64,000 nucleotides of DNA, from contig JAQGOL010000034.1 of NCBI GenBank assembly GCA_028293625.1, positions 1 to 64,000 on the forward strand. The letters run 5' to 3'. Under the pieces are notes generated by a model, which searched no databases, was not told the origin of the DNA, and was given only the letters and a program-made list of their open reading frames with translations. The stretch is from Chthoniobacteraceae bacterium (GTDB taxonomy: Bacteria > Verrucomicrobiota > Verrucomicrobiia > Chthoniobacterales > Chthoniobacteraceae). This document shows positions 1-64,000 of the stretch, piece by piece (the stretch's first letter is position 1; each line of letters begins with the position of its first letter). The position numbers were made by a program, and so were the translations under genes.

Positions 1-243
1 CGCTCTCCAAGACGCCTTGGTGCAACCGCGCTCCTGGATTGTTTGAGCATCCATTCTTTGTCCGATTCACTGAGCACGACAGCAGGAGCAACACGCATTT
101 CAACTCCTCTACTCAGTCCGAGACTTATAGGAAAGCTTTATGTCTCGCTAATTACGGCGGACTACACTAGCACCGCCACGAAATTGCAGGAGCAAGGCGA
201 TCCATCTCTTGCACCTTGCTCCTGCACTCTAACTTGGCGTGTA

Positions 244-1008
244 TTACATGAACAAGGCACGAGTCAGGCGAACCAGATACTCCGCATCAAGATTGGTGGC
301 GCTATCTCCGGCTCGTTCCTGGATGGCGGCTATGGCCAAATCGCGCCGCTTTGGTAAACGCGCTGCCTCGGCTGATGCCAGCGCCGAGGGCAACTCTTCG
401 GTGGTAAGGTCGGTGCAGTAGCTCGGCGAACCGGGTTGCTGTCGCCACGAATCGGCCAGTAAACCGGCGTCGAAACCGTCGAAACCGGTGACCTCAACGA
501 GGGCCATGGCCACTTGGCGATCCGTTTCCCGGTCTGCCGCAACGGGCAAAGCAATGCGATTCGGAGTTCCTTTTGTCGTGCCGTTTCTGGCGAAAGAATC
601 AGCAACAATGGAATTCCACGCTTTGGCGATGGGACGGCCCAACTGCTCGGCCACCCACACGCTCTCGACCTGCCCCGCTTCGATGGGTTCAATCGTGGTG
701 TCACGAAATGGATAGTAGTTCCCCGTGTCAATGATCACAGTCTCGGCGGGTAGGGTCGCGACCAGGGGCGCGACATCCAGAATGCGACGGAAGGGGATGG
801 AGAGAATGACAACATCAACGTCTTTCACAGCTTCGGCGGCTTCGACGGCACGCGCGCCGAACTCTAACGTGTCGGCCTCGATGGTTTCTGGGCCACGCGA
901 GTTAGCCACTTTCACGTGATGTCCAGCCTGTGCCAGTTTGCGCGCCAAAGTCTTGCCAATGGAACCCACACCTAAAATGCCGATGCTTAGGTCTTTTGTA
1001 TTTTTCAT
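244..1008 (-). CDS. NAD(P)-binding reductase, F420-dependent NADP oxidoreductase-like
   Basis: This 254-residue protein begins with a Rossmann nucleotide-binding motif, GILGVGSIGKTLA (about residues 10-22), followed by the acidic and aliphatic strands expected of the NADP oxidoreductase, coenzyme F420-dependent family (PF03807). No F420 gene is visible nearby, so NADP(H) is the likelier cofactor. The second half (from about residue 130) contains an AWNSIVADSF stretch that probably forms the substrate pocket. It is cytoplasmic, with no signal peptide. It is the third gene of an apparent three-gene unit, 32 bp after the nitroreductase and behind the MarR-type regulator. The context suggests reductive detoxification of a quinone, nitro compound or other electrophile. 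The substrate is unknown. Confidence 0.85.
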   Translation of the reverse strand: MKNTKDLSIGILGVGSIGKTLARKLAQAGHHVKVANSRGPETIEADTLEFGARAVEAAEAVKDVDVVILSIPFRRILDVAPLVATLPAETVIIDTGNYYPFRDTTIEPIEAGQVESVWVAEQLGRPIAKAWNSIVADSFARNGTTKGTPNRIALPVAADRETDRQVAMALVEVTGFDGFDAGLLADSWRQQPGSPSYCTDLTTEELPSALASAEAARLPKRRDLAIAAIQERAGDSATNLDAEYLVRLTRALFM

Positions 1009-1040
1009 GATAAGTTTCCCTTTTCTGATGTGAATGCTTT

Positions 1041-1736
1041 TTACTCGTGAAAAGTCACGCTCTGGGAGACGGGAACACGGCCCATCTTGACGCTATTCAC
1101 TGGGGCGCTGAAATCGGGATGGCCGAAGGCGATGGCGAACATCAACTTGAAATCGTCGGAAATCCCCAAGTATTCGCGGATGGTCTGCGCAAAAAAGCCG
1201 ATGGCAGTCTGCGGAATGCCGCCTAAGCCTCGTGCTGTCAATGACAGCAAAAACGTCTGACCGTACATACCGATGTCGCCGCCGACCCGCACATTATCGC
1301 CGAAGGAAGGCATGAAGAGCAGAGCGACATGAGGCGCACCGTAGAAGGTGTAATTTTTTGCAGCAGCTTTATGTCGCGCGATTTTGTCGCCACGCGCCAC
1401 ACCCATCGCCTCATAAAAAGTTTTGCCGTGTTCGATTCGGCGTTCACCATAGGCGCCGTAAAAGCACTCCATATCGAAGCTGAAATCCGGCGTGAAATTC
1501 TCCGCTTCGTTTTGCTCGGTTAGTATGCGCCCTAACTCTTGGATCTTGGCGCCTGAGACGATGTGGGTCTTCCAGGGCTGCGTGTTGCAGTTCGAGGGAG
1601 AACGCTGCGCATCTTCCAGAACCTGCAGAATCTGAGCGTCAGGAACGGGAGTAGGCAAAAAGGAGCGGAAGGAGCGGCGCTCGCGGACGGTCTCTTCAAA
1701 AGACAAAGTGTGTGACGGGTCGTATCGCAATTCCAT
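1041..1736 (-). CDS. Nitroreductase family protein (FMN-dependent)
   Basis: The 231-residue product has the nitroreductase fold signature: an N-terminal RERRSFRSF motif (FMN phosphate binding, residues 18-26), SPSNCNTQPW (residues 47-56) and a GGIPQTAIG loop in the C-terminal half. Family members use NAD(P)H and FMN to reduce nitroaromatics, quinones or flavins. Length is normal. It sits 61 bp downstream of the MarR-type regulator and 32 bp upstream of the NADP reductase on the same strand. It is therefore probably co-transcribed with both and released from repression when the regulator senses its ligand. Substrate specificity cannot be read from the sequence. Confidence 0.9.
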   Translation of the reverse strand: MELRYDPSHTLSFEETVRERRSFRSFLPTPVPDAQILQVLEDAQRSPSNCNTQPWKTHIVSGAKIQELGRILTEQNEAENFTPDFSFDMECFYGAYGERRIEHGKTFYEAMGVARGDKIARHKAAAKNYTFYGAPHVALLFMPSFGDNVRVGGDIGMYGQTFLLSLTARGLGGIPQTAIGFFAQTIREYLGISDDFKLMFAIAFGHPDFSAPVNSVKMGRVPVSQSVTFHE

Positions 1737-1797
1737 GAGCGTGTTTAGTGATTGTGTTGCCGCGCCGGTTGGGTGAGCGCCCTGCCTTACTTTGTTG

Positions 1798-2250
1798 TTA
1801 TTCAGTGGCCTGACGAGGTATGCCTAACCCGTTCAAGGTGTTGCGCAGTTCAACGAGGTCTTCATCAGTGAGACAGCAAGCTGTCTCGATCTTCTCAGGG
1901 ATGGCGACTGCCGTTTCGCGGAGTGCTTCGCCTGCTTGCGTGAGGTCGATCAGAACGCGGCGTTCGTCTTTCTCGTCACGGGTGCGCGTTACCAGCCCCG
2001 CACTTTGAAGGCGCTTCAAGAGAGGCGTCAAAGTGCCAGTGTCCATACCGAGTTCCAGCCCTAACTCGCCGACAGTGCGCGGCTTGCTCTCATAGAGAGC
2101 CAGCATGACCAGAAACTGCGGATAGGTCAGCCCCAAGGGTTCAAGCAAGGGCCGATGGAGCCGAATGACGCGGTTCGACGCGCTGTAGAGGGCAAACGAA
2201 AGCTGCCGCCCCACTTGTCTGCGTCCGTTGATGTTTGAGCTGTTCTGCAC
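1798..2250 (-). CDS. MarR/OhrR-type transcriptional regulator
   Basis: Winged-helix regulator of the MarR family, closest in appearance to OhrR: RQLSFALYSASN, GLTYPQFLVMLALYE, DTGTLTPLLKRL (recognition helix region) and the DEKDERRVLIDLT wing are all present. In OhrR the position before FALY is the peroxide-sensing cysteine (LCF); here it is serine (LSF), while two cysteines (ETACC) lie in the C-terminal helix. The frame is open back to an ATG at 2286, but that codon lies on the -35 element of a strong promoter. The real start is more likely GTG 2250 (almost leaderless) or GTG 2214. It is the first gene of an operon with nitroreductase and NADP reductase, and probably represses itself through the palindrome at 2254-2268. 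Confidence 0.85.
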   Translation of the reverse strand: MQNSSNINGRRQVGRQLSFALYSASNRVIRLHRPLLEPLGLTYPQFLVMLALYESKPRTVGELGLELGMDTGTLTPLLKRLQSAGLVTRTRDEKDERRVLIDLTQAGEALRETAVAIPEKIETACCLTDEDLVELRNTLNGLGIPRQATE

Positions 2251-2253
2251 GCA

Positions 2254-2268
2254 CACTATTAGATAGTG
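2254..2268. promoter_or_regulatory. Palindromic operator over the -10 box
   Basis: CACTAT-TAG-ATAGTG is a perfect 6-bp inverted repeat with a 3-bp centre that overlaps the -10 hexamer of the promoter above. MarR/OhrR proteins bind palindromes of this kind overlapping their own promoters, so this is the likely autoregulatory site. Binding itself is inferred. Confidence 0.65.
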
Positions 2269-2286
2269 CATGATATAATAAGTCAA
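2258..2286 (-). promoter_or_regulatory. Sigma70-type promoter of the marR-nitroreductase operon
   Basis: Read on the minus strand, TTGACT (2286-2281) is followed by exactly 17 bases and TCTAAT (2263-2258). Five of six positions match consensus in each box and the spacing is ideal. Transcription would begin near 2250-2252, which rules out the upstream ATG at 2286 as the regulator's start. Confidence 0.75.
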
Positions 2287-2337
2287 TATCGATTGCTCGG
2301 TTTCTTTGGGACGTGGCGCCCGGACGGGTTCGAGTCT

Positions 2338-2888
2338 TACGGTGCGTTAACGGATGTTTCCACGGGATAGCCGAGGCCCATGTCATCGATGATGAGCAGG
2401 TCGGGCTTGAGGTATTTGGCGAGCATGCGCGCCTCGCCCGCCTGACTTTCCTGGCAAAGAAGGTCGCGCACCAAGTCGAAGATCGAGCGTTAAAGCACGC
2501 CGAAGCACGTCTTGACCGCCTCGCCGCCGATGGCTTGGGCCAGGTGGCTTTTGCCCACTCCGGGCGGGCCAACAAAGAGCACGTCGCGTCGCTCGCGGAT
2601 AAAGCCGCAGGCGGCCAACTGGTAGATCTGAGCGCGGTTGATCGAGGCGTTGAAGCCAAAGTCAAAGCGCTCCAGGGTGCGGGTGTCCCAAAAGTCGGCC
2701 GACTTGTTGCGCCGGGCGATCATGCGCTGGTTGCGCAGGTTGATTTCGTCCAGGAAGAGCAGTTCGAGGAACTAGGCGTAGGGCAGCCAGTTGGCTTCAG
2801 CTTCCTGGAGGCGCACTTCCAGACTGCTAAGCAGCCCGGACATGCGAAGGGCCTGGGCATGGGTTTTGAGAGTGTGATGGTGCTGCAT
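2338..2888 (-). pseudogene. istB: IS21-family istB remnant (two nonsense codons, 3' truncated)
   Basis: The minus-strand frame from ATG 2888 reads as a typical IS21 helper ATPase: HHHTLKTHAQALRMSGLL, FDFGFNASINRAQIYQLA, the Walker A stretch VGPPGVGKSHLAQAIG and the Walker B stretch LLIIDDMGLG. Two in-frame stops interrupt it. One is a TAG where the family has Gln (after NWLPYA), the other a TAA where the family has Tyr (after KTCFGVL). After GLGYPVETSVNAP the frame ends at a TAA at 2338, so the last third of the ~250-residue protein is missing. No istA and no terminal repeats were recognised next to it. The copy is dead and old enough to have collected point mutations. Confidence 0.85.
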
Positions 2889-3560
2889 GGGCGGTGGGGT
2901 TGTCGTTCAGGCATCTCCACATGCCGCACCTTCAAACTTGATGACGGCGCCGTCGTGAAGACCAGGGAAGTAAAGGAAAACGCCGGCTGGGCACAAAAAT
3001 CCATTTCCTGAACTGTCTGGAATTCAACCCTTTAAGGTTTTCTCGAATTCAGCGCACGTTTGCCAAGCGTTTTCCCGGGTTTCAACGGTTTTCACACGGC
3101 ATTTTGCGGAGTATTCGAAACGGCAAAATGGCCAGGAAAAACATTCTGCGTAGGGGAATTTCAAATGCACTGCAAAACAATCCCGGATTCCATGCACGCG
3201 ATTGTCTCGAATACACTGCACTCGGACACAGAGTCGGCGTGCAGCGATTGAATCGGTGGACCCTCTAACCCTCACAATCCTACTCTGACGAAACGAAATC
3301 AAATTGGAGGAATCTGGGAGTGGAGCCTGTCCAGCGGAGATTCACCATGCGGCCATGCGGATTGGCCGTTTGCCCATCCTTTAAACAAGGGCCTTAACGC
3401 GCCTGCGGCTTCATCGAATCCATGGGCGCGGCCAGAGCCAGATTATCCGAGAGCGTTGTTGCGGCACGTCTGGTCAGCGATTGATTTGCTTAGAAGTCAC
3501 GCCTCCGCCAATAGCGCGCCTATCGGCCCCCTCCTGAAAGTGAACGCTCAATCGGGGCGG
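2889..3560. other. Non-coding stretch upstream of the istB remnant
   Basis: No convincing gene was found. Next to istB, the minus frame 3018-2905 encodes a short unbroken string ending in GAVIKFEGAACGDA, which could be the 3' end of a lost gene. It was not recognised as IstA. The rest (3020-3560) has only frames without family resemblance. Confidence 0.4.
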
Positions 3561-6500
3561 TCAGATCTGGCGCACGGTGACGTCGCCGGTTACGAGGGAA
3601 AGCTCCACCGGCGCTGCGTTATTGGGAGTAAAGCGCACGGTCAGGCCCGCGCTTTCAAACAGCCCGATGGCCGGGGCCACAAACCCGAAGTGATCCCCGG
3701 GCGCAGTCGTGCCGGCCACCGTGCCCGCAATCCGGACGGAGGCGATGCGCGCGGCGGCCACGATGTTGATGAAAGAATCGTCCGCGTTGCCAAAGCCATT
3801 GTTGGCCGTGTCCGCGACGCCTGCCACAAGACTGCTCGCGATCCAGTCGCCGCCCACACTCACTGCCCCGATCTGTGCATTGCCGTCGAGCGCACTGGGT
3901 GCGGAGTTGAACACGTTGACGCCGGGATCATACCCGGCCAGCACAAGGACCCGCTCAACGCGCCCTCCAACGCTGAGCTTGCCAATGGCCACGTCATTCC
4001 CAGCCTCCGGCCCGCTCTGACCCAGCGCCGAGATCAGCACCACCGAAATGCCGTTGGGCCCCGCGTTTCCAATTAAACTTCCGCGCACGCTCAGCACCCC
4101 GATGTCCGCCCCGGCCCGGATTGTGCCGTTGCGCAGGATGAACCCCGGGGCGCTGCTATCGATTCCCGAAATGACCGAGCCGCCAATGCTCACGCTCCCA
4201 ATCCGCCCGAGGCTGAGAAGTTCGCCGGTGGAATCCACAAACCCGTTCCCAAGCAAACTGCCGCCGATCAAATCGTGACCGAGACTGACGCTGCCAAATT
4301 CAAAGGCAAAAAGCCGCCCGGTGACCGTGGCTGTTCCGCCAATGACGGAGCCGGCAATCTTGACGGCGCCGACTTTGCTGCCGGCTTGCACGTAGCCCGA
4401 AAACGAATCGCTGCCCCCGAGCACATCCTGCCCGATGGAAACGCGGGCGATGGATCCAGCGGAGAAAAGCGCGCCGGTGGTGCTGTTGGAGCCGCCCACC
4501 AACGAGCCGCCGATGGTGATGCCCGCGATGGTGCCGCGCCCATTGATAAATCCCGAGACGTTCCCACTGCTTCCATGCACGTCGTGATTGACCTTTACCG
4601 TGCCCAGGTTTCCTAAGGCCTCGATCCCGCCACAATCCAGGTTCGAGCCGCCGATGATCGAACCGCCCACGTTCACGTTGCCTATCGAGGAAAGACTCCG
4701 CACGATGCCCGAATACAGCGCAGAGCCGCCCACCAGATCGTGCCCAATGCTGATTGGACCGATGCGGCCTGCGGCAAACACCTGCCCATAGCGAGAGACA
4801 TTGTTCATATCCTTTGTGGCCTGGTCGCCCGCGCTGCCGATCAACGAGCCGCCCACCTTCAACCCCAGAAGCTGCGTGCCGGCATCGATTTTACCCGATC
4901 CGGTTGCGGCACCCGCCCGAATGGAGTGCCCGATCGTCACGACGCCGATGTCGCCGCTGTAACTGGTAAGATTTCCGCTGAAGAACCCCGCGCCGCCCAG
5001 GATCGAGCCGCCAATGGTAATGGCTCCCAGATTAACTCCGGCTATGTTACCCGACTGATCCAGTGTCCCGCCCAAAAGGTTGTGCGCGATTTTCACCGGC
5101 CCAATGTCGCCAATGGTCACCAGGCGTCCACTCAACATGCCCGCGCCGCCGATCAATGAGCCGCCCACAGTGACCGCGACGATTTTCACACCACTGTAAA
5201 TCTGGCCCGAAACCAGACCCGCGCCGCCTTGCAAATGCGCCCCGATCTTCACCGGTCCCACTGTGGAAACGGCCACCACCACCCCACTTGAAGCACCATT
5301 CTCACCGATGAGCGATCCGCCAATGGAAACATTCCCAAGGGCCTCTCTCGCCTGGAAAGACACATCGACCACATCAGCTTTAACCGAAAGCGAACCCACG
5401 TCGCCCTGGATGGTGCTCTCAAGACTGGGCACGAACATCATCGACGCGGCCGGTTGCGTATCCACACTGAGCCGGCCTAGGGTACGTACATTGAGCGCCC
5501 GGAGCCCCGTGTCGCCCAGCGTGCTCGTGCCGGCATCGATTCGGCCCAAATCGCCCTGAACAATCACCGACCCGAGGTTGAATCCCGTGGAATTGAGGTA
5601 CCCGACATTGACCAGCCCGTCCGAAAGCCGCCCGTGTGCTTTGACGCTGAGCGTGACACTGAGTCCGCTGGTGGCCAGGTTGCTCAAATCGAGCACCTGC
5701 AACTGGCGCGGCTCGGCTTCGCCCCCGGTGACGCTCCCCCGGTCGAACTGAAAAACGCGGTCCACATTGGCGACGGTGAGCAGCGGGCGGGAAAGTTTCA
5801 CGGTCACAAAATCACCATCGACATCGGTGTAAGTGAGCGTACTCCCGTTGAGGAGTTTGGCCGCCGGCACCACCCCCGGCAGCGTGGAACCGATGAGAGA
5901 GTCCGCCTCGTGCAGGGTCATATTGAGCATCCGTCCCAATACAAATCCGTCGTTGCCCGGCCCCGCGTTGAGCGCGATGGAGCGCCCCCCGACTTTGAGC
6001 GAGTCGATCTCACCGGCCACAAACCCAAAGTGATTCACCGAATTCGAGAACGAATCAGGCGTTCCAAAAACCTGCCCCGCCACGGTAATGCTCGCGATTT
6101 TTGAAAGCGTGCCGCCCGTAATCAAACGGTCGTGGAGATCGCCAAAATTCACATTGTCGGCATTGGCTCCCGTGCCGCCCGGCGCGTCGTCGGCCCCAAG
6201 ATTCTCAACGCCGGCCACCAGGCTGCTTGAAGCCCAATCGCCACCCACACTCACCGGTCCGATCTGCGCATCGCCATTGAGCGCCGCCAGCGTGGGCACG
6301 AAACCGGCCAGTATTTTCGCGAATTCCACCCGGTCGCCGATGGTGATCTTCCCAATGGCCAGGTTGGAGCCGGTCTGAGCGAGCGCGCTGACGATGACCA
6401 TCGAGTTGCCGGTGGGGCTCACGTTGCCGATGAGCCCGCCTTTGACGCTGAGAAAACCAAGAGAACCCCCGGCGCGGATGCTCGCGTTGTTGAGAAGCTC

Positions 6501-8150
6501 GCCGACGGAACTGCTGTCGATCCCGGCAATGATCGAACCGCCGATGGTCACGCCGGCGATGTGCTGGCTGCTGCGAATCAGCCCGCTGGAATCCAGCGTG
6601 GCCGTCGTCCCCGCGATGCTGCCGCCCGCCAGATCGTGCCCGATGTTCACCAGCCCAAGCTCGGAGACCAAAACGCTCCCGCTGTCCGACCCGGTGCCGC
6701 CAATTAACGAACCGCCGATTTGCAGATTGCTCAGTTTACCCTCCACGGTTAGTGAGCCCGAGCCCGAAGCCGTGCCGCCTAGAATATCATGGCCGACCCG
6801 AATCCCGCCCGTGACGTCTCCGCTCAGTATCGAGCCCCCAAAATCGCCCGACCCACCAATAACCGAGCCGCCGATGCTGATCGCGCCCAGCGTTTGGCCC
6901 ACGGAAATTCCGCCTGAAACCGTCCCCCGTCCGCCTACCATGTCGTGCCCGATGGTGATCGGCCCGCTTGTCCCCTCAGTCAGAAGCCGTCCGCTGACAA
7001 ACCCCACTTCGCCCACAAGCGAACCGCTGATGCGCACGCTGACCAGATTGCCCCCCGCGTGGATCGTGCCGGAATAATCGCCGGCGTCGCCCTGCACATC
7101 GTGCCCGATTTTTACCGGCCCGATCTTTGAAATCGCAAAAACCTGGCCGGAGTGGGAGATGCCGTTGCCATCCGAAAAAGTATTTTCATCCCCCGCGCCC
7201 CCGATCAGGGAACCGCCCACGGTGAGTGAGACAATTGCCCCGAGACTGTCGAGTTTGCCGGAGACATTGCCGGAGCCGCCCTTGATGTTGTGTTTGACGC
7301 TGACCGGCCCCAAATCGCTTGTGGTAAAGACCGAGCCGCTGAAATCCCCTTCACCACCGAGCATCGAACCGCCGATCGTGAGGCTCTTGATTGTCCCTGC
7401 CCCGATTAAGCCCGAGCCCACGCCCAAGCGCCCCACCAGATTATGCGCAATGGTCACGGCTCCCATGTCGCCATCGCTTAGAAGCTCCCCGCTGTTATTG
7501 CCGGCACCACCCACCAGAGAGCCGCCGAGCGTCACCGTCCCCAGCGCGCCTCTGGCCCGGATTTGTCCCGAGCGATCGCCGCTGCCGCCCTCAATATCGT
7601 GCCCGATCTTGAGAGGCCCGATGTCTCCGCTGGAAATGATCGAGCCACTGTTGACGGCCGCCTCGCCTACCAGGGAGCCGCCGATGATGATACTGCCGAT
7701 TTCCCCATTGGCTCCGGCTTCCACGTTCAAAAACGCGCCCTGGATGTCGGTGGCAACCACCAGCGCGCCGATCCTGCCAAAAATATCACTCACCAGATCG
7801 CCTGCCCCGTTCTGCGTGGCCAGCCCGAAGAGTCCCATCGAGCGCACGCTCAAGCGCTCAAGGGAAAACGATCCGGTTACCCCGGCGTCGATTGCTGCCA
7901 AATCCCCGCTGACACTCACCTTCCCGAGTCCGTGCCCGCCGGCGTTGATGCGTCCGATATTAACCAACCCGTCGCCATTGACTCCGCGCTTCACGCTTGC
8001 AGTAAAGTCGGCCCCGGCAAACTGAGGGTCGCTTAAATCGAGCAGGACAAGTTGCTGCCCGACACCCACGGGCACAAAGGCGGCCGTGCCGCTGAGATCA
8101 CCTACGCTGACCGTGAGCGCCACCGAATCGCCGTCCACATCGGTAAAACT
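3561..8150 (-). repeat. Tandem gene-internal duplication, two ~2.3 kb modules
   Basis: The two halves of the giant protein start at about 8150 and 5836 (minus strand) and run parallel domain by domain: TDVDGD opening, a DGLVNIG/DGLVNVG stretch, DLAAIDAG/DLGRIDAG, then nine GGS-type and seven H(D/N)-type turns in the same order, then SxSLVAGV. The DNA has diverged, so this is an old duplication rather than a recent copy. Confidence 0.75.
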
Positions 8151-8198
8151 GAGCACCGTAGCCGGCGCGATACGCGCTTCAAGAATTTCGATTTTCAT
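3561..8198 (-). CDS. Giant beta-helix-like repeat protein with LEARIAPA N-terminus
   Basis: About 1545 residues, very Gly/Ser/Ile-rich. The chosen ATG gives MKIEILEARIAPAT, matching the LEPR-xLL-like N-terminal motif seen on large exported proteins of Planctomycetes and Verrucomicrobia. The frame is open to an ATG at 8246, but that would put 16 unrelated residues ahead of the motif. The body consists of two consecutive modules of about 770 residues, each opening with F/YTDVDGD. Each module holds 16 half-units of ~26 residues in which IGGSLIGG-type and IGHDLxGG-type turns alternate strictly. This is the pattern of a long right-handed beta-helix. Each module then ends in a less regular section (VSVGGDW, SxSLVAGV, HFGFVA). 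It is probably a cell-surface or secreted structural or adhesive protein. No enzymatic residues were recognised, and no classical signal peptide is visible. Confidence 0.85.
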   Translation of the reverse strand: MKIEILEARIAPATVLSFTDVDGDSVALTVSVGDLSGTAAFVPVGVGQQLVLLDLSDPQFAGADFTASVKRGVNGDGLVNIGRINAGGHGLGKVSVSGDLAAIDAGVTGSFSLERLSVRSMGLFGLATQNGAGDLVSDIFGRIGALVVATDIQGAFLNVEAGANGEIGSIIIGGSLVGEAAVNSGSIISSGDIGPLKIGHDIEGGSGDRSGQIRARGALGTVTLGGSLVGGAGNNSGELLSDGDMGAVTIAHNLVGRLGVGSGLIGAGTIKSLTIGGSMLGGEGDFSGSVFTTSDLGPVSVKHNIKGGSGNVSGKLDSLGAIVSLTVGGSLIGGAGDENTFSDGNGISHSGQVFAISKIGPVKIGHDVQGDAGDYSGTIHAGGNLVSVRISGSLVGEVGFVSGRLLTEGTSGPITIGHDMVGGRGTVSGGISVGQTLGAISIGGSVIGGSGDFGGSILSGDVTGGIRVGHDILGGTASGSGSLTVEGKLSNLQIGGSLIGGTGSDSGSVLVSELGLVNIGHDLAGGSIAGTTATLDSSGLIRSSQHIAGVTIGGSIIAGIDSSSVGELLNNASIRAGGSLGFLSVKGGLIGNVSPTGNSMVIVSALAQTGSNLAIGKITIGDRVEFAKILAGFVPTLAALNGDAQIGPVSVGGDWASSSLVAGVENLGADDAPGGTGANADNVNFGDLHDRLITGGTLSKIASITVAGQVFGTPDSFSNSVNHFGFVAGEIDSLKVGGRSIALNAGPGNDGFVLGRMLNMTLHEADSLIGSTLPGVVPAAKLLNGSTLTYTDVDGDFVTVKLSRPLLTVANVDRVFQFDRGSVTGGEAEPRQLQVLDLSNLATSGLSVTLSVKAHGRLSDGLVNVGYLNSTGFNLGSVIVQGDLGRIDAGTSTLGDTGLRALNVRTLGRLSVDTQPAASMMFVPSLESTIQGDVGSLSVKADVVDVSFQAREALGNVSIGGSLIGENGASSGVVVAVSTVGPVKIGAHLQGGAGLVSGQIYSGVKIVAVTVGGSLIGGAGMLSGRLVTIGDIGPVKIAHNLLGGTLDQSGNIAGVNLGAITIGGSILGGAGFFSGNLTSYSGDIGVVTIGHSIRAGAATGSGKIDAGTQLLGLKVGGSLIGSAGDQATKDMNNVSRYGQVFAAGRIGPISIGHDLVGGSALYSGIVRSLSSIGNVNVGGSIIGGSNLDCGGIEALGNLGTVKVNHDVHGSSGNVSGFINGRGTIAGITIGGSLVGGSNSTTGALFSAGSIARVSIGQDVLGGSDSFSGYVQAGSKVGAVKIAGSVIGGTATVTGRLFAFEFGSVSLGHDLIGGSLLGNGFVDSTGELLSLGRIGSVSIGGSVISGIDSSAPGFILRNGTIRAGADIGVLSVRGSLIGNAGPNGISVVLISALGQSGPEAGNDVAIGKLSVGGRVERVLVLAGYDPGVNVFNSAPSALDGNAQIGAVSVGGDWIASSLVAGVADTANNGFGNADDSFINIVAAARIASVRIAGTVAGTTAPGDHFGFVAPAIGLFESAGLTVRFTPNNAAPVELSLVTGDVTVRQI

Positions 8199-8586
8199 AG
8201 TGGGGCGAAGCCCTGGGTTCGCTCCAAATGCTGCCCCTGGCGGCATTGCTTTAGTCCCGGAGCACGGGGAAACGTTTTTGTATAAAAACTACACTCGAAA
8301 ACAAACAATTAACAAATGGCACAGATGTCCAAGATTCATAGTGAAATGACATCCTTTGATCTTCCTGGAAACGACCCGGATGAACTTTATCCATCCTGAC
8401 TGAGTTGGCTGAGTTAGGAGCGCTGCTGATGGGAGAAATACCCGCCCTCTGACGATCTCTTCCTCAGAGCGAGGGAGGTCAGCTCAGGCCAAACTCCACT
8501 TGAGGGCGGCTAATGAATGGCTAAAGGTTTGAGTCACAGATTATGGGAAAAAAACCGACCCTACTCTGACAACGCTGGTGCCTACA

Positions 8587-8632
8587 GTGACTACGAATCA
8601 GAAGGTTCCGTGTTCGAGTCACGGCGGGTGCA
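8587..8632 (+). pseudogene. 3' half of a tRNA-Arg (anticodon ACG), possible att scar
   Basis: The sequence has an anticodon loop CTACGAA (8591-8597, anticodon ACG), a perfect T arm CCGTG-TTCGAGT-CACGG (8608-8624) and a 3' acceptor strand CGGGTGC with discriminator A (8625-8632). The 5' acceptor partner GCACCCG and a D arm are absent upstream, and the two outer anticodon-stem pairs do not form. Only the 3' half is present. This is what tyrosine-recombinase islands leave behind at tRNA genes. No integrase is visible in the window, so the island interpretation is inference. Confidence 0.6.
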
Positions 8633-8682
8633 TTTCTTACAAATCTTGTGAGAAAGCGGCGTACGGGCGACTGCGTCGCCCG

Positions 8683-8698
8683 GTAAGTAAGTAAGTAA
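8683..8698. repeat. (GTAA)4 microsatellite
   Basis: Four perfect tandem copies of GTAA follow directly after the hairpin at 8664-8682. No function is apparent. Confidence 0.7.
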
Positions 8699-8808
8699 CG
8701 CGAAATAATCTGCTTGGCCACTTCTTGGACGTTTTTACGGTTCTGGTAGCGATCTGAATATCAAACGCTTCGACAGAGTTACGTTGATCCGGCGGGCGCA
8801 CGGTGGGA

Positions 8809-9096
8809 ATGAAAGCCATGACCTGCCCGATCTGCTGTTCCACCGACATTCAAGGCTACCCCAAGCAACGTGGGCTTTATCCGTTAGGCATCGTCGCGAT
8901 TATTGGGCTGCCGTTTGCCTTGTTGCACCAAGCATCCGCTCCACAGCGGTATCACTGCAGCAGTTGCGGACAAGACTTCCCTCACAGGACGCCGGTTGCA
9001 CGGATTGCCCGCGTCTTTCTCATCATTTTTGGCGTTGCTCTCGCACTCCTTGTTCTGCTGGCTATCATTACGGCGACCTTGAGCCAGAGCTCCTGA
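8809..9096 (+). CDS. Small zinc-ribbon membrane protein
   Basis: About 95 residues. It has CPIC near the N-terminus and CSSCG in the middle, together a zinc-ribbon-like four-cysteine set, separated by a hydrophobic segment (GIVAIIGLPFALL). A second segment (VFLIIFGVALALLVLLAII) lies at the C-terminus. It is probably a two-pass membrane protein with a cytoplasmic zinc knuckle. Start candidates are GTG 8803, ATG 8809 and ATG 8818; the last has GGGA nine bases upstream. Function unknown. It is the first gene after the tRNA fragment. Confidence 0.6.
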   Translation: MKAMTCPICCSTDIQGYPKQRGLYPLGIVAIIGLPFALLHQASAPQRYHCSSCGQDFPHRTPVARIARVFLIIFGVALALLVLLAIITATLSQSS

Positions 9097-9541
9097 GTGT
9101 GATATCCGAACTTATCAGGATCGCTCTTCGATCCGACGCCAAGCAGGTCGTTTTCGAGCTTGATGGCGTCGATAACGTCCAAGTAAGCACCTCCGAAGGA
9201 CCAGCAGAATCAGGTATTCGAATTCCTCAGCCAGTTTTCGGCGGTAGTTTTTCGCGGCTGGCGGACGCGCCTGCCATGAGGCAAGCGACCAGGGCGACAG
9301 GGCCAAGAGATCGAGGAAATGACTTCATGTAATCGGGGTAGAAACTCTGAGTATACAAGTCAGCTGCGCTATCGCACCGATGCCATTTGATGGCTCTTCG
9401 GGCTCAATGGAGAATCGTCAATGCACCGCGTTCAATCTGTTTCACCATGGCTTGTTACCGTCTAAATGCGATTTTCATACAAGCATTCGCCGGGCTGCGG
9501 CGGAACGAAACTTCAGGGTTCGGCGCCTTTTTGAGCCGTGT
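9097..9541. other. Intergenic; possible frameshifted secreted-protein remnant on the minus strand
   Basis: From ATG 9328 on the minus strand a signal-peptide-like start (MKSFPRSLGPVALVACLMAG, then ASASREKLPPKTG) meets a stop. About 35 bases further a different frame continues with GGAYLDVIDAIKLENDLLG, then VGSKSDPDKFGYHTQE. The pieces look like one small exported protein broken by a frameshift. This is a low-confidence reading, and nothing else is seen in the interval. Confidence 0.3.
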
Positions 9542-9952
9542 TCATGTGGGGGGTGGCAATGTCGGTCGATTATCCAGTCCAAAAGTGACAAGTAACCCTG
9601 AAAGAAGCAGACCATAGACGAATGCGCCGTAGGCCATATCGAAACGAAAATGCAGCCACGTGCATGCGCCAAAGTAATGCCACAAAGTAAAGCAAAGAAT
9701 AAGGACCAGGCCAATTCTTGCCGGTAAGATGGATACCAAAGTAACAATGACCGCGGCATACACTACAGAAATGAGCAGGAGTGGCACGAGCCCTTGGCGC
9801 ATGAAATAACGAACCAGCGGATCGCCCTCGTTAGCAGCCATGGGCGTCATCCAATACGCTGCCGGCTGCCCCACCAAAGTGATGGTCAAATCGAAGATCA
9901 TCACAAGGAGCATTATCCAGCGAAGTTTTTTGATGTGCAGATCAGTTTTCAT
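9542..9952 (-). CDS. Hypothetical small integral membrane protein
   Basis: About 136 residues from MKTDLHIKKLRW (ATG 9952; the frame opens at 9997 but the extra residues are Arg-rich and unlikely). Four hydrophobic segments can be seen: WIMLLVMIFDLTITLVG, PLLLISVVYAAVIVTLVSIL, IGLVLILCFTLWHYFGA and YGAFVYGLLLSGLLVTFG. There is no recognisable family motif. It lies in the accessory stretch between the tRNA fragment and the 1232-residue membrane protein, on the same strand as the next gene but 93 bp away from it. Confidence 0.6.
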   Translation of the reverse strand: MKTDLHIKKLRWIMLLVMIFDLTITLVGQPAAYWMTPMAANEGDPLVRYFMRQGLVPLLLISVVYAAVIVTLVSILPARIGLVLILCFTLWHYFGACTWLHFRFDMAYGAFVYGLLLSGLLVTFGLDNRPTLPPPT

Positions 9953-10089
9953 GGACTTGGGGCGATGCCGGCGTCGAACGCTTGAACGCAGTCTCAACGG
10001 GGCGATGAAGACGTAGCGGTCCGATGGGACTCTCGTCGTGAGGGGAACGGTTTAAGAGCACCTTCCACATCACGCCCTTAACGTCAGCG

Positions 10090-10527
10090 TTAGGCCATTG
10101 GGATCGCATGGTGAGGCTCACGAGGTAGAAGGCGGTATGTGGCATGGAGAAACCATCGCGCCACGTAGAATGCAGCGAATAAGAAGATGGTTTGCAGCAG
10201 CCCCATTCGCCAATCGGTGCTCTGAAGACTAAATAGATTCTGAACGTGGCGGGGCACTCCACTGATTAGCCCAAATACGCCGAACGCGGCGAGAACGACC
10301 CAGATGCTGCCGAAGTAGCGATAACGGCCGCACAGAAGCAAATAGCCGCTGGCGAAGAAGACGCCGCAGAAAAGGAGCGTGAAGGGGATGAGAAAAAGGA
10401 GAAACGACCAATCGCTATCGACGCGCGTGACCGCGCCCCTCACCGTATCGAAAAGCATTAAAGCGCCCGCGGCAATGAATGCGATGCCGATGGCAATGCG
10501 AGAGCCTTGGATGAGCTTTGTTCTCAC
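10090..10527 (-). CDS. Hypothetical four-helix membrane protein
   Basis: 145 residues from a GTG start (MRTKLIQGSRIAIG). Transmembrane segments are visible at IAIGIAFIAAGALMLF, FLLFLIPFTLLFCGVFFASGYLLL, FGSIWVVLAAFGVFGLI and LLQTIFLFAAFYVARWF. No motif links it to a known family. It resembles the neighbouring 9542-9952 gene only in being a small hydrophobic protein. Its job is unknown. Confidence 0.6.
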   Translation of the reverse strand: MRTKLIQGSRIAIGIAFIAAGALMLFDTVRGAVTRVDSDWSFLLFLIPFTLLFCGVFFASGYLLLCGRYRYFGSIWVVLAAFGVFGLISGVPRHVQNLFSLQSTDWRMGLLQTIFLFAAFYVARWFLHATYRLLPREPHHAIPMA

Positions 10528-11032
10528 GAGCGACGCAGTAGAAGGCCTGACGTTTTAATGAACAGCAGCTGCATTTGCGGAAGAACGACAGAAGATAGAA
10601 CCGACACTCCCCTTGCAGATCCCGGCGTGCGGATTTCCCGCACTGGGCTCCTCTGAAGAACGCGCATTATGACGCAAGGCTCTGTGTTGCATGAGATTTC
10701 TATCCATAGTGGAAGGAAGGTTTGCAGTCTATATGGGCCTTCAACAATTCGTCGTTTGGGAAGTCCCCAGTTTGCCCACATCATATTGAATCCTTGGCTA
10801 CGGTTACTCTTTCGCTGGCTGCGGCGGTCAAGCCATCTCCAGGGAATCTTCTGCACTTCTTTCCAGCAGCGCTTCAGAGTCATCGTGTTGTCGATGACCC
10901 GTAATAGTTCCAGTATTCCCGCGGCTTCGCAGATAGCCTCTGCGCAACAGAATTCAAATTTGCGCTCGTGGGGCTTGTAAGTAAAGGAGCACCTTCGGCA
11001 CTTAGGATGGGAGGAATAAGCGAGGACGATTC
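10528..11032. other. Intergenic, holds group II intron-like stem
   Basis: Apart from the structured element at 10612-10655, no gene is supported. The frames open here have no family resemblance and no ribosome site. Confidence 0.4.
10612..10655 (-). ncRNA. Group II intron-like RNA stem remnant
   Basis: On the minus strand the sequence reads GAGGAGCCCA-GTGCGG-GAAAT-CCGCAC-GCCGGGATCTG. It has a perfect 6-bp inner stem (10627-10632 with 10638-10643) and an outer CCC/GGG pairing. This GGAGCCnnGTGCGG...CCGCACnnCGG pattern is typical of the RNA part of bacterial group II introns next to their reverse-transcriptase gene. The peptide reading SPVREIRTPGS of the same bases is the usual by-product. No reverse transcriptase is present nearby, so at most a fragment remains. 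Confidence 0.4.
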
Positions 11033-14000
11033 TCAGCCAGAAATCAACCGCTGAACAAGCTCAAGGCTGCCAAGGCCAGCTCCAGGAATAAGCACTCCGC
11101 GGACAATCGGGTTTTCGTGAATTCCTCCAAATGCGCCTTCTTTGATTTCTCGAACCAGTACGATGAGTTGCTCAACGCGGCGGACTCGGGCATCCTGGAA
11201 TTTTACGTCAGCGTCAAGCGCGTGTTCGAGCTCCGCAATGCGCTCGGGGGATTCAGGCCCGTCATTGGCTCGCCGAAGTAACAACCACTTCAAGGTTCTG
11301 GGCGTCTCAGGAGTTGTCAGGTGCCGGCCCAAGCGCTCCACAGTATACTCCCACCAGGTTTTTTCCGCGGGTTTCTTAAATCCCTCGGAGTCTACGAAAT
11401 CGAGATTTTGAAGAATTAGCCGTTTCATCCACATAGCCTCGGCGAGCGCAAGCTGAAGATGGCTAATCGTGCGCTCCTTAACCGCATGTGCCATACGCTG
11501 CATTTTCCAGGCAATCAATGCCAGCGTCCCCAGGGCGAGCGTGATTACAGCATAAAGCCCTGACAAACCCAACCACTGTTCGAAAAAACCGGAGTGGGCA
11601 CAAATCAAAACGAAGCAAACTCCGAAAGGATAGATTAGCAGATTGCCAACGCCGCCGGTGAGTTTTGCAACAAGAAGAAGCGACTCCTCGAGTTCAAACC
11701 CGAATGCCGTTGTGCCATGGCCCCAAATAAGACGTACAAAGCTGCGGCACCGCCAGAGTTGATCACCTACAAAAACACAAAGCACTCCTAAACAACCAAG
11801 AGCAATGGCAAGTGATAAACGATCGCATGCCCTGGGGAAAAACCCGCGTGAGTTCGCCGAGGGAAAGTCTGTCAACACCATCGCGACCACGGCAATCAAG
11901 AGCATGGCCAGAGTCAGACGCATCCACCGAGCCATGCACTCCGGATTTTGCGGATCAGACTTTTCAAGGTAGCGATCCCATTCAACTGCCTCATTAGGCG
12001 CGTCACCTTCAGCAATCTTTGGATCTGCGTTGGGGTTACTCCCTTGATCAATTTGATCGACGGAAGGGAAGTCCCTGGGCACTAGTCCCATTCCGTTCCA
12101 TCCATCAGGAATGCACTGATTAGCATTCACATGCCGAATACCGCCCGGTTTTCGACCTTCGCGTTCAAGAAAAAACCGAACCGTAAGCTGATCGCGTAAC
12201 GCGCATAGATCGCCCCATGCTGAACGCGTAAAAAAGAGAGCCATCGCCGCCGCCAAAAGCCGCAAGCTTACGGCGGGCCAGAGGTTCACGCCGTCGGCCA
12301 AATCCAAAGGGTCCAGACGATAGAGCTGCGGCAAATGCGAGCCGATAAACATGGCTGCCAAGGCAGTAATCGCAAACCCCAATATCCACCATGCATCGCG
12401 CTGATGATCCTCTCGCGGCCGAAGCGCCATCCAGGCAAGCGCCAGGATGCCGGCTACCGTTACAATTACTCCACTCCACCACGGAATCAGAACCCACCAG
12501 GTTACTCCCCAAATGGCTAGCAAGGCAGCATAAAACCACCATCCATCAGATTCCTTCAATGGCGTAGCTGTAATCTCCTTAAATGGGCCGCACTCTCCAC
12601 GCCTTAATTTTCGCACAGCGTTGCATTCAAAAGCGGGACGGCGGCTCCCCAGAAACAATTTAGACCACGCTACGTCAATTCTTGTGCCGGATTTGGAGTC
12701 GGTTGCCTGACCGCCACTCGCTGTCGGCTGACTGGAACTGCTCCATAGATTTCCGAAGTCAGAACAGAGACGTTTGCGAATTACTCTGTACCCGTTAGGG
12801 CGACCGCTCTTCGCCCACCAAAGTCGTGAGGAGACTCCAAATGCAATGGCAATGACAAAAAGCCCGAATATGGGCTGATCGCCAATCCAGCCTGAGAATT
12901 TGCGCCAGACCGGCCTGACACCTTGCGCTTGCCCGACGGCAGAAGCGTTCAAAGTCGCGTCTGCCGCGGGCTTGTCAGCAAAGTCCGGTGAATTACTTGC
13001 CGACAACAGGTGTGCGCGTCTCAAACCCATTTCGTAAAGGCGCACTCGGACAGTTTTGCGATCATCGGCGTTGAAAGCGGCGTGAATGGAATAGACCAGA
13101 GCCGACTGCGCGCTTGTGCGAAATAACGGCATTCGTCCTCCGTGACCTGTTATTTTCACCGGGTGCCGGCCATCAATGCCGAACCGGGTGGCTACGATCA
13201 GATTGTGGGTAAAGGCATGGTTCTCAGGCTGAAGAAATTCCGCATCCATTTCATTGGTAAAAAACAAAGCGTCTGGGAAACGCGGCCTTAATACCTTTAA
13301 CAACGCAAGCTTGTCGTCAATGTCGCTGCCAATTAATCCTATCGCTCGGATTGCCCCCGCCCCCTTGGCGCGTCGATTCCAATTTTCCCAACGCAGTTGC
13401 TCACCTAATCTGGCAATGTAGTCGAACTGGGTTGTTCCGAATGGAACAGGAAGTGGAGAGGGTTCAATTGAACGGCTAAGCGCCTCGCCGGGAGTGCGGG
13501 CCTCCAAAGCGGCTTGCCCGGCAATTTGAATCTCCGGGGCCGAGCCGGCAGAACGCCCATCGGGAGAAAGCCCATTGAGTCCTCTCAGATAGTTAAACCG
13601 GTACACATTATTTTCCCCCGACTCTTTCCTCATCTCCTCAGCAAACAGCTCGGAAAAGCTGGCGCCCCATTCGGATACCAATGCGATTGCCCCGCCACCA
13701 CCTCCAAGCCAGTTTCCCGTTCCAATCTCTTTGCCACGCAAGTTAATTTCCGTCAGAATTGAACGCACTGTGGCGCCATCAGGCTCAATGAGTTGATGGA
13801 TCCTGATTGGCCTTACCTTCTCTTTCGACGTGTTGACGTGAATAACTATTGAATCTCTGGGTTTATCATCCTTGTCTTTAAATTCTTTCAGCTCGCCCGT
13901 TGCCAAAGTATTGAAGACTTCAATTTCGGAAAACGGAGGAGATTTATTCGGGTCGGTTGAGTCTGTTACATTTTCCGCCAGCATGGCCTGCAGCCAATTG

Positions 14001-14731
14001 GTGCTAGGTGGGCTGGTAATCGACACCTTCCTTCCGTCCCCTGTAAGCCCTAAGATATCGGCAATACGACAGACTGCGCTCAGAGACCTGTCATCAAGTA
14101 AATTGGTATTGATATAGCAGACTCGAACTCTGGTTGCCGAACCTTTGCCCTCCTCTTTTTCAGTATACTTAAAGTCCTCAAAAGGCACTCGCATATACCA
14201 TTCCGAACCCGGGCGGACCAACTGCTTACCGTCATCGCCAAAGATGGTTCGAAACGAAAGGTCACGATAAAAAAGCTGATCTCCGTGGAGTGGCGAATAG
14301 CCCTTACTCCAAAGCGCTGCTTGTACTGCATAACGCTGCTGACGCCGCCACTCCGCCATGTCAGCATAACGAAATCCCCGAACCAGAACGAAAATGGTTG
14401 TCCCAATTTTGGCGATCCTGGCCTTCTCACTTTCGGTCGGAGCTTTATCGTCATCCGGATAGGCTGGCTCGCCATTAGCCGCCTCTGCAATCGAACCTTT
14501 GAAAGGCAGATAAGTCAGCGCGCCGGTAGCTTCGAGGGGGTCTTCCCAGAGGCGGCTGGAGGTCTTCTGGTCCAGGACCTCACCGGGGGACGTTGATCGA
14601 CGGCTTTCGGTTGCTGAGGTTTGGCTCGCAGGCTTGGGAATGCCCACAAACGGGACTCCTACCAAAAGGCTGATGAGCCATACCAAACCGACGGGAGCCA
14701 TCAGGCTGCCGGAGCGTGATTGTTCAGACAT
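11033..14731 (-). CDS. Large membrane protein with receptor-like extracytoplasmic domain
   Basis: 1232 residues, not recognised as a named family. Order: one N-terminal membrane anchor (VGLVWLISLLVGVPFVGI, residues 14-31); an outer domain of about 600 residues; then eight or nine hydrophobic segments between about 645 and 1090 (such as GLFVIAIAFGVSS, LLIAVVAMVL and YAVITLALGTLALIAW); then a ~140-residue charged helical tail. The outer domain carries AIALVSEWGASFSELF followed by NYLRGLNG, and near residue 465 AIGLIGSDIDDKLALLKVLR with PDALFFTNEMDAEFL and HNLIVATRFG. This resembles a type I periplasmic-binding (amino-acid receptor) fold. A ligand sensor or transport-coupled receptor is a guess. 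It sits alone in an accessory stretch, preceded by an AT-rich region with a perfect palindrome. Confidence 0.8.
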   Translation of the reverse strand: MSEQSRSGSLMAPVGLVWLISLLVGVPFVGIPKPASQTSATESRRSTSPGEVLDQKTSSRLWEDPLEATGALTYLPFKGSIAEAANGEPAYPDDDKAPTESEKARIAKIGTTIFVLVRGFRYADMAEWRRQQRYAVQAALWSKGYSPLHGDQLFYRDLSFRTIFGDDGKQLVRPGSEWYMRVPFEDFKYTEKEEGKGSATRVRVCYINTNLLDDRSLSAVCRIADILGLTGDGRKVSITSPPSTNWLQAMLAENVTDSTDPNKSPPFSEIEVFNTLATGELKEFKDKDDKPRDSIVIHVNTSKEKVRPIRIHQLIEPDGATVRSILTEINLRGKEIGTGNWLGGGGGAIALVSEWGASFSELFAEEMRKESGENNVYRFNYLRGLNGLSPDGRSAGSAPEIQIAGQAALEARTPGEALSRSIEPSPLPVPFGTTQFDYIARLGEQLRWENWNRRAKGAGAIRAIGLIGSDIDDKLALLKVLRPRFPDALFFTNEMDAEFLQPENHAFTHNLIVATRFGIDGRHPVKITGHGGRMPLFRTSAQSALVYSIHAAFNADDRKTVRVRLYEMGLRRAHLLSASNSPDFADKPAADATLNASAVGQAQGVRPVWRKFSGWIGDQPIFGLFVIAIAFGVSSRLWWAKSGRPNGYRVIRKRLCSDFGNLWSSSSQPTASGGQATDSKSGTRIDVAWSKLFLGSRRPAFECNAVRKLRRGECGPFKEITATPLKESDGWWFYAALLAIWGVTWWVLIPWWSGVIVTVAGILALAWMALRPREDHQRDAWWILGFAITALAAMFIGSHLPQLYRLDPLDLADGVNLWPAVSLRLLAAAMALFFTRSAWGDLCALRDQLTVRFFLEREGRKPGGIRHVNANQCIPDGWNGMGLVPRDFPSVDQIDQGSNPNADPKIAEGDAPNEAVEWDRYLEKSDPQNPECMARWMRLTLAMLLIAVVAMVLTDFPSANSRGFFPRACDRLSLAIALGCLGVLCVFVGDQLWRCRSFVRLIWGHGTTAFGFELEESLLLVAKLTGGVGNLLIYPFGVCFVLICAHSGFFEQWLGLSGLYAVITLALGTLALIAWKMQRMAHAVKERTISHLQLALAEAMWMKRLILQNLDFVDSEGFKKPAEKTWWEYTVERLGRHLTTPETPRTLKWLLLRRANDGPESPERIAELEHALDADVKFQDARVRRVEQLIVLVREIKEGAFGGIHENPIVRGVLIPGAGLGSLELVQRLISG

Positions 14732-15122
14732 TGAATTATGAGTGCCTGATAAATAATTTTGTTTGTTTCATCGGACTATCGAAGCCAAACTCCGAAGATA
14801 AAATGTATCGATTTGTGTTATTGTTAAATTGCGGCCATTGACAATTAAAATTGTCATATTGCTTAATTATTGTTTTCGACCTTGAGGGTTTATGTCTCGA
14901 ATTCGTTTTGGCCCGCGGGGAGCTCCGCGCTTATCCAATCGAGTGCGTTGAAAACTTTCGAACCGCGCCAGACCGCCCCAAACCACTCAAATATGCGCGA
15001 TTTCCGCGGTGTGAACTGTGATTTTCCAGCCTGGTGCCAAGGCTTTGCGTTCTGCTTTCCTTCACCTGTATCGACTCAGGCTTGCACCGCAGTGCGACGT
15101 CACGGCATTTTGAAAATACCCC
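14732..15122. other. AT-rich divergent intergenic region
   Basis: The region separates the minus-strand 1232-residue membrane protein from the plus-strand Tat-exported protein. Positions 14740-14880 are conspicuously AT-rich compared with the flanks and contain the palindrome at 14839-14856. On the minus strand TTGTCA (14856-14851) lies 17 bases before ATAACA, a possible weak promoter for the membrane protein. The remainder holds no supported gene. Confidence 0.45.
14839..14856. promoter_or_regulatory. Perfect palindrome, probable repressor operator
   Basis: TGACAATTAAAATTGTCA has two perfect 8-bp arms around a 2-bp centre. It overlaps possible -35 hexamers on both strands: TTGACA on plus at 14838-14843 and TTGTCA on minus. 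It is centred about 115 bp upstream of the membrane protein start and 275 bp upstream of the divergent exported protein. The binding regulator is unknown. Confidence 0.55.
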
Positions 15123-17384
15123 ATGAACCCGATCACCTCACGCCGCGACTTCCTCGCAAGGACAACCCTTGGCATCGCCTCGCTCTCTTTCCTTCCAAGG
15201 TCGCTCTTCGCGGAGGATGCTTTACCAATATTGCCGGCCGGCGGTTCACCGGTGCCACTGGAAGCCGCGTGGTTTCCTAGTCGCGTCCATGCGTTTGTGT
15301 GGAGGAACTGGCCGCTTGTGTCGCTGGAGCGCATGGCCGCCGTGGTGGGTGCCAAGGCGGAGGATCTCGCGGGAATTGGCCGCAGCATGGGACTGGAGCC
15401 GCCCCGCGGCCTGAGCGAGGCGCAACGGCGGCGGGCGCACCTAACCATCATCCGGCGCAACTGGCACCTGCTGCCCTATGACCAGATCCTTACTTTGCTT
15501 GGCTGGACCGCCGAGCAGCTCGCTTACACCTTGCGCGAGGATGATTTTTTCTTTCACAAAGTAGGGCAGCTCAAGCCGAAGAGTTCTACCTTGCGCTGGG
15601 CCGCTCCGACGGCCGCGGAAAGCGCGCGCGCGGAAGAGATCGCACAGATTGTGCGCGAGCATTTCCAAAACGGCGGGCTGGAGGGCAAGCAACCGTTGTT
15701 CACGTTCATCGAGACGTTGAAAGCGCCGCTCGCACCGGCCTCCAGACCTGGCGCCGTCGTGGACAATGAGGCGCCGTTGCGCATGGGCTACTCTTACTTC
15801 GCGTTGTGCGGCGATCCTTTGCTCGATCCCGCGCTCGATCCGTATCCAGATGGACTTCTTGCCCGGCTCGCGGCGGTGGGCGAGAACGCAGTCTGGCTGC
15901 ACGTGGAATTGAGCCATCTCGCGCCGGTGCCATGGGCGCAAAACAAGCATATTGAGCAGCGGCTTGACGCCTTGCGTGAGCTGGTCGCGCGCGCGGCAAC
16001 GCATGGCATAAAGATCTTTCTTTACTTCAACGAGCCGCGTTCGTTGCCGACCTCATCGCCGGTTTTTAACCAACATCCCGACTGGCGTGGTGTTGAAGAG
16101 AATGGATTCAATTCCGTCTGCACCAGCGCCCCGGAAGTGCGGGCGGCGATCCGCAATGGCATCGCCGGCCTCTGCCGCGCGGTGCCCGATCTCGGCGGCT
16201 TTTTTACGATCACCGCCTCCGAGAATCTCACAAGCTGCTGGTCCCATGGCCAGGGTGCCAGGTGTCCGCGTTGCAAAGAGCGCACGCCCGCCGAAGTCAT
16301 CGCCGAAGTTAGCGCGACGATCGATGAAGGGATCCGTGCGGCAGGCGGCAGGCAGCGATACATTGCGTGGGATTGGGGTTGGAACGATGAATGGGCGCTG
16401 GATGTCATCGAGCGTCTGCCCACGAGCGTTGAACTCCAGAGCGTGAGCGAGTGGAGCCTTCCTATCGAGCGCGGCGGAGTCAAATCGGTTGTCGGCGAAT
16501 ACAGCATTAGCTCGATCGGGCCCGGGCCACGCGCGCAACGACACTGGCAGGCGGCAAAGAAGCGCGGTCTGCGAGTGGTGGCGAAAATTCAATGCGGCAA
16601 CACATGGGAACTCTCCGCCGTGCCGTATCTGCCGGTGCTGGAAAACATCACGCGCCATGCAACGGCGTTGCGCGACCTCGGAGTCAAAGACATCATGCTT
16701 GGCTGGACAACCGGTTGCCATCCCTCGCCGAATATCGAGGCGATTTCGGAAATCAACGCCGGCGGCACGCTCGACACGCTGGCCATTAAACGCCATGGCG
16801 AAACGAATGCCGCCGCCGCCGCCATCTTCTGGCGCGAATGCAGCGCCGCCTTCCGCGAGTTTCCATATCACATCAGCGTGGTGTATCAGGCTCCGCTTCA
16901 GATGGGGCCGGCCAATCCGCTCTGGGCGGCTCCCACGGGTTATAGCGCGTGCATGGTCGGCATCCCGTATGATGATCTTAATGCCTGGCGTGCTATCTAT
17001 CCCGCAGAGATATTTTCCGCGCAGTTGGAGAAGGTCGCCGCCGGATTCGACGCTGCGATTGCCAAGCTGCGCGCAGCCGTCGCCATCCCACCGCCCGAGC
17101 TTGCCGAAGAACTTCTCTTTGCTGAAGTAGCCGCGCTCCACTTTGCCAGCGTCGCAAACCAAGCCCGGGCTGTCGTTGCCCGCGAGGCCAAAGAGAACGC
17201 CACGCTGGCCCGGATTTGCGACGCTGAAATCAGGCTCGCCATCCAACTGCATGCGCTGCAAAGCCGCGATTCCCGCATCGGTTTTGAGGCATCGAACCAG
17301 TATTACTACATCCCGCATGATCTTGTGGAAAAAGTCATCAACTGCCACTGGCTCGCATCACGCCTCAGAGCGCCAGCAGAGTAG
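15123..17384 (+). CDS. Tat-exported glycoside-hydrolase-like protein
   Basis: 753 residues beginning with a twin-arginine signal, TSRRDFLARTTLGIASLSFLP, followed by an Ala-rich cleavage zone. An N-terminal ~150-residue region (MGLEPPRGLSEAQRRRAHL, ILTLLGWTAEQLAYTLREDDF) precedes a central region with beta/alpha-barrel features: MGYSYFALCGDPL, WLHVELSHLAP, GIKIFLYFNEPRSLP, FFTITASENLTSCW, YIAWDWGWNDEW and IMLGWTTGCHPSPN. A CPRC pair follows the ASEN strand. The layout recalls GH20-type or related hexosaminidase-like barrels common in Verrucomicrobiota, but no diagnostic Asp-Glu catalytic pair could be fixed. The C-terminal third is helical. It stands alone, with the next gene 390 bp downstream. 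Confidence 0.65.
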   Translation: MNPITSRRDFLARTTLGIASLSFLPRSLFAEDALPILPAGGSPVPLEAAWFPSRVHAFVWRNWPLVSLERMAAVVGAKAEDLAGIGRSMGLEPPRGLSEAQRRRAHLTIIRRNWHLLPYDQILTLLGWTAEQLAYTLREDDFFFHKVGQLKPKSSTLRWAAPTAAESARAEEIAQIVREHFQNGGLEGKQPLFTFIETLKAPLAPASRPGAVVDNEAPLRMGYSYFALCGDPLLDPALDPYPDGLLARLAAVGENAVWLHVELSHLAPVPWAQNKHIEQRLDALRELVARAATHGIKIFLYFNEPRSLPTSSPVFNQHPDWRGVEENGFNSVCTSAPEVRAAIRNGIAGLCRAVPDLGGFFTITASENLTSCWSHGQGARCPRCKERTPAEVIAEVSATIDEGIRAAGGRQRYIAWDWGWNDEWALDVIERLPTSVELQSVSEWSLPIERGGVKSVVGEYSISSIGPGPRAQRHWQAAKKRGLRVVAKIQCGNTWELSAVPYLPVLENITRHATALRDLGVKDIMLGWTTGCHPSPNIEAISEINAGGTLDTLAIKRHGETNAAAAAIFWRECSAAFREFPYHISVVYQAPLQMGPANPLWAAPTGYSACMVGIPYDDLNAWRAIYPAEIFSAQLEKVAAGFDAAIAKLRAAVAIPPPELAEELLFAEVAALHFASVANQARAVVAREAKENATLARICDAEIRLAIQLHALQSRDSRIGFEASNQYYYIPHDLVEKVINCHWLASRLRAPAE

Positions 17385-17775
17385 CACCCGGCGTGGAAGT
17401 AATTCCGGTTTGCAATCGGCCGGATTCTTACTCCAGCTACTTCCCCACTGCCGACAGGTTCGGCAAGAGCGTCGGATCATACTTCGCGCCTTTGGAAATC
17501 TGGATTTCGGCTAAAACCGGATATTGAGATTACTTGTAAAGGCGACGGAATTACGGCATTGGATCAATTCCTTCGAGCTCGGACGACTTGTGATGAGCCG
17601 CCCTTATTTGCAGCTGCTGGATAGAGCGTTTCATTGCCGATAAGCGTGTCGTTTTCGTCAAGGAGCTATTTCTTCGGCATACACGCGAAAATATGATGCG
17701 CGTTTCCCCACTTTGGCACGTGCTTTTAACCAGGAGTTCCTCCGTTTGCCACATAGGATCTCCAGAACGGAAGCC
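17385..17775. other. Intergenic, nothing recognised
   Basis: No gene, repeat or convincing terminator was seen between the Tat-exported protein and the PEP-CTERM protein. The minus-strand frame at 17551-17781 shows no family resemblance. Confidence 0.5.
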
Positions 17776-19518
17776 ATGCACAAAATCTGTCGTAGAGTCC
17801 TTCGTGGAACCGTCGCCGCCCTGCTATTTTCCGGCGTCCCGCTTCGGGCGCAGTTTACCACTCCGCACGTGATCGCCACCCCGGGCGAAGTTTCCGCAAC
17901 GTTGGGCGAAACGACGTTCATCAATCACGGACTTCAGGGGGTTGGGCGAATCTCGGGTAGCGCACTTGACATTTTCGGCGAGACGTTTGGCTCGGTTTCC
18001 AGCCTGCAAGTCACGAACTGGACAAGCAATGCGAGTGGAAGCTACACCGGCACTTTCAACATCCTGCCGGACCGCGGTTACAACAATAATAACGCCGGCG
18101 GTTTTTTCTCGGATTACGCAGCGCGAATCCAGCAGATGGACTTCAGCTTCACGCCGTATACTGGCTCCGCAAGCATTGGTGGTTCGGACCTCGGCTCGCG
18201 CATCGCGGCACAAAACCAGATCACCATTACTTCGCCCATCACCGGGGTGAAGTTCACTTACGCCGATCCGAATACCGGCAACGGATTTGCATTCACGAGC
18301 GGACTTGATCCTGCCGCTGGGCAAAGCACGCTTTTTGGAAACAGTCTGCCGTATGTCTCCAACTATACCGGACAGGCATTTCCCGGCGCGACTGCCAACA
18401 CAACTTACGCGGACATAAACAAGCTCGCCTTGGATGCAGAGGCTCTGGTGCTGAAGGCGGACGGTTCCGGTTATGTCGGCGACGAATACGGAGCGAACAT
18501 TTATTACTTCAACGCGAATAAACAGATTGTCGGTGTCATCACCCCTCCGGATGCGCTCCGGCCGCATAAGGGCACCGGAAGCCCACTGAACTTCAATTCA
18601 ACGACACCTCCTGACAATGGCCGCAGGAACAATCAGGGCTTTGAAGGTGTCGCGCTCAGTCCGGATGGGAAACGGCTCTTCGCGCTGCTGCAAAGCGCCG
18701 CAGTGCAGGATACCAATGGGGCCGCGATGGGTACGCGCACCAACACGCGCATGCTTGTCTATGACGTTGCCGGCAATGCACTGCCGGACGCGCCGGTCGC
18801 TGAGTATGTCATCCAGCTTCCAACTTATACCGCAAACGGCAATGGCGGTGCGGTCAACGCCACCGCCGCGCAAAGTGAGATCATAGCAATTGACGACCAT
18901 CGGTTGCTGGTGCTTTCGCGCGATGCGAACGGGCAAGGAAGTCTCATGACGAATCCTTCGATGTATAAGAGTGTGCTGTTGGTGGATCTCAGCGTCGGAA
19001 CGCCCACCAACATTGCAGGCACGGCTCACGATGCGACTGGCGCGACGGTAACGGCAAGTCCAGGAACCCTCGATTCGAGCATCACGCCGCTGAGCTGGAC
19101 GGAAGCTCTTAATATTCTAAACAGCGCGCAGCTCTCTAAGTTCAACATCGATCTCGACCCAGGTGGAACGAATCAAATAACCAAGCTCACGCTCGGTGAA
19201 AAATGGGAGGGAATGAGCCTTGTTTCGGCCAACGATCCGCTCGCTCCCAATGACTACTTCCTTTTCATCGCCAATGATAACGACTTCCTTACCGGCACAG
19301 GCAAAATGGTCGGTCCCGACGGGACGATTCAAAGCTATGATGCCTGGTCGAATGGTTACGCGGCGAATCGTGTTCCCACCGCTGCAACTGTCGCCGCCAC
19401 GACGGAGAACGATACGATGTTTCTCGCGTATAGGGTGACGGTTGTCCCGGAACCATGCTCCGCCCTGCTAATCAGCGGCGGAGCGGCAGGTTTGCTAGCG
19501 CGGCGGCGGCGGCGGTGA
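17776..19518 (+). CDS. PEP-CTERM protein with phytase/esterase-like domain
   Basis: About 580 residues. The ATG at 17776 follows a GGAAG ribosome site and gives a signal peptide (MHKICRRVLRGTVAALLFSG, ending near LRAQ). An in-frame upstream start at 17713 would bury this signal. The body matches the esterase-like activity of phytase family (PF13449) in layout: FNILPDRGYNNN, LDAEALVLKADGSGYVGDEYGANIYYF, NNQGFEGVALSPDGKRLFALLQ, LVLSRDANGQG and a late LGEKWEGMSLV-ND-YFLFIANDNDF strand pair. The C-terminus VPEPCSALLISGGAAGLLAR plus an Arg run is a PEP-CTERM sorting signal, so the protein should be processed by an exosortase encoded elsewhere. Confidence 0.85.
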   Translation: MHKICRRVLRGTVAALLFSGVPLRAQFTTPHVIATPGEVSATLGETTFINHGLQGVGRISGSALDIFGETFGSVSSLQVTNWTSNASGSYTGTFNILPDRGYNNNNAGGFFSDYAARIQQMDFSFTPYTGSASIGGSDLGSRIAAQNQITITSPITGVKFTYADPNTGNGFAFTSGLDPAAGQSTLFGNSLPYVSNYTGQAFPGATANTTYADINKLALDAEALVLKADGSGYVGDEYGANIYYFNANKQIVGVITPPDALRPHKGTGSPLNFNSTTPPDNGRRNNQGFEGVALSPDGKRLFALLQSAAVQDTNGAAMGTRTNTRMLVYDVAGNALPDAPVAEYVIQLPTYTANGNGGAVNATAAQSEIIAIDDHRLLVLSRDANGQGSLMTNPSMYKSVLLVDLSVGTPTNIAGTAHDATGATVTASPGTLDSSITPLSWTEALNILNSAQLSKFNIDLDPGGTNQITKLTLGEKWEGMSLVSANDPLAPNDYFLFIANDNDFLTGTGKMVGPDGTIQSYDAWSNGYAANRVPTAATVAATTENDTMFLAYRVTVVPEPCSALLISGGAAGLLARRRRR

Positions 19519-19643
19519 AGGGAACAGCGGATCAATCATTTGGTGCGGTTATCTGCGCCAGCGAATGGTCCGGTAAATCGACAGGCTTTGCCACCATGGC
19601 CAGCTGGTTGGCCATCCAAATCCGGCAACCCTGGGGCCGCCCA

Positions 19644-22190
19644 CTAAGCGTTGGGCACTGCGAGCTCTCTTAGGAGTCTTCGCAACTCGTCGATTTGCAC
19701 CGGTTTCACCAGGTGCGCGATGAAACCCGCTTCCGCCGAACGGCGCACGTCCTCGTCGGCGCCATAGCCGGTCAGCGCGATGCCGCGGAGGCCGTATGAC
19801 GCGCGCAGGCTTTTCATGAGTTCAATCCCCGTGCCGTCAGGAAGACCAAGATCCGATATCACGAGATCGAAAGACGCGCTCGCCGCGGCGGCACGGCCCT
19901 CGGCGATGTTTTGCGCGGTGACAATTTGGTGTCCGGCCCGGCTCAGGAGGCGCGTGAGCACCTGAAGCGTCGGCGCGTGGTCTTCGACAAGAAGAAGCCG
20001 CAGCGATATTTCGCGCTCAGAGTCGACATGTCCCTGAGAGCTCTCCCGGGTGGAAGCGGCCACCTGCCCATCGGTGTCAATGGTGCCGGGCAATTCGACC
20101 GTGAATTTTGCGCCTTGCCCGGGACCGGGACTTTCCGCGCGAATCGCTCCGTGGTGTATGTCGACAATCGCGCGAGCGATGGCCAACCCCAGGCCCAGGC
20201 CGCCGAAACGTTGGCCCGATCGATCCTGTTCAAATGGCTCGAAGATGCAGGCAGCCGCCGCAGGCTCGAAACCGATGCCGTTGTCGCCCACCTCAATACA
20301 GACTCGCGATTCGTTCGCGGTATCCGTGGCATCGACGCCATCGAATGAGCGTATATCGACGCGTCCGCCCACAGGCGTGAATTTGACGGCGTTACGGAGC
20401 AGATTCCAAAATACCTGCTGCAATCGTGCGGGGTCGCCGGTGAGATGACTGCGTTCCGCAGTGAGTTCGAGGTGGATGGCGATCTGTTTTGCCTGCGCAT
20501 CCCCACGGACCATGTCCACGACGAGGCCAAGGAGCGAGTGGGCATCGCATGGCTCGACGCGCACGGTGAGCTTGCCATTCACGATGCGTGTCAGGTCGAG
20601 CAGGTCGTCGATCAGTCGTGCCTCCAGAGAGATGTTGCGTTCGATCATCCTGAACTCGTCGCGGATCTCGGGCGGAATGCGCTCGTCGCTCCGATAGGCT
20701 GCGGCAGTCATCAGCACTGGTGTGAGCGGCGTGCGCAATTCGTGGCTGAGCACGGCGAGGAAACGATCTTTGCTGTGATTGGCGATTTCCGCCGCTTCCT
20801 TGGCGTCCCGCAACGCGGCCTCGGTTTGCTTGCTTTCTGTGATGTCGAGATTTGTTCCCACCACCCTTTCGGGCCGCCCGTGAGCGTTTGCCCGGACGGT
20901 TTCCACCGACCGGATGTGCCGGCATTGGCCGTCGTTCGCCCGGCGGATGCGAAACTCGCGACTGGTTTGGCCACCGACTCTTGCCAGCTCCTGCAATATT
21001 GCTTCTCGTTGCGGCAGGTCTTCCGGCACGACGGCCTGGCTCCAGGTGGCATACGGCACAATCCCGTCGGGTGTCGGAGTGACGCCGTAAATCTGAAACA
21101 TCTCGGCATCCCACCTGATCTTGTTGGTGAGAACATTCCACTCCCAAATCCCGACTCCTGTCGCAGAGGTCGCCAGGCGCGTTCTTTCCTCGCTCGCGCG
21201 CAAAGCGGCTTCCGAGCGCGCGCTCGCCGTCACTTCGTGGAAATAGCAGACCACGCCATGCTGCCCGTCGGGCAGGGTGACGCGCTGCGTTTGCCATTCG
21301 TAGGCCCCTTCTTCGCCGAGATCGTGGCGCTGTTCCGCGAACGGCGGCGAAATGTAACGCTCCCCCGTCGCCAGCGTGTGCCGGAAAATCGCGGCGCATT
21401 GCCGCCCGATTTCCGGCCCCCAAATGATCTGCATCACTTCGTTGAAATCGCGGCCGATCAACGGATCGACATTGGCAAAAGTCGGCATCGCTTCGGTGTT
21501 GACCTGTTGCAGCCGGAACTGCGCGTCGACGACGTATACGCCCATGGGCGCCTGCTCGATGAGGGTGGAAAACAGAACCGCGTTCTGGCGCGCGGCCGCT
21601 TCCGCGCGCTTGCGACTGGAGATGTCGATCAGGAAGGACATCCCTTCCGACGGCGAATCATTAAACCGCGTCCCGGCGATGATCAGGGGAATGCGCGACC
21701 CGTCCTTTCGAAAATATTCCTTCTCGTAAGCCGGGGCGAAACCATGTTCCCGAAGGGCACGGATGCCATCCTCGTTGCGTGGCGTCCATTCGGCCGGCGT
21801 CAAGGTCCGAAAGTTCACAACGCCGGCCGCGATGTCGTCCCGCGTGTAACCTGTCATTCGGAGAAACTCTTCGTTGGCGTCGAGGATCAGGCTTCGGTCG
21901 AGATCCCAGCGGATCATGCCGACAACGTTCGATTCAAACACCCGGCGCAGACGGGCCTCACTTCTTTCCAACGCGAGCTGTTCGGCCGTCCTCGGCGCGA
22001 CGTCGGCAAACGTCTGCCCTTCGACAAAACGAGCGGGCTCGTCCGAGTCATCAGGGAACGCTTCGCGCAAGCACCGGATGTCCGGCTCCGCCCGTAGTTC
22101 GGAGTAAATGCGCGCCCATTTTCGCGCCGCCGCGACATAGGCAAAAAAGTCGCGCAGATGCTGCGGCTCAACAAGGGAGTGCGGCTTCAT
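19644..22190 (-). CDS. Hybrid sensor histidine kinase with multiple PAS domains and receiver
   Basis: 848 residues, no membrane segment. After a short N-terminal helical stretch come three PAS/PAC units: about 80-195 (FESNVVGMIRWDLDRSLILDANEEFLRMTGY), 200-320, and 330-455 (ATGVGIWEWNVLTNKIRWD). Next is HisKA with the phospho-His in FLAVLSHELRTPL near residue 483. HATPase follows with the N box (FWNLLRNAVKFT) and G boxes (VGDNGIGF, GGLGLGLAIARAI). The C-terminal receiver (LRLLLVEDH, acceptor Asp in LVISDLGLPDG, Lys in HLVKPVQ) completes a hybrid phosphorelay kinase. It follows two decayed two-component genes on the same strand and begins four bases after the last frame of one of them. Input signal unknown. 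Confidence 0.9.
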   Translation of the reverse strand: MKPHSLVEPQHLRDFFAYVAAARKWARIYSELRAEPDIRCLREAFPDDSDEPARFVEGQTFADVAPRTAEQLALERSEARLRRVFESNVVGMIRWDLDRSLILDANEEFLRMTGYTRDDIAAGVVNFRTLTPAEWTPRNEDGIRALREHGFAPAYEKEYFRKDGSRIPLIIAGTRFNDSPSEGMSFLIDISSRKRAEAAARQNAVLFSTLIEQAPMGVYVVDAQFRLQQVNTEAMPTFANVDPLIGRDFNEVMQIIWGPEIGRQCAAIFRHTLATGERYISPPFAEQRHDLGEEGAYEWQTQRVTLPDGQHGVVCYFHEVTASARSEAALRASEERTRLATSATGVGIWEWNVLTNKIRWDAEMFQIYGVTPTPDGIVPYATWSQAVVPEDLPQREAILQELARVGGQTSREFRIRRANDGQCRHIRSVETVRANAHGRPERVVGTNLDITESKQTEAALRDAKEAAEIANHSKDRFLAVLSHELRTPLTPVLMTAAAYRSDERIPPEIRDEFRMIERNISLEARLIDDLLDLTRIVNGKLTVRVEPCDAHSLLGLVVDMVRGDAQAKQIAIHLELTAERSHLTGDPARLQQVFWNLLRNAVKFTPVGGRVDIRSFDGVDATDTANESRVCIEVGDNGIGFEPAAAACIFEPFEQDRSGQRFGGLGLGLAIARAIVDIHHGAIRAESPGPGQGAKFTVELPGTIDTDGQVAASTRESSQGHVDSEREISLRLLLVEDHAPTLQVLTRLLSRAGHQIVTAQNIAEGRAAAASASFDLVISDLGLPDGTGIELMKSLRASYGLRGIALTGYGADEDVRRSAEAGFIAHLVKPVQIDELRRLLRELAVPNA

Positions 22191-22193
22191 CGA

Positions 22194-22467
22194 TCATTTC
22201 GAGCCCGAGCCATACCAATTGCCGAAACCAAGGCACAAGGAGTCTGGCTGCTGATGACCAATGTCCTTGGATTGAGAAGCGGGTAGGTCAAAGTGGTGCG
22301 GCAATTCCGGGCGCAGACTATCCGCCGATCCGGCCGCGACAATGCCTGATTTTGCTTTGTTGCCACCTTCTTCGATGATAGCGCAAATGTCGGCTCGAGC
22401 CTTTAAGTAACATCTGCTGGATATCCGCGCGGTCATCGATGATCAGGACGTGAAAGGCCTTACTCAT
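22194..22467 (-). pseudogene. Response regulator remnant
   Basis: ATG 22467 opens MSKAFHVLIIDDRADIQQMLLK, the start of a receiver domain with its acidic pair. After about 22 codons the frame is lost. The adjacent frame continues with ARADICAIIEEGGNKAKSG and SLRPELPHHF and then ends at 22194 without the phosphorylation Asp or the conserved Lys. The start overlaps the stop of the preceding remnant by ATGA, so the two were once translationally coupled. Confidence 0.65.
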
Positions 22468-23199
22468 GGGCGCAGTGGCGGGATAGGCGGCGGGACGCCG
22501 GCGCCGAGCCAGCCGTCGGAAATTTCCCGAAGGATTTGCATATGCGCGGGGTAAGCAACGGGCTTGGTGTGATAGGCGTCGACGCCCGTGGCGGAGCAGA
22601 ATTCGAGATCGCGCGAATCCGCCGACGTACTGAGGACAACAAAGATTTCCCGCGCGCGAATCCGTCGCAGTTTAAGATCGGCAGCGGCAGCAGGATGGTC
22701 AGCTCGTTGGCACTTCCTGACGCCGCGCGGCTACGATCTCCGCGGCTTCCTCGACAACTTCGTGCAAATTGACAGGTTCAAAATTGAGCGTCGCCCGGCC
22801 GACCCGCGAGAAGTGCAACAAGGAATCAAGGAGCATATCCATCCGCACCGTCAGCCGCATCAACCCCTCGAGACGTTTGCGACTGTTGCCATCCACGGCC
22901 GCGGCCCTTTCCAGCAGTTGATTCGCGTAATTGGAGACGCCGCGCAACGGCTCCTTCAAGTCATGGCTGGCTACATAGGCGGACGCGTCGAGCTCCTCAT
23001 TGCTGCGCGCGAGTTCCGCGTTGAGTTCGCCAAGTTGCTGAGAAACAAAGTTTTGGCATCCGGTCGTGACTGCGAGGAGTCGCAACAAAAGGCCCGGGTT
23101 ATTATGCCATCGATTGGTCTCATACCACGCGGCACGCCATGATACCTCCAATCGCGCTGTTGAAATGCAAATACCGTTTCCTGGCAAAAAGATGCCCAA
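22464..23199 (-). pseudogene. Deleted histidine kinase joined to an Rcp1-like receiver tail
   Basis: The 5' part (23199-22715) reads ELARSNEELDASAYVASHDL followed by KEPLRGVSNYANQLLE, with the phospho-His, and continues to LHFSRVGRATLNFEPVNLHE. This is the dimerisation region of phytochrome-type kinases. Its sensor part and whole ATPase domain are missing. Near 22715-22730 another frame takes over with ADLKLRRIRAREIFVVLSTS, then GVDAYHTKPVAYPAHMQILRE and ISDGWL. This is the C-terminal half of an Rcp1-like response regulator, which normally follows such kinases. One internal deletion of both the ATPase domain and the receiver N-terminus explains the join. Confidence 0.7.
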
Positions 23200-23470
23200 T
23201 GGCCTGCATACATTCGATAGGCCTCTTTTTCGTAGACCACCGCGAGCCTCATTTCATAGAGTGCCCTTTTTTATCAGTCTGCTTATTTAGATCGTTATTT
23301 TGTCCATTCCTATCTCCCCGCTTAGCTCCCACTCTGAACGCAACCACACGGCCAGCCCATCGGCCGGCAGGTTCACTTGTGCGTCCAAGCCTGACGCAGC
23401 CGGCGCGTTTGCGTTTGCAACCTCAACAGGTGCCGCAGTTCCCGCCTGCCGCTCATTAAAAGGCCATCCC

Positions 23471-26400
23471 GTGGTTCAGCGCTGGATTTTGCTTCTTTCT
23501 CTCTTCGTTCTCAGCATGCGGGCGCTCGCTGCCGTCCCTGAGATAACTGCTCTCGATCCGGCCAAGGCTCCCTTTGGTTCCAAAATTCTGCTCCGAGGCC
23601 ACGGCTTTACCGGAACTGAGCAAGTGACTTTTGTGCAGTTTCCCGGGCGCGTCTACTTGCCTGCTTCATTCCGGGAGATTTCTGACAGCGTCATTGAGGT
23701 CGTTGTCCCCTCGCCCAATCCTTCTTCTGGGAAAATGGCTGTAATGATTAAAGCGGCCGGGGGCGTGACCATTACAATTGCGCCTGAAACCCAAAGATTG
23801 AACGGCACAACATCCGTCGGAAATGGCGGCCAGCTATTCGTGGCGAAAGCGGGGGCTAACATTGTATTCTGGGGATCCGGCAGCTGTATATGCCTGATGG
23901 AAGCCGGATCGAGCTTTTCGGGAACCGCAGGCGGCGGCAACCTCTACTTAGTCGCGGCCGGCGCCACCCTGGGACCTACCGCCCTCACATCCGGAGGCAA
24001 CACAGCCTATGTGGCGGAAGGCGCGATATTTAATGGACCCAACGGCACTGCTGTGCCAGCGGTCATTGGGAGTTACATTCCAGCGCTTTTTGAAGAGGAT
24101 TTGGTAACCAGCCCACTTACCCTCACCGATCCGGTCGCCAATCATGCTTATCTCGACCCGATTCCAGTAAGCTTCAGCCTTCCCGAAGCAGCGCTTGCAG
24201 GTTCCCTTAAACTGACCTTCAACGATGGGATCGCGACGCGCGTTTTAACGCTGGGAAGTTCAGAAGAAGTAGCAGGAACCCACAGCTTCAGCTTTCAGTC
24301 GGCCAATCCGACCTCCAGTCCCATGATCGCCAGCGGGCCTGCCATCCCGAACGGCCTCTACACTGTCGAGCTTTCTTATCAGGACGTATTTGGTCATCCT
24401 GCGGTTTCCGCGCAACGTTTCAATGTCAGGATCGCTACAAGTGCGCCTGTCCTCACCCTGGGCACAGGCAGCCTGGCTTATTCTGAAAACAGTCCTGCCT
24501 TGGCAATTGCACCTGCCGGATCGGCAGCTGATGCCGCCTGGAATGAAGGCAGACTGGAAGTGAGCATCAGCGCCAACGTTTCCAGCCAGGACTCGCTCTC
24601 AATCAAGACCGGGGACGGCCTGAGCGTAATTGCAAACAGCCTCTTTGATGAGGGCATACTCTTCGGCAGCCTGAATACCAATGGGGGCGTGCTCACAGGA
24701 CCGGGCACGCTGACTGTGACCTTTAATGGCAATGCCAACGATAGCCGGGTACAAAAACTGATCAGGGCAATCGCCTTCGGCAACTCGTCCAACGATCCAA
24801 TCCCCGGGGAGCGCATCGTTACATTCACCCTGATAAACCAAGTTGGTTTAAGCACCACGGCTCTCCGCATTGTCAAGCTCGCCGCCGTGAATGATGCACC
24901 GGCTTTAAGTTCACCGGGCGGAATCATCTCCTTTATTGAAGGAAACAATTTTGTTTCCAATCCGGTCCTTGTCAGCAGCGGCATCCTGGTGAGCGATCCC
25001 GATAACTCCACTCTGGCCAGTGGGACGGTTGCCATCGGCACGAATTACCTGAGCTCCGAGGATCTTCTTGGGTTTACCTATAACCAGGCCACCATGGGGA
25101 ACATTGATGGCAGTTTCGACTCCGGGACAGGTGTGCTCACATTAAGCTCACCGGGCGCGACGGCTACCACCAGCCAATGGCAGGCCGCGCTGCGGACGGT
25201 TACCTACACAAATCTCTCGGAAAGCCCTGGCACGTCAATCCGAGCAATCAGTTTTACGGTAAGCGATAACCAGACATCTGGACTATCCGTCACGCAAATA
25301 CTTAACGTCGTCTCGATCAATGACACTCCCTTGTCGGCTGGCCAAAGCCTCACCACGGACGAAGATACAGCCAAGGCGATTACTCTCGCGGGCAGCGACG
25401 TCGACAGTTCCTATTTGAATTATCAGATTGTTGCGCAGCCTCAACATGGTTTCCTTAGCGGGACCGCGCCCAATCTCAACTACATTCCGGAGTTGAATTA
25501 CCGTGGAAGCGATTCGTTTAGCTTTAAGGTTGGTGACGGGTCGACTTTTTCAAATCCCGCCACCGTCACCATTTCGGTCGAGGATATCAATGACGAGCCG
25601 ACGCTATCGGCCCTGCCGGACGTTCAGATTAGTGAGAACGCAGATACACGAATCATTCCGCTTTCGGGTATATCCACCGGTGCGTCGAATGAATCGCAAA
25701 CGCTGAAGGTGACTGCGGTTTCAAGCAATCCCTCTCTGTTTGCTGACTTATCCGTGACCTATACCAGCGCGGAGCCTAACGGTCTTCTTAGTTTCAAGCC
25801 CGCCCCCAACGCAAACGGCACCACGACAATCACGGTCACCGTCGACGATGGTGCGGCTTCGAATCATACTCTATCGCGCACTTTCAGCGTCAGCGTGGCG
25901 CCGATCAACAACGCGCCCAGCTTTCTCTTTGGCGCAGATCTCTTTGTGGCGCGTGATGCCGGGGCTCAGATTTTTCCGGAATGGGCGGGTGATATCACGC
26001 CTGGCCCGGCAAACGAGGCAAGCCAGGGCGTGCAATTCATTGTCACTGCGAATCAACCCGATCTTTTCAGTGCACAACCTACGATCTCGCCTGATGGCAC
26101 CTTGCGCTTTACGCCGGCTGCGGATGGCAGCGGCACGGCGACTGTTCAGGTGGTGATCATCGACAATGGCGGCACGGCCAACGGCGGTGTCGATACAAGC
26201 TCGCCAAAAACCTTTCATATTGCGATTACCAGCAACGCGGAGGAGTCCGGTATCTATGCCGGTTTGTTGCGGGCAGATCCTTCCGTTGCTCCCGCTAACA
26301 AAAGAGCGGGAGTCATCCGGCTGGCAGTCAAACGTGGCGGTCTATTTAGCGGCGTTGTGCGCATCGCCGGAAACGCTTTTCCATTGCGCGGCTACTTCGA

Positions 26401-27340
26401 TCAGGGCGGCACGGCGCATTTTAGGAAAGGCGCCGGCACGGAACTTGTCCTAACCAAGATTCCCAGGCTCGCACTCACACTTCAGCTCGACGTCGCCGGC
26501 AATACCGGCCAGCTGCTCGGCATCGTGACCGAGGAGTCCGCGCCATTCGCTGTCGTGGAGGCAGACCGGGCTCTTTACACTGCAGACAAAAATGCATCAC
26601 CACCTTATTTGCGTCTGCCGGACGCACTGGCTGGGCCTTACACCGTCCGGTTTTCTGTCAACGAATCCGCACTCGACCCGGCTCGGCTTCCTCATGGCTA
26701 CGGTATAGCCGCTGTAAATGTTCGCTCCGACGGCAGCGTCCGCCTTGCAGGAACGCTCGCAGATGGCACCCCCATCTCCTGCGCCAGCGCGCTTTCAAAA
26801 AACAATCGATGGCCCCTCTACGCGGCGTTCGCCCGGGGAGACGGATCAATCAGCGGATATGTGCAGTTTCAGGACGTTCCGGCAGCTGACGATCTGGACG
26901 GACGCAACCTGTATTGGTTTAGTCCGGAACAGCCAGGCGCGAAACGTTACCCGCTCGGTTGGGCTGACGGCTTAAAAACGGAGCTGATCGGTTCAAAATT
27001 CGTGATGCCGGCCTCTGCGCGTTCCAATGAGAATGCGAGTTTCCCCCTTCCCGACAGCACCGCTGAGCTCATGCTTGCCGGCGGCGGGCTGCCTGAAAGC
27101 GGACTTTCCAAAGCAATCAGCATCAGTCGGCGAAATGTCGGGAGCGTCATTACGCCCGGAGCCGAGCGGTTGAAGATTAACTTTAACCGCAACGGCTATT
27201 TTTCAGGCAGTTTCCTTTATCCGGAGACGCAACTGGCAACCAAGTTTCGGGGAGTGATTTTGCAAAAGCAGGAGGTTGGCTCCGGTTTTTTCCTTGGACC
27301 CACCCAGAGTGGCGCAGTGACCATAGAAGCCACGCAATAG
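23471..27340 (+). CDS. Large secreted cadherin-like/IPT-TIG surface protein
   Basis: About 1289 residues from GTG 23471, which has an AAAAGG ribosome site and gives a signal peptide (VVQRWILLLSLFVLSMRALA). The frame is open from 23300, but those 57 residues are not signal-like. Domain order: an IPT/TIG domain (ITALDPAKAPFGSKILLRGHGFTGTEQVTF, residues ~25-110); a low-complexity Gly/Ala strand region; then several cadherin-like or Ig-like tandem modules, such as DTPLSAGQSLTTDEDTAKAI and LNYIPELNYRGSDSFSFKV, which are typical of tandem-95 repeats. The last ~300 residues (ESGIYAGLLRADPS, FSGVVRIAGNAFPLRG, LAGTLADGTPISC) form a different beta-rich region. Probably exported to the surface for adhesion or polymer binding. 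It stands alone. Confidence 0.8.
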   Translation: MVQRWILLLSLFVLSMRALAAVPEITALDPAKAPFGSKILLRGHGFTGTEQVTFVQFPGRVYLPASFREISDSVIEVVVPSPNPSSGKMAVMIKAAGGVTITIAPETQRLNGTTSVGNGGQLFVAKAGANIVFWGSGSCICLMEAGSSFSGTAGGGNLYLVAAGATLGPTALTSGGNTAYVAEGAIFNGPNGTAVPAVIGSYIPALFEEDLVTSPLTLTDPVANHAYLDPIPVSFSLPEAALAGSLKLTFNDGIATRVLTLGSSEEVAGTHSFSFQSANPTSSPMIASGPAIPNGLYTVELSYQDVFGHPAVSAQRFNVRIATSAPVLTLGTGSLAYSENSPALAIAPAGSAADAAWNEGRLEVSISANVSSQDSLSIKTGDGLSVIANSLFDEGILFGSLNTNGGVLTGPGTLTVTFNGNANDSRVQKLIRAIAFGNSSNDPIPGERIVTFTLINQVGLSTTALRIVKLAAVNDAPALSSPGGIISFIEGNNFVSNPVLVSSGILVSDPDNSTLASGTVAIGTNYLSSEDLLGFTYNQATMGNIDGSFDSGTGVLTLSSPGATATTSQWQAALRTVTYTNLSESPGTSIRAISFTVSDNQTSGLSVTQILNVVSINDTPLSAGQSLTTDEDTAKAITLAGSDVDSSYLNYQIVAQPQHGFLSGTAPNLNYIPELNYRGSDSFSFKVGDGSTFSNPATVTISVEDINDEPTLSALPDVQISENADTRIIPLSGISTGASNESQTLKVTAVSSNPSLFADLSVTYTSAEPNGLLSFKPAPNANGTTTITVTVDDGAASNHTLSRTFSVSVAPINNAPSFLFGADLFVARDAGAQIFPEWAGDITPGPANEASQGVQFIVTANQPDLFSAQPTISPDGTLRFTPAADGSGTATVQVVIIDNGGTANGGVDTSSPKTFHIAITSNAEESGIYAGLLRADPSVAPANKRAGVIRLAVKRGGLFSGVVRIAGNAFPLRGYFDQGGTAHFRKGAGTELVLTKIPRLALTLQLDVAGNTGQLLGIVTEESAPFAVVEADRALYTADKNASPPYLRLPDALAGPYTVRFSVNESALDPARLPHGYGIAAVNVRSDGSVRLAGTLADGTPISCASALSKNNRWPLYAAFARGDGSISGYVQFQDVPAADDLDGRNLYWFSPEQPGAKRYPLGWADGLKTELIGSKFVMPASARSNENASFPLPDSTAELMLAGGGLPESGLSKAISISRRNVGSVITPGAERLKINFNRNGYFSGSFLYPETQLATKFRGVILQKQEVGSGFFLGPTQSGAVTIEATQ

Positions 27341-27552
27341 TATCGCCAACTTACGCCGAGTTTTCGCGGATTCTCCGGAAAACCGAGCGGACTTTGGGCC
27401 TTCACTTTGCGCCATTCCGAGCGATCGCTGAATGGTCGTTTTGTTACAAGAAATGTCCCGGTCGCGCCAAACGCGGCGCTCTACGATTTCGGTTAGCTTT
27501 TGGAGATCTTGTGAATTAACCAAACATGGATTCTTGTCAGGCTACTGTTTCC

Positions 27553-28062
27553 ATGAAAAACATCGTCTTCACCGTCGTTCTGTTAACCTGCCTGCATAGC
27601 GTAATCCATGGGGAAACAGTCGAAATGACAGCCGGCCCGGATTTTACCGTAAGCTACGATCCGGGCACATGGAAGCCCCTGGCGCCTCTCAGAAGGCCGG
27701 AACCCGGTGCGTTTCAATCGATGACCTGGGCATTTCAGAGCACCGAGTGGGCAGAGATCACGATAACCAGCCACCCCGAACCGAAGAAGGAAGCTGAATT
27801 TAAACAGGAGGTGCTTGATGCCCAAAAATTTAGAGGAGATCCGGCTGAATTCGTGCGCGAGCGCAGAGAATCTATTGCCGGCCAGGAGTGGTTGGTTCTC
27901 GAGTTCCGCAATCCAAACACGCGCCCTGCGCGGAGCGAGATCCACTATTTTCTACCGGCTGCGGACGGTTATGCCACGCTCTTCCTTGTTGCCGAGGAGG
28001 CCAGCCTGCCAACGCATCGTGGAGCAATCGATGCATTGATTCATACGATCCGGCTTAAATAA
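27553..28062 (+). CDS. Small exported protein of unknown function
   Basis: About 169 residues starting MKNIVFTVVLLTCLHSVIHG, a clear Sec signal peptide; this supports ATG 27553 over an open start at 27526. The mature part (DFTVSYDPGTWKPL, WAEITITSHPEPKKE, IAGQEWLVLEFRNPN, YATLFLVAEEASLPTHRGAIDALIHTIRL) resembles the single-domain DcrB/PsbP-like fold in which a short protein surveys fit of a curved beta sheet. That likeness is only at the level of pattern. No partner gene is evident, and the next gene begins 155 bp downstream. Confidence 0.6.
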   Translation: MKNIVFTVVLLTCLHSVIHGETVEMTAGPDFTVSYDPGTWKPLAPLRRPEPGAFQSMTWAFQSTEWAEITITSHPEPKKEAEFKQEVLDAQKFRGDPAEFVRERRESIAGQEWLVLEFRNPNTRPARSEIHYFLPAADGYATLFLVAEEASLPTHRGAIDALIHTIRLK

Positions 28063-28217
28063 AATCAGGCCTAAACGAGGTCGGAGAAAAGCATGCCGCT
28101 CTTCGTCTGCTCAATCGACTGCCAGGAACCGATTGCTCGATTGCAGTGAAAAAAATGGAGCGTGCTTGCAGCGGGTTGACGTTTGATTACAGCAATGCCA
28201 ACACTGCTTTGGACCTC

Positions 28218-29372
28218 ATGAAAATATCTGAAATCGCTACTGCGTTCTATCACAACAGTCCGGAACATAACTTTCAACAACTCCGGACCCTGATTTCGGG
28301 CGACAACCGGAAAACCATGGCCGTTTCCGGAGAAGATGAAGCGGCGAATTCCGTCATTGGCGACATCCTCGAGGCTGAGACGTTGCCCGAGATTATGAAT
28401 TACGTTCTCAAAAGATTTCCCGGCCGAACCGCGGTTCTGCTGGGCGACCGAGCTCAACTTGAATCATGGCGCGCTGCCATACGGACGGTGGACTTTGAGA
28501 CTATTGAATGGGATTGGAATATCTCCCTCAAAGAACGGGAAGAGTTGCTCGATAAAACGATTGTCCTCTGCCGGGTGGCGGTTCGGCCGGAAGAGTGGGA
28601 AACCATCTCGGAGCTCAAGCAAACACACGGCGAACGGCTCGTCACCATTACCGAATTGCTCCTTCCCTTCACCAACATCGCATTCCTGCAGAAACGGCTG
28701 AATTACTTCGTCTCATCTTTTGATGCAATTATCCGCTATTACTTCGGACTGACCGACTTTACGCCATTCGCCAAGTTGGAGCAGGCTTATAGTCTAAAAG
28801 ACCGGCGCGTCATTGAGTTTGGCCCTTTTGATGGCTGCCAAACGGCGGGCATCGTCAACTACGGGGCGCGAAGCGTCGATTGCATCGAAGCGCGCGCGGA
28901 AAACTCCGCCAAAACAATGGCGGCGGCGCATGCGCTTGGATGGAGGAATGTGCGCGTATTGATGGATGATTTCCACAATGTCGATGCCGTGCGATACGGG
29001 ACCTATGACCTCGCTTTTGCCCATGGCGTTTATTACCACAGCATTGCGCCATTTCTGTTCCTGCGGAATTTGATGTCCCTTTCCGACAACATATTCCTAG
29101 GTGGTTTCTGCGCGACGGAAACCCGGCCCGACGTGCCTTATACTCTCTTGAATTATGAGGGGCAATCGTACAAGGCGAAGAAATACGTCGAAGGAAATAG
29201 CTTTGTCTCAGGCGTAAACCCGTATGGCTATATTTTCGACAAGGACGATCTAATCCGTTTCTTCAGCGAACGTGACTACAAAGTCACTGTGATCTCGGAA
29301 CACGCCGTGCCAAACGCCCGGACCTATACCCAAGGCGGGATTTTCCTGCGTTTTCTGGCGCAGAAAATCTAA
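28218..29372 (+). CDS. Class I SAM-dependent methyltransferase
   Basis: 384 residues if started at ATG 28218; the frame is open from GTG 28146, so up to 24 more residues are possible. The C-terminal half carries the methyltransferase fold: motif I VIEFGPFDGCQTAGI, the acidic end of strand 2 in VDCIEARAENSAK, then RVLMDDFHNVD and YDLAFAHGVYYH. The N-terminal ~200 residues (AVLLGDRAQLESWRAAIRTV, LVTITELLLPF) form a separate region that may be a second, degenerate Rossmann-like unit. The final part contains GGIFLRF. The substrate cannot be deduced; similar proteins occur in glycan and small-molecule clusters, but neither is present here. Confidence 0.75.
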   Translation: MKISEIATAFYHNSPEHNFQQLRTLISGDNRKTMAVSGEDEAANSVIGDILEAETLPEIMNYVLKRFPGRTAVLLGDRAQLESWRAAIRTVDFETIEWDWNISLKEREELLDKTIVLCRVAVRPEEWETISELKQTHGERLVTITELLLPFTNIAFLQKRLNYFVSSFDAIIRYYFGLTDFTPFAKLEQAYSLKDRRVIEFGPFDGCQTAGIVNYGARSVDCIEARAENSAKTMAAAHALGWRNVRVLMDDFHNVDAVRYGTYDLAFAHGVYYHSIAPFLFLRNLMSLSDNIFLGGFCATETRPDVPYTLLNYEGQSYKAKKYVEGNSFVSGVNPYGYIFDKDDLIRFFSERDYKVTVISEHAVPNARTYTQGGIFLRFLAQKI

Positions 29373-29436
29373 GACAACCAACGGACCTCGGAATTGTTCT
29401 CTTTTGAGATGGGCGAGCCAACCCAAACCGTTTCTT

Positions 29437-29853
29437 GTGAAAGCAGCATTGTTTAGCTTCTATTTCTGTGTCTTCGCATCTCTATCGCAGGCTGCCAGCC
29501 AGTTTGAAGAGACGTTGAGACTTGCTCATTCGACCGCGGCCAATGACAGAGTGACAGCCGCGTTTGCGCTTCCGGACCTCATTCGGACTCTTGGCGTTCA
29601 GGCAGTTGCCCCCTCCTACTCGAAGCTCCTCGCTGACTCTGACAGCGATGTTGTTATCGAGACACTTGCTGCTATCAGACGCACACCGGATCACGTGACT
29701 TTCCAAGGCAAACGTCAGGAGATACGACCAATGCTTGATACGCTGATGCCGCGAGTTCGCGAGCTGTGTGGAAATCTGGACCCAATCACGCTTCAGGCCG
29801 CGCGCGAGACTCGAACACGGATTCGCGCAGCAATATACAGAAGTCGTAAATGA
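29437..29853 (+). CDS. Small exported HEAT-like protein
   Basis: About 138 residues from GTG 29437 (an open TTG at 29404 is less likely). The N-terminus KAALFSFYFCVFASLSQAAS is a signal peptide. The mature protein is helical and includes AAFALPDLIRTLGVQAVAPS and KLLADSDSDVVIETLAAIRR, which look like one or two HEAT repeats. Function unknown. The following lipoprotein starts 21 bp downstream, so the two may be co-transcribed. Confidence 0.55.
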   Translation: MKAALFSFYFCVFASLSQAASQFEETLRLAHSTAANDRVTAAFALPDLIRTLGVQAVAPSYSKLLADSDSDVVIETLAAIRRTPDHVTFQGKRQEIRPMLDTLMPRVRELCGNLDPITLQAARETRTRIRAAIYRSRK

Positions 29854-29874
29854 ATCCACAGAGCAATCCGCGTA

Positions 29875-30228
29875 ATGGCACATACAATCTTCAGGGCGTG
29901 GCAGACCACGTATTGCTTTTTGATCCTGCTCGCGATTCTCGGCGGATGTGTGACGCCACGGCATGGTTCGGTCGCTATCTTGACTTCGCCAAGCGAGCGA
30001 CTCTGTTCCCGTCACCGCATTCCGCTTATCACAGGCCAGATATTCAAAATGTCCCCTCCCCTCCCGCTTGTCTATCCCAACCCCGGGTGGCGTCGCTGGG
30101 CGAACTATTATCCGAACCACCTCACGCTCTTTGAGAGCCTAGTACGAAGTGACGAGTTCCCACTAGCGGTTTTCCGTACGTATTGTCCGCTTTGCCAAAC
30201 GGAACTGGAAACGCACCTTGACCCGTAA
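29875..30228 (+). CDS. Putative lipoprotein with C-terminal CxxC
   Basis: 117 residues. The N-terminus contains a lipobox, FLILLAILGGC, so the mature protein would be lipid-anchored at Cys25. The C-terminus carries TYCPLCQTELE, a CxxC pair that could bind metal or be redox active. The middle part (GWRRWANYYPNHLTLFE) shows no known motif. It directly follows the HEAT-like exported protein on the same strand. Confidence 0.55.
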   Translation: MAHTIFRAWQTTYCFLILLAILGGCVTPRHGSVAILTSPSERLCSRHRIPLITGQIFKMSPPLPLVYPNPGWRRWANYYPNHLTLFESLVRSDEFPLAVFRTYCPLCQTELETHLDP

Positions 30229-30325
30229 TGACATGAAGTTGCCTGATCCCTCAATAGCTACAGTCGCCGGAGGCTCCCTTCGCTGTGAGTAAGCTTTTTT
30301 CATTAACTTTGCAGAACATCTCCTT

Positions 30326-30907
30326 ATGACCTCCACACGTTTATGGAAATATTTGCTTCGCACCATCCTCTTCAGCTCAGCGTTCATATTGCTGGCCGCG
30401 TGCGCACTCATCTGGGACGGCCTTCACGATGAAATCGGCACCGCCGATCTGGGCGTGGTTCTGGGCAATACTGTAAACATCGACGGTTCACCATCCCCAC
30501 GGTTGGCGGCCCGCCTCGACCGGACTTTGGAGTTATATAGGCAGGGAGCTTTCCCACTGGTCCTGGTCAGTGGCGCTCTCGGCAAGGAAGGCCATGACGA
30601 AGCATCCGTTATGCGTGACTATCTTACCTCGCGCGGCATTCCCTCGACGCAAGTTATTGTCGATAGCGACGGGCGCACAACGTTTGCGACAGCGAAGAAC
30701 ACTAAGGCGTTGATGAAGTTGCGCCGGCTCCGGAGCGTTTTGGTGGTCTCCCAGTATTTCCATATGTCACGCGCGAAGCTTGCGATGAGACGGTTCGGGA
30801 TCAGCACGGTTTACTCAGCACATGCTCGTCACTTCGAGGCGCGAGACCTCTACTCGATTATTCGCGAGCTTGTGGGATATCTAAGCTACACCTTTAAAGC
30901 GGTATGA
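30326..30907 (+). CDS. YdcF/SanA/ElyC family protein (DUF218)
   Basis: 193 residues with one N-terminal membrane segment (ILFSSAFILLAACALIW) and a DUF218 domain: ADLGVVLGNTV, RLAARLDRTLELYRQGAFPLVLVSGALG, DEASVMRDYLTSRGIPSTQVIVDSDGRTTFATAKNT and VLVVSQYFHMSRAKLAMRRFGI. The order and spacing match SanA/YdcF proteins, which act in envelope integrity and polyprenyl-linked precursor metabolism. The domain should face the periplasm. It stands alone. Confidence 0.85.
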   Translation: MTSTRLWKYLLRTILFSSAFILLAACALIWDGLHDEIGTADLGVVLGNTVNIDGSPSPRLAARLDRTLELYRQGAFPLVLVSGALGKEGHDEASVMRDYLTSRGIPSTQVIVDSDGRTTFATAKNTKALMKLRRLRSVLVVSQYFHMSRAKLAMRRFGISTVYSAHARHFEARDLYSIIRELVGYLSYTFKAV

Positions 30908-31103
30908 CGTGTCTCCCGAAAAAGCGTAACGGCGCTGCAGTCGAACACGCCTCGTGTTCAACGCTTACTCCCGCCCAGAGAGTGGGTGGCATTGAGCCCG
31001 GGAACGGGTCGCAGCGCGGCCGGCTACCAGCTGTTATCCCTGCGGGATAGGAGCAAATAGTACAATGAAATCTGAGCTGGATCGCTGATTCGCTTTTTCG
31101 CAC

Positions 31104-31871
31104 TCACAATTCAGGTGCGGCGGCAGTTGACGCAGCCGGTTGGAGTAATGCCTGTGCGTGAGGCGGCGCCGGTTCGGCCGGATCGGGGGCGCTTGAGCCG
31201 TGGCCCAGGTTGATGATCTTGCGGGCGTTGAACCAGTCGCTTACAAATGTGGAGCCTTCGTCCGTGACGGCGAAGCTGGTGACCAGGTGGTCGAGATGCT
31301 CATCATAAAGCGCGTCGAGCGCGGAGGAGCGCAGCAATAACTTTGCCGTGGCGCTCTTGCGGCTGGCGAGTGCGGCGCGCGGTTTGCCCAATGCTTCGTC
31401 ATACGTTTTGAGGTCGGTTTCCAGCGAGCTATAGGTCGCGGGATTAATGCCGTAGTCGTCATCGAGCGCCGATTTCTGCCTGGTCAGCGGCTTCAGCAGG
31501 CTGAGGACAATTTGCGCGATCTGGGAAAGGGCGGCATCGCGCGAGTTGCGGAGATCGGACGCAGTGAAGTTGACTTTGGTTAAGCTGGTTTTGTCTTTCT
31601 TATCGGCAAAATAGCTGCACATCGGGCCTGCGACATTGAGAATGGACCCGATGAGGGTTTCCTGGGCAGCATCCTTATCAAGGACAATCCCCGCCAGGTC
31701 GGAATTGTGGATGGCGGCGAGGCGTTCAAACTCCGCCACGCCGGAGATCAACTCCGCCATCTTCTTACTGAAAGCCCTTGGTTTCTTGTCTTTCCAGATC
31801 GGTTCATTGGCTTCGCCAACGCGCAGAACGGCATGATGGGAGTTGAGCTTGTTTTGGAGGTCGTTGTTCAT
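31104..31871 (-). CDS. Hypothetical helical protein next to a 21-bp repeat array
   Basis: 255 residues, mostly helix-forming, opening MNNDLQNKLNSHHAVLRVGE and IWKDKKPRAFSKKMAELISGV. No signal peptide, membrane segment or catalytic motif is visible. The tail (SAPDPAEPAPPHAQALLQPA) is Pro/Ala-rich and disordered. The body has the look of a helical bundle with regularly spaced Leu/Ala (ALSQIAQIVLSLLKPLTRQKS, RKSATAKLLLRSSALDALYDEHLDHLV). Its start lies about 220 bp from a long 21-bp-phased A-tract array that fills the upstream region. I do not recognise the family. Confidence 0.65.
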   Translation of the reverse strand: MNNDLQNKLNSHHAVLRVGEANEPIWKDKKPRAFSKKMAELISGVAEFERLAAIHNSDLAGIVLDKDAAQETLIGSILNVAGPMCSYFADKKDKTSLTKVNFTASDLRNSRDAALSQIAQIVLSLLKPLTRQKSALDDDYGINPATYSSLETDLKTYDEALGKPRAALASRKSATAKLLLRSSALDALYDEHLDHLVTSFAVTDEGSTFVSDWFNARKIINLGHGSSAPDPAEPAPPHAQALLQPAASTAAAPEL

Positions 31872-32094
31872 TGTATTGATGGCACGGGCGTGCTTGCTCC
31901 CTAATAGGAAATCGCAACCGGAGTGAACGCCCTAGAAAGGGGTCAGGGAGGACAAAAAGAGCGCGAAGAAAAGAAGCTTGCGGCTTTGGTTAATCCTTCT
32001 GGCGAAGAGTATTTACTTCGGGTTTTCCAGGCTCTGCGATTTCCGGCGAATGGTTCCAGGGCGGGCTGACAAGGTTCCAACGTAGCCTGATGAC

Positions 32095-32310
32095 AAAAAA
32101 TCGACAGCAGATATCAAATCAGAAAGAACCGTGTAGGGAAAAGCAACAGCTGCTAACAAAAAAGCGGGCGCCGGGAGGAAATCAACTCCGGGCCATGACA
32201 AAACACGAAGGCTTGAAGTCAAAAAAGGAAGAGCTTTGCTGAAAAAATCAAAAGCTGTGTAGCAAAAAACGACGCCTGTTCTCAAAAAAGCGAACGTGCA
32301 AAGCGGAAAA
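32095..32310. repeat. Degenerate 21-bp tandem array with phased A-tracts
   Basis: Runs of three to six adenines begin at 32095, 32116, 32139, 32158, 32179, 32200, 32221, 32242, 32264, 32284 and 32300 or 32307, nearly always 20-22 bp apart. Between the A-tracts the units share GC-containing positions (for example AAAAAAGCGGGCG and AAAAAACGACGCC) but vary. Two helical turns per unit would put all tracts on one face and bend the DNA. The unit length is a multiple of three, so the minus strand is open across the array (32285-32013) with a heptad pattern (FDFFSKA, VDFLSSG). That is a by-product or a very odd peptide. The array fills the divergent region between the 255- and 185-residue genes. The rest of 31872-32489 holds nothing recognised. 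Confidence 0.7.
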
Positions 32311-32489
32311 TAAAGCGGGACCTCCCGGGATTATTAAGGGCGGCCATCAACCTCAAAGCGTCTTTGATATGAATAGCGCTTTCATTTGGCGGAGAGCATT
32401 GCGTTTGGAAATTGAGAGGAGCCCGGGTTGGAAAAGCACTGTCGGGGAACCGGCAGTTGTGCGTAAATGGCGCCTGACCACACACTGTT

Positions 32490-33047
32490 ATGCTCTACGC
32501 CCTTCAAGCCGACATTCCAGGCCCCCATCATCGTACCTACGCATGGTGTTCGTCGCTGAGTGACAAGCGCTATATGTGCCGCCGATTGCCCGACGGGAGG
32601 GAGGAACTGGTTGGGTTTCCAATGACACCCCGGGCTCGATTTGAGGGCGGCCGCACGTGGCCGGATGTTTCCGCCAACGGCGGTGGAGTGCCGAAGCTTC
32701 TCTTTAGCCAGGCCGCGATCGACATTCTTCGGCATTACGACCCGAAAGCCAACGTCTCTGAGCCAGCGGAGGTGACCTATGAAGCCAACAAGAGCCTAAT
32801 CAAGAAAGGGCCGCCCGTTTACCGAACATTCATCCCAAGGACAATCGTTCCACGACAAATGCTTGCTCCGGATGCGGATCGGCCCGCGATTTTCGCCTGC
32901 TCGGATTATCTCTTTCTTCTTGGCTGCAACGAGTACGTAAAGATGCACTTCGAGAAGGCCAGACTGCGGAACGTGCAATTCACACCATTTTTCGAGAAGT
33001 TGGCGATATTCGATGAAATGAACGGGAGAGATAACCGTCGCAAATAG
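32490..33047 (+). CDS. Imm11/DUF1629-like immunity-type protein
   Basis: 185 residues, cytoplasmic. The C-terminal part IFACSDYLFLLGCNEYVKMH with FEKARLRNVQFTPFFE follows the end of the Imm11 (DUF1629) immunity family, where a (I/F)xxSDxFKxxxExxxLxGxxFxPv pattern closes the domain. The N-terminus (YALQADIPGPHHRTYAWC) is less conserved. Such proteins usually sit beside a polymorphic toxin; no toxin gene is visible nearby, so it would be an orphan. It starts at ATG 32490, about 180 bp after the A-tract array. Confidence 0.5.
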   Translation: MLYALQADIPGPHHRTYAWCSSLSDKRYMCRRLPDGREELVGFPMTPRARFEGGRTWPDVSANGGGVPKLLFSQAAIDILRHYDPKANVSEPAEVTYEANKSLIKKGPPVYRTFIPRTIVPRQMLAPDADRPAIFACSDYLFLLGCNEYVKMHFEKARLRNVQFTPFFEKLAIFDEMNGRDNRRK

Positions 33048-33280
33048 ATCGAAGCGCGGCTCCTCTCCGGCGAAAAAGGATGCGCTTTGAGCGAGGCTTC
33101 GATCCCGGTTAGATCGACGCAGCAGGCCTTCCGGTAATTGTCTGGGAGCATTTTGGAATGGCTTTAGTCGATATAACACGACGGTATCTCATGCCACTCT
33201 CGACCATGCCCTCGGTTTTAATCGTTAGAACGTATGCTCCGGCATTTCCTCACAGCAACGGACGTCCCGGAGCTCCGCAT

Positions 33281-33352
33281 ATGTCCCATGCAAGCGTGAT
33301 CGTCACCCTCTTGGTTTTCATGGCGATTCTTTTGTGGTTATTCAAAAGATAG
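33281..33352 (+). CDS. Predicted 23-residue membrane peptide
   Basis: ATG 33281 is preceded by GGAG eight to nine bases upstream and encodes MSHASVIVTLLVFMAILLWLFKR, written here as MSHASVIVTLLVF plus MAILLWLFKR. It consists of a single membrane helix with a basic C-terminus and a TAG stop. A longer in-frame start exists at 33158 but its extra part is not protein-like. Small single-helix peptides of this shape are real in many bacteria; this one is a prediction from shape and ribosome site only. Confidence 0.4.
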   Translation: MSHASVIVTLLVFMAILLWLFKR

Positions 33353-33445
33353 ACCAATTGATTCCAGGCCGCCTGGCCTATAGCGGCCACGCTGGCATCC
33401 CCGTCACCATTCACCGAGTTCTTCCGTAATAGCTTTTGCGCCTGT

Positions 33446-33814
33446 ATGAATCGTGAACTGAAGTATCCATCACCGAATGGGAAATATCTTTTCCACATTT
33501 ATCCGTGGGAAGCGCGCATGTCACTTTGGATCGAGTCTCCGGAGCTGATTGAGGTGGGCATGGCGGCTCCCCTATTCCGATTCCGCGACTCCAATTGGTC
33601 ACTTGATGAAGCTAAGTGGCTAACCGAATCTGTCGTGGTGATGCAGGTGCGCCGTTATCCCGGCGATCATACTCCATCACAGTTCGAGTTCCGGATAGAT
33701 GCCGAAAAACGATTGGCTACCATTGGCTCGGCGCAGGCTTTGCCGCTTTCTGATTTGGAAAGCATGCTGGAAGCGCTCTATATCGCGGGCAAACTCCCCC
33801 GGGGCGGGAGTTAG
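33446..33814 (+). CDS. Hypothetical cytoplasmic protein
   Basis: 122 residues (MNRELKYPSPNGKYLFHIYP, MSLWIESPELIEV, FRFRDSNWSLDEAKWLTESVVVMQVRRYPG) with alternating strands and a helical tail (LSDLESMLEALYIAGKL). No known motif. The composition and small beta-rich build resemble immunity or barrel-like hypothetical proteins, which is not enough to assign it. It ends 35 bp before the converging DEAD-box helicase gene. Confidence 0.55.
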   Translation: MNRELKYPSPNGKYLFHIYPWEARMSLWIESPELIEVGMAAPLFRFRDSNWSLDEAKWLTESVVVMQVRRYPGDHTPSQFEFRIDAEKRLATIGSAQALPLSDLESMLEALYIAGKLPRGGS

Positions 33815-33848
33815 TTCGGGTCTCGCGCGGAATTAACTACGCGGTTGC

Positions 33849-34979
33849 CTATCGCATCTCGGCGAATTTCAGGCCCAATGCGAGGCCGAGCTTGGCAATA
33901 TCCTGTTTTTCCCTGGAGGAAATCAGCGCGATGGAGACACCAGGCCGGCCGGCGCGACCAGTCCGTCCACTGCGATGGGTATAATAGTCGTTCTGCTCGG
34001 GAAGCTGGTGATGCAGGACAAAAGCGAGTCCTTCAACGTCAATCCCGCGGGCTGCCACATCGGTGGCGATCAGAAACTGGAAACGTCCCTTACGAAAGGA
34101 ACGGAGCACTTTGTCCCGCTCGGATTGCATCAGATCGCCCTGCAAGATGCCAAGCGCGTAGCCGCACTCCTCGAGCTCTTCATAGAGCCGGATCGCTCCC
34201 GCCTTGGTCCGGCAGAAAATCACACCCCGATCCTCGCCCTGGCGCTTCAGAAATTTCGCGATCCGGTCCGTTTTCTCCGCGGTATGGCAAACGATGTAAT
34301 GGTGCGAGATATCGCGGTTGACCACATGCTTCTGATCAATCTTCAGGCTCTGGGCCTGAGGCGACATGTAGTCGGTGATCAGCTTGCGCACCTCGCCCGG
34401 AATGGTGGCCGAGAAGAGCCAGGTGGCCTGGCGCGCTTGAGTCTTCGCGCAAATCTCCGCAACTTCCCGGCGAAACCCAAGATTAAGCATCTCATCGGCC
34501 TCATCAAGCACCAGCAGTTTTACGCTTTCGAGCGATAACGTTTTGCGGCCCAATAAATCGACCAGGCGGCCCGGTGTGACCACGATCACATGGGTTGGAC
34601 GCTGCAACGCAGTTTCCTGGCGGTCAATCTTGTCGCCCCCGGTGAGCACCTCGACAAAGATTTTTTGAGCGCAGTATTTGGTGAAACGAAAAAGTTGCTT
34701 GCCGATTTGCTTGGCCAGTTCTCGGGTCGGCGCGACGACCACGACCTGGATTGCCCGGTTCTCCGGGTCGATCCGCATCAGCAATGGAATGCCGAAGGCC
34801 GCCGTTTTCCCCGTCCCGGTCTGGGCCTGGGCAATAAAATCCCCGCCCTCGGCGAGCAAAAACGGGATCGCCTCCCGCTGAATTGCTGTCGGCGTTTTGA
34901 TTCCGAGTTCGGTCAGTCCCTGGATGAGGTCCTCGCGAACGCCTAATGCTTTAAAAGTATTCAATGTAATATAGATCAA
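33849..34979 (-). CDS. DEAD-box ATP-dependent RNA helicase, short form
   Basis: 376 residues with all SF2 core motifs: Q motif (TPTAIQREAIPF), motif I AQTGTGKTAAF, DEAD in LVLDEADEMLNLGF, SAT in LFSATIPG, and motif VI HRSGRTGRAGRPG. It ends directly after the helicase core (KLGLALGLKFAEMR) with none of the C-terminal RNA-binding extension of DeaD/CshA. The start is TTG 34979, four bases after a GGGGAG ribosome site; an alternative TTG at 34964 would give the family-like LNTFKALGV start but lacks such a site. Two strong hairpins lie immediately upstream. It probably unwinds structured RNA, as in ribosome assembly or cold response. A second DEAD-box gene precedes it on the same strand. Confidence 0.9.
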   Translation of the reverse strand: MIYITLNTFKALGVREDLIQGLTELGIKTPTAIQREAIPFLLAEGGDFIAQAQTGTGKTAAFGIPLLMRIDPENRAIQVVVVAPTRELAKQIGKQLFRFTKYCAQKIFVEVLTGGDKIDRQETALQRPTHVIVVTPGRLVDLLGRKTLSLESVKLLVLDEADEMLNLGFRREVAEICAKTQARQATWLFSATIPGEVRKLITDYMSPQAQSLKIDQKHVVNRDISHHYIVCHTAEKTDRIAKFLKRQGEDRGVIFCRTKAGAIRLYEELEECGYALGILQGDLMQSERDKVLRSFRKGRFQFLIATDVAARGIDVEGLAFVLHHQLPEQNDYYTHRSGRTGRAGRPGVSIALISSREKQDIAKLGLALGLKFAEMR

Positions 34980-34984
34980 GTGAC

Positions 34985-35026
34985 TCCCCGGTCTGCCATG
35001 ACCGGAAACCGTGACCCCTTCGGGTC
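34985..35026 (-). promoter_or_regulatory. Double hairpin in the helicase leader next to the ribosome site
   Basis: Two perfect stems lie just upstream of the TTG start: CCGGTC-TGCCAT-GACCGG (34988-35005) and GACCC-CTTC-GGGTC (35013-35026). On the minus-strand RNA the first stem ends in GACCGG, whose last G residues are shared with the GGGGAG ribosome site. Folding would therefore partly mask it. No U-run follows, so neither hairpin is a classical terminator for the upstream helicase. An RNA-level switch, perhaps answered by the helicase itself, is inference. Confidence 0.4.
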
Positions 35027-35098
35027 TTGCGGAGCGGGGAAGCTAAACGCCCCGGCCCCGGTGGCAAAGCGCTTATTCAAGCACACTTTCTCCGCGGG

Positions 35099-36364
35099 CT
35101 ACGGGTCAAGCTTCGCACGCTGTGGCGGCTTCCCAGACCGGGCGGCGGCTTCCCGCAGCTTGTCCTTCCTGCTTTTGCGTTTCCCTTTGATCCCGCCAGC
35201 CGCATCCGGAACCGCGAGTTCCGTCGGCTCGAATCCTTCAATCTGCTCGCGAGGCAGGCCGAGGCGATGACGCTTTTCAATAAGCCGAAAATGAGCGTGG
35301 GTGCCGGCGCTTACAAAACTGATGGCGATGCCCGCCTCGCCGGCACGGCCGGTGCGACCAATGCGATGCGTGTAATCGACCGCGGAGCGCGGCAGATCGT
35401 AATTCACAACGACTGGAAGCTGAACGATGTCGAGCCCGCGGGCGGCGAGATCCGTGGCAAGAAGAACCTGCACTTTGCCTGCCTTAAACTCGGCAAGCGC
35501 TTGGGTCCGCGCCCCCTGGCTGAGTTCACCATGGAGGGCCGTGGCTTTAATGCCGGCGGTCCGAAGTTTTTCCGCGACGTGTTCGGTGGAATATTTGGTG
35601 GCGACAAATACCAGCACACCGGTCCACTGATTCTTCTCAATAAGATGGCGCAGAAGCTGGGTGCGGCGGGGTACATCCACTTCAATCACGCGTTGGTGAA
35701 TATCGGGCTTGTTCTGCGGTTCCGCCGCTACATTGAGACGCACCGGATCGCGCAGCAGGCTTTGCGCGATGGTTTGCACCTCAGGGGGAAAGGTTGCCGA
35801 AAAGAGCAGGCTTTGCCGCGATGCCGGCAGAAGGGCGAGAATCCGGCCAAACTCTTTGGCGAATCCAAGCTCCAGCAGGCGGTCAGCTTCGTCCAGGAGA
35901 AGGATCGACACCGCGGAGAGTGAGAGCGCGTTGTGATCGAGCAAATCGAGCAGGCGGCCCGGCGTGGCAACCAGGATGTCGGCCCCGCGGCCCAGGGCCA
36001 TCATCTGCGGGTTGATCGATACGCCGCCATGGAGTGTCAAAGTCTTGAGCGGCTCGGAAAGATGCCGCGCATAACGTTGTATCGATTCCCCAATCTGAGC
36101 CGCAAGTTCGCGAGTCGGCACCAGGATCAGGGCACGAACAAAACGCCCATGCGGCCGGGTACCGGCACTTAGCAACTGCAGGATGGGAAGAACGAATGCC
36201 GCGGTCTTGCCGGAACCAGTCTGCGCGGAGGCCCAAACATCCGCTCCGCGCAAAATGACTGGGATGGCAAGCGTCTGAATCGGGGTCGGAGATGAATAAT
36301 TTCGCTCGGCGACAGCGTGTTGCAGAGGCTGCGAGAGGCCAAGAGAAGAAAAAGACATGGGCAA
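35099..36364 (-). CDS. rhlE: DEAD-box ATP-dependent RNA helicase, RhlE-like
   Basis: 421 residues: Q motif (YSSPTPIQTLAIPVIL), motif I ASAQTGSGKTAAFVLPIL, PTRELAAQI, DEAD in LLLDEADRLLELGF, SAT in LLFSATFPPE, and HRIGRTGRAGEAG. A short basic C-terminal tail (GIKGKRKSRKDKLREAAARS) follows the core, as in RhlE proteins that act in ribosome maturation and mRNA decay. The ATG at 36364 gives the usual MxFxxLGL opening. It lies 120 bp upstream of a second DEAD-box gene on the same strand, so the pair may be transcribed together. Confidence 0.9.
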   Translation of the reverse strand: MPMSFSSLGLSQPLQHAVAERNYSSPTPIQTLAIPVILRGADVWASAQTGSGKTAAFVLPILQLLSAGTRPHGRFVRALILVPTRELAAQIGESIQRYARHLSEPLKTLTLHGGVSINPQMMALGRGADILVATPGRLLDLLDHNALSLSAVSILLLDEADRLLELGFAKEFGRILALLPASRQSLLFSATFPPEVQTIAQSLLRDPVRLNVAAEPQNKPDIHQRVIEVDVPRRTQLLRHLIEKNQWTGVLVFVATKYSTEHVAEKLRTAGIKATALHGELSQGARTQALAEFKAGKVQVLLATDLAARGLDIVQLPVVVNYDLPRSAVDYTHRIGRTGRAGEAGIAISFVSAGTHAHFRLIEKRHRLGLPREQIEGFEPTELAVPDAAGGIKGKRKSRKDKLREAAARSGKPPQRAKLDP

Positions 36365-36593
36365 TTAAAAACCGGAGGCGGAAGATTGGCTGCGTGGGTT
36401 CGCGCCAGGCGATTGGCAGAAAACGAATCATCAACCGAGCAGCACCCGTGCAGCGTGCTCACGTAACGGGCAAAATGGAAGAGTGCAAAGGAAACGGCAT
36501 TCCGGAAAAAATATCAGGGGACGGGTCCAAGCCTCCCGAGCTCTCTCTATTTGGACCCTGGAGAAGTCCGATGAAGGGGCGGGAAACAATAAA

Positions 36594-36651
36594 TGCAACA
36601 AAAAGGTAGCGTATTGTGCCCGGCCTGACATTATGCAACCGAAAGGTAGCA
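36594..36651. promoter_or_regulatory. Two direct operator copies, 40 bp apart
   Basis: TGCAACAAAAAGGTAGCG (36594-36611) and TGCAACCGAAAGGTAGCA (36634-36651) are near-identical. The second is also an imperfect palindrome (TGCAACC / GGTAGCA). The second copy ends four bases before the ATG of the SRPBCC gene and is followed by CATAAT. These are probably binding sites for the ArsR-type repressor encoded in the same operon. Confidence 0.65.
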
Positions 36652-36655
36652 TAAT

Positions 36656-37117
36656 ATGAATTCCTCAACCGATCGGATCGAAAAACAAATTCTCCTGAAA
36701 GCACCGCGTTCCCGTGTCTGGCGCGCCCTCTCCAATGCCGAGGAGTTCGGCACCTGGTTTGGCGTGGCGCTCAAGGGAAAAACCTTTGCCGCCGGTCAAC
36801 GGATGCAGGGGCAGATCACTCATCCCGGGTACGAGCACTTCGTTTTTGAAGTGATGATCGCACAGATGGAACCGGAAGAGCTCTTCTCCTTCCGCTGGCA
36901 TCCTTACCCGGCCGATCCCGCCATTGATTATTCCCAGGAAGCGACCACGCTGGTCGAGTTTAAGCTCCAGGAAACCACGGATGGCACCTTGCTGAGCATC
37001 GTCGAATCCGGTTTTGACAAAGTTCCGATTGCGCGCCGCATGGAAGCGTTCCGCATGAACAGCGGCGGTTGGGATGAACAGATGAAGAACATCGAAAGCC
37101 ATGTCGCCACGCCGTAA
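36656..37117 (+). CDS. SRPBCC/AHSA1 domain protein
   Basis: 153 residues with the START/Bet v1-like AHSA1 layout: IEKQILLKAPRSRVWRALSN, EEFGTWFGVALKG, FAAGQRMQGQITHPGYE, FSFRWHPYPADP, TTLVEFKLQETTDGTLLSIVESGF and a long C-terminal helix. These proteins have a hydrophobic cavity and are often paired with ArsR regulators, as here. The ATG at 36656 is right behind the second operator. The stop overlaps the next gene's start by 17 bases. The usual order is regulator first; here the SRPBCC gene leads. Confidence 0.85.
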   Translation: MNSSTDRIEKQILLKAPRSRVWRALSNAEEFGTWFGVALKGKTFAAGQRMQGQITHPGYEHFVFEVMIAQMEPEELFSFRWHPYPADPAIDYSQEATTLVEFKLQETTDGTLLSIVESGFDKVPIARRMEAFRMNSGGWDEQMKNIESHVATP

Positions 37118-37466
37118 CGCACTTTCGGAAAAGGGGCTTTTGAAGGAGACGGCCCTGACTGTTTCCGCGGCGATCTTTGCAGCGCTCGGTGACGAGACGC
37201 GCCTGCGGCTCATTGCCGCGCTCTGTGCCGGCGGGGCGTTATCGATTGCCCAGCTCACCTCTGGAACGGCCATGAGCCGCCAGGGAATCACCAAACATTT
37301 GCGCGTGCTCGCCGATGCCGGCCTGGTGCGCGACATCAAAGTCGGACGCGAACATCTTTGGGAATTTGAACCGGCTCAATTAGAGGAAGCGCGGCGCTCC
37401 CTTGAGCTGATCGGGCAGCAATGGGATCACGCCCTGAACAAACTCAAGATGTTCGTGGAGCAGTAA
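37101..37466 (+). CDS. ArsR-family transcriptional regulator
   Basis: 121 residues with a winged helix: AAIFAALGDETRLRLIAALC, LSIAQLTSGTAMSRQGITKHLRVLADAGLV (recognition helix) and the wing RDIKVGREHLWEFEPAQLEEA. The metal-binding ELCVCDL motif of arsenic or metal sensors is absent, which places it with non-metal ArsR proteins that accompany SRPBCC partners. It overlaps the SRPBCC gene by 17 bases, so both are one operon. The duplicated sites at 36594-36651 are its likely target. Confidence 0.88.
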   Translation: MSPRRNALSEKGLLKETALTVSAAIFAALGDETRLRLIAALCAGGALSIAQLTSGTAMSRQGITKHLRVLADAGLVRDIKVGREHLWEFEPAQLEEARRSLELIGQQWDHALNKLKMFVEQ

Positions 37467-37516
37467 GCTCCAATCAAAACGACGGATAAACTCAACCAAT
37501 CATTCATCAATCCTAT

Positions 37517-37939
37517 ATGATCAGACCTTTCTCAGGAGGATGCGCTTGCGGCGCGATCCGCTACGAATCGACAGCCGAACCGGTTATGATGCTTCACTGT
37601 CACTGTCGGGATTGCCAGCAATCGAGCGGCGGTCCGTTTTCGTCTTTCGTCATCGTGCCAGCGGATGCGTTCAAACTCCTGCAAGGCTCCCTGCGCTTCC
37701 ATGCCTCGCCCAGCGAGATGGGGGGCAGGAACCGTCGCGGCTTTTGCGTTGAATGCGGCTCGCCCATCCAGTCGAGGCCCGACTCGGCCCCGCAGATTGT
37801 TGCGATCAGGAGTGCGAGCCTCGATGATCCGAGTTGGTTCAAGCCGCAGGTGGATGTCTGGACATCAGATGCGCATCCATGGGACCAGATGAATCCCGCG
37901 TTGCCGAAGTTTGCAAAGTATCCTGCGTTTGGAGATTAA
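37517..37939 (+). CDS. GFA/CENP-V family zinc protein
   Basis: 140 residues with the GFA zinc ligands: GGCACGAIRY, LHCHCRDCQQSSGGPFSSF, and CVECGSPI in RRGFCVECGSP. This family (PF04828) includes glutathione-dependent formaldehyde-activating enzyme and many untested homologues. All zinc-binding cysteines are kept (CxC, CxxC, CxxC). It begins 50 bp after the ArsR gene on the same strand and may be read through from that operon. A specific substrate cannot be claimed. Confidence 0.88.
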   Translation: MIRPFSGGCACGAIRYESTAEPVMMLHCHCRDCQQSSGGPFSSFVIVPADAFKLLQGSLRFHASPSEMGGRNRRGFCVECGSPIQSRPDSAPQIVAIRSASLDDPSWFKPQVDVWTSDAHPWDQMNPALPKFAKYPAFGD

Positions 37940-38023
37940 GCGGAACCGCTGGCCGGTATTGACTCGCGGTGCAACCGCTGCGCCTACTGCTTCGTAAAGA
38001 ATTCCGCCCATCCAAGTTACTTT

Positions 38024-38665
38024 ATGAAAACCCGGCATGAGATCATCGCGGCTTATATTGAATACCTGCGCGAACATGGCAGGCCGCCGCTTACCGTGCA
38101 TCGGTTCTGCAAGGAAAACGGCATCGAAGAGCGCGCGTTTTTTTCTGACTTCGCTTCTTTTAACGCGGTGGAAAGCGCTTTCTGGGAGGACGTGCTGGCG
38201 CGGGTCATTGGCGCGCTCGAATCCGGGGCTGAATGGGAATCTTTTTCCGCGCGGCAACGCTTGCTTAGCTTTCACTTCGCTTTTGCCGAGGAATCCCTCA
38301 ACCACCGCTCACTGATGTTGAGCCGCATTGCCCCGCTGGGGGCCCTGGCCCGGCCCGCTTCTCTGCGCGGGCTTGAATCGCGCTTCAAGATGTTTGCCCG
38401 CGATTTGATCGAGCACGGGATGGCGGATGGAGAAATCGCCGGACACGGAATGGTCGGCGCGCTTTATCCCGAAGCACTCTACGTTCACTTCCGCTCGGTC
38501 ATCGAGTTTCAACTCAAAGACGAGAGCGCCCGCTTTGAGCGAACGGACGCGTTTATTGAAAAGAGCGTGGGTCTTGCTTTTGATCTGCTGCGTCCGCAGG
38601 CGCTTGATTCCGCCTTCGATCTCGCCCGATTTCTTTTTGCCCAACGCCACGGGAAAGCCGCGTGA
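38024..38665 (+). CDS. TetR-like transcriptional regulator
   Basis: 213 residues. The N-terminal ~60 residues have TetR helix-turn-helix features (EIIAAYIEYLREHGRPPLTVHRFCKENGIEERAFFSDFASFNAVESAFWEDVL). The remainder is a long helical ligand domain without sequence motifs. Its stop codon overlaps the GTG start of the ABC1 kinase gene (GTGA), so the two are translationally coupled and it probably controls that gene. Confidence 0.8.
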   Translation: MKTRHEIIAAYIEYLREHGRPPLTVHRFCKENGIEERAFFSDFASFNAVESAFWEDVLARVIGALESGAEWESFSARQRLLSFHFAFAEESLNHRSLMLSRIAPLGALARPASLRGLESRFKMFARDLIEHGMADGEIAGHGMVGALYPEALYVHFRSVIEFQLKDESARFERTDAFIEKSVGLAFDLLRPQALDSAFDLARFLFAQRHGKAA

Positions 38666-40002
38666 TCGAGCAGGACTCGATTTCAACCACGCGCCTGACC
38701 CGCATGGCCGCGTTGGCGGGCACCGGCGCTCGAGTCGGCATCAATTATCTCAAGCATTACGGCAAACGGGCGATCTCAGGCGAGGCGGACCATGATGCGT
38801 TGCAGGAAAAGAACGCAGCGGAAGTTTTTCGTGTTTTCAGCGAGCTGAAAGGCGGTCCGCTTAAGCTGGCCCAGATGCTCAGCATCGATCAGGGCCTCTT
38901 GCCGCCCGCTTATGCCCGGCAGTTTTCCAAGGCTCAATATTCAGCGCCTCCCCTTTCCTACCCGCTGGTGACCCGCACGTTCCGGCGCGAGTTTGGAAAG
39001 GAACCGCTGGAAATGTTCAACGAATTCAGCCGCCAGGCCGCGCACGGGGCCTCCATTGGACAGGTGCACAAGGCGCAGCTCGATGGACGGCAACTGGCTG
39101 TCAAAGTGCAGTATCCGGGCGTGGCCGACAGTCTTCGAAGCGATCTGCGCCTGATCAAACCGATCGCACTCCAAGTGCTCGGATTGCGCGAGAGCGATGT
39201 GGCCCTTTATTTTGCAGAGGTCGAAACGCGGCTTTTGGAGGAAACCAATTACGTCCTCGAGCTGGAGCGTTCAGTAGCGCTTTCAAATGCCTCGACGCAT
39301 CTGAAAAATGTGCGGTTCCCAGTCTATTACCCAGCACTTTGCTCCAGCCGCATCCTCACGATGGATTGGGTGGAAGGGATGCCGCTTGACCGCTTTGCGG
39401 ACGGACCAGCCACCCAGGCTGAGCGCGATCAGATCGGCCAGGCACTTTGGGATTTTTACGCCCATCAGATCCACGCGTTGCGCCTCTTTCATGCCGACCC
39501 GCATCCGGGCAATTTCCTAATCCGCGAAGGCCAGCTTTGGGTGCTCGATTTTGGCTGCACAAAAGCGATCGGCGAAACGTTTTATCACAACCTCTTCCGG
39601 CTTCTCGACCCGGCCCTTCAAAATGACCCGGCACGCCTGGACGAAGCGTTGCGGGCTCTTGATATCCTGCTGGCCGGCGATGACGTGAAGCGATGCGAAC
39701 GGCTTACAGCGCTTTGCGTCCGCTCACTTGACCTGCTCGCGCGGCCGTTTCGTTCCGCGACATTCGATTTCGGCGACCCTTCCTTCATGGCCTCCATTTA
39801 CGAGTTCGGCGAAGTCAACCGCCAGGACGATGAGCTGCGCTCGATGCGCGGCCGCCGGGGCTCAGCCGAGAGCATCTATCTCAATCGCGCCTATTTCGGG
39901 CTCTACAGTCTCTTAAGCCGGCTGCGGGCCACGGTACGAACCTCGCCATCGGACTTGCCTTATGGCGCTCCCGTTTACTTGAACGACTTACAGCGAGCAT
40001 AA
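38662..40002 (+). CDS. ABC1/UbiB/AarF family atypical kinase
   Basis: 446 residues from GTG 38662 within the overlap GTGA. UbiB landmarks are present: KxGQ-like region KGGPLKLAQMLSIDQ, Ala/Gly-rich loop AAHGASIGQVHKAQ, the Lys in LAVKVQYPGV, LLEETNYVLELE, catalytic HADPHPGNFLI and VLDFGCTKAIG. Members support ubiquinone or lipid metabolism and show ATPase or atypical kinase activity. No C-terminal membrane helix is obvious, so this is a soluble-type member. Coupling to a TetR-type regulator is unusual for UbiB and suggests inducible use. Confidence 0.9.
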   Translation: MIEQDSISTTRLTRMAALAGTGARVGINYLKHYGKRAISGEADHDALQEKNAAEVFRVFSELKGGPLKLAQMLSIDQGLLPPAYARQFSKAQYSAPPLSYPLVTRTFRREFGKEPLEMFNEFSRQAAHGASIGQVHKAQLDGRQLAVKVQYPGVADSLRSDLRLIKPIALQVLGLRESDVALYFAEVETRLLEETNYVLELERSVALSNASTHLKNVRFPVYYPALCSSRILTMDWVEGMPLDRFADGPATQAERDQIGQALWDFYAHQIHALRLFHADPHPGNFLIREGQLWVLDFGCTKAIGETFYHNLFRLLDPALQNDPARLDEALRALDILLAGDDVKRCERLTALCVRSLDLLARPFRSATFDFGDPSFMASIYEFGEVNRQDDELRSMRGRRGSAESIYLNRAYFGLYSLLSRLRATVRTSPSDLPYGAPVYLNDLQRA

Positions 40003-40028
40003 CGCCGGCCGCGAGATGCACCGTTGGT

Positions 40029-40403
40029 TCACGCCGCTTTGGCCGGTCCCATCACGTCGGCAATCGTTGTCAGAAGATCGGCCATTTCAAACGGTTTGAT
40101 CAATACCGCGCTGGCCCCGAAAGTGGTGGCGACAGCAAGATATTTCGTATTACTGGCGCCGGACATGGCGATAATGCGGATCCGTGGGAGTTTACGCTGT
40201 AATTGCATGATAAGTTCCAAACCTTCCGTTTCGGGCATGAGTAAATCGGTGAGCACGATGTCCGGTTCTTGAAGTTGGACCGCGCGCAAACACTCGTTGC
40301 CATCACGCGTTTGAACGACATCGTGACCACTTGCCTGAAGAACTTTGAAGATCAAGCGTCTGAGTTCATCGTTGTCTTCGGCAATAATGATTTGGGACAT
40401 CAT
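40029..40403 (-). CDS. Single-domain response regulator (CheY-like)
   Basis: 124 residues containing only a receiver: acidic pair in IIIAEDNDELRRL, acceptor Asp in PDIVLTDLLMPETEG, Ser/Thr in IIAMSGA and Lys in VLIKPFEMADLL. There is no output domain, so it must act on a partner protein. The second ATG (40400) is an equally good start. It is 276 bp downstream of the pilin-like operon on the same strand and could belong to its control, though no kinase is adjacent. Confidence 0.88.
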   Translation of the reverse strand: MMSQIIIAEDNDELRRLIFKVLQASGHDVVQTRDGNECLRAVQLQEPDIVLTDLLMPETEGLELIMQLQRKLPRIRIIAMSGASNTKYLAVATTFGASAVLIKPFEMADLLTTIADVMGPAKAA

Positions 40404-40678
40404 GTTAGATTCCCCGCAAGGAGTGGATCTTTGAGCTTTTTCTGACTTTAGCGCAGATTAATTCATCCCAGGCCTTGCGCGGGCGATTCCAGAGGCAAAT
40501 CACGCACGCGCTTTCAATGCCTTAAGACGAATTACGCACAAGAGCAGCTTCCACAGCGCGGTAAATTAAGCAATTTTCTCTGCGCCCGGCGGCTCTGTTT
40601 AACCTGCCATTTAGCACAGGCCAAAGCACTACTCGAACTCGAAGCGTCCTTATTCTATCAGGACGGTCTCTCGATCGC

Positions 40679-42145
40679 CTAGCGAATATCTTCAACCCAG
40701 CTATCCATCTGATAACCGCCAACTGCGTCGCTATCGACGTTCTTAAGAGCCTCGTCGTAATGGAAGCCGGCATTACCCTTGATAGTTCCTGTTTTGCATA
40801 CAACAGCGCCCTGAAAGCTGCCATTTCCGGTCGATACAAAGTCATATCCAGGGCAATAGATGACTCCCGTAAAGTCTGCGCCGCCGGTTAATTTGAACTG
40901 GCGGGAAGTGCCGTCCGTCGGCGAGATTCCGTATAAAAGAAAATTGGCCGCGTTGCTGCTTCGATTGTCGACGCCTCCGCCAGCGATTGAAAAATTGCCT
41001 TCTACGAAGAACTTCGCAAATACGCCAGGTTGCAAGATAAAGACCGCCTGGGCGTTCGTTTTCATATCACCGGTGCACCAGATCTCTACATAGCTTGCCT
41101 GACCCGGAGTTGGATTGGCGATCGTAAGCCGATCTTTGCTCCCGAGATCAATACTGGTCACTTTATATCGGGATGGGGCGGCTTCAGTTCCAGCAGCAAG
41201 GGTTTGAACACCGGTGAGTTTTGATGGATTGGAGATGATAGTCGTCCATTTCGGGGCCGTAACCGCTGGCAGCTCGGTTTTGAAGTTATTGATAATTTCC
41301 CCCTGGACATTGTTTATTCTGGAGATGGCCCCCCCGTTGCTCATGACACTCCCCCATACATAGGAGTCACCAAGATCTGAGAGGTCTCCGATGGAGTTGG
41401 TTGCAATGCTCCCCTTGGATCCATGTTTAAGCGGATCATATCGACCTGCCGTGGATTTCAATGCATCAGAAGAATCAAAGCTATCAGTATAAACGCCCCC
41501 GGACATAGTAAGCGCATATTGCGCGGTGAACCCGCGCTGAAAGAGCGGAGCCGCAGTTGGTTGGGCAACGAGCTCAATTGCACGCGAGGTCTGGGGTAGC
41601 TTGAGAGTTGAGCCGGTCCTGTCGGTAAGAAACGTGATTTTGCGCAGCATGGATCGGGCATTCTTGGTGCCCTTCACGTCTTTTAATGCCGACTCCCGAG
41701 TCATCGCACGCCCGCCTGGGACCTCTACGGTACCGATTGAGCGAATTCGGTACCAAGTCCGGCTCCCATTTGTAATCGGGTCTACTCGCAACGAGGCATA
41801 CATTTTGGTATTCCCTTCGCCAGTATGAGCGGGCAGCGGAGGAGTGCTCGAGGCACTGTAGACCCTGGTGCGCACTCCGCTGGCGTCGGCTGCACTCCAG
41901 CCCGCCCATGCCGTTGTGGAATCAACCGAAAGTTCATTTAGCGAGGCCATTGCAAGTTCAGCTCCGGCCTCGGCGGCGCGAAGCGCTTCTTCCCAACTCC
42001 CGGATTGGAAGGTTACCCGATAGCTAGCGGAAATCCGAGTAAGCGCGACCCCGGCAAGCAATGTCAGCACCGTCATTGCTCCCAGAGCGGTGAGGATCGT
42101 GCTCCCGGTATTTTTGAGTCGCCACAATTTGATTTTAAGTTCCAT
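40679..42145 (-). CDS. PilX-like pilus assembly protein
   Basis: 488 residues. The N-terminus (KNTGSTILTALGAMTVLTLLAGVALTRI) is a hydrophobic helix like that of PilX-type minor pilins, followed by an aligned amphipathic helix rich in Ala/Glu (EEALRAAEAGAELAMASLNEL), a PilX hallmark. The large C-terminal part contains repeated beta strands and ends in GFHYDEALKNVD, as in DUF7305-type pilin domains. It starts three bases after the preceding prepilin gene, the last member of a three-gene operon. Confidence 0.75.
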   Translation of the reverse strand: MELKIKLWRLKNTGSTILTALGAMTVLTLLAGVALTRISASYRVTFQSGSWEEALRAAEAGAELAMASLNELSVDSTTAWAGWSAADASGVRTRVYSASSTPPLPAHTGEGNTKMYASLRVDPITNGSRTWYRIRSIGTVEVPGGRAMTRESALKDVKGTKNARSMLRKITFLTDRTGSTLKLPQTSRAIELVAQPTAAPLFQRGFTAQYALTMSGGVYTDSFDSSDALKSTAGRYDPLKHGSKGSIATNSIGDLSDLGDSYVWGSVMSNGGAISRINNVQGEIINNFKTELPAVTAPKWTTIISNPSKLTGVQTLAAGTEAAPSRYKVTSIDLGSKDRLTIANPTPGQASYVEIWCTGDMKTNAQAVFILQPGVFAKFFVEGNFSIAGGGVDNRSSNAANFLLYGISPTDGTSRQFKLTGGADFTGVIYCPGYDFVSTGNGSFQGAVVCKTGTIKGNAGFHYDEALKNVDSDAVGGYQMDSWVEDIR

Positions 42146-42148
42146 AGA

Positions 42149-42763
42149 TCATGCGCTCTTATGATTTCTCATATAAATGACGGCCGTCCGTTTTGTCCTC
42201 TGATCGGTGGCAGGTGAAATGCCTTGGAACCTCGGCGAAAAAGTAAGGCTCGCCGTTACGGTGGAATCAACGGCACCAAAGGTGAACGTGAAGTTGTCCA
42301 CATCGGACGCAATAACCGCTTTGCTCGTACTGCCGGTTCTGCCGATTGTGACTTGGCGCATTAAAGAGCGGCCTTCAGCAAAGTAGGATATCGTTACAGG
42401 CTTTCCAGGATCATTGTAAATGGCTGTATTGGTTCCAAGCAGTGGAGTCACCGGCATTCCATTCGGATTCCCCTGAGCATCGTAAGAGGAGTAGTAATCG
42501 GGCAATGTAATAGTAAGCGTATTAGCGTCCGCCGAAACCTGCACAGAAAGGGCGCCGCGTGAATCCCGCACGATATAATCAAGGGCGCGGGTTTGGTCAT
42601 TGAGAGCAGCCGCGTAATATTCGGAAGCCTGAAAGGAGCGTTGAAGTGTGCAGACTCCTGTGAGTAAAGCCGCCGCGATTGTGCTGCTTACTCCTGTGGC
42701 GATAAGAACCTCGGCAAGCGTGAACGCACCGCACTGAACGGATTGACTGATAGAAAATTTCAT
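42149..42763 (-). CDS. Type IV prepilin, PilW-like
   Basis: 204 residues with a prepilin N-terminus: CGAFTLAEVLIATGVSSTIAAALLTGV. The residue before Phe is Ala instead of the classical Gly, which is common in Verrucomicrobiota, and the Glu at +5 is present. The following text (YAAALNDQTRALDYIVRDSRGAL) resembles PilW-type minor pilins. The start overlaps the previous gene by four bases (ATGA). It should be processed by a prepilin peptidase encoded elsewhere. Confidence 0.85.
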   Translation of the reverse strand: MKFSISQSVQCGAFTLAEVLIATGVSSTIAAALLTGVCTLQRSFQASEYYAAALNDQTRALDYIVRDSRGALSVQVSADANTLTITLPDYYSSYDAQGNPNGMPVTPLLGTNTAIYNDPGKPVTISYFAEGRSLMRQVTIGRTGSTSKAVIASDVDNFTFTFGAVDSTVTASLTFSPRFQGISPATDQRTKRTAVIYMRNHKSA

Positions 42764-43695
42764 TTGTTTCTTCCGCTAATTCCGCCCCGGCTAACCAACA
42801 AATAGGCTTCCTTTGTTCTGATTCGATTTGGCGCCTGCCACGACGCGGTGACGGTTACCTTGACCGTTCTTTCCTTCTCCATATTTCCATCGCCGGGGGC
42901 AAAAATGCCGACGATGCCGTTGGCGTCCCTTCTCACAATAATCGACGCGGCGCCAGGCGATGATTCAGAGGGAGGGAACGCCGAAACGTCGACGCTCACG
43001 ATCAGCTCTGACAGCCTTGGGAAAGCGTCTCCCTGAGGGGAGAGAACTGTATTTTGAAGATAATTGGGATCAACCATCCGTTCCCAGGGGGCATTACGGA
43101 CCCTTTCAAGCCGATCCCGTATGCAGAGCTCCGCCGCGCTGGTATCCTTGGTGCTACGCAGTAATGTCAGCAAGTGGCCATTTACAGCAAAAGCTCCACT
43201 CATAAACAATGCGACAATTGCCGTCGTAATTATCGCTTCAACGAGTGTTGCTCCCGCAGTTGACGATACAACGTGGCTCCTTTCTCGATGCCGCTCCGAT
43301 GAGGCAAAACTTTGTTTGGGCTCCCGTCGCATTCCGGGTAAGATACCAAGCTTTGTCCTCAGCTTTGGCAACAACGGCAGCAAAACAAGAAGCAACGCGA
43401 ACAGCTTAAAGAGCAAGTCGCGCAGCAGAGAGACCGGGCGACGAAGTCTGAGAGATATCCACCTTATCGGCTTCTTTGCATCCATGGCGATCAATGCGCG
43501 TTTGGAATCTAACTTTTCCACTTCAATTGCCACCGTCCAAATCTCCGGATGGAAGGTTAGAGAAAGCTCTTGTTCCTTCTGTGCCCGCACAGCGTCTTCA
43601 AGATTTTTTGTAAGCCAATTAGTCAGAGGTGGCTTGCCTTTAATTTTCGTTACTACCCTGTAGTAAGCCCCGCCATTCCCACTGAATTTTTCCAT
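42760..43695 (-). CDS. Prepilin-like protein with long N-terminal extension
   Basis: 311 residues. ATG 43695 has a strong ribosome site (GGAAGGGGAAAGC), so the long form is translated. Residues 1-80 form a small soluble domain (AYYRVVTKIKGKPPLTNWLT and EIWTVAIEVEKLDSK). Residues 88-112 are a hydrophobic run (LLRDLLFKLFALLLVLLPLLP), and 113-148 are basic. Only then comes a pilin-like segment, AGATLVEAIITTAIVALFMS (147-166), followed by a PilV-like globular part. Normal prepilin leaders are 5-30 residues long. Either this is a fused signalling or assembly domain, or an internal start (ATG codon 122) also makes a standard pilin. First gene of the operon. Confidence 0.75.
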   Translation of the reverse strand: MEKFSGNGGAYYRVVTKIKGKPPLTNWLTKNLEDAVRAQKEQELSLTFHPEIWTVAIEVEKLDSKRALIAMDAKKPIRWISLRLRRPVSLLRDLLFKLFALLLVLLPLLPKLRTKLGILPGMRREPKQSFASSERHRERSHVVSSTAGATLVEAIITTAIVALFMSGAFAVNGHLLTLLRSTKDTSAAELCIRDRLERVRNAPWERMVDPNYLQNTVLSPQGDAFPRLSELIVSVDVSAFPPSESSPGAASIIVRRDANGIVGIFAPGDGNMEKERTVKVTVTASWQAPNRIRTKEAYLLVSRGGISGRNK

Positions 43696-43783
43696 GCTTT
43701 CCCCTTCCCGTGACTGCGATCACTGCACGAATATGAGATTCGATGCTTTTTCCATTGGAATTGGCCCATCTAAAATACAGGCC

Positions 43784-43789
43784 ATTATA
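43784..43789 (-). promoter_or_regulatory. Candidate -10 box of the pilin-like operon
   Basis: A perfect TATAAT on the minus strand lies about 90 bp upstream of the first pilin gene, in a short AT-rich patch. No good -35 hexamer sits at 16-18 bp, so activation by a regulator would be needed. The assignment is tentative; the opposite strand also has a TATAAT at 43793-43798. Confidence 0.35.
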
Positions 43790-43900
43790 TCCTATAATCG
43801 ACTTATGACGGCATATCGTTTGATGTATGTCGCTTCAACCTTTTACCACCTGCATCCAGACACTAACCAGTGCACGCGCTTCTTTCAGCCCCGTTCCGGC

Positions 43901-44362
43901 TTATCCGTTGCCGCATCCCATCCGCCCGAGTTGAGACGTATCCGGCTTTCCTGCTTCATTGACAACTGCTCCTACGGCCGCCATTAAATCACTGGAAATC
44001 ACCGGCTTGTAAACTTTGCGAATCCCGCCTGGGCAGGATAGTTGAGTTGATGTCGAATCGCTCTCGGATGGCGTAATGAGGACAAGACATTGGCAGAGGT
44101 TTTTTTTCGTCCGCTCTAACGCGAAATGGAAACTCTCCACCGGAATGCGATTTGCGCCATCATAAACGATCACGTCGTAACCTCCACTGAGTATCGCCTT
44201 CATCGCGTCAGCTCCAGTATGCGCCATGGTTACCTCATACGAACGTCCCTGAAGTATCGATTGCAGCAGCTCACCCAAACCGACATCATCATTAATTAGT
44301 AAAATGCGCTTCCGCCCCTCCTTTTCCAGCGCTCTCGAATTTACCGCAATGACCTTCCTCAT
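43901..44362 (-). CDS. Receiver-domain protein
   Basis: 153 residues. It has the receiver fold start ILLINDDVGLGELLQSIL, a candidate acceptor Asp in YDVIVYDGANR, Thr in LVLITPS and Lys in RKVYKPVISSDLM. One acidic residue of the usual DD pair is replaced (NDD). It has no output domain. It is transcribed towards the pilin-like operon, with its stop about 205 bp ahead of the first pilin gene, and is divergent from hrpB. Together with 40029-40403 it brackets the pilus genes with two stand-alone receivers. Confidence 0.75.
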   Translation of the reverse strand: MRKVIAVNSRALEKEGRKRILLINDDVGLGELLQSILQGRSYEVTMAHTGADAMKAILSGGYDVIVYDGANRIPVESFHFALERTKKNLCQCLVLITPSESDSTSTQLSCPGGIRKVYKPVISSDLMAAVGAVVNEAGKPDTSQLGRMGCGNG

Positions 44363-44455
44363 AACGGATACTTAGGTTAAGAAAGCCTGAATTTATTACT
44401 AGGAGGCAATAACCCCGAAAAGTCTCCGTAGTCCTTCATCTTCACGATTCTCTTC

Positions 44456-47011
44456 ATGCCAAATCATACTCTGCCAGTCTGGCGGCTTCACCCCGACATT
44501 GTCCGCATCCTCACGAGGGGCAACCAGCTTATCCTCGTAGCCGCCACTGGTTCGGGCAAAACGACGCAGGTGCCGCAAATGCTCTTGGATGCCGGAGTTG
44601 CCGGAGCCGGGCGCATCGTGATCCTGCAACCGCGCCGGGTCGCCGCGCGCACCGTGGCGGCCAGGGTGGCGTGGGAACGCGGAGGCCGGCTCGGCGCGGA
44701 AGTGGGCTATCAGGTGCGGTTTGAGGAGCATCTCTCCGATGCTTCGCGCCTCTGCTTCGTCACGGAAGGGATTCTCCTGCGCTGGCTGCAGAACGACCAT
44801 GAGCTGCGCGGTGTGGGCGTCGTGATGTTCGACGAGTTTCACGAGCGAAATCTGCTCAGCGACGTCGCGCTGGCATTGGTAAAACGGCTCCAGCGGACGA
44901 CGCGTCCGGACCTAAAGATCGTCGTGATGTCCGCCACCCTCGAAGCCGAACCGGTGGCCTGTTATCTCGCCGAGAATCGACAAGACGCGGCTCCGATTCT
45001 CGTTTCCGAAGGCCGCACGTTCCCCGTTTCGATCAATTGGGCGCAATATGGAGATCAGCGGCCCGCGCCTGAGCGCGCAGCGGAAGCTGTTGCACGGATC
45101 ATCGCCAATGGAGATCCGGGCGACATCCTTGTGTTTATGCCGGGCATGGGTGAGATCAACTCGACCATCAACGCCCTGCGCGGCGCGCGCTTAAACGAAC
45201 AGTGCCTGTTGATTCCGCTGCACGGCGACCTGGCGCCGTCTGAGCAGGACCGCGCCTTTCAGCCCGCCGAAATGCGCAAGATCGTTGTCGCCACGAACGT
45301 CGCCGAGACGAGCGTCACCATTGATGGAGTTTGCCACGTCGTCGACGCCGGCTTGGCGCGTATCGCCCGCTACGATGCCGAACGTGGCATCCAGACACTG
45401 GCCGTCGAGGAGATCAGCCGCGCCAGTGCCGACCAGCGGACCGGCCGCGCGGGCCGCACGTCGCCGGGAACCTGCTGGCGGCTCTGGACTGAAAGCAACC
45501 ACCTTGCCCGGCCCGCGAAAAATACGCCGGAAATTCAGCGCGCCGACCTCGCGGAAACCGTCCTCCTGCTCCACTCTCTTGGGGTCAAACGCGCGGTCGA
45601 ATTCGACTGGTTGGATCAGCCGGACATCGAAGCCGTCGAACGCGCGGAAATGCTGCTGACCATCCTCGGCGCCCTGGCCGGTGGAGCCCCGACCCCCGTC
45701 GGCCGCCAGATGCTGCGGCTGCCGATGCACCCGCGCTTTTCGCGCATGCTGCTTGAGGCTTCGCGGCGTGGCTGCGTTGCCGAGGCCGCGCAATGTGCCG
45801 CGTTGGTGAGCGGACGCGACCTGCTTATGCGCTTGGGCAAGGACGATACCCAGTTGAAGGAGGCGCGCGAACGCTTCGAAGAAAGCACGCAGAGCGACTT
45901 TCATACGCTGATGCGCGCCCATGAGTTCGCCAGAAGCTGCAAATTTGACCTGAATGCCTGTCAGCGGGCCGGAGTCCATGCCCAGACGGCACGGCAGGTG
46001 GAGGAGACGTTCTCCCAGCTGCTCCAGATCGCCCGTCGCGAGCGCCTGATTGAGGAGGGAACGACAATGGCGAATCTCGATCCGGAGGCGCTTGCAAAAT
46101 GCCTGCTTGCCGGGTTTATCGATCAACTCGCGGTGCGCCACGAAACCGGTGACTGCCTGCTCACGGAAGGCCGCATCGGCACACTCGCGCGCGAAAGCGT
46201 CGTGGACGCGCCGCTCGCTGTGATCGCCGGCATTCGCGAGGTGGACGGCCGCGGCGGCCGCATGACTTTGCTGAGCCTGGCCACGGCGGTAAAGCCCGAG
46301 TGGATAAAGGAAATCTTCCCGCAGCACCTCACGGCCACCGTTGAACACCTCTTCGATCGCACGCACAAACGGGTCGCCGCGATCCGGCAGGAACGCTGCC
46401 TGGGACTTGTCATCACACAGAAACATCAGCGCGAAGTCGAGCCGGCGGCTTCAGGACATGCACTGGCGGAGGCTTTTTCCAACGGCTGGTTTGACCTGCC
46501 AAATCTCGGTCACGACGTAAAGCAGTTCATCGCGCGGGTGAACCTTATCTGTGCGGCGCTCCCGGAGTTGGAGTTTCCGCCGTTCGACGCCCCGGCATTG
46601 CTCGCCGCGCTGACACGTGCCTTCGCCGGGCAGACCCTGCTCAAGGAAGCGCAGACAGTGGAACTTCGGCCTCATTTCCGCCGCCATCTCGCCCCGGAAC
46701 AACTGGAGTGGCTCGATGAACTTCTCCCGCTCTCCATCCCCTGGCCGGATGGCAGGAAGTTGAAACTCACCTATCCCGAACCGGACCACGACGACGGGTG
46801 GCCAACTGCGCAGGTAAAGCTCAACGACTCCTGGGGGCTTAAGGAGCATCCGATGCTTGGCGAAGGCAAGGTGCCCGTGCGGCTCTGCCTCCTGCTCCCG
46901 GATGGCAAGCGCCTCGAGGCAACGACGGATTTCCCGAAGTGGAAGGCCGCCAATTACCCGAAACATCGCGCAACCATCAAGGCAAAGTATCCCGGCTTTG
47001 CATGGCCATAG
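44456..47011 (+). CDS. hrpB: ATP-dependent helicase HrpB
   Basis: 851 residues with the DEAH/RHA-type order of HrpB: LPVWRLHPDIVRIL, motif I VAATGSGKTTQVPQML, motif II DEFHERNLLSD, motif III SATLEAEPV, motif VI QRTGRAGRTSPGTCWRLW, then the helicase-associated and HrpB C-terminal regions (LPLSIPWPDGRKLKLTYPEP, YPKHRATIKAKYPGFAWP). Length and closing sequence match the family. HrpB is a putative RNA helicase of uncertain substrate, dispensable in E. coli. Monocistronic here, divergent from the receiver gene and convergent with the solute-binding-like gene. Confidence 0.93.
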   Translation: MPNHTLPVWRLHPDIVRILTRGNQLILVAATGSGKTTQVPQMLLDAGVAGAGRIVILQPRRVAARTVAARVAWERGGRLGAEVGYQVRFEEHLSDASRLCFVTEGILLRWLQNDHELRGVGVVMFDEFHERNLLSDVALALVKRLQRTTRPDLKIVVMSATLEAEPVACYLAENRQDAAPILVSEGRTFPVSINWAQYGDQRPAPERAAEAVARIIANGDPGDILVFMPGMGEINSTINALRGARLNEQCLLIPLHGDLAPSEQDRAFQPAEMRKIVVATNVAETSVTIDGVCHVVDAGLARIARYDAERGIQTLAVEEISRASADQRTGRAGRTSPGTCWRLWTESNHLARPAKNTPEIQRADLAETVLLLHSLGVKRAVEFDWLDQPDIEAVERAEMLLTILGALAGGAPTPVGRQMLRLPMHPRFSRMLLEASRRGCVAEAAQCAALVSGRDLLMRLGKDDTQLKEARERFEESTQSDFHTLMRAHEFARSCKFDLNACQRAGVHAQTARQVEETFSQLLQIARRERLIEEGTTMANLDPEALAKCLLAGFIDQLAVRHETGDCLLTEGRIGTLARESVVDAPLAVIAGIREVDGRGGRMTLLSLATAVKPEWIKEIFPQHLTATVEHLFDRTHKRVAAIRQERCLGLVITQKHQREVEPAASGHALAEAFSNGWFDLPNLGHDVKQFIARVNLICAALPELEFPPFDAPALLAALTRAFAGQTLLKEAQTVELRPHFRRHLAPEQLEWLDELLPLSIPWPDGRKLKLTYPEPDHDDGWPTAQVKLNDSWGLKEHPMLGEGKVPVRLCLLLPDGKRLEATTDFPKWKAANYPKHRATIKAKYPGFAWP

Positions 47012-47041
47012 ACGGCCACAATCCGGCAACCCGGCAATCGC

Positions 47042-47746
47042 TCAGATTTGATAGTCAGTCCAATCGCAGGTCGGCGAAACCGTCGGATAGCGCACTGCAT
47101 TTTGACGAATGAACCCGTCAAGAGAGGCCGCCAGTTCACTGCTCTCGGGCAGGGCAAAAGCGAAATGCTCGGGATCTTTCATCTCGTGGATATCGGTCAC
47201 AGCCAATCCGACATTCTGCGCCGCGACGTGATGGCTGCAAATATCGCCTGTGCCAAACGCATCAATCCGGCACGCAAGGAGATCGCGAATGGCATCTTCC
47301 TGCCGTTCGAAAAAAACGACCTTGGCCGTGCCGGGCTTCCGCCGGCTGGTATCCAGATCCGCGGTGGAACCACGGGTCACCGAAATGGTTCTGCCCCCAA
47401 AATCCGCCATCGTCCGCAAGAGAGGTTCATCCGCCGCCCTCACCACCAAAGATCTCTGCACCGTGTGATAAGGCGTGCTCCAAATCACACCAGGGGTGCG
47501 GCGAGCGTCCCAAGGAGCAATACCAGCCGCCGCAATGTCGATCTCCCCGCGGCCCGGCCTTTCCCAGATCCGGTCGAACTCAAAGAAGTGCACTTTTACC
47601 TCCAGCCCATGCGCCCGGGCGAACCCCCGCAAAAACTCAATATCTTTGCCGCGGGCCGTTCCGCCTTCGTTCCATGTCACGGGCGCGAACGCAGCGTAAG
47701 CGCCGACGGTAAGGATGCCGGGCGCCAGCGTGTCTAATCTTCCCAT
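47042..47746 (-). CDS. Solute-binding (SBP family 3)-like protein without signal peptide
   Basis: 234 residues from ATG 47746, chosen because GGAGG stands four bases upstream; a longer in-frame start exists at 47797. It reads as a family 3 substrate-binding domain: LTVGAYAAFAPVTW, KDIEFLRGFARAHGLEVKVHFFEFDRIW, IDIAAAGIAPWDARRTPGVIWSTPYHT, GGRTISVTRGSTAD and FALPESSELAASLDGFIR. Periplasmic members begin with a signal or lipobox; neither start gives one. No ABC permease or ATPase is adjacent. It may be a cytoplasmic ligand binder, an enzyme-like cyclohexadienyl dehydratase relative, or a degraded transporter part. Confidence 0.75.
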   Translation of the reverse strand: MGRLDTLAPGILTVGAYAAFAPVTWNEGGTARGKDIEFLRGFARAHGLEVKVHFFEFDRIWERPGRGEIDIAAAGIAPWDARRTPGVIWSTPYHTVQRSLVVRAADEPLLRTMADFGGRTISVTRGSTADLDTSRRKPGTAKVVFFERQEDAIRDLLACRIDAFGTGDICSHHVAAQNVGLAVTDIHEMKDPEHFAFALPESSELAASLDGFIRQNAVRYPTVSPTCDWTDYQI

Positions 47747-48007
47747 TGCACCTCCAGGGCGAAATTGCGGGGAAGAGGCCGGAAACCGCACTGACATTTC
47801 TGGGCTGAAGCGGAGGGATCAAGGAGGAAAAGTGCGGGGTAAAGCATGGGACCCGCACCCTATACTATCTCGACTAAGAGAGTATACATAAATCGCGCGA
47901 CGTACCCCTCGCCATTCACGCACGCACCCGGGCTGCCCATGATCGGTCACCTTATGGCAATGAGCCGCCGCAACCCGATGTCGCGGCGTTGAGATCCTCA
48001 AAAAACC

Positions 48008-49732
48008 TCAGCCGCGTTGCGCGCCATTGCCGCAGACTTCCATGCCAATGACACAAACGTCGTCGTCGAAATCGGGGCGCTGAGCGAAGTCGCGGATTTC
48101 TCTCAGAACCTCTTCGAGGATTTGCGGGGTTGGCAGGGTACTGCGGTTGCGGATCGCCTCGAGGAGAGCTTCCTGGCTGTAGAGCTGCGCGTCAGGGGCT
48201 TCGACTTCGAAAAGTCCGTCGGTGAACAGCATGATCATGTCGCCGGGCGCCATCGGGCTGCGTCCGGTGGCGTAGATTGCCTCGGGGAAAAGCCCCAGCG
48301 CGGGACTGCTCTGGCCGGCTGGGGCGAGTGATACGGTTTCGCCGATCCAGCGGCGCACATGCACGGGTTTGGGATGACCGGCGCTGGCAAAGCAGAGCTC
48401 GGAGCGCGCCACATCGGCAATCATCACCAAAGCCGTGGCGTAGAGCGTCGTCTCCGTGTTTTTCAAGAGCGAGTGCAGACGGCGATTCATCTCGGCGAGC
48501 AGCTTGCCAGGATCTGAGCCGCTCTGTTGCTCGAGGAGGACGCGCATCATGCTGGTGATTAACGCGGCGCGCACGCCATGTCCCATGACATCGCAGATGA
48601 AGATGCCGATGCTCGACTCCGAGACCGGAAAGACATCAAAGAAGTCACCGCTGACGCCGCCGGTCGGGAAGTAGAGGGAGAAAAACCGCAGGGCGCTTTC
48701 CTGCGGGGCGACGGAATGCGGGACGGTGGGGAAATTTTGTGGCAGCAGCGCAAACTGAAGCTCCCGCGCCATGGTCAGCTCTTCCTGCATCTGCTCGTTT
48801 TTGGTGCGCAGCTCAAGGGTGCGGTCGGCAATCCGCTTTTCGAGCTCTTCGTTAAGCGACTCCAGTTCCTTGCGCGCCACGTTGCGCTCACGTTCCGCGC
48901 GGTCGATGCGGCCGCCAACCAATTCGGCGACCTGATAGATGACGGCAGCAACAACGATTGTGGAAAGGAGCGTCGAGAGTGCCGAGGAGAACGCCGGATT
49001 AAGCTCAGTCCCGCTGAGAAAGCGCGCACGAACGAAACCATCGCCAAGCGCCACCGCAGTAACTGTCGGCAGGAACCAGCGCAACAGTTGCGCGCGCGTG
49101 GAATCGCCCAGCAACGCTTTCAATGGCCAGGAGCCGGGACCCGCGCCCGCAACCACGCTGCTGCCCAGAGCGAAGAAAGCCGCTGCCGTGGGCAGCGCCA
49201 CCGGGATGACATGGCCGCCGTAGAGCAACGGCGTTCCGTACATATAGCCAAGCACCACGACAAAACTAGTGCCCATGGTCAGCGTGGCAGCCGGGCCTGC
49301 CCATGACCGCCACCGTGAACCGGCCAGCGCGAAGATCGCCGAGCAGATAAGCAGGAAATTGAACGCTGTAATCGGCGACATGCGGCCTTTCTGCACCGCA
49401 CCGAACATCGCCGGATCCGAGACAAGCCACTCTTCCCACCCGAGACTGGGGCCGCCAAAGAACTCAAACAATTTTCCGAAGGCCACCAGCGCGACAAAGG
49501 CAATCAATGCCCGCGAAACCGCCCGCCTCGGCGAGGTCGATGCCGGAACAAGCATGATACCACCAAGGATGGTGAAGCCGAGCGCGGTGCTCGGAGCCAT
49601 GGGGATATAATTGCGCCGAAGACCGGCCAGCGCTTCAAGTCCGGCCACCCAGCTGATCAGCGTCAGCGTACCGAGAATGGCGGTAAGCAGCGCGCAACCG
49701 AAACTAACACGGCGATAGAGGTTCGGAGACAT
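48008..49732 (-). CDS. Membrane-bound PP2C/RsbU-type serine phosphatase
   Basis: About 574 residues from MSPNLYRRVSFGC (the frame is open to 49879, but the upstream text is not protein-like). Six to eight membrane helices fill the first ~300 residues, followed by a coiled coil (RAERERNVARKELESLNEELEKRIADRTLELRTK) and a C-terminal PP2C/SpoIIE domain: MARELQFALLPQNFP, GGVSGDFFDVF, IFICDVMGHGVRAAL, CFASAGHPKPV, IMLFTDGLFE and FDDDVCVIGM. Such proteins dephosphorylate anti-sigma antagonists in partner-switching pathways. No partner genes are adjacent. Confidence 0.88.
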   Translation of the reverse strand: MSPNLYRRVSFGCALLTAILGTLTLISWVAGLEALAGLRRNYIPMAPSTALGFTILGGIMLVPASTSPRRAVSRALIAFVALVAFGKLFEFFGGPSLGWEEWLVSDPAMFGAVQKGRMSPITAFNFLLICSAIFALAGSRWRSWAGPAATLTMGTSFVVVLGYMYGTPLLYGGHVIPVALPTAAAFFALGSSVVAGAGPGSWPLKALLGDSTRAQLLRWFLPTVTAVALGDGFVRARFLSGTELNPAFSSALSTLLSTIVVAAVIYQVAELVGGRIDRAERERNVARKELESLNEELEKRIADRTLELRTKNEQMQEELTMARELQFALLPQNFPTVPHSVAPQESALRFFSLYFPTGGVSGDFFDVFPVSESSIGIFICDVMGHGVRAALITSMMRVLLEQQSGSDPGKLLAEMNRRLHSLLKNTETTLYATALVMIADVARSELCFASAGHPKPVHVRRWIGETVSLAPAGQSSPALGLFPEAIYATGRSPMAPGDMIMLFTDGLFEVEAPDAQLYSQEALLEAIRNRSTLPTPQILEEVLREIRDFAQRPDFDDDVCVIGMEVCGNGAQRG

Positions 49733-49925
49733 GGAGGGTGCTTTGCCTGGGCTCAACTGACAAAGCCTCGTGGCAAAGCAACGCCAGGATCTCATGCGGC
49801 AGAGGGGGACGTCAAAGATTCCCGAGAGCCGCCGCTCAGGATCGCTCGGATCCACCGCAGCCGGCTTGCGGGGCCGCAAGCGCCGGCGGAGATGACCACC
49901 TTTCCCGAATGCGGTTTTTCAGGAA

Positions 49926-50276
49926 TTAGTGCGGCTTGGCGAAATCCGCCATTCCACTGATATCCAGGATGACCACCGGTTCATCGCCAACCACCCAGGC
50001 GTCATGGCCTGGTGGAATATTCGCCACGTCTCCGGCTACGAACTCCTCCTCAACGCCATCGTCCATCCGGACGCGAAGCCGGCCTGAGAGATGATATTGG
50101 AGATGCTCCGCCTCACAGCTTTCCGTCTGTGCCAGAGGTTTGACGCACGTCGACCAACGCCAACCGGGTTGCAGGGTAGCCCGGCCAAAAGTGACGCCGC
50201 CCAGGGTGACGACCTGCACCTCGCCTTTTTCAAAGGATCGCCGTTCCTCAGGTTTGGACAACTGCTTCTTCTCCAT
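49926..50276 (-). CDS. Cupin domain protein
   Basis: About 116 residues from MEKKQLSKPEERRSFEKGEV (ATG 50276). It has a conserved cupin barrel: HLQYHLSGRLRVRMDDGVEEEFVAGDVANIPPGHDAWVVGDEPVVIL. The first motif has a single His within AEHLQYHLSG and the second has PPGHDAW, enough for a metal site. Typical of small cupins of unknown substrate. The upstream side (50277-50712) is filled largely by a 21-bp tandem array, which may control it. Divergence is not an issue, since the gene beyond the array ends towards it. Confidence 0.85.
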   Translation of the reverse strand: MEKKQLSKPEERRSFEKGEVQVVTLGGVTFGRATLQPGWRWSTCVKPLAQTESCEAEHLQYHLSGRLRVRMDDGVEEEFVAGDVANIPPGHDAWVVGDEPVVILDISGMADFAKPH

Positions 50277-50470
50277 TGCCTGCTCTACATGCAATGCACA
50301 CATATCCGATTCCTCAATTCATTTGCGTTTCCACGGCCTCTCCAATCGCTGAAGAGGCTTTATATAAGAATCGTCAATTGGGGCGCAAACAGCCGCTTGA
50401 AGGTTCCCGGGTATCCATAAAAAACGATTCCGGCGCATGGGTACACTCAACGGTCCGGATTGTTTCAATC

Positions 50471-50659
50471 CCCTCGCCTGTTCCCCTCAGGCGACTTCCC
50501 ATCCAATCAACACCCACTCCTATTCGAGGAATACGACAGCCTGTTGATGGAACAGAATCGCCTGTTCGTGGAACAGGATGGCCACTTGAGCCAACAGGAT
50601 CGCCTGTTCACCGAACACGATCACCCATTCACCGGACACGATCGCCTGTCTGCGACACA
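50471..50659. repeat. 21-bp tandem array with palindromic units
   Basis: Nine tandem units of exactly 21 bp begin at 50471 and step to 50639. The consensus is CGATCGCCTGTTC, three variable bases, then GAACA. The best units are 50534-50554, 50555-50575, 50597-50617, 50618-50638 and 50639-50659; those before 50534 are degenerate. Several contain inverted repeats, for example CTGTTC-GTG-GAACAG (50562-50576) and TGTTC-ACC-GAACA (50605-50617), all on the same helical face. All frames tested stay mostly open because the unit is a multiple of three; the minus frame gives a 57-residue heptad string (HEQAILF, GEQAILL), which is unlikely to be a real protein but cannot be excluded. No spacers, so not CRISPR. 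The rest of 50277-50712 holds nothing else recognised. Confidence 0.75.
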
Positions 50660-50712
50660 GCAAAACCCTCATCCGCTCCGAAGCGTGCAGCTTCATCAGG
50701 CCGCCGCTCGCG

Positions 50713-51825
50713 TCACCGCTGCTGGTAAAATGGGAAATCGGTATAGCCTTCCGCCGTCGGTGCCGACCACGCCTTCATGTCCGCCGGCGGATTGAGCTCC
50801 CAGCCGTTTGCGAAGCGCTCCACCAGATCCGGATTGCTCAGATACGGGCGGCCAAAAGCGATCAGGTCAGCTTCGCCGCTGGTAATCGCCTCTTCCGCCG
50901 TTGCCTGCGTATAGCCGCAGTTGCCCATCAGCGGCCCGTCAAACACGGAGCGAAACTCCGACAGCGTCATTGGCGTCCCCTGCTTGTGAAAGCCGAATGC
51001 CAGCCCGTCCACCACATGCAAATAAGCCAGACCGTAGCCGTTAAGCTGCGCCGCAGCGTGCGTGTAGGTCTCGCGAAAATCCGGCGCTCCCATGTCATTA
51101 AAATTCCCATTTGGCGAGAGCCGCACGCCCACGCGGTCGGCCGGCCATATGGTGAGGATCGCCTCCGTCACCTCTTTAAGAAAACGATACCGATTCTCCA
51201 CACTCCCGCCGTAACCATCGGTGCGCTGATTCGTCTTTGAGTCGAGGAATTGATTAATCAGATAACCGTTGGCCGCGTGAATCTCGACGCCATCGAACCC
51301 CGCAGCCTTCGCCCGCTCCGCCGCCCGCCGGTAATCCTCCACGACCGCCGCCACTTCCGCCGTCTCCAGCGCGCGCGGCGCCTCATACGGCTGCTTGCCA
51401 ATCGGTGTGTGAATATATTCGCCGTCGATTTTGATCGCCGATGCCGAGACCGCTCGCTGGCCGCCATGGAAGGCGCTGTGCGAAGCGCGCCCCAGGTGCC
51501 AAAGTTGCAAAAAGATCGGCGTGCCCCGTTCATGCAATGCGGTGACAATTTTCCTCCAACCCGCCTCCTGCGCATCGGTATATACGCCGGGCGAATCGAC
51601 CCACCCATTGGCCTGCTCGGAGATCGTGGTCGCTTCGCTGATGATCAATCCCGCCGAATCGCGCTGCGTGTAATACTCCACCATCAAGTCGTTCGGCACC
51701 CGCTCTTTTCCCGCCCGCGCCCGAGTCAGCGGTGCCATGACGACACGATTGCGCAGCGGCAATCCACGCAGGTTAAAGGGGGAAAGCAAATGAGGAGACG
51801 GGATGCTGGCGTGCGGGGTGGTCAT
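50713..51825 (-). CDS. NADH:flavin oxidoreductase, Old Yellow Enzyme family (NemA-like)
   Basis: About 370 residues from MTTPHASIPSPHLLSPFNLR (ATG 51825). It has OYE features: LRNRVVMAPLTRARA, IISEATTISEQANGW, FLQLWHLGRASH, DGVEIHAANGYLINQFLDSKTNQRTDGYGGSVENRYRF, RVGVRLSPNGNF and DLIAFGRPYLSNPDLVER. The substrate-binding HxxN pair is HAAN. Members reduce alkene double bonds or nitrate esters with FMN and NAD(P)H. Monocistronic; the far side borders the divergent TrmN6-like gene. Confidence 0.92.
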   Translation of the reverse strand: MTTPHASIPSPHLLSPFNLRGLPLRNRVVMAPLTRARAGKERVPNDLMVEYYTQRDSAGLIISEATTISEQANGWVDSPGVYTDAQEAGWRKIVTALHERGTPIFLQLWHLGRASHSAFHGGQRAVSASAIKIDGEYIHTPIGKQPYEAPRALETAEVAAVVEDYRRAAERAKAAGFDGVEIHAANGYLINQFLDSKTNQRTDGYGGSVENRYRFLKEVTEAILTIWPADRVGVRLSPNGNFNDMGAPDFRETYTHAAAQLNGYGLAYLHVVDGLAFGFHKQGTPMTLSEFRSVFDGPLMGNCGYTQATAEEAITSGEADLIAFGRPYLSNPDLVERFANGWELNPPADMKAWSAPTAEGYTDFPFYQQR

Positions 51826-51971
51826 GAGGTCAATACAAACTGGTTGGTTAATCCGGATTCCAAAGGCTGCGCGCGTGTTTACGTCCGCCTGGAGATTCGT
51901 TATTACCAGAAATAGCAATTATCCGCGAAACGCATTCACCGGCGTTACCGCGCCTCCACCTCCCTTCATCC

Positions 51972-52781
51972 TTGTCCTTTCTCCACGAAAACTTCACCGC
52001 CCGAAAAGCCGCCCTTGAGACCGAGGTCGGCTTTCCTGTTTCAATCAGCGGCCTGACCGGCCCGCTTCGAATCTTCCAACGGATAAAAGGGCATCGCCAC
52101 TCGATCGATGACGCCACCACGGCCTGGTATGCCCTTCAAAAAGCGCCTTCCGCGCCGGCCTGCCTCGACCTCGGGAGCGGTGTGGGGACCGTGGGGCTCA
52201 TTGTGCTCTGGGGCTTGGGCGAAAACGCGTCGCTCACCTGCGTCGAAGCACAGGAAGTGAGCTATGGGCTCCTTCGGGCAAATGTCGCGTGCAACAATCT
52301 CGATTCACGCGTCGAGGCCATTCACGGGGACATTCGAGAGCTCCACCTCCCTCGGAAGTTCCCGCTCATCACCGGGAGCCCGCCGTATTTCCCGATCGAA
52401 GGCGGCACGCTCCCTTCCGATACCCAGAAGGCACATGCGCGGTTTGAATTACGCGGGCATGTCGGCAACTACGCGGAAGCTGCGAAACGCCACCTGACTC
52501 CCGATGGGCTCTTCGTCTTCTGTTTCCCGTTTCAACAAAAAGCGCGCTGTATCGAACTGGTGCACGCCACTGGCTTTCGGATTGTCACGATCCGCGATGT
52601 TTTTCCGCGCCGGGATCGACCCGCCCTTTTCTCGCTCTATAGCGCGAGACTGGATTGGGCGGGTCCCATTGAAGAAGAACCGGCGTTCATCGTCTCCGAA
52701 CCCGATGGCGCCTACACTCCTGAAATGATCGCGATGCAAAGGAGCCGCAACTTTGGCCCCGATGGCACCAATGAGATCTGA
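51972..52781 (+). CDS. TrmN6-like N6-adenine methyltransferase
   Basis: 269 residues, start TTG 51972 (no ATG is available upstream in frame). Class I methyltransferase with motif I CLDLGSGVGTVGLIVLW, CVEAQEVSYGLLRANVACN, VEAIHGDIREL and a catalytic motif ITGSPPYFP where tRNA1(Val) A37 N6-methyltransferases have NPPY. The SPPY form is seen in some relatives and should remain active in base-flipping N6 chemistry, but the tRNA target is inferred from similarity only. Convergent with the DUF5069 gene. Confidence 0.82.
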   Translation: MSFLHENFTARKAALETEVGFPVSISGLTGPLRIFQRIKGHRHSIDDATTAWYALQKAPSAPACLDLGSGVGTVGLIVLWGLGENASLTCVEAQEVSYGLLRANVACNNLDSRVEAIHGDIRELHLPRKFPLITGSPPYFPIEGGTLPSDTQKAHARFELRGHVGNYAEAAKRHLTPDGLFVFCFPFQQKARCIELVHATGFRIVTIRDVFPRRDRPALFSLYSARLDWAGPIEEEPAFIVSEPDGAYTPEMIAMQRSRNFGPDGTNEI

Positions 52782-52786
52782 CAGAA

Positions 52787-52812
52787 TGAATGGGCCAAAA
52801 AAGCCTCATTCA
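52787..52812. terminator. Hairpin between convergent genes
   Basis: TGAATGGG (52787-52794) pairs with CCTCATTCA region 52805-52812 through an 8-bp stem including one G-T pair, with an A-rich loop. It lies between two converging stop codons, where a bidirectional terminator is expected, but no clear U-run follows on either strand. Confidence 0.35.
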
Positions 52813-52820
52813 CCCAGGTT

Positions 52821-53348
52821 TTATCCTTTCGCCGCCGCGGCTTTTTTTACCGCGTTGACGATTGCCCGGTCATCGTCGCCTTTATCCCGCACGAGCTGCA
52901 GGAATTGCGGCAGCGTCATGTGATGGCGGCGCAGAAACGGGCGGTCGCCGCCGCAGCCGTACATGAGGTTTGGGTCCATCTCACCGCGCAGCTTAAGACG
53001 CGCCTTGGCGATAAGTCGCGGAAGCCATGCGATGCCATCGACCTTGGCGGCCTTGGCGGGCAGTTCGCTCATTGGCACCAGCTGACCTGTTGGTTTGCCA
53101 TGCATCACGGTAAGGAAATATTCCCGCCGGATCGCCGTCACGTCGCGCACGGTCTCAAAATCGACGTCATCGTAGCGGAGCGAGTCGTCCACAAAATCGA
53201 ACAACTCCTGCGCCGAGCAGCCGATTTCTGAGAGAAACCCGAGATCCGCAGGCGTGAACATCGTCTGCGCTGACTTGCGCCCTGCCTTCCACGCCGCGGT
53301 GGCGCGTTCCCAGACGTTAAAAAATTCCAGATTCCAGTCCTCGTTCAT
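52821..53348 (-). CDS. DUF5069 domain protein
   Basis: About 175 residues from MNEDWNLEFFNVWERATAAW (ATG 53348). The C-terminal stretch KAAKVDGIAWLPRLIAKARL with KLRGEMDPNLMYGCGGDR and FLQLVRDKGDDD is the DUF5069 signature, a family common in Verrucomicrobiota and Planctomycetes. Earlier text (AQTMFTPADLGFLSEIGCSAQELFDFVDD) may be the same domain's helical front. No catalytic residues are known for the family. Convergent with the TrmN6-like gene. Confidence 0.75.
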   Translation of the reverse strand: MNEDWNLEFFNVWERATAAWKAGRKSAQTMFTPADLGFLSEIGCSAQELFDFVDDSLRYDDVDFETVRDVTAIRREYFLTVMHGKPTGQLVPMSELPAKAAKVDGIAWLPRLIAKARLKLRGEMDPNLMYGCGGDRPFLRRHHMTLPQFLQLVRDKGDDDRAIVNAVKKAAAAKG

Positions 53349-53469
53349 GCGCACCGAGCGTAGCAAAAGCGCCACCCAGTGCAATCGTTGGCAAAAAATC
53401 AAAGGCCGGCGAACTCCCGTGCGATTATCAAGACGCCGTTATTCACGCCCCTAACATCCTCCTTCCTTC

Positions 53470-55065
53470 ATGTCCCGCCCTTCCGTCACTTTGCGTCCCT
53501 ACCAGCGAGAGGCAATCGATGCCGTGCTTGCGGCGCGCCGCGCAGGCGTGCGTCGAATGATCGTTTGCCTGCCCACGGGGGCCGGCAAGACTGTGATCTT
53601 CTCTGAACTTGCGCGGATGGCCCGCAGGCAGGTGTTGGTGCTGGCCCACCGGGAAGAGCTGCTGGGGCAGGCGCGCGCCAAGTTGGAAGCCGCCATGGAG
53701 CACGTCGTTTCCATTGAGCGGGGAGCCGAGCGCGCATCGGCGGATGCGAAGGTGCTGGTCTGTTCCGTGCGCTCTCTGCACGAAGAGCGCCTGGCCCGGG
53801 TGCTGCGCGGGCGCGACGTGGGCCTGATTATTTACGACGAATGCCATCACGCCGCCGCTGACGACAACCTGCGCGTGCTCCGGCAGCTGGGAGCGTTCGA
53901 TGAAGGGTGGAACGGCACGCTGCTCGGGTTCACCGCCACCACCGCGCGCGGCGATGGCAAAGGCCTTAACAAGGTGTTTGAGCGGATCGTCTATTCGCGC
54001 GAACTGCCCGAGATGATCGATGATGGTTACCTCTCGCCACTGCGCGGTTTCCGGATATCGACCTCCGCGGATCTAACCCGGCTTTCGCCCGGCGGACTTG
54101 ATTTTCAGGAGGAGGAACTGGCCGAGGCGGTCGATATTGAAGAACGCAACGCACTTGTGGCGCGCTCCATCCAGGAACTCGCGCGCGATCGCCGCACGAT
54201 CGCATTTTGCGTCACGGTCAATCACGCCCGCAACCTTTGCTGGTCACTCAATGTTTTGGGCGTGCGTGCGGGCATTGTTTACGGAGAGATGCCATCGGAT
54301 GTTCGAGCACAGGCGCTTGCTGACTTTCGCAGCGGCCGCACCCAGGTGCTCACCAATGTCGCCGTGCTGACCGAAGGATTTGATGATCCGGGCGTCTCCT
54401 GCATCGCCATGGCGCGCCCCACGCGTTCCGAAGGGCTTTATGCGCAATGCGTGGGACGCGGCACCCGGCTTCATCCGGGCAAAAAGGACTGCCTTATCCT
54501 TGATTTCGTCGATCTCTCGACACTGAGCTTATGCACTTTGCCTTCATTATTCGGCGTGCCGCGAAATCTGAATCTGATGGGCGGCGATGCCAGCGACGCC
54601 CGCCGCACATGGCAGCAGATCCTTGTTGATCACCCTGGATTCGAATTGGAAGCCGGCGCGCTTACCCTTCCCGAGATCCAGGATCGCGCGGCGGCCTTCA
54701 ATCCGCTCACACTGGAGGTTCACGAAGACGTGCGCGCCATCTCGGGCAACGCATGGTTCTCGCTCGGCCGTCACGGCCTCGGCCTCCATTTTGAAAAGTC
54801 CCCGGGCAAGGCCGGTGAAGTCGTCGTGTTGAAGCGGCCCGGGCGAGGCAAAGTTTGGGAGGTGTTGATGGATGACAAAGCCATGGCGCGTTTTTCCCAA
54901 CTCGAAGAGGCGGTTGCCGCGGTTGACTACGAGTTGGAACGGCGCGGCCGCTTCACTGCAATGTCAGCGCTTCCCACCGCCTCCTGGAGGCGCGGGACGT
55001 TAAAGGGAAACGGCCAATTTCTGCAGCGGGCACTGTGGGAAAGGATTGTAGGACGCCCAAAGTAG
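53470..55065 (+). CDS. SF2 DEAD/DEAH-type helicase (DNA repair/RecQ-XPB-like)
   Basis: 531 residues: RPYQREAIDAVLAARRAGVRRMIVCLPTGAGKTVIFSE (Q-like plus Walker A), VLAHREELLGQA, IIYDECHHAAADDNLRVL (DECH box), LLGFTATTARGDG, then the second core domain with AFCVTVNHA, YGEMPSDVRAQALADF, TNVAVLTEGFDDPGVSCIAMARPTRS and QCVGRGTRLHPGK. A ~180-residue C-terminal part (FEKSPGKAGEVVVLKRPGRG, YELERRGRFTAMSALPTASW) shows no nuclease motif. It resembles SSL2-type helicases. Its job in repair is inferred; the uracil-DNA glycosylase gene converges 60 bp away. Confidence 0.88.
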   Translation: MSRPSVTLRPYQREAIDAVLAARRAGVRRMIVCLPTGAGKTVIFSELARMARRQVLVLAHREELLGQARAKLEAAMEHVVSIERGAERASADAKVLVCSVRSLHEERLARVLRGRDVGLIIYDECHHAAADDNLRVLRQLGAFDEGWNGTLLGFTATTARGDGKGLNKVFERIVYSRELPEMIDDGYLSPLRGFRISTSADLTRLSPGGLDFQEEELAEAVDIEERNALVARSIQELARDRRTIAFCVTVNHARNLCWSLNVLGVRAGIVYGEMPSDVRAQALADFRSGRTQVLTNVAVLTEGFDDPGVSCIAMARPTRSEGLYAQCVGRGTRLHPGKKDCLILDFVDLSTLSLCTLPSLFGVPRNLNLMGGDASDARRTWQQILVDHPGFELEAGALTLPEIQDRAAAFNPLTLEVHEDVRAISGNAWFSLGRHGLGLHFEKSPGKAGEVVVLKRPGRGKVWEVLMDDKAMARFSQLEEAVAAVDYELERRGRFTAMSALPTASWRRGTLKGNGQFLQRALWERIVGRPK

Positions 55066-55128
55066 GGACGGCGCCGCTCGGCACACCGAACATCTCTAAA
55101 TCGATTTGGAAATCCTGACCGAGGGGTC

Positions 55129-55791
55129 TTACTCCGGCAATTGCCAGTCGATCTCCGGCTTGCCCACTTTCTTTAGCGCTTCATTGATTTTTGAGAAAGG
55201 CCGCGAGCCGAAGAAGCCGTTGTGAGCGGAAAGCGGCGAGGGATGCGCCGATTCGATAATGATGTGGCGCGTACGGTCGATCAGCTGGGCTTTCTTGCGC
55301 GCGTAGGCGCCCCAAAGCACGAAAACCACCGGATCGGGCTTGTCGTTGACGGCGCGGATGACCGCGTCGGTAAAGATCTCCCACCCCTTGCCCTGATGTG
55401 AGTTTGCCTGTCCCGCGCGCACGGTCAGCACGGCATTGAGCAATAACACGCCTTGCCTGGCCCAATGCTCGAGATTGCCATGCCGCGGAATGGAGCATCC
55501 CAAATCGTCGCGCAGTTCCTTGTAGATATTGACAAGCGAAGGCGGCACCGACACTCCCCGCTGCACCGAGAAACAGAGCCCGTGCGCCTGCCTGGGACCG
55601 TGGTAAGGATCCTGGCCAAGGATAAGGACGCGCACCTCTTCGTAAGGTGTGAGGTGCAAAGCCGCGAACACGTCTTTGTCCGGCGGGAAGATGGTGTGTT
55701 GCTCGCGCTCGGTGCGAACGAAGCTCTGAAGAGTCTTCCAGTAATCTTTGTCAGTTTCAGCTTGAAGAAGGGGCCGCCAGGAAGTTGCCAT
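55129..55791 (-). CDS. ung: Uracil-DNA glycosylase (family 1)
   Basis: About 220 residues from MATSWRPLLQAETDKDYW (ATG 55791; an in-frame start at 55821 adds ten weak residues). All Ung motifs are present: catalytic Asp in VLILGQDPYHGPRQAHGLCFSV, PSLVNIYKELRDDLG, GVLLLNAVLTV, VFVLWGAYARKKA and the active-site loop ESAHPSPLSAHNGFFGSRPFSKIN. It removes uracil from DNA to start base-excision repair. Length normal. Confidence 0.96.
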   Translation of the reverse strand: MATSWRPLLQAETDKDYWKTLQSFVRTEREQHTIFPPDKDVFAALHLTPYEEVRVLILGQDPYHGPRQAHGLCFSVQRGVSVPPSLVNIYKELRDDLGCSIPRHGNLEHWARQGVLLLNAVLTVRAGQANSHQGKGWEIFTDAVIRAVNDKPDPVVFVLWGAYARKKAQLIDRTRHIIIESAHPSPLSAHNGFFGSRPFSKINEALKKVGKPEIDWQLPE

Positions 55792-56118
55792 AGAAAGTCT
55801 TGTTAAAGGAGCGGACGCCACGCCGCAATCCCGAGTTGAAAGCGGCGCTTTGAGAAAGATCGATCAAGCCGTCAACCGGCTTCCTGCCACCCGGTGTGCG
55901 GCCGGCTGTTCAGGGAAATACCAGGCGCCGCATTATTGCGGCCTCACTGTTCAATTATGCCAACAGACTTCCCCTCGAACAATGAAATCGAACAACTCAT
56001 GCACGCGCCGCTGCGTTACTTCCGGCCCGCGATTCCATTTCGAAACCTTGCCTTCCCTGAAATCGTTCTCACGCACGGGTTTCGCAGGCTTTTTCCGTCT
56101 TATTAACACCGCCCTTTT

Positions 56119-56697
56119 ATGAATGAGAAACAACGAATCCGTACCAGCAAGTTCCTGAGTCTGATTCTGCGGCATGAACCGGAGCGAATCGGGTTAAAAC
56201 TTGATCAAAGTGGGTGGATCGGGGTCGAGATGCTGCTCGATGCGTGCCGGAAGCACGGCATGTTGCTTAAACAAGCGGACTTGGAAGAAGTTGTCGCCAC
56301 TAACGAAAAAAAGCGCTTTGCCTTTAGCGAAGACGGCCGGCAAATCCGCGCCAGCCAGGGACACTCTGTTGAAGTCGCGCTCGGTTACCCGCCGCAGCCC
56401 CCGCCCCGCGAGCTTTTCCATGGGACCGCCACTCGATTCCTCGACGCAATCCGCAAGGAAGGGCTCTGCAAAGGCGCGCGGCATCATGTCCATCTTTCCT
56501 CCGATGCTGAGACCGCCCAAAAAGTGGGTCACCGCCACGGCAAACCCGTTGTGCTCATTGTACGGACCGCGGAGATGCAGACTCGCGGCCACGCATTTTT
56601 TCTTTCGGAAAACGGCGTCTGGCTGACCGAATCTGTGCCGGCTGAATTCATCGTGTTCCCAGATCAACCGACGATAGCCGAACAACCGCGCGCTTGA
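56119..56697 (+). CDS. kptA: RNA 2'-phosphotransferase KptA/Tpt1
   Basis: 192 residues with the family core: TSKFLSLILRHEPERIGLKLDQSGWI (Arg-His phosphate site), VATNEKKRFAFSEDG, IRASQGHSVEV, LFHGTATRFLDAIRKEGLCKGARHHVHLSSD and VLIVRTAEM. KptA transfers a 2'-phosphate from RNA to NAD+, forming ADP-ribose cyclic phosphate. Bacteria lack the tRNA splicing pathway that needs it in yeast. No RNA ligase or ADP-ribose enzyme is adjacent. The 297 bp before it (55822-56118) hold no supported gene. Confidence 0.94.
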   Translation: MNEKQRIRTSKFLSLILRHEPERIGLKLDQSGWIGVEMLLDACRKHGMLLKQADLEEVVATNEKKRFAFSEDGRQIRASQGHSVEVALGYPPQPPPRELFHGTATRFLDAIRKEGLCKGARHHVHLSSDAETAQKVGHRHGKPVVLIVRTAEMQTRGHAFFLSENGVWLTESVPAEFIVFPDQPTIAEQPRA

Positions 56698-56746
56698 TTT
56701 TCCGGCACAGGGCTCACGCCGTATGGCTCTCTCTTTGATGCGTTCC

Positions 56747-57349
56747 CTACAGTACGCCCGCCTCGGCCGGCTTCGACTCCCAGTTTTTACTAACGGGCTC
56801 TTTTTTCTCCACATGAACCATCACCGGCACGGGCGATGTAATCGTGTCAAAAACCGGTGAGAAGAGGGCGAGTTCCCTCAGCTTCTCGGGCGAGGCGTCA
56901 CTCCTGACCTTGAAGTTCACGTGGATATTCTGATAACCCTTTTTAACCTCCTTTTCGATACCCAGGAAGCCGCGCAAATCGATCTCTCCTTCCACCTCAG
57001 ACTCCAATTCCTCGATATGGATCCCATGCGCGGCAGCGTGATAAACCATTGACGAGGTGAGGCACCCCGCCAGCGCGGTAAGCAGATACTCGACCGGATT
57101 TGGGCCGCGGTTTTCTCCGAGCAACACAGGCGGTTCGTCGGCCTCGAGCACAAAGGGTTCATCGCGAGAGTCATCCTCCTGACCGGCAATGTAAAAACCT
57201 TGAATGCTTGTCTCGTTATGTCCCCCTTCCAGCCAGCGGTTCTTCACTCGAAAACAGCTCCTGCCCAGCTCGGGATTTTGACGGACCCGCCCGATAGTCT
57301 CCATCAACTCGTCGACGTTGATTTTATTTACGAACTTTTGCTCACTCAT
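56747..57349 (-). CDS. OsmC family protein
   Basis: 200 residues; ATG 57349 follows a strong GGAGGAGGT ribosome site. OsmC landmarks: RCFRV-like N-terminal strands (SCFRVKNRWLEGGHNE), GENRGPNPVEYLLTALAGCLTSSMVYHA with the conserved Cys in the helix, IDLRGFLGIEKEVKKGYQNIHV and MVHVEKKEPV. The long N-terminal region (KINVDELMETIGRVRQNPELG) is typical of the OsmC/SUF-like subgroup. The single Cys in AGCLTSS is kept and the second redox Cys is not seen. Role: thiol-linked peroxide or redox handling, uncertain. Confidence 0.9.
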   Translation of the reverse strand: MSEQKFVNKINVDELMETIGRVRQNPELGRSCFRVKNRWLEGGHNETSIQGFYIAGQEDDSRDEPFVLEADEPPVLLGENRGPNPVEYLLTALAGCLTSSMVYHAAAHGIHIEELESEVEGEIDLRGFLGIEKEVKKGYQNIHVNFKVRSDASPEKLRELALFSPVFDTITSPVPVMVHVEKKEPVSKNWESKPAEAGVL

Positions 57350-57513
57350 AGCTCATACCTCCTCCAAAAAACTCCGCCCGCCACCACTGGCAGTCAAGCC
57401 ATAAGCCATCCTTCCCTCGGCCAATCCCGGGCTTGAAAATGCACGCGGCAGCCGGCGCGTATTCAGGCATTCAACGGTAGCCGGCTCGAAAGAGCGGAAA
57501 CGCAATTCCGGAC

Positions 57514-58599
57514 TTACTTCGTAAGAAAAGTAAACAGCGTCGTCTCATTCAATGGCGCGCCTGGCCTGACTACAATCGACGGGAAGTTCTCATGATGGAT
57601 TGCGTCGGGGTAATGCTGCGTCTCCAGGCAAACGGCGGTATTTCCCAAATGATTCCCTGTGTAGAGCTGCACCGCGGGCTGTGTGGTCCGGACTTCCATC
57701 ACCCGGCCGCTTTTGGGTTCAAGAAGGCGAGCCGCCAGCTTCATGGCCTTTCCTTCACCCAGGATGTAATTGTGATCATAGCCGTTCATTCTCGGCCTCA
57801 ACTGCTCAATACGATCCCCGATGCGGGTTGGCTGATTGAAATCCATCGGCGTGCCCTTGAGCGGCAATATCTCCCCCGTAGGAATCAAATCGGCATCCGA
57901 CGGCGTGTAACTTTCGGCCGGTATCCATAGGATGTTATCAAGGCAGCTTCCGCCCCCGGCCAGGTTCCAGTAGGCATGATTGGTAAGGTTCGCAATCGTC
58001 GGCTTGTCGGTCTCGGCTTCATAATCAATCCGGAGCTCATTATTCTCCGTCAGGGAATAGATGACGGAGGTCTTTAGATTGCCCGGGAACCCCTCCTCGC
58101 CGTCTTTACTCAGGTAAGTAAGTTTCACCGACGACTCGTTCTCTTTCGCCGGAGTCTCTTCGATCGTCCAGACCGATTGGGCGAATCCTTTGCGCCCGCC
58201 GTGAATCGTGTTTTTCTTTTCGTTTGCCGCCAATTTGTAGGTCGTTCCATCCAATTCAAATTGCGCCCCTCCGATCCGATTAACCACCCGGCCAATGACC
58301 GCTGCGGCACCGTTAAAGCCGCGCTCGAACTTCTGCAGGCTATCAGTCGTGAGCAGAATGTTTGTGAACTTCCCATCCCGATCCGGCGCATTGAGCTCTT
58401 TGATAATTGCGCCATAAGTAATGATCCGGGCGCTCATCCCTTTGGAGTTCCGAAGGGTGATTAGCTTAACTTCGGAACCATCCTCGGTTTTTCCAAAGTC
58501 AACCTGCTCAATCCCTCTTAAGATTTCTCCCTGGACCGATCCGAGGAAGACGAAAACGGCCAGGAAAATGACAGCCAGTCGCCGGAAAGAAATTTGCAT
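57514..58599 (-). CDS. Exported aldose 1-epimerase (galactose mutarotase)
   Basis: 361 residues with a signal peptide (FRRLAVIFLAVFVFLGSVQG) ahead of a mutarotase: LRNSKGMSARIITYGAIIKEL, AAVIGRVVNRIGGAQFELDG, KKNTIHGGRKGF, TDKPTIANLTNHAYWNLAG, NGYDHNYIL and the catalytic-Glu region VCLETQHYPDAIHHENFPSI. The exported form acts on sugars in the periplasm, in keeping with the sugar-oxidising neighbours. Divergent from the SMP-30 gene. Confidence 0.93.
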   Translation of the reverse strand: MQISFRRLAVIFLAVFVFLGSVQGEILRGIEQVDFGKTEDGSEVKLITLRNSKGMSARIITYGAIIKELNAPDRDGKFTNILLTTDSLQKFERGFNGAAAVIGRVVNRIGGAQFELDGTTYKLAANEKKNTIHGGRKGFAQSVWTIEETPAKENESSVKLTYLSKDGEEGFPGNLKTSVIYSLTENNELRIDYEAETDKPTIANLTNHAYWNLAGGGSCLDNILWIPAESYTPSDADLIPTGEILPLKGTPMDFNQPTRIGDRIEQLRPRMNGYDHNYILGEGKAMKLAARLLEPKSGRVMEVRTTQPAVQLYTGNHLGNTAVCLETQHYPDAIHHENFPSIVVRPGAPLNETTLFTFLTK

Positions 58600-58751
58600 G
58601 AGACGGTTCCTAATTTACCGGGCCTGTCTCTGCTAGATGAAAATATTTCCGTGTGCATGGCAAAACGCTCACTTTTGCATCCTCGATAACTGACAGCTTT
58701 GAATAAGCTCGGAAAGCTTGTGTCGCCATGCACGATTGGTACTCTTCCGCC

Positions 58752-59642
58752 ATGAATCCCCTGCCTGTTCTATTCGCGGGCCTTTTTGCCCTCGGCTTTG
58801 TTGCGCATGCCTCCGATCTCATTGCAGACGGCGCGAAAGTTGAAATTTTGGGTGAAGGCTACTCCTTCACGGAAGGTCCCTCGGCCGATCGTGAAGGAAA
58901 CGTATTCTTTACCGATCAGCCGAATGATCGCATTGTAAAATACAACGCGGCTGACGGTTCGTTTTCCGATTGGCTTAAACCTTCAGGACGCAGCAATGGG
59001 ACCGGTTTCGACGCGGCGGGAAATCTCCTGGCCTGCGCGGACGAAAAAAACGAACTCTGGTCGATCTCGACGGACAAAAAAATCACGGTGCTGGCGAGTG
59101 ACTTCGGCGGCAAACTACTAAATGGCCCGAACGATCTTTGGATTCGCCCGGACGGCAATCTCTACTTCACGGATCCGCTTTATCAGCGCGATTATTGGAA
59201 GCGCGACAAGACGATGCAGCAGGCTGGTCAACACGTTTACTTCTTCGATATGCAATCAAAGAAGGCGACCCCGGTGGTCACCGATCTGAAGCAGCCGAAT
59301 GGCATCATTGGCACACCTGATGGCAAGACACTTTATGTCGCGGACATCGGCGCGGGCAAAACGTATTCGTATTCAGTCAAGCCGGACGGTGCGCTGGAAA
59401 ACAAAACGCTTTTCTGCGAAATGGGTTCGGACGGCATGACGATCGATGCCGAAGGGAACCTTTACCTTACGGGCCGTGGCGTGACCGTATTCGACAAGAC
59501 GGGAAAAAAACTGGCGAACATCCCGATCCCTGAATCCTGGACTGGCAACGTGACATTCGGGGGCAAAGACCGTCAATTACTCTTCATTACCGCAAGCAAG
59601 AAAGTCTATGGCGTTAAAATGCGGGTGAAGGGTGCTTACTAA
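58752..59642 (+). CDS. Exported SMP-30/gluconolactonase-like hydrolase
   Basis: About 296 residues starting MNPLPVLFAGLFALGFVAHA (signal peptide; ATG 58752, with an open start at 58728 that would place charged residues before it). The six-bladed SMP-30 propeller pattern is visible: EGYSFTEGPSADREGNVFFTDQPNDRI, LKPSGRSNGTGFDAAGNLLACAD, LNGPNDLWIRPDGNLYFTDPLYQRDYW and LKQPNGIIGTPDGKTLYVADIGAG. It would open lactones made by the neighbouring sugar dehydrogenase. That link is inference from position. Confidence 0.9.
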   Translation: MNPLPVLFAGLFALGFVAHASDLIADGAKVEILGEGYSFTEGPSADREGNVFFTDQPNDRIVKYNAADGSFSDWLKPSGRSNGTGFDAAGNLLACADEKNELWSISTDKKITVLASDFGGKLLNGPNDLWIRPDGNLYFTDPLYQRDYWKRDKTMQQAGQHVYFFDMQSKKATPVVTDLKQPNGIIGTPDGKTLYVADIGAGKTYSYSVKPDGALENKTLFCEMGSDGMTIDAEGNLYLTGRGVTVFDKTGKKLANIPIPESWTGNVTFGGKDRQLLFITASKKVYGVKMRVKGAY

Positions 59643-59650
59643 AGCCGTCT

Positions 59651-59670
59651 AAAAAGCCTCGCTCAGGCTA
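59651..59670 (-). terminator. Hairpin terminator after the sugar dehydrogenase
   Basis: On the minus strand AGCCT-GAGCG-AGGCT (59669-59655) is followed by five uridines. The stem has 5 bp. It is placed just past the stop of the sugar dehydrogenase gene, between two converging genes. Confidence 0.5.
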
Positions 59671-59678
59671 AGTTGTCT

Positions 59679-61400
59679 TTACTCAAAGCGGGCAGCTGAA
59701 AAATCGATCTGATAAATCACACCTTCAAAACCGACCGCGTAAAGGTTGCCCGCTTCATCTTCACTGAACGAAACGAGCCCTTGCGGCACGACGCCGATCT
59801 GGCGCGCGGTTTTCAGAACGCCGTTTTCCTGCGTTAAGCCGAAGATGCGCCTGGTCGTGTAATCGCCGCAAATATAGACGCCATAGAAGGATGAGGTTTT
59901 GTCGCCGCGATAGACGTATCCACCCGTGATCGAATTGCCGTATTTTCGTCGATAGGCAAAGACGGGCGTGGTGTAAGTGCGGCCTTCCCGTCTGAACTGT
60001 TTGGAGAACGGTTCGAAAGCCTCGTAAACGTTCCAGCCGTAGTTGTCGCCGCGGCGCACAATGTCGACTTCTTCCACGCGATCCTGCCCGACATCAGCGA
60101 GCCAGAGATCCCCGGTTAGGCGATCGAAACTAAAGCGCCAGGGATTGCGGAAACCATAAGCCCAAATTTCAGGCCGCACGTCAGCCTGCCCCAGAAAGGG
60201 GTTGTCGGTTGGAATGGAATAGGGCCGGCCCGCCTCCTCATGGTCCACATCGATGCGCATTACTTTTCCAAGCAGTATCTGCAGGTTCTGGGCGTGTCCG
60301 TTGGGATCGTTATGCGGCCCGGTATCGCCCATTACGATGTAAAGGAAGCCATCGGCCCCAAACTTCAGGCAGCCGCCGCTGTGATCTTCAGCCACGCTGG
60401 TGATCTCCATGAGCCGCCGGGGTGGCTTGCCTGAGTCGCCTTTGAAGTCTGCGTCAAACTGCTTCTCGACGATATACGTGGTGACTTTCTCATCCACGAA
60501 TACCTGGTAAAAGAGGTAATATTTCCTGTTCTGATGAAATTGCGGGTGGAACGCCACGTCGAGCAATCCGTTCGGACCGCGCTCGCTGAATACTTCACCG
60601 GTAAGATCGGCAAACAGACTCTTCTCCTCGCCGGCCGCGGTTTTCTCAATTCGCCAAATCATTCCTTTCTGATGCAGGACGAGAAACACAGCCCCGGCGC
60701 CGGGAATCTGGCGAAGAGAAGTCAGACCGGTCTGGACCCGCGAACGTGGGAGTTTAAATTCATTGGTGAAGAACGGACGGACAGCCACCGGTTTCGCGAG
60801 TTGAGCGAGGAGACTCGGCATGCCGTGATTGCTGACGAGCGTGGCTTCGGGCTGTTGCAACGTTGCGAGATATTCAATAAGATCGGTAAACTCCTGGAGT
60901 GTGAGGCCTGCCTGCAGGCCTTCCGGCATGAGCGAAACAGAGTTCCCCCGTTGTTCCTTAATTTCGGACGCCGCAATTGAAACCAACTTGCCGTCGGCGC
61001 CCATCAGTTGCACTCCGGCATCCGTCGTCTGTTTCAGGATACCTGAAAAGTCGAGGCCGCCTTTGGTTTCAACGATGATTGTGCCATAGCCCGGAGAGAT
61101 GATGGCGGAGGGCAGCAATACTGCGTCAACCAGGTCGCGCCGCCCGAACTTGTCACCTATTGCGAATAGATCGGGACCCGCCTTGCTGGCTTGGCCATCA
61201 ACCGAGTGGCAGGTCCAACAGACAAGCTTCTGAGGGTCATTAAAAAGCTTCATGCCGCGCTCAACATCACCTTCGTGAGTTAGCGCATACTTCCGGTAAG
61301 CATCCGGTGTTGGCGCCTCGGCCAGGCTCGGAAGTTCAGCGCCCTTCTGAAATGCCAATGCCAGTGAGAAAACGAGAAGATGTCGGGGGAGGACTTTCAC
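59679..61400 (-). CDS. PQQ-type sugar dehydrogenase fused to a planctomycete-type haem domain
   Basis: 573 residues. A signal peptide (LLVFSLALAFQKGAELPSLAE) is followed by a c-type cytochrome domain with CWTCHSVDGQ (CxxCH), VLLPSAIISPGYGTIIVET and SLMPEGLQAGLTLQEFTDLIEYL, which is the planctomycete-type haem-binding layout. Then a glucose/sorbosone dehydrogenase-like propeller with RGPNGLLDVAFHPQF, EDHSGGCLKFGADGFLYIVMGDTGPHNDPNGHAQ, VRPEIWAYGFRNPWRFSFDR, GDLWLADVGQDRVEEVDIV and GDNYGWNVYEAFE. The haem domain could pass electrons from the propeller directly. Oxidised product may be the lactone handled by SMP-30. It is co-directional with DUF1501, 147 bp apart. Confidence 0.9.
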   Translation of the reverse strand: MKVLPRHLLVFSLALAFQKGAELPSLAEAPTPDAYRKYALTHEGDVERGMKLFNDPQKLVCWTCHSVDGQASKAGPDLFAIGDKFGRRDLVDAVLLPSAIISPGYGTIIVETKGGLDFSGILKQTTDAGVQLMGADGKLVSIAASEIKEQRGNSVSLMPEGLQAGLTLQEFTDLIEYLATLQQPEATLVSNHGMPSLLAQLAKPVAVRPFFTNEFKLPRSRVQTGLTSLRQIPGAGAVFLVLHQKGMIWRIEKTAAGEEKSLFADLTGEVFSERGPNGLLDVAFHPQFHQNRKYYLFYQVFVDEKVTTYIVEKQFDADFKGDSGKPPRRLMEITSVAEDHSGGCLKFGADGFLYIVMGDTGPHNDPNGHAQNLQILLGKVMRIDVDHEEAGRPYSIPTDNPFLGQADVRPEIWAYGFRNPWRFSFDRLTGDLWLADVGQDRVEEVDIVRRGDNYGWNVYEAFEPFSKQFRREGRTYTTPVFAYRRKYGNSITGGYVYRGDKTSSFYGVYICGDYTTRRIFGLTQENGVLKTARQIGVVPQGLVSFSEDEAGNLYAVGFEGVIYQIDFSAARFE

Positions 61401-61546
61401 TTGGTTGCCAAGAGTGGAGTTTGCCCGGAGCCGGTCAAGATCCTAAACAGTCTACGCGCCGGTTTTCCTGCCCGAAAAGAATGCGGATCGATTTTCCAAA
61501 TTTCGAAGCCGGGGTTGAATAACCGGGCATCCCCTCCCCTCTGCAA

Positions 61547-62950
61547 TCAGGCGATAATTTCCCTGATCGCGCCGCCTTCTTCGACAAGACGCATTGTTCG
61601 GCCGAGGGCTTGTACTTCCATCTTTTTCGGATTAAGCCCGAGCTGATGAAGGATCGTGGCGTGCAGGTCGCTGTAGTAATGAGGCGAATCGACGGCCTTG
61701 TATCCCACTTCATCGGTACCGCCGTGAACCATGCCGCCTTTGATACCTCCGCCGGCCATCCACGATGTGTAACCCTTGGGATTATGATCGCGACCCGTGG
61801 TGTTCTGGGACCATGGCGTGCGCCCGAATTCGCTCGTCCAAACCACCAGTGTTTCGTCCAACATGCCGCGTTGCTTTAAGTCCTTCAGCAATCCGGCTAT
61901 CGGCTTGTCTGTTGCGCGGCAAAGCGGCGCATGCGTTTTCATGTCGCCATGCGAATCCCACGCGCCGTTGCCGCCGCCCGCGTGACACACCTGAATAAAG
62001 CGCACTCCTTTTTCGGCAAGGCGGCGCGCCAGCAAAAGCTGTTTGCCGAATTCTTCCGTCTCTTTTTCGTCTATTCCGTAAAGGGCTTTCACATGATCGG
62101 GTTCACTCGAAAAATCGACCGCTTCAGGTGCCGAGAGCTGCATTCGCGCGGCGAGCTCATAAGCACGCGCACGCGCCTGGATATCTGAGTTGATCGCGTA
62201 ACGCTCGCGAAACTCCTGGTTCATTGTTTGCAGCAATTGCATCTGCCTGTCGCGTTCCGCACTCGATCCGCCTTTGGGTGGGTACAGGTTCGGAATCGGA
62301 GTTTCGCCCGCCTGAAACGGAGTGGCGGCCACGGAGGCGCCAAGATAGCCACCAGTCAACTGCATCGGCGAGGATGGCCGCCCAAGATTCACAAATGTCG
62401 GCAGGTTTTTGTTGGCACTCCCTAACGCATACGAAATCCAACTTCCAAAAGTGGGATGATCAAATTGCCGTCCGCGATGACCGGTCGACGTTTCAATCAC
62501 CGCCGGAAAATGGTTTCCTTCGTGGCACCACATCGAACGCACAACGGCGATTTCGTCTATCACGCTGCCAACATGAGGAAACCAATCCGAAACCGGAATG
62601 CCCGACTTTCCGTGCCGCGTGAAAGTGCGCAGGCACGGAATAACAGGGCGTTTCATCGCAGCCAGATTGTCGCCAAATCCAATCGCATCGACAATTGTCC
62701 CGGCCCACTTGTTGTCCTTGGGATCGAATGTGTCGATATGGCTTACGCCGCCGCACATGAATAGAAAAATGACGGACTTGGCCTTTGCAACGTGGTCAGA
62801 ACCCATCTCGGCATCCGGACTTTCGCCTGCTTCCGCCCAGAGCCCCCCTAACGCCAGGCCCACAAATCCTCCGCTGAGCTGATGGATGAAATCACGCCGC
62901 CCGAAGCGCCCGCACGGGTAGGTCTCCAAAGGACTCCGGTTATCTGACAT
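61547..62950 (-). CDS. DUF1501 family exported protein
   Basis: About 467 residues from ATG 62950, which gives a Tat-like N-terminus (FGRRDFIHQLSGGFVGLALGGL). Family motifs: VIFLFMCGGVSHIDTFDPKDN, FTRHGKSGIPVSDWFPHVG, VVRSMWCHEGNHFPAVIE, TGHRGRQFDHPTFGSWISYALGS, GVRFIQVCHAGGGNGAWDSHGDM, VVWTSEFGRTPWSQNTTGRDHNP and LHATILHQLGLN. DUF1501 proteins have a sulfatase/phosphatase-like fold and almost always follow a DUF1549/DUF1553 protein, as here. The start overlaps the upstream gene by 11 bases. Enzymatic role is untested. Confidence 0.93.
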   Translation of the reverse strand: MSDNRSPLETYPCGRFGRRDFIHQLSGGFVGLALGGLWAEAGESPDAEMGSDHVAKAKSVIFLFMCGGVSHIDTFDPKDNKWAGTIVDAIGFGDNLAAMKRPVIPCLRTFTRHGKSGIPVSDWFPHVGSVIDEIAVVRSMWCHEGNHFPAVIETSTGHRGRQFDHPTFGSWISYALGSANKNLPTFVNLGRPSSPMQLTGGYLGASVAATPFQAGETPIPNLYPPKGGSSAERDRQMQLLQTMNQEFRERYAINSDIQARARAYELAARMQLSAPEAVDFSSEPDHVKALYGIDEKETEEFGKQLLLARRLAEKGVRFIQVCHAGGGNGAWDSHGDMKTHAPLCRATDKPIAGLLKDLKQRGMLDETLVVWTSEFGRTPWSQNTTGRDHNPKGYTSWMAGGGIKGGMVHGGTDEVGYKAVDSPHYYSDLHATILHQLGLNPKKMEVQALGRTMRLVEEGGAIREIIA

Positions 62951-64000
62951 AAATAAATTCGTCCAAATTAAAGAGCAACCAGGAGAGCTGACTGAGCCGC
63001 GCGGCGTCATTTTCAAGATAGGCGAGCGCATCGTTTTTTTCCGCCGGGGAAGGCGCTCGCGAGAGGGCGACCCGATACGCGAGATCGACCGCGGATGGCA
63101 AATCGCCCTGCGCTTCTCTTTGCAGGCGCACGCCCAGCCCGGCGCATGCCTTTTCAACGTCCGGACTGTTCATTAAAAACAACGCTTGCGGAGCCGTGAC
63201 TGTTTGCGTCCGCAACGGGCACGGCGCGCGGCCATCGTCCACATCAAACGCCTGCAGGAAATTCGGTGTCACATCGCGGCTGGCCGAATATCCGCGGACG
63301 AGATAGGCGCCGCGCCGTTTCATATCGTCATTTTTGGCTAAGCCAGTGCGACGACGGTTTCCGCCTTCGCGCGTATCAAAGGAGGGTCCACCCACTTTTA
63401 AATCAAGGCCACCAGCCGCGGCATGCATGGCATCCCAAATCGGCTCCGCTTCCAAACGTTGTAATCGAAAGTGCCAGAGCGCGGTGTCAACCGGATCGAT
63501 TTTCTGGTTCCCGGCAAATTCAATACCTGTTTCCGACGCCCGCCTGTAAGCATCGGATGTCACTATCAGCCGGTGCATTTGTTTCATGCTGAACTCGCGC
63601 CGCACAAATTCCGAAGCGAGCCAATCGAGCAGAGCCGGATTTGATGGCATGCCGCCAAGCTCGCCAAAATCGCTTGTGCTCTTCAACAGGCCTTCGCCAA
63701 AATGCCACTGCCACAACCGATTGACGGCAACCCGCGCGAACAGCGGATTTTCCGGCGCCGTCAGCCAATCGGTAAACGCCTCAATGCGCCCATCTCTGAA
63801 ATCGGGCTCCGAATTTGCGAAGGGCCATCCGGGTTTTACTTCCCGTTTTTTCTCGGGGCGCAATGGATCGCCGCTCGTAAGAACATAACTCTTTTCCTGC
63901 TCGCGCAGACCATCTACTTCCACGGTATAAAAAACCGGCAATGCCGGCCCGCGGCGGCCACTCTCCTCCGCGTCCAACTTTCGTTGCAGTTCCTGGTATT
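62940..64000 (-). CDS. DUF1553 (PSD1 family) protein, partial
   Basis: The 3' part of a gene that continues past the right edge; at least 353 residues. The DUF1553 signature is complete: WLTAPENPLFARVAVNRLWQWHFGEGLLKSTSDFGELGGMPSNPALLDWLASEFV, LIVTSDAYRRASE, DTALWHFRLQRLEAEPIWDAMHAAAGGLDLKVGG, LFLMNSPDVEKACAGL and SQLSWLLFNLDEFIYVR at the end. Before MDAEE the frame continues without a start, showing truncation by the window. PSD1 proteins usually also carry DUF1549 and a cytochrome c domain upstream. Part of an operon with DUF1501. Confidence 0.93.
   Translation of the reverse strand, partial: YQELQRKLDAEESGRRGPALPVFYTVEVDGLREQEKSYVLTSGDPLRPEKKREVKPGWPFANSEPDFRDGRIEAFTDWLTAPENPLFARVAVNRLWQWHFGEGLLKSTSDFGELGGMPSNPALLDWLASEFVRREFSMKQMHRLIVTSDAYRRASETGIEFAGNQKIDPVDTALWHFRLQRLEAEPIWDAMHAAAGGLDLKVGGPSFDTREGGNRRRTGLAKNDDMKRRGAYLVRGYSASRDVTPNFLQAFDVDDGRAPCPLRTQTVTAPQALFLMNSPDVEKACAGLGVRLQREAQGDLPSAVDLAYRVALSRAPSPAEKNDALAYLENDAARLSQLSWLLFNLDEFIYVR

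Follow-up and report, generated by a model that had tools for sequence, protein, structure and literature searches.

In a window of 64,000 nucleotides from a Chthoniobacteraceae bacterium (positions 1 to 64,000 of contig JAQGOL010000034.1), we found that an intergenic array of adenine runs spaced 21 bp, or two helical turns, apart belongs to a class of arrays that recur upstream, and in no detected case downstream, of the genes of two orphan protein families. The explanation that we favor, to which we give slightly less than an even chance, is that the window array would be a noncoding upstream cis-element acting as double-stranded DNA, a putative protein-binding platform for regulation. This explanation draws on the periodicity, on the lack of a coding signal, on the lack of RNA structure in the window array, on a register that is conserved between copies, and on the finding that arrays of the two orphan families stand upstream only.

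The array in the window and its sister copies

The array is held by a dispersed element and precedes a gene for a helical protein, as follows (window coordinates):

32053..32300, plus strand: dispersed element of about 248 bp holding the array; 68-77% identity to two other copies, no internal gaps, alignment lost abruptly outside
32071..32108, plus strand: conserved 5' box AAGGTTCCAAC(N5)CTGATGAcAAAAAATCgACAGC, partly before the array (three-copy alignment)
32095..32310, plus strand: A-run array at 21-bp spacing, ten clear units and one weak (run positions; lag-21 autocorrelation)
32131..32273, plus strand: higher-order repeat within the array, GTGTAG(G/C).. twice, 126 bp (6 x 21) apart (three-copy alignment, columns 79-95 and 205-221)
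32278..32293, plus strand: conserved 3' end GTTCTCAAAAAAGCGA (three-copy alignment)
31104..31871, minus strand: 255-aa helical orphan protein (family A), with the array upstream of its start codon (ORF list, homologue set, structure model, linkage test)

A sequence-only reading of this DNA had described adenine runs beginning about every 21 bp, with a strict period, in at least ten units. We confirmed the runs by mapping ten starts, at 32095, 32116, 32139, 32158, 32179, 32200, 32221, 32242, 32264, and 32284, and a weak eleventh at 32307. Deviations of 1 to 2 bp are compensated, so that the overall register is exactly 21; the word strict suits this register and is slightly too strong for the individual units, because several tracts are AAA or AAAA only. 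The A-autocorrelation at lag 21 was 60, against a mean of 39.8 in dinucleotide shuffles, and lags 63 and 42 ranked next. None of 2000 shuffles reached the observed value at lag 21 and one of 2000 reached it at any lag from 5 to 69, so the periodicity survived the comparison with shuffled composition that had been proposed as a means of refuting it. The run positions and the autocorrelation together show that the A-tracts are helically phased.

The array is intergenic and probably noncoding and lies approximately 224 to 440 bp upstream of the start of the 255-aa ORF; a consensus promoter was looked for near it, and none was found. The sequence-only reading had placed it between divergent genes, next to a hypothetical helical protein of 255 residues. 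The leftward ORF (31104-31871, minus strand) is present as described. Its divergent partner is doubtful: Pfam gave no match for the 185-aa ORF reading rightward (32490-33047), and a codon-usage gene caller did not select it, which leaves a divergent promoter region unproven.

A pattern and DNA search of the 6.83-Mb genome (G000) returned three copies of the element: the one in the window (C32), C9:40196-40442 on the plus strand, and C27:34807-35052 on the minus strand. Their alignment spans 244 columns, has no internal gap, and shows 23-32% divergence. Columns in the A-tract phase of the array were invariant in 50 of 60 cases, compared with 69 of the 139 remaining columns. Since the three copies show neither gain nor loss of units, the A-tracts cannot owe their persistence to ongoing slippage, and selection on phase would be the simpler reading. 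Both sister copies adjoin genes other than those of family A, and the gene beside C9 has no close orthologue in the genus. With a sequence-only model of the element, no fourth copy was found in G000 and no convincing match in 212 other genomes of the order, where some of the weak matches were other 21-bp arrays; no match to the 5' box turned up in the contigs of other genomes or the viral contigs searched.

A class of 21-bp intergenic arrays and the genes beside it

A pattern of five AAAA runs spaced 21 bp apart, sought in 213 genomes of the order, matched many times, with different spacers, in a subset of the genomes. In that subset, matches at 24-bp spacing were few: the pattern matched, for example, 77 times at 21 bp and once at 24 bp in genome G007, and 53 times and not at all, respectively, in G044. 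In viral contigs, the A-run pattern had 33 matches at period 20, 55 at period 22, and at least 120 at period 21, an excess that may be part coding. For a census of tandem arrays irrespective of A-runs, we took 1.47 Mb from three genomes, chosen regardless of arrays except that the window's own contig was included. Among the 25 intergenic degenerate arrays, the period was 21 in 16 and 42 in five, with single cases of 9, 14, 27, and 41. The periods of genic arrays were 9, 15, 18, 24, 30, 33, 39, or 42, never 21, and block-shuffled sequence gave zero arrays in the same census. In the sampled relatives, intergenic tandem arrays have hardly any period other than 21 bp (21 or 42 bp in 21 of the 25).

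The repeat unit is peculiar to each array, and many arrays are without an A-tract. Unit palindromes are significant in about 40% of the class, and RNA folding is good on at least one strand in over 60%, the window array not being among the latter; with about half of the class showing such palindromes and folds, the class may be mixed. Within a single genome, some arrays recur as dispersed copies that include flanking sequence. The window itself holds a second intergenic 21-bp array at 50491-50682, without A-tracts, whose unit is near GCCTGTTCGTGGAACAGGATC and is palindromic every time. In genome G019, two different arrays are each followed by a dispersed element (L172:8691-8860 and L174:7960-8128), about 170 bp long and made of short hairpins with GTAG/CTAC tips. 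At four loci (L149, L151, L162, and L169), A-arrays and T-arrays face one another within one intergenic region. To the right of the array near 1690-1989 at L145 (genome G010) lies a 1072-aa ORF about 1.1 kb from the array; its start, FDVGHSSIGWAV, is one that we take to be Cas9-like.

Comparison of paralogous arrays indicated that the register is conserved. The arrays before two paralogues in G019 (L027 and L028) align gap-free over approximately 270 bp, while the far flank needs many gaps; substitutions amount to 24% over the whole alignment. In G017, the sole gaps between C216 and C217 are of exactly 21 and 42 bp. Internal differences in both pairs are substitutions or whole-unit indels only. 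The other compared pairs are consistent or less clean: gaps are confined to the far left flank in C108/C116 of G044, and a few gaps in C3/C12 of G007 are not unit multiples.

We gathered 17 family A homologues by protein similarity alone and applied one rule to all genes alike, counting an array where the best period among 12-39 in 900 bp was 21 with a score of at least 44 of 84. An array was found upstream of 12 of the 17 genes and downstream of none of them within 900 bp, compared with 23 of 1018 background genes upstream and 19 of 1018 downstream (Fisher p = 1.6e-15 for upstream placement). Leaving out the window gene gives 11 of 16; five of the 17 genes have no detected array. The linkage recurs in another order (L538 and L544, genome G474). 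Units before different family A genes are unrelated and mostly non-A, except that the close paralogues L027 and L028 share theirs. The family is patchy, occurring in 6 of the 387 genomes sampled from the phylum, and a synteny comparison found no homologue of the 255-aa gene in the genus. Homologues lacking arrays throughout, which the sequence-only reading had named as the refuting outcome of a search of relatives, did not occur. The link between array and protein that it had proposed stands as upstream placement, but not as a fixed one-to-one module, given the unrelated units and the other genes beside C9 and C27.

Family A has no meaningful match in Pfam, NCBIfam, or PADLOC. Its AlphaFold model is a confident all-helical bundle (pLDDT 88), which resembles the McpS, PilJ, and TorS sensor domains in the PDB at generic bundle level only (best Foldseek E 0.1; VIA Z 9); this likeness is at a level common for helical bundles, and no function was drawn from it. 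No DNA-binding family or fold was recognized for the 255-aa protein.

Clustering of the proteins beside other arrays yielded two further families: family B, of about 210 aa with helices and a fibronectin type III (FN3) match, and family C, of 325 aa with two members. In a similarity search over the order, 19 of 30 family B loci had an upstream array and 0 of 30 a downstream one (p = 1e-21 against background), and 11 of the 30 genes had no detected array. Four of the 30 loci were the seed found through arrays; without them, the counts are 15 of 26 upstream and 0 of 26 downstream. Outside the order, an upstream array was present at 4 of 12 family B loci (L580, L581, L588, and L589), replicating the linkage between array and gene. 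Family B is as patchy as family A (likewise 6 of the 387 genomes). For both families, then, the class lies upstream of the gene, as a regulatory operator array does. Neither family is evidently DNA-binding. A plasmid or phage origin was rejected, no protein match having been found for either.

Among the matches listed for named genomes, A-tract 21-bp arrays occur in many phyla; about half of these lie inside ORFs and some are 7-bp repeats, and families A, B, and C were not detected beside the A-tract arrays in contigs from other phyla. Other small orphan proteins that recur and match no Pfam family adjoin A-tract 21-bp arrays in Tannerella (L251 and L241), in Nostoc and Planctomycetaceae (L289 and L265), and in Flavobacterium and Chryseobacterium (L206 and L214); in the latter two pairs, the gene has its 3' end toward the array. 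We treat such parallels beyond the phylum as a lead only.

Weighing the explanations

The sequence-only reading had expected the array to curve the DNA strongly and had raised a nucleoid-organizing role; on this account, intrinsically curved DNA would shape the nucleoid or offer a platform for bending. In a wedge model with Bolshoy parameters, the predicted bends of C32, C9, and C27 were 126, 110, and 134 degrees, compared with about 66 for shuffles, and among unit lengths from 16 to 26 the predicted bend was greatest at the real 21 bp. Against this, 18 of 300 shuffles bent at least as much as the window array, whose predicted curvature ranked 56 of 3189 windows; the arrays at L172, L160, and window position 50491 were predicted to be nearly straight, and most arrays before family A genes have no A-tract basis. 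Curvature is thus plausible at the window locus under this model and not general to the class, the emphasis on A-tracts fitting the former rather than the latter, and as a full account we consider it rather improbable. (The most curved stretch predicted in the window, 29101-29461, overlaps the end of ORF 28146-29372, not the array.) Scarcely different in our estimate, and if anything a shade lower, is transcription of the array into a repetitive leader RNA, with units that would be bound by an RNA-binding protein or would attenuate expression of the downstream gene. Placement within about 80 to 570 bp upstream of the start and the roughly half of class arrays that outfold shuffles would agree with it, but RNA gives no reason to expect a period set by the helical turn, and the window array folds slightly worse than shuffles on both strands (fold z about +1) and matches no Rfam family at threshold, on which grounds we rejected a structured RNA there. 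We give hardly any credence to a gene or pseudogene encoding heptad repeats, for which 21 bp would be seven codons and for which a plus-strand ATG frame and a minus-strand frame do stay open across much of the array. The differences among the three copies are spread evenly over codon positions; stops interrupt both frames in at least one copy, as they do every frame of several other arrays, and no 21-bp arrays lie inside called genes.

A functionless minisatellite, in which a 21-bp segment, its size set by the copying mechanism, multiplied through slippage or unequal exchange and was then left to decay, is unlikely in our view, while carrying more weight than these. It would account for units peculiar to each array, for the gains and losses of whole units, and for arrays dispersed together with their flanks. 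It does not predict that arrays before two protein families should be upstream only, that indels should be avoided inside arrays while the flanks gather them, that A-phase columns should be conserved though the three copies exchanged no units, or that genic arrays of the same genomes should have other periods. Three dispersed copies with sharp edges, and other arrays dispersed with flanks, might instead point to a nonautonomous, MITE-like mobile element that happens to hold a minisatellite, as in BrickBuilt; but we saw no terminal inverted repeats at the edges of the three copies, compared by eye only, the same period occurs in unrelated arrays, and the upstream linkage is left unexplained, making this a very improbable account.

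In the cis-element reading that we prefer, a short core repeated every two helical turns would present all its copies on one face of the helix. The array may then be a multisite platform on which a DNA-binding protein, either a nucleoid protein or a dedicated regulator, would assemble cooperatively and so set the expression of the adjacent gene, and the adjacent helical protein may be merely the regulated product. The window array has an A-tract as its core, and intrinsic bending may accordingly contribute there; since the core differs at other loci, same-face spacing and not curvature would be the common principle. A purely regulatory upstream role does not explain the arrays that lie between convergent genes or beside unrelated genes.

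More doubtfully, two-turn arrays may make up, together with small orphan proteins of the helical or FN3 kind, a bacterial genetic module that has so far gone unrecognized, in which each gene would have its own freely evolving unit and only the 21-bp register would be conserved, multicopy in some genomes, patchy in the phylum, and with possible parallels in other phyla. No description of 21-bp intergenic arrays in this group was found in the open-licence literature searched, which is weak evidence of absence. A cis-element defined by helical spacing alone, with a free repeat sequence, would be unusual, as most known arrays are recognized by sequence. The arrays also offer a handle on orphan families, of which A is without annotation and B has an FN3 match only, and the idea that same-face arrays serve as sequence-flexible platforms for regulation or assembly in bacteria becomes directly testable.

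Comparison with known systems

Phased A-tract, or curved, DNA (reviewed in PMC4060949) resembles the window array in its helically phased A-runs and predicted curvature. It differs in that the spacing here is every two turns, not one, and in that an A-tract basis is lacking in most arrays of the class, several being predicted straight.

Plasmid iterons likewise consist of direct repeats that follow one another at about two helical turns, as with the 21-bp period in the window, and lie immediately upstream of a gene, and Rep-like proteins do stand beside arrays in the same pattern scan: at L242, L268, and L307, arrays lie directly upstream of related proteins that resemble plasmid replication initiators, and these are probably ordinary iterons. 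In contrast, the neighbors of the arrays studied here are not Rep proteins, the units are degenerate and vary from one related gene to the next, and the loci are dispersed over the genome. At the window, the family A neighbor has no Rep match, the contig is 289 kb, and the element has three genomic copies, which does not describe a plasmid replicon with its Rep gene.

BrickBuilt is a MITE of Porphyromonas gingivalis with a 23-nt minisatellite, inverted-repeat ends, and reported promoter activity (PMC4596501). Both systems are intergenic and dispersed and carry direct tandem repeats of about two helical turns, the three minisatellite-bearing copies in G000 being a likeness of this kind. However, BrickBuilt has one 23-nt unit and inverted-repeat ends, whereas here the period is 21, the units vary, and the arrays are tied to protein families.
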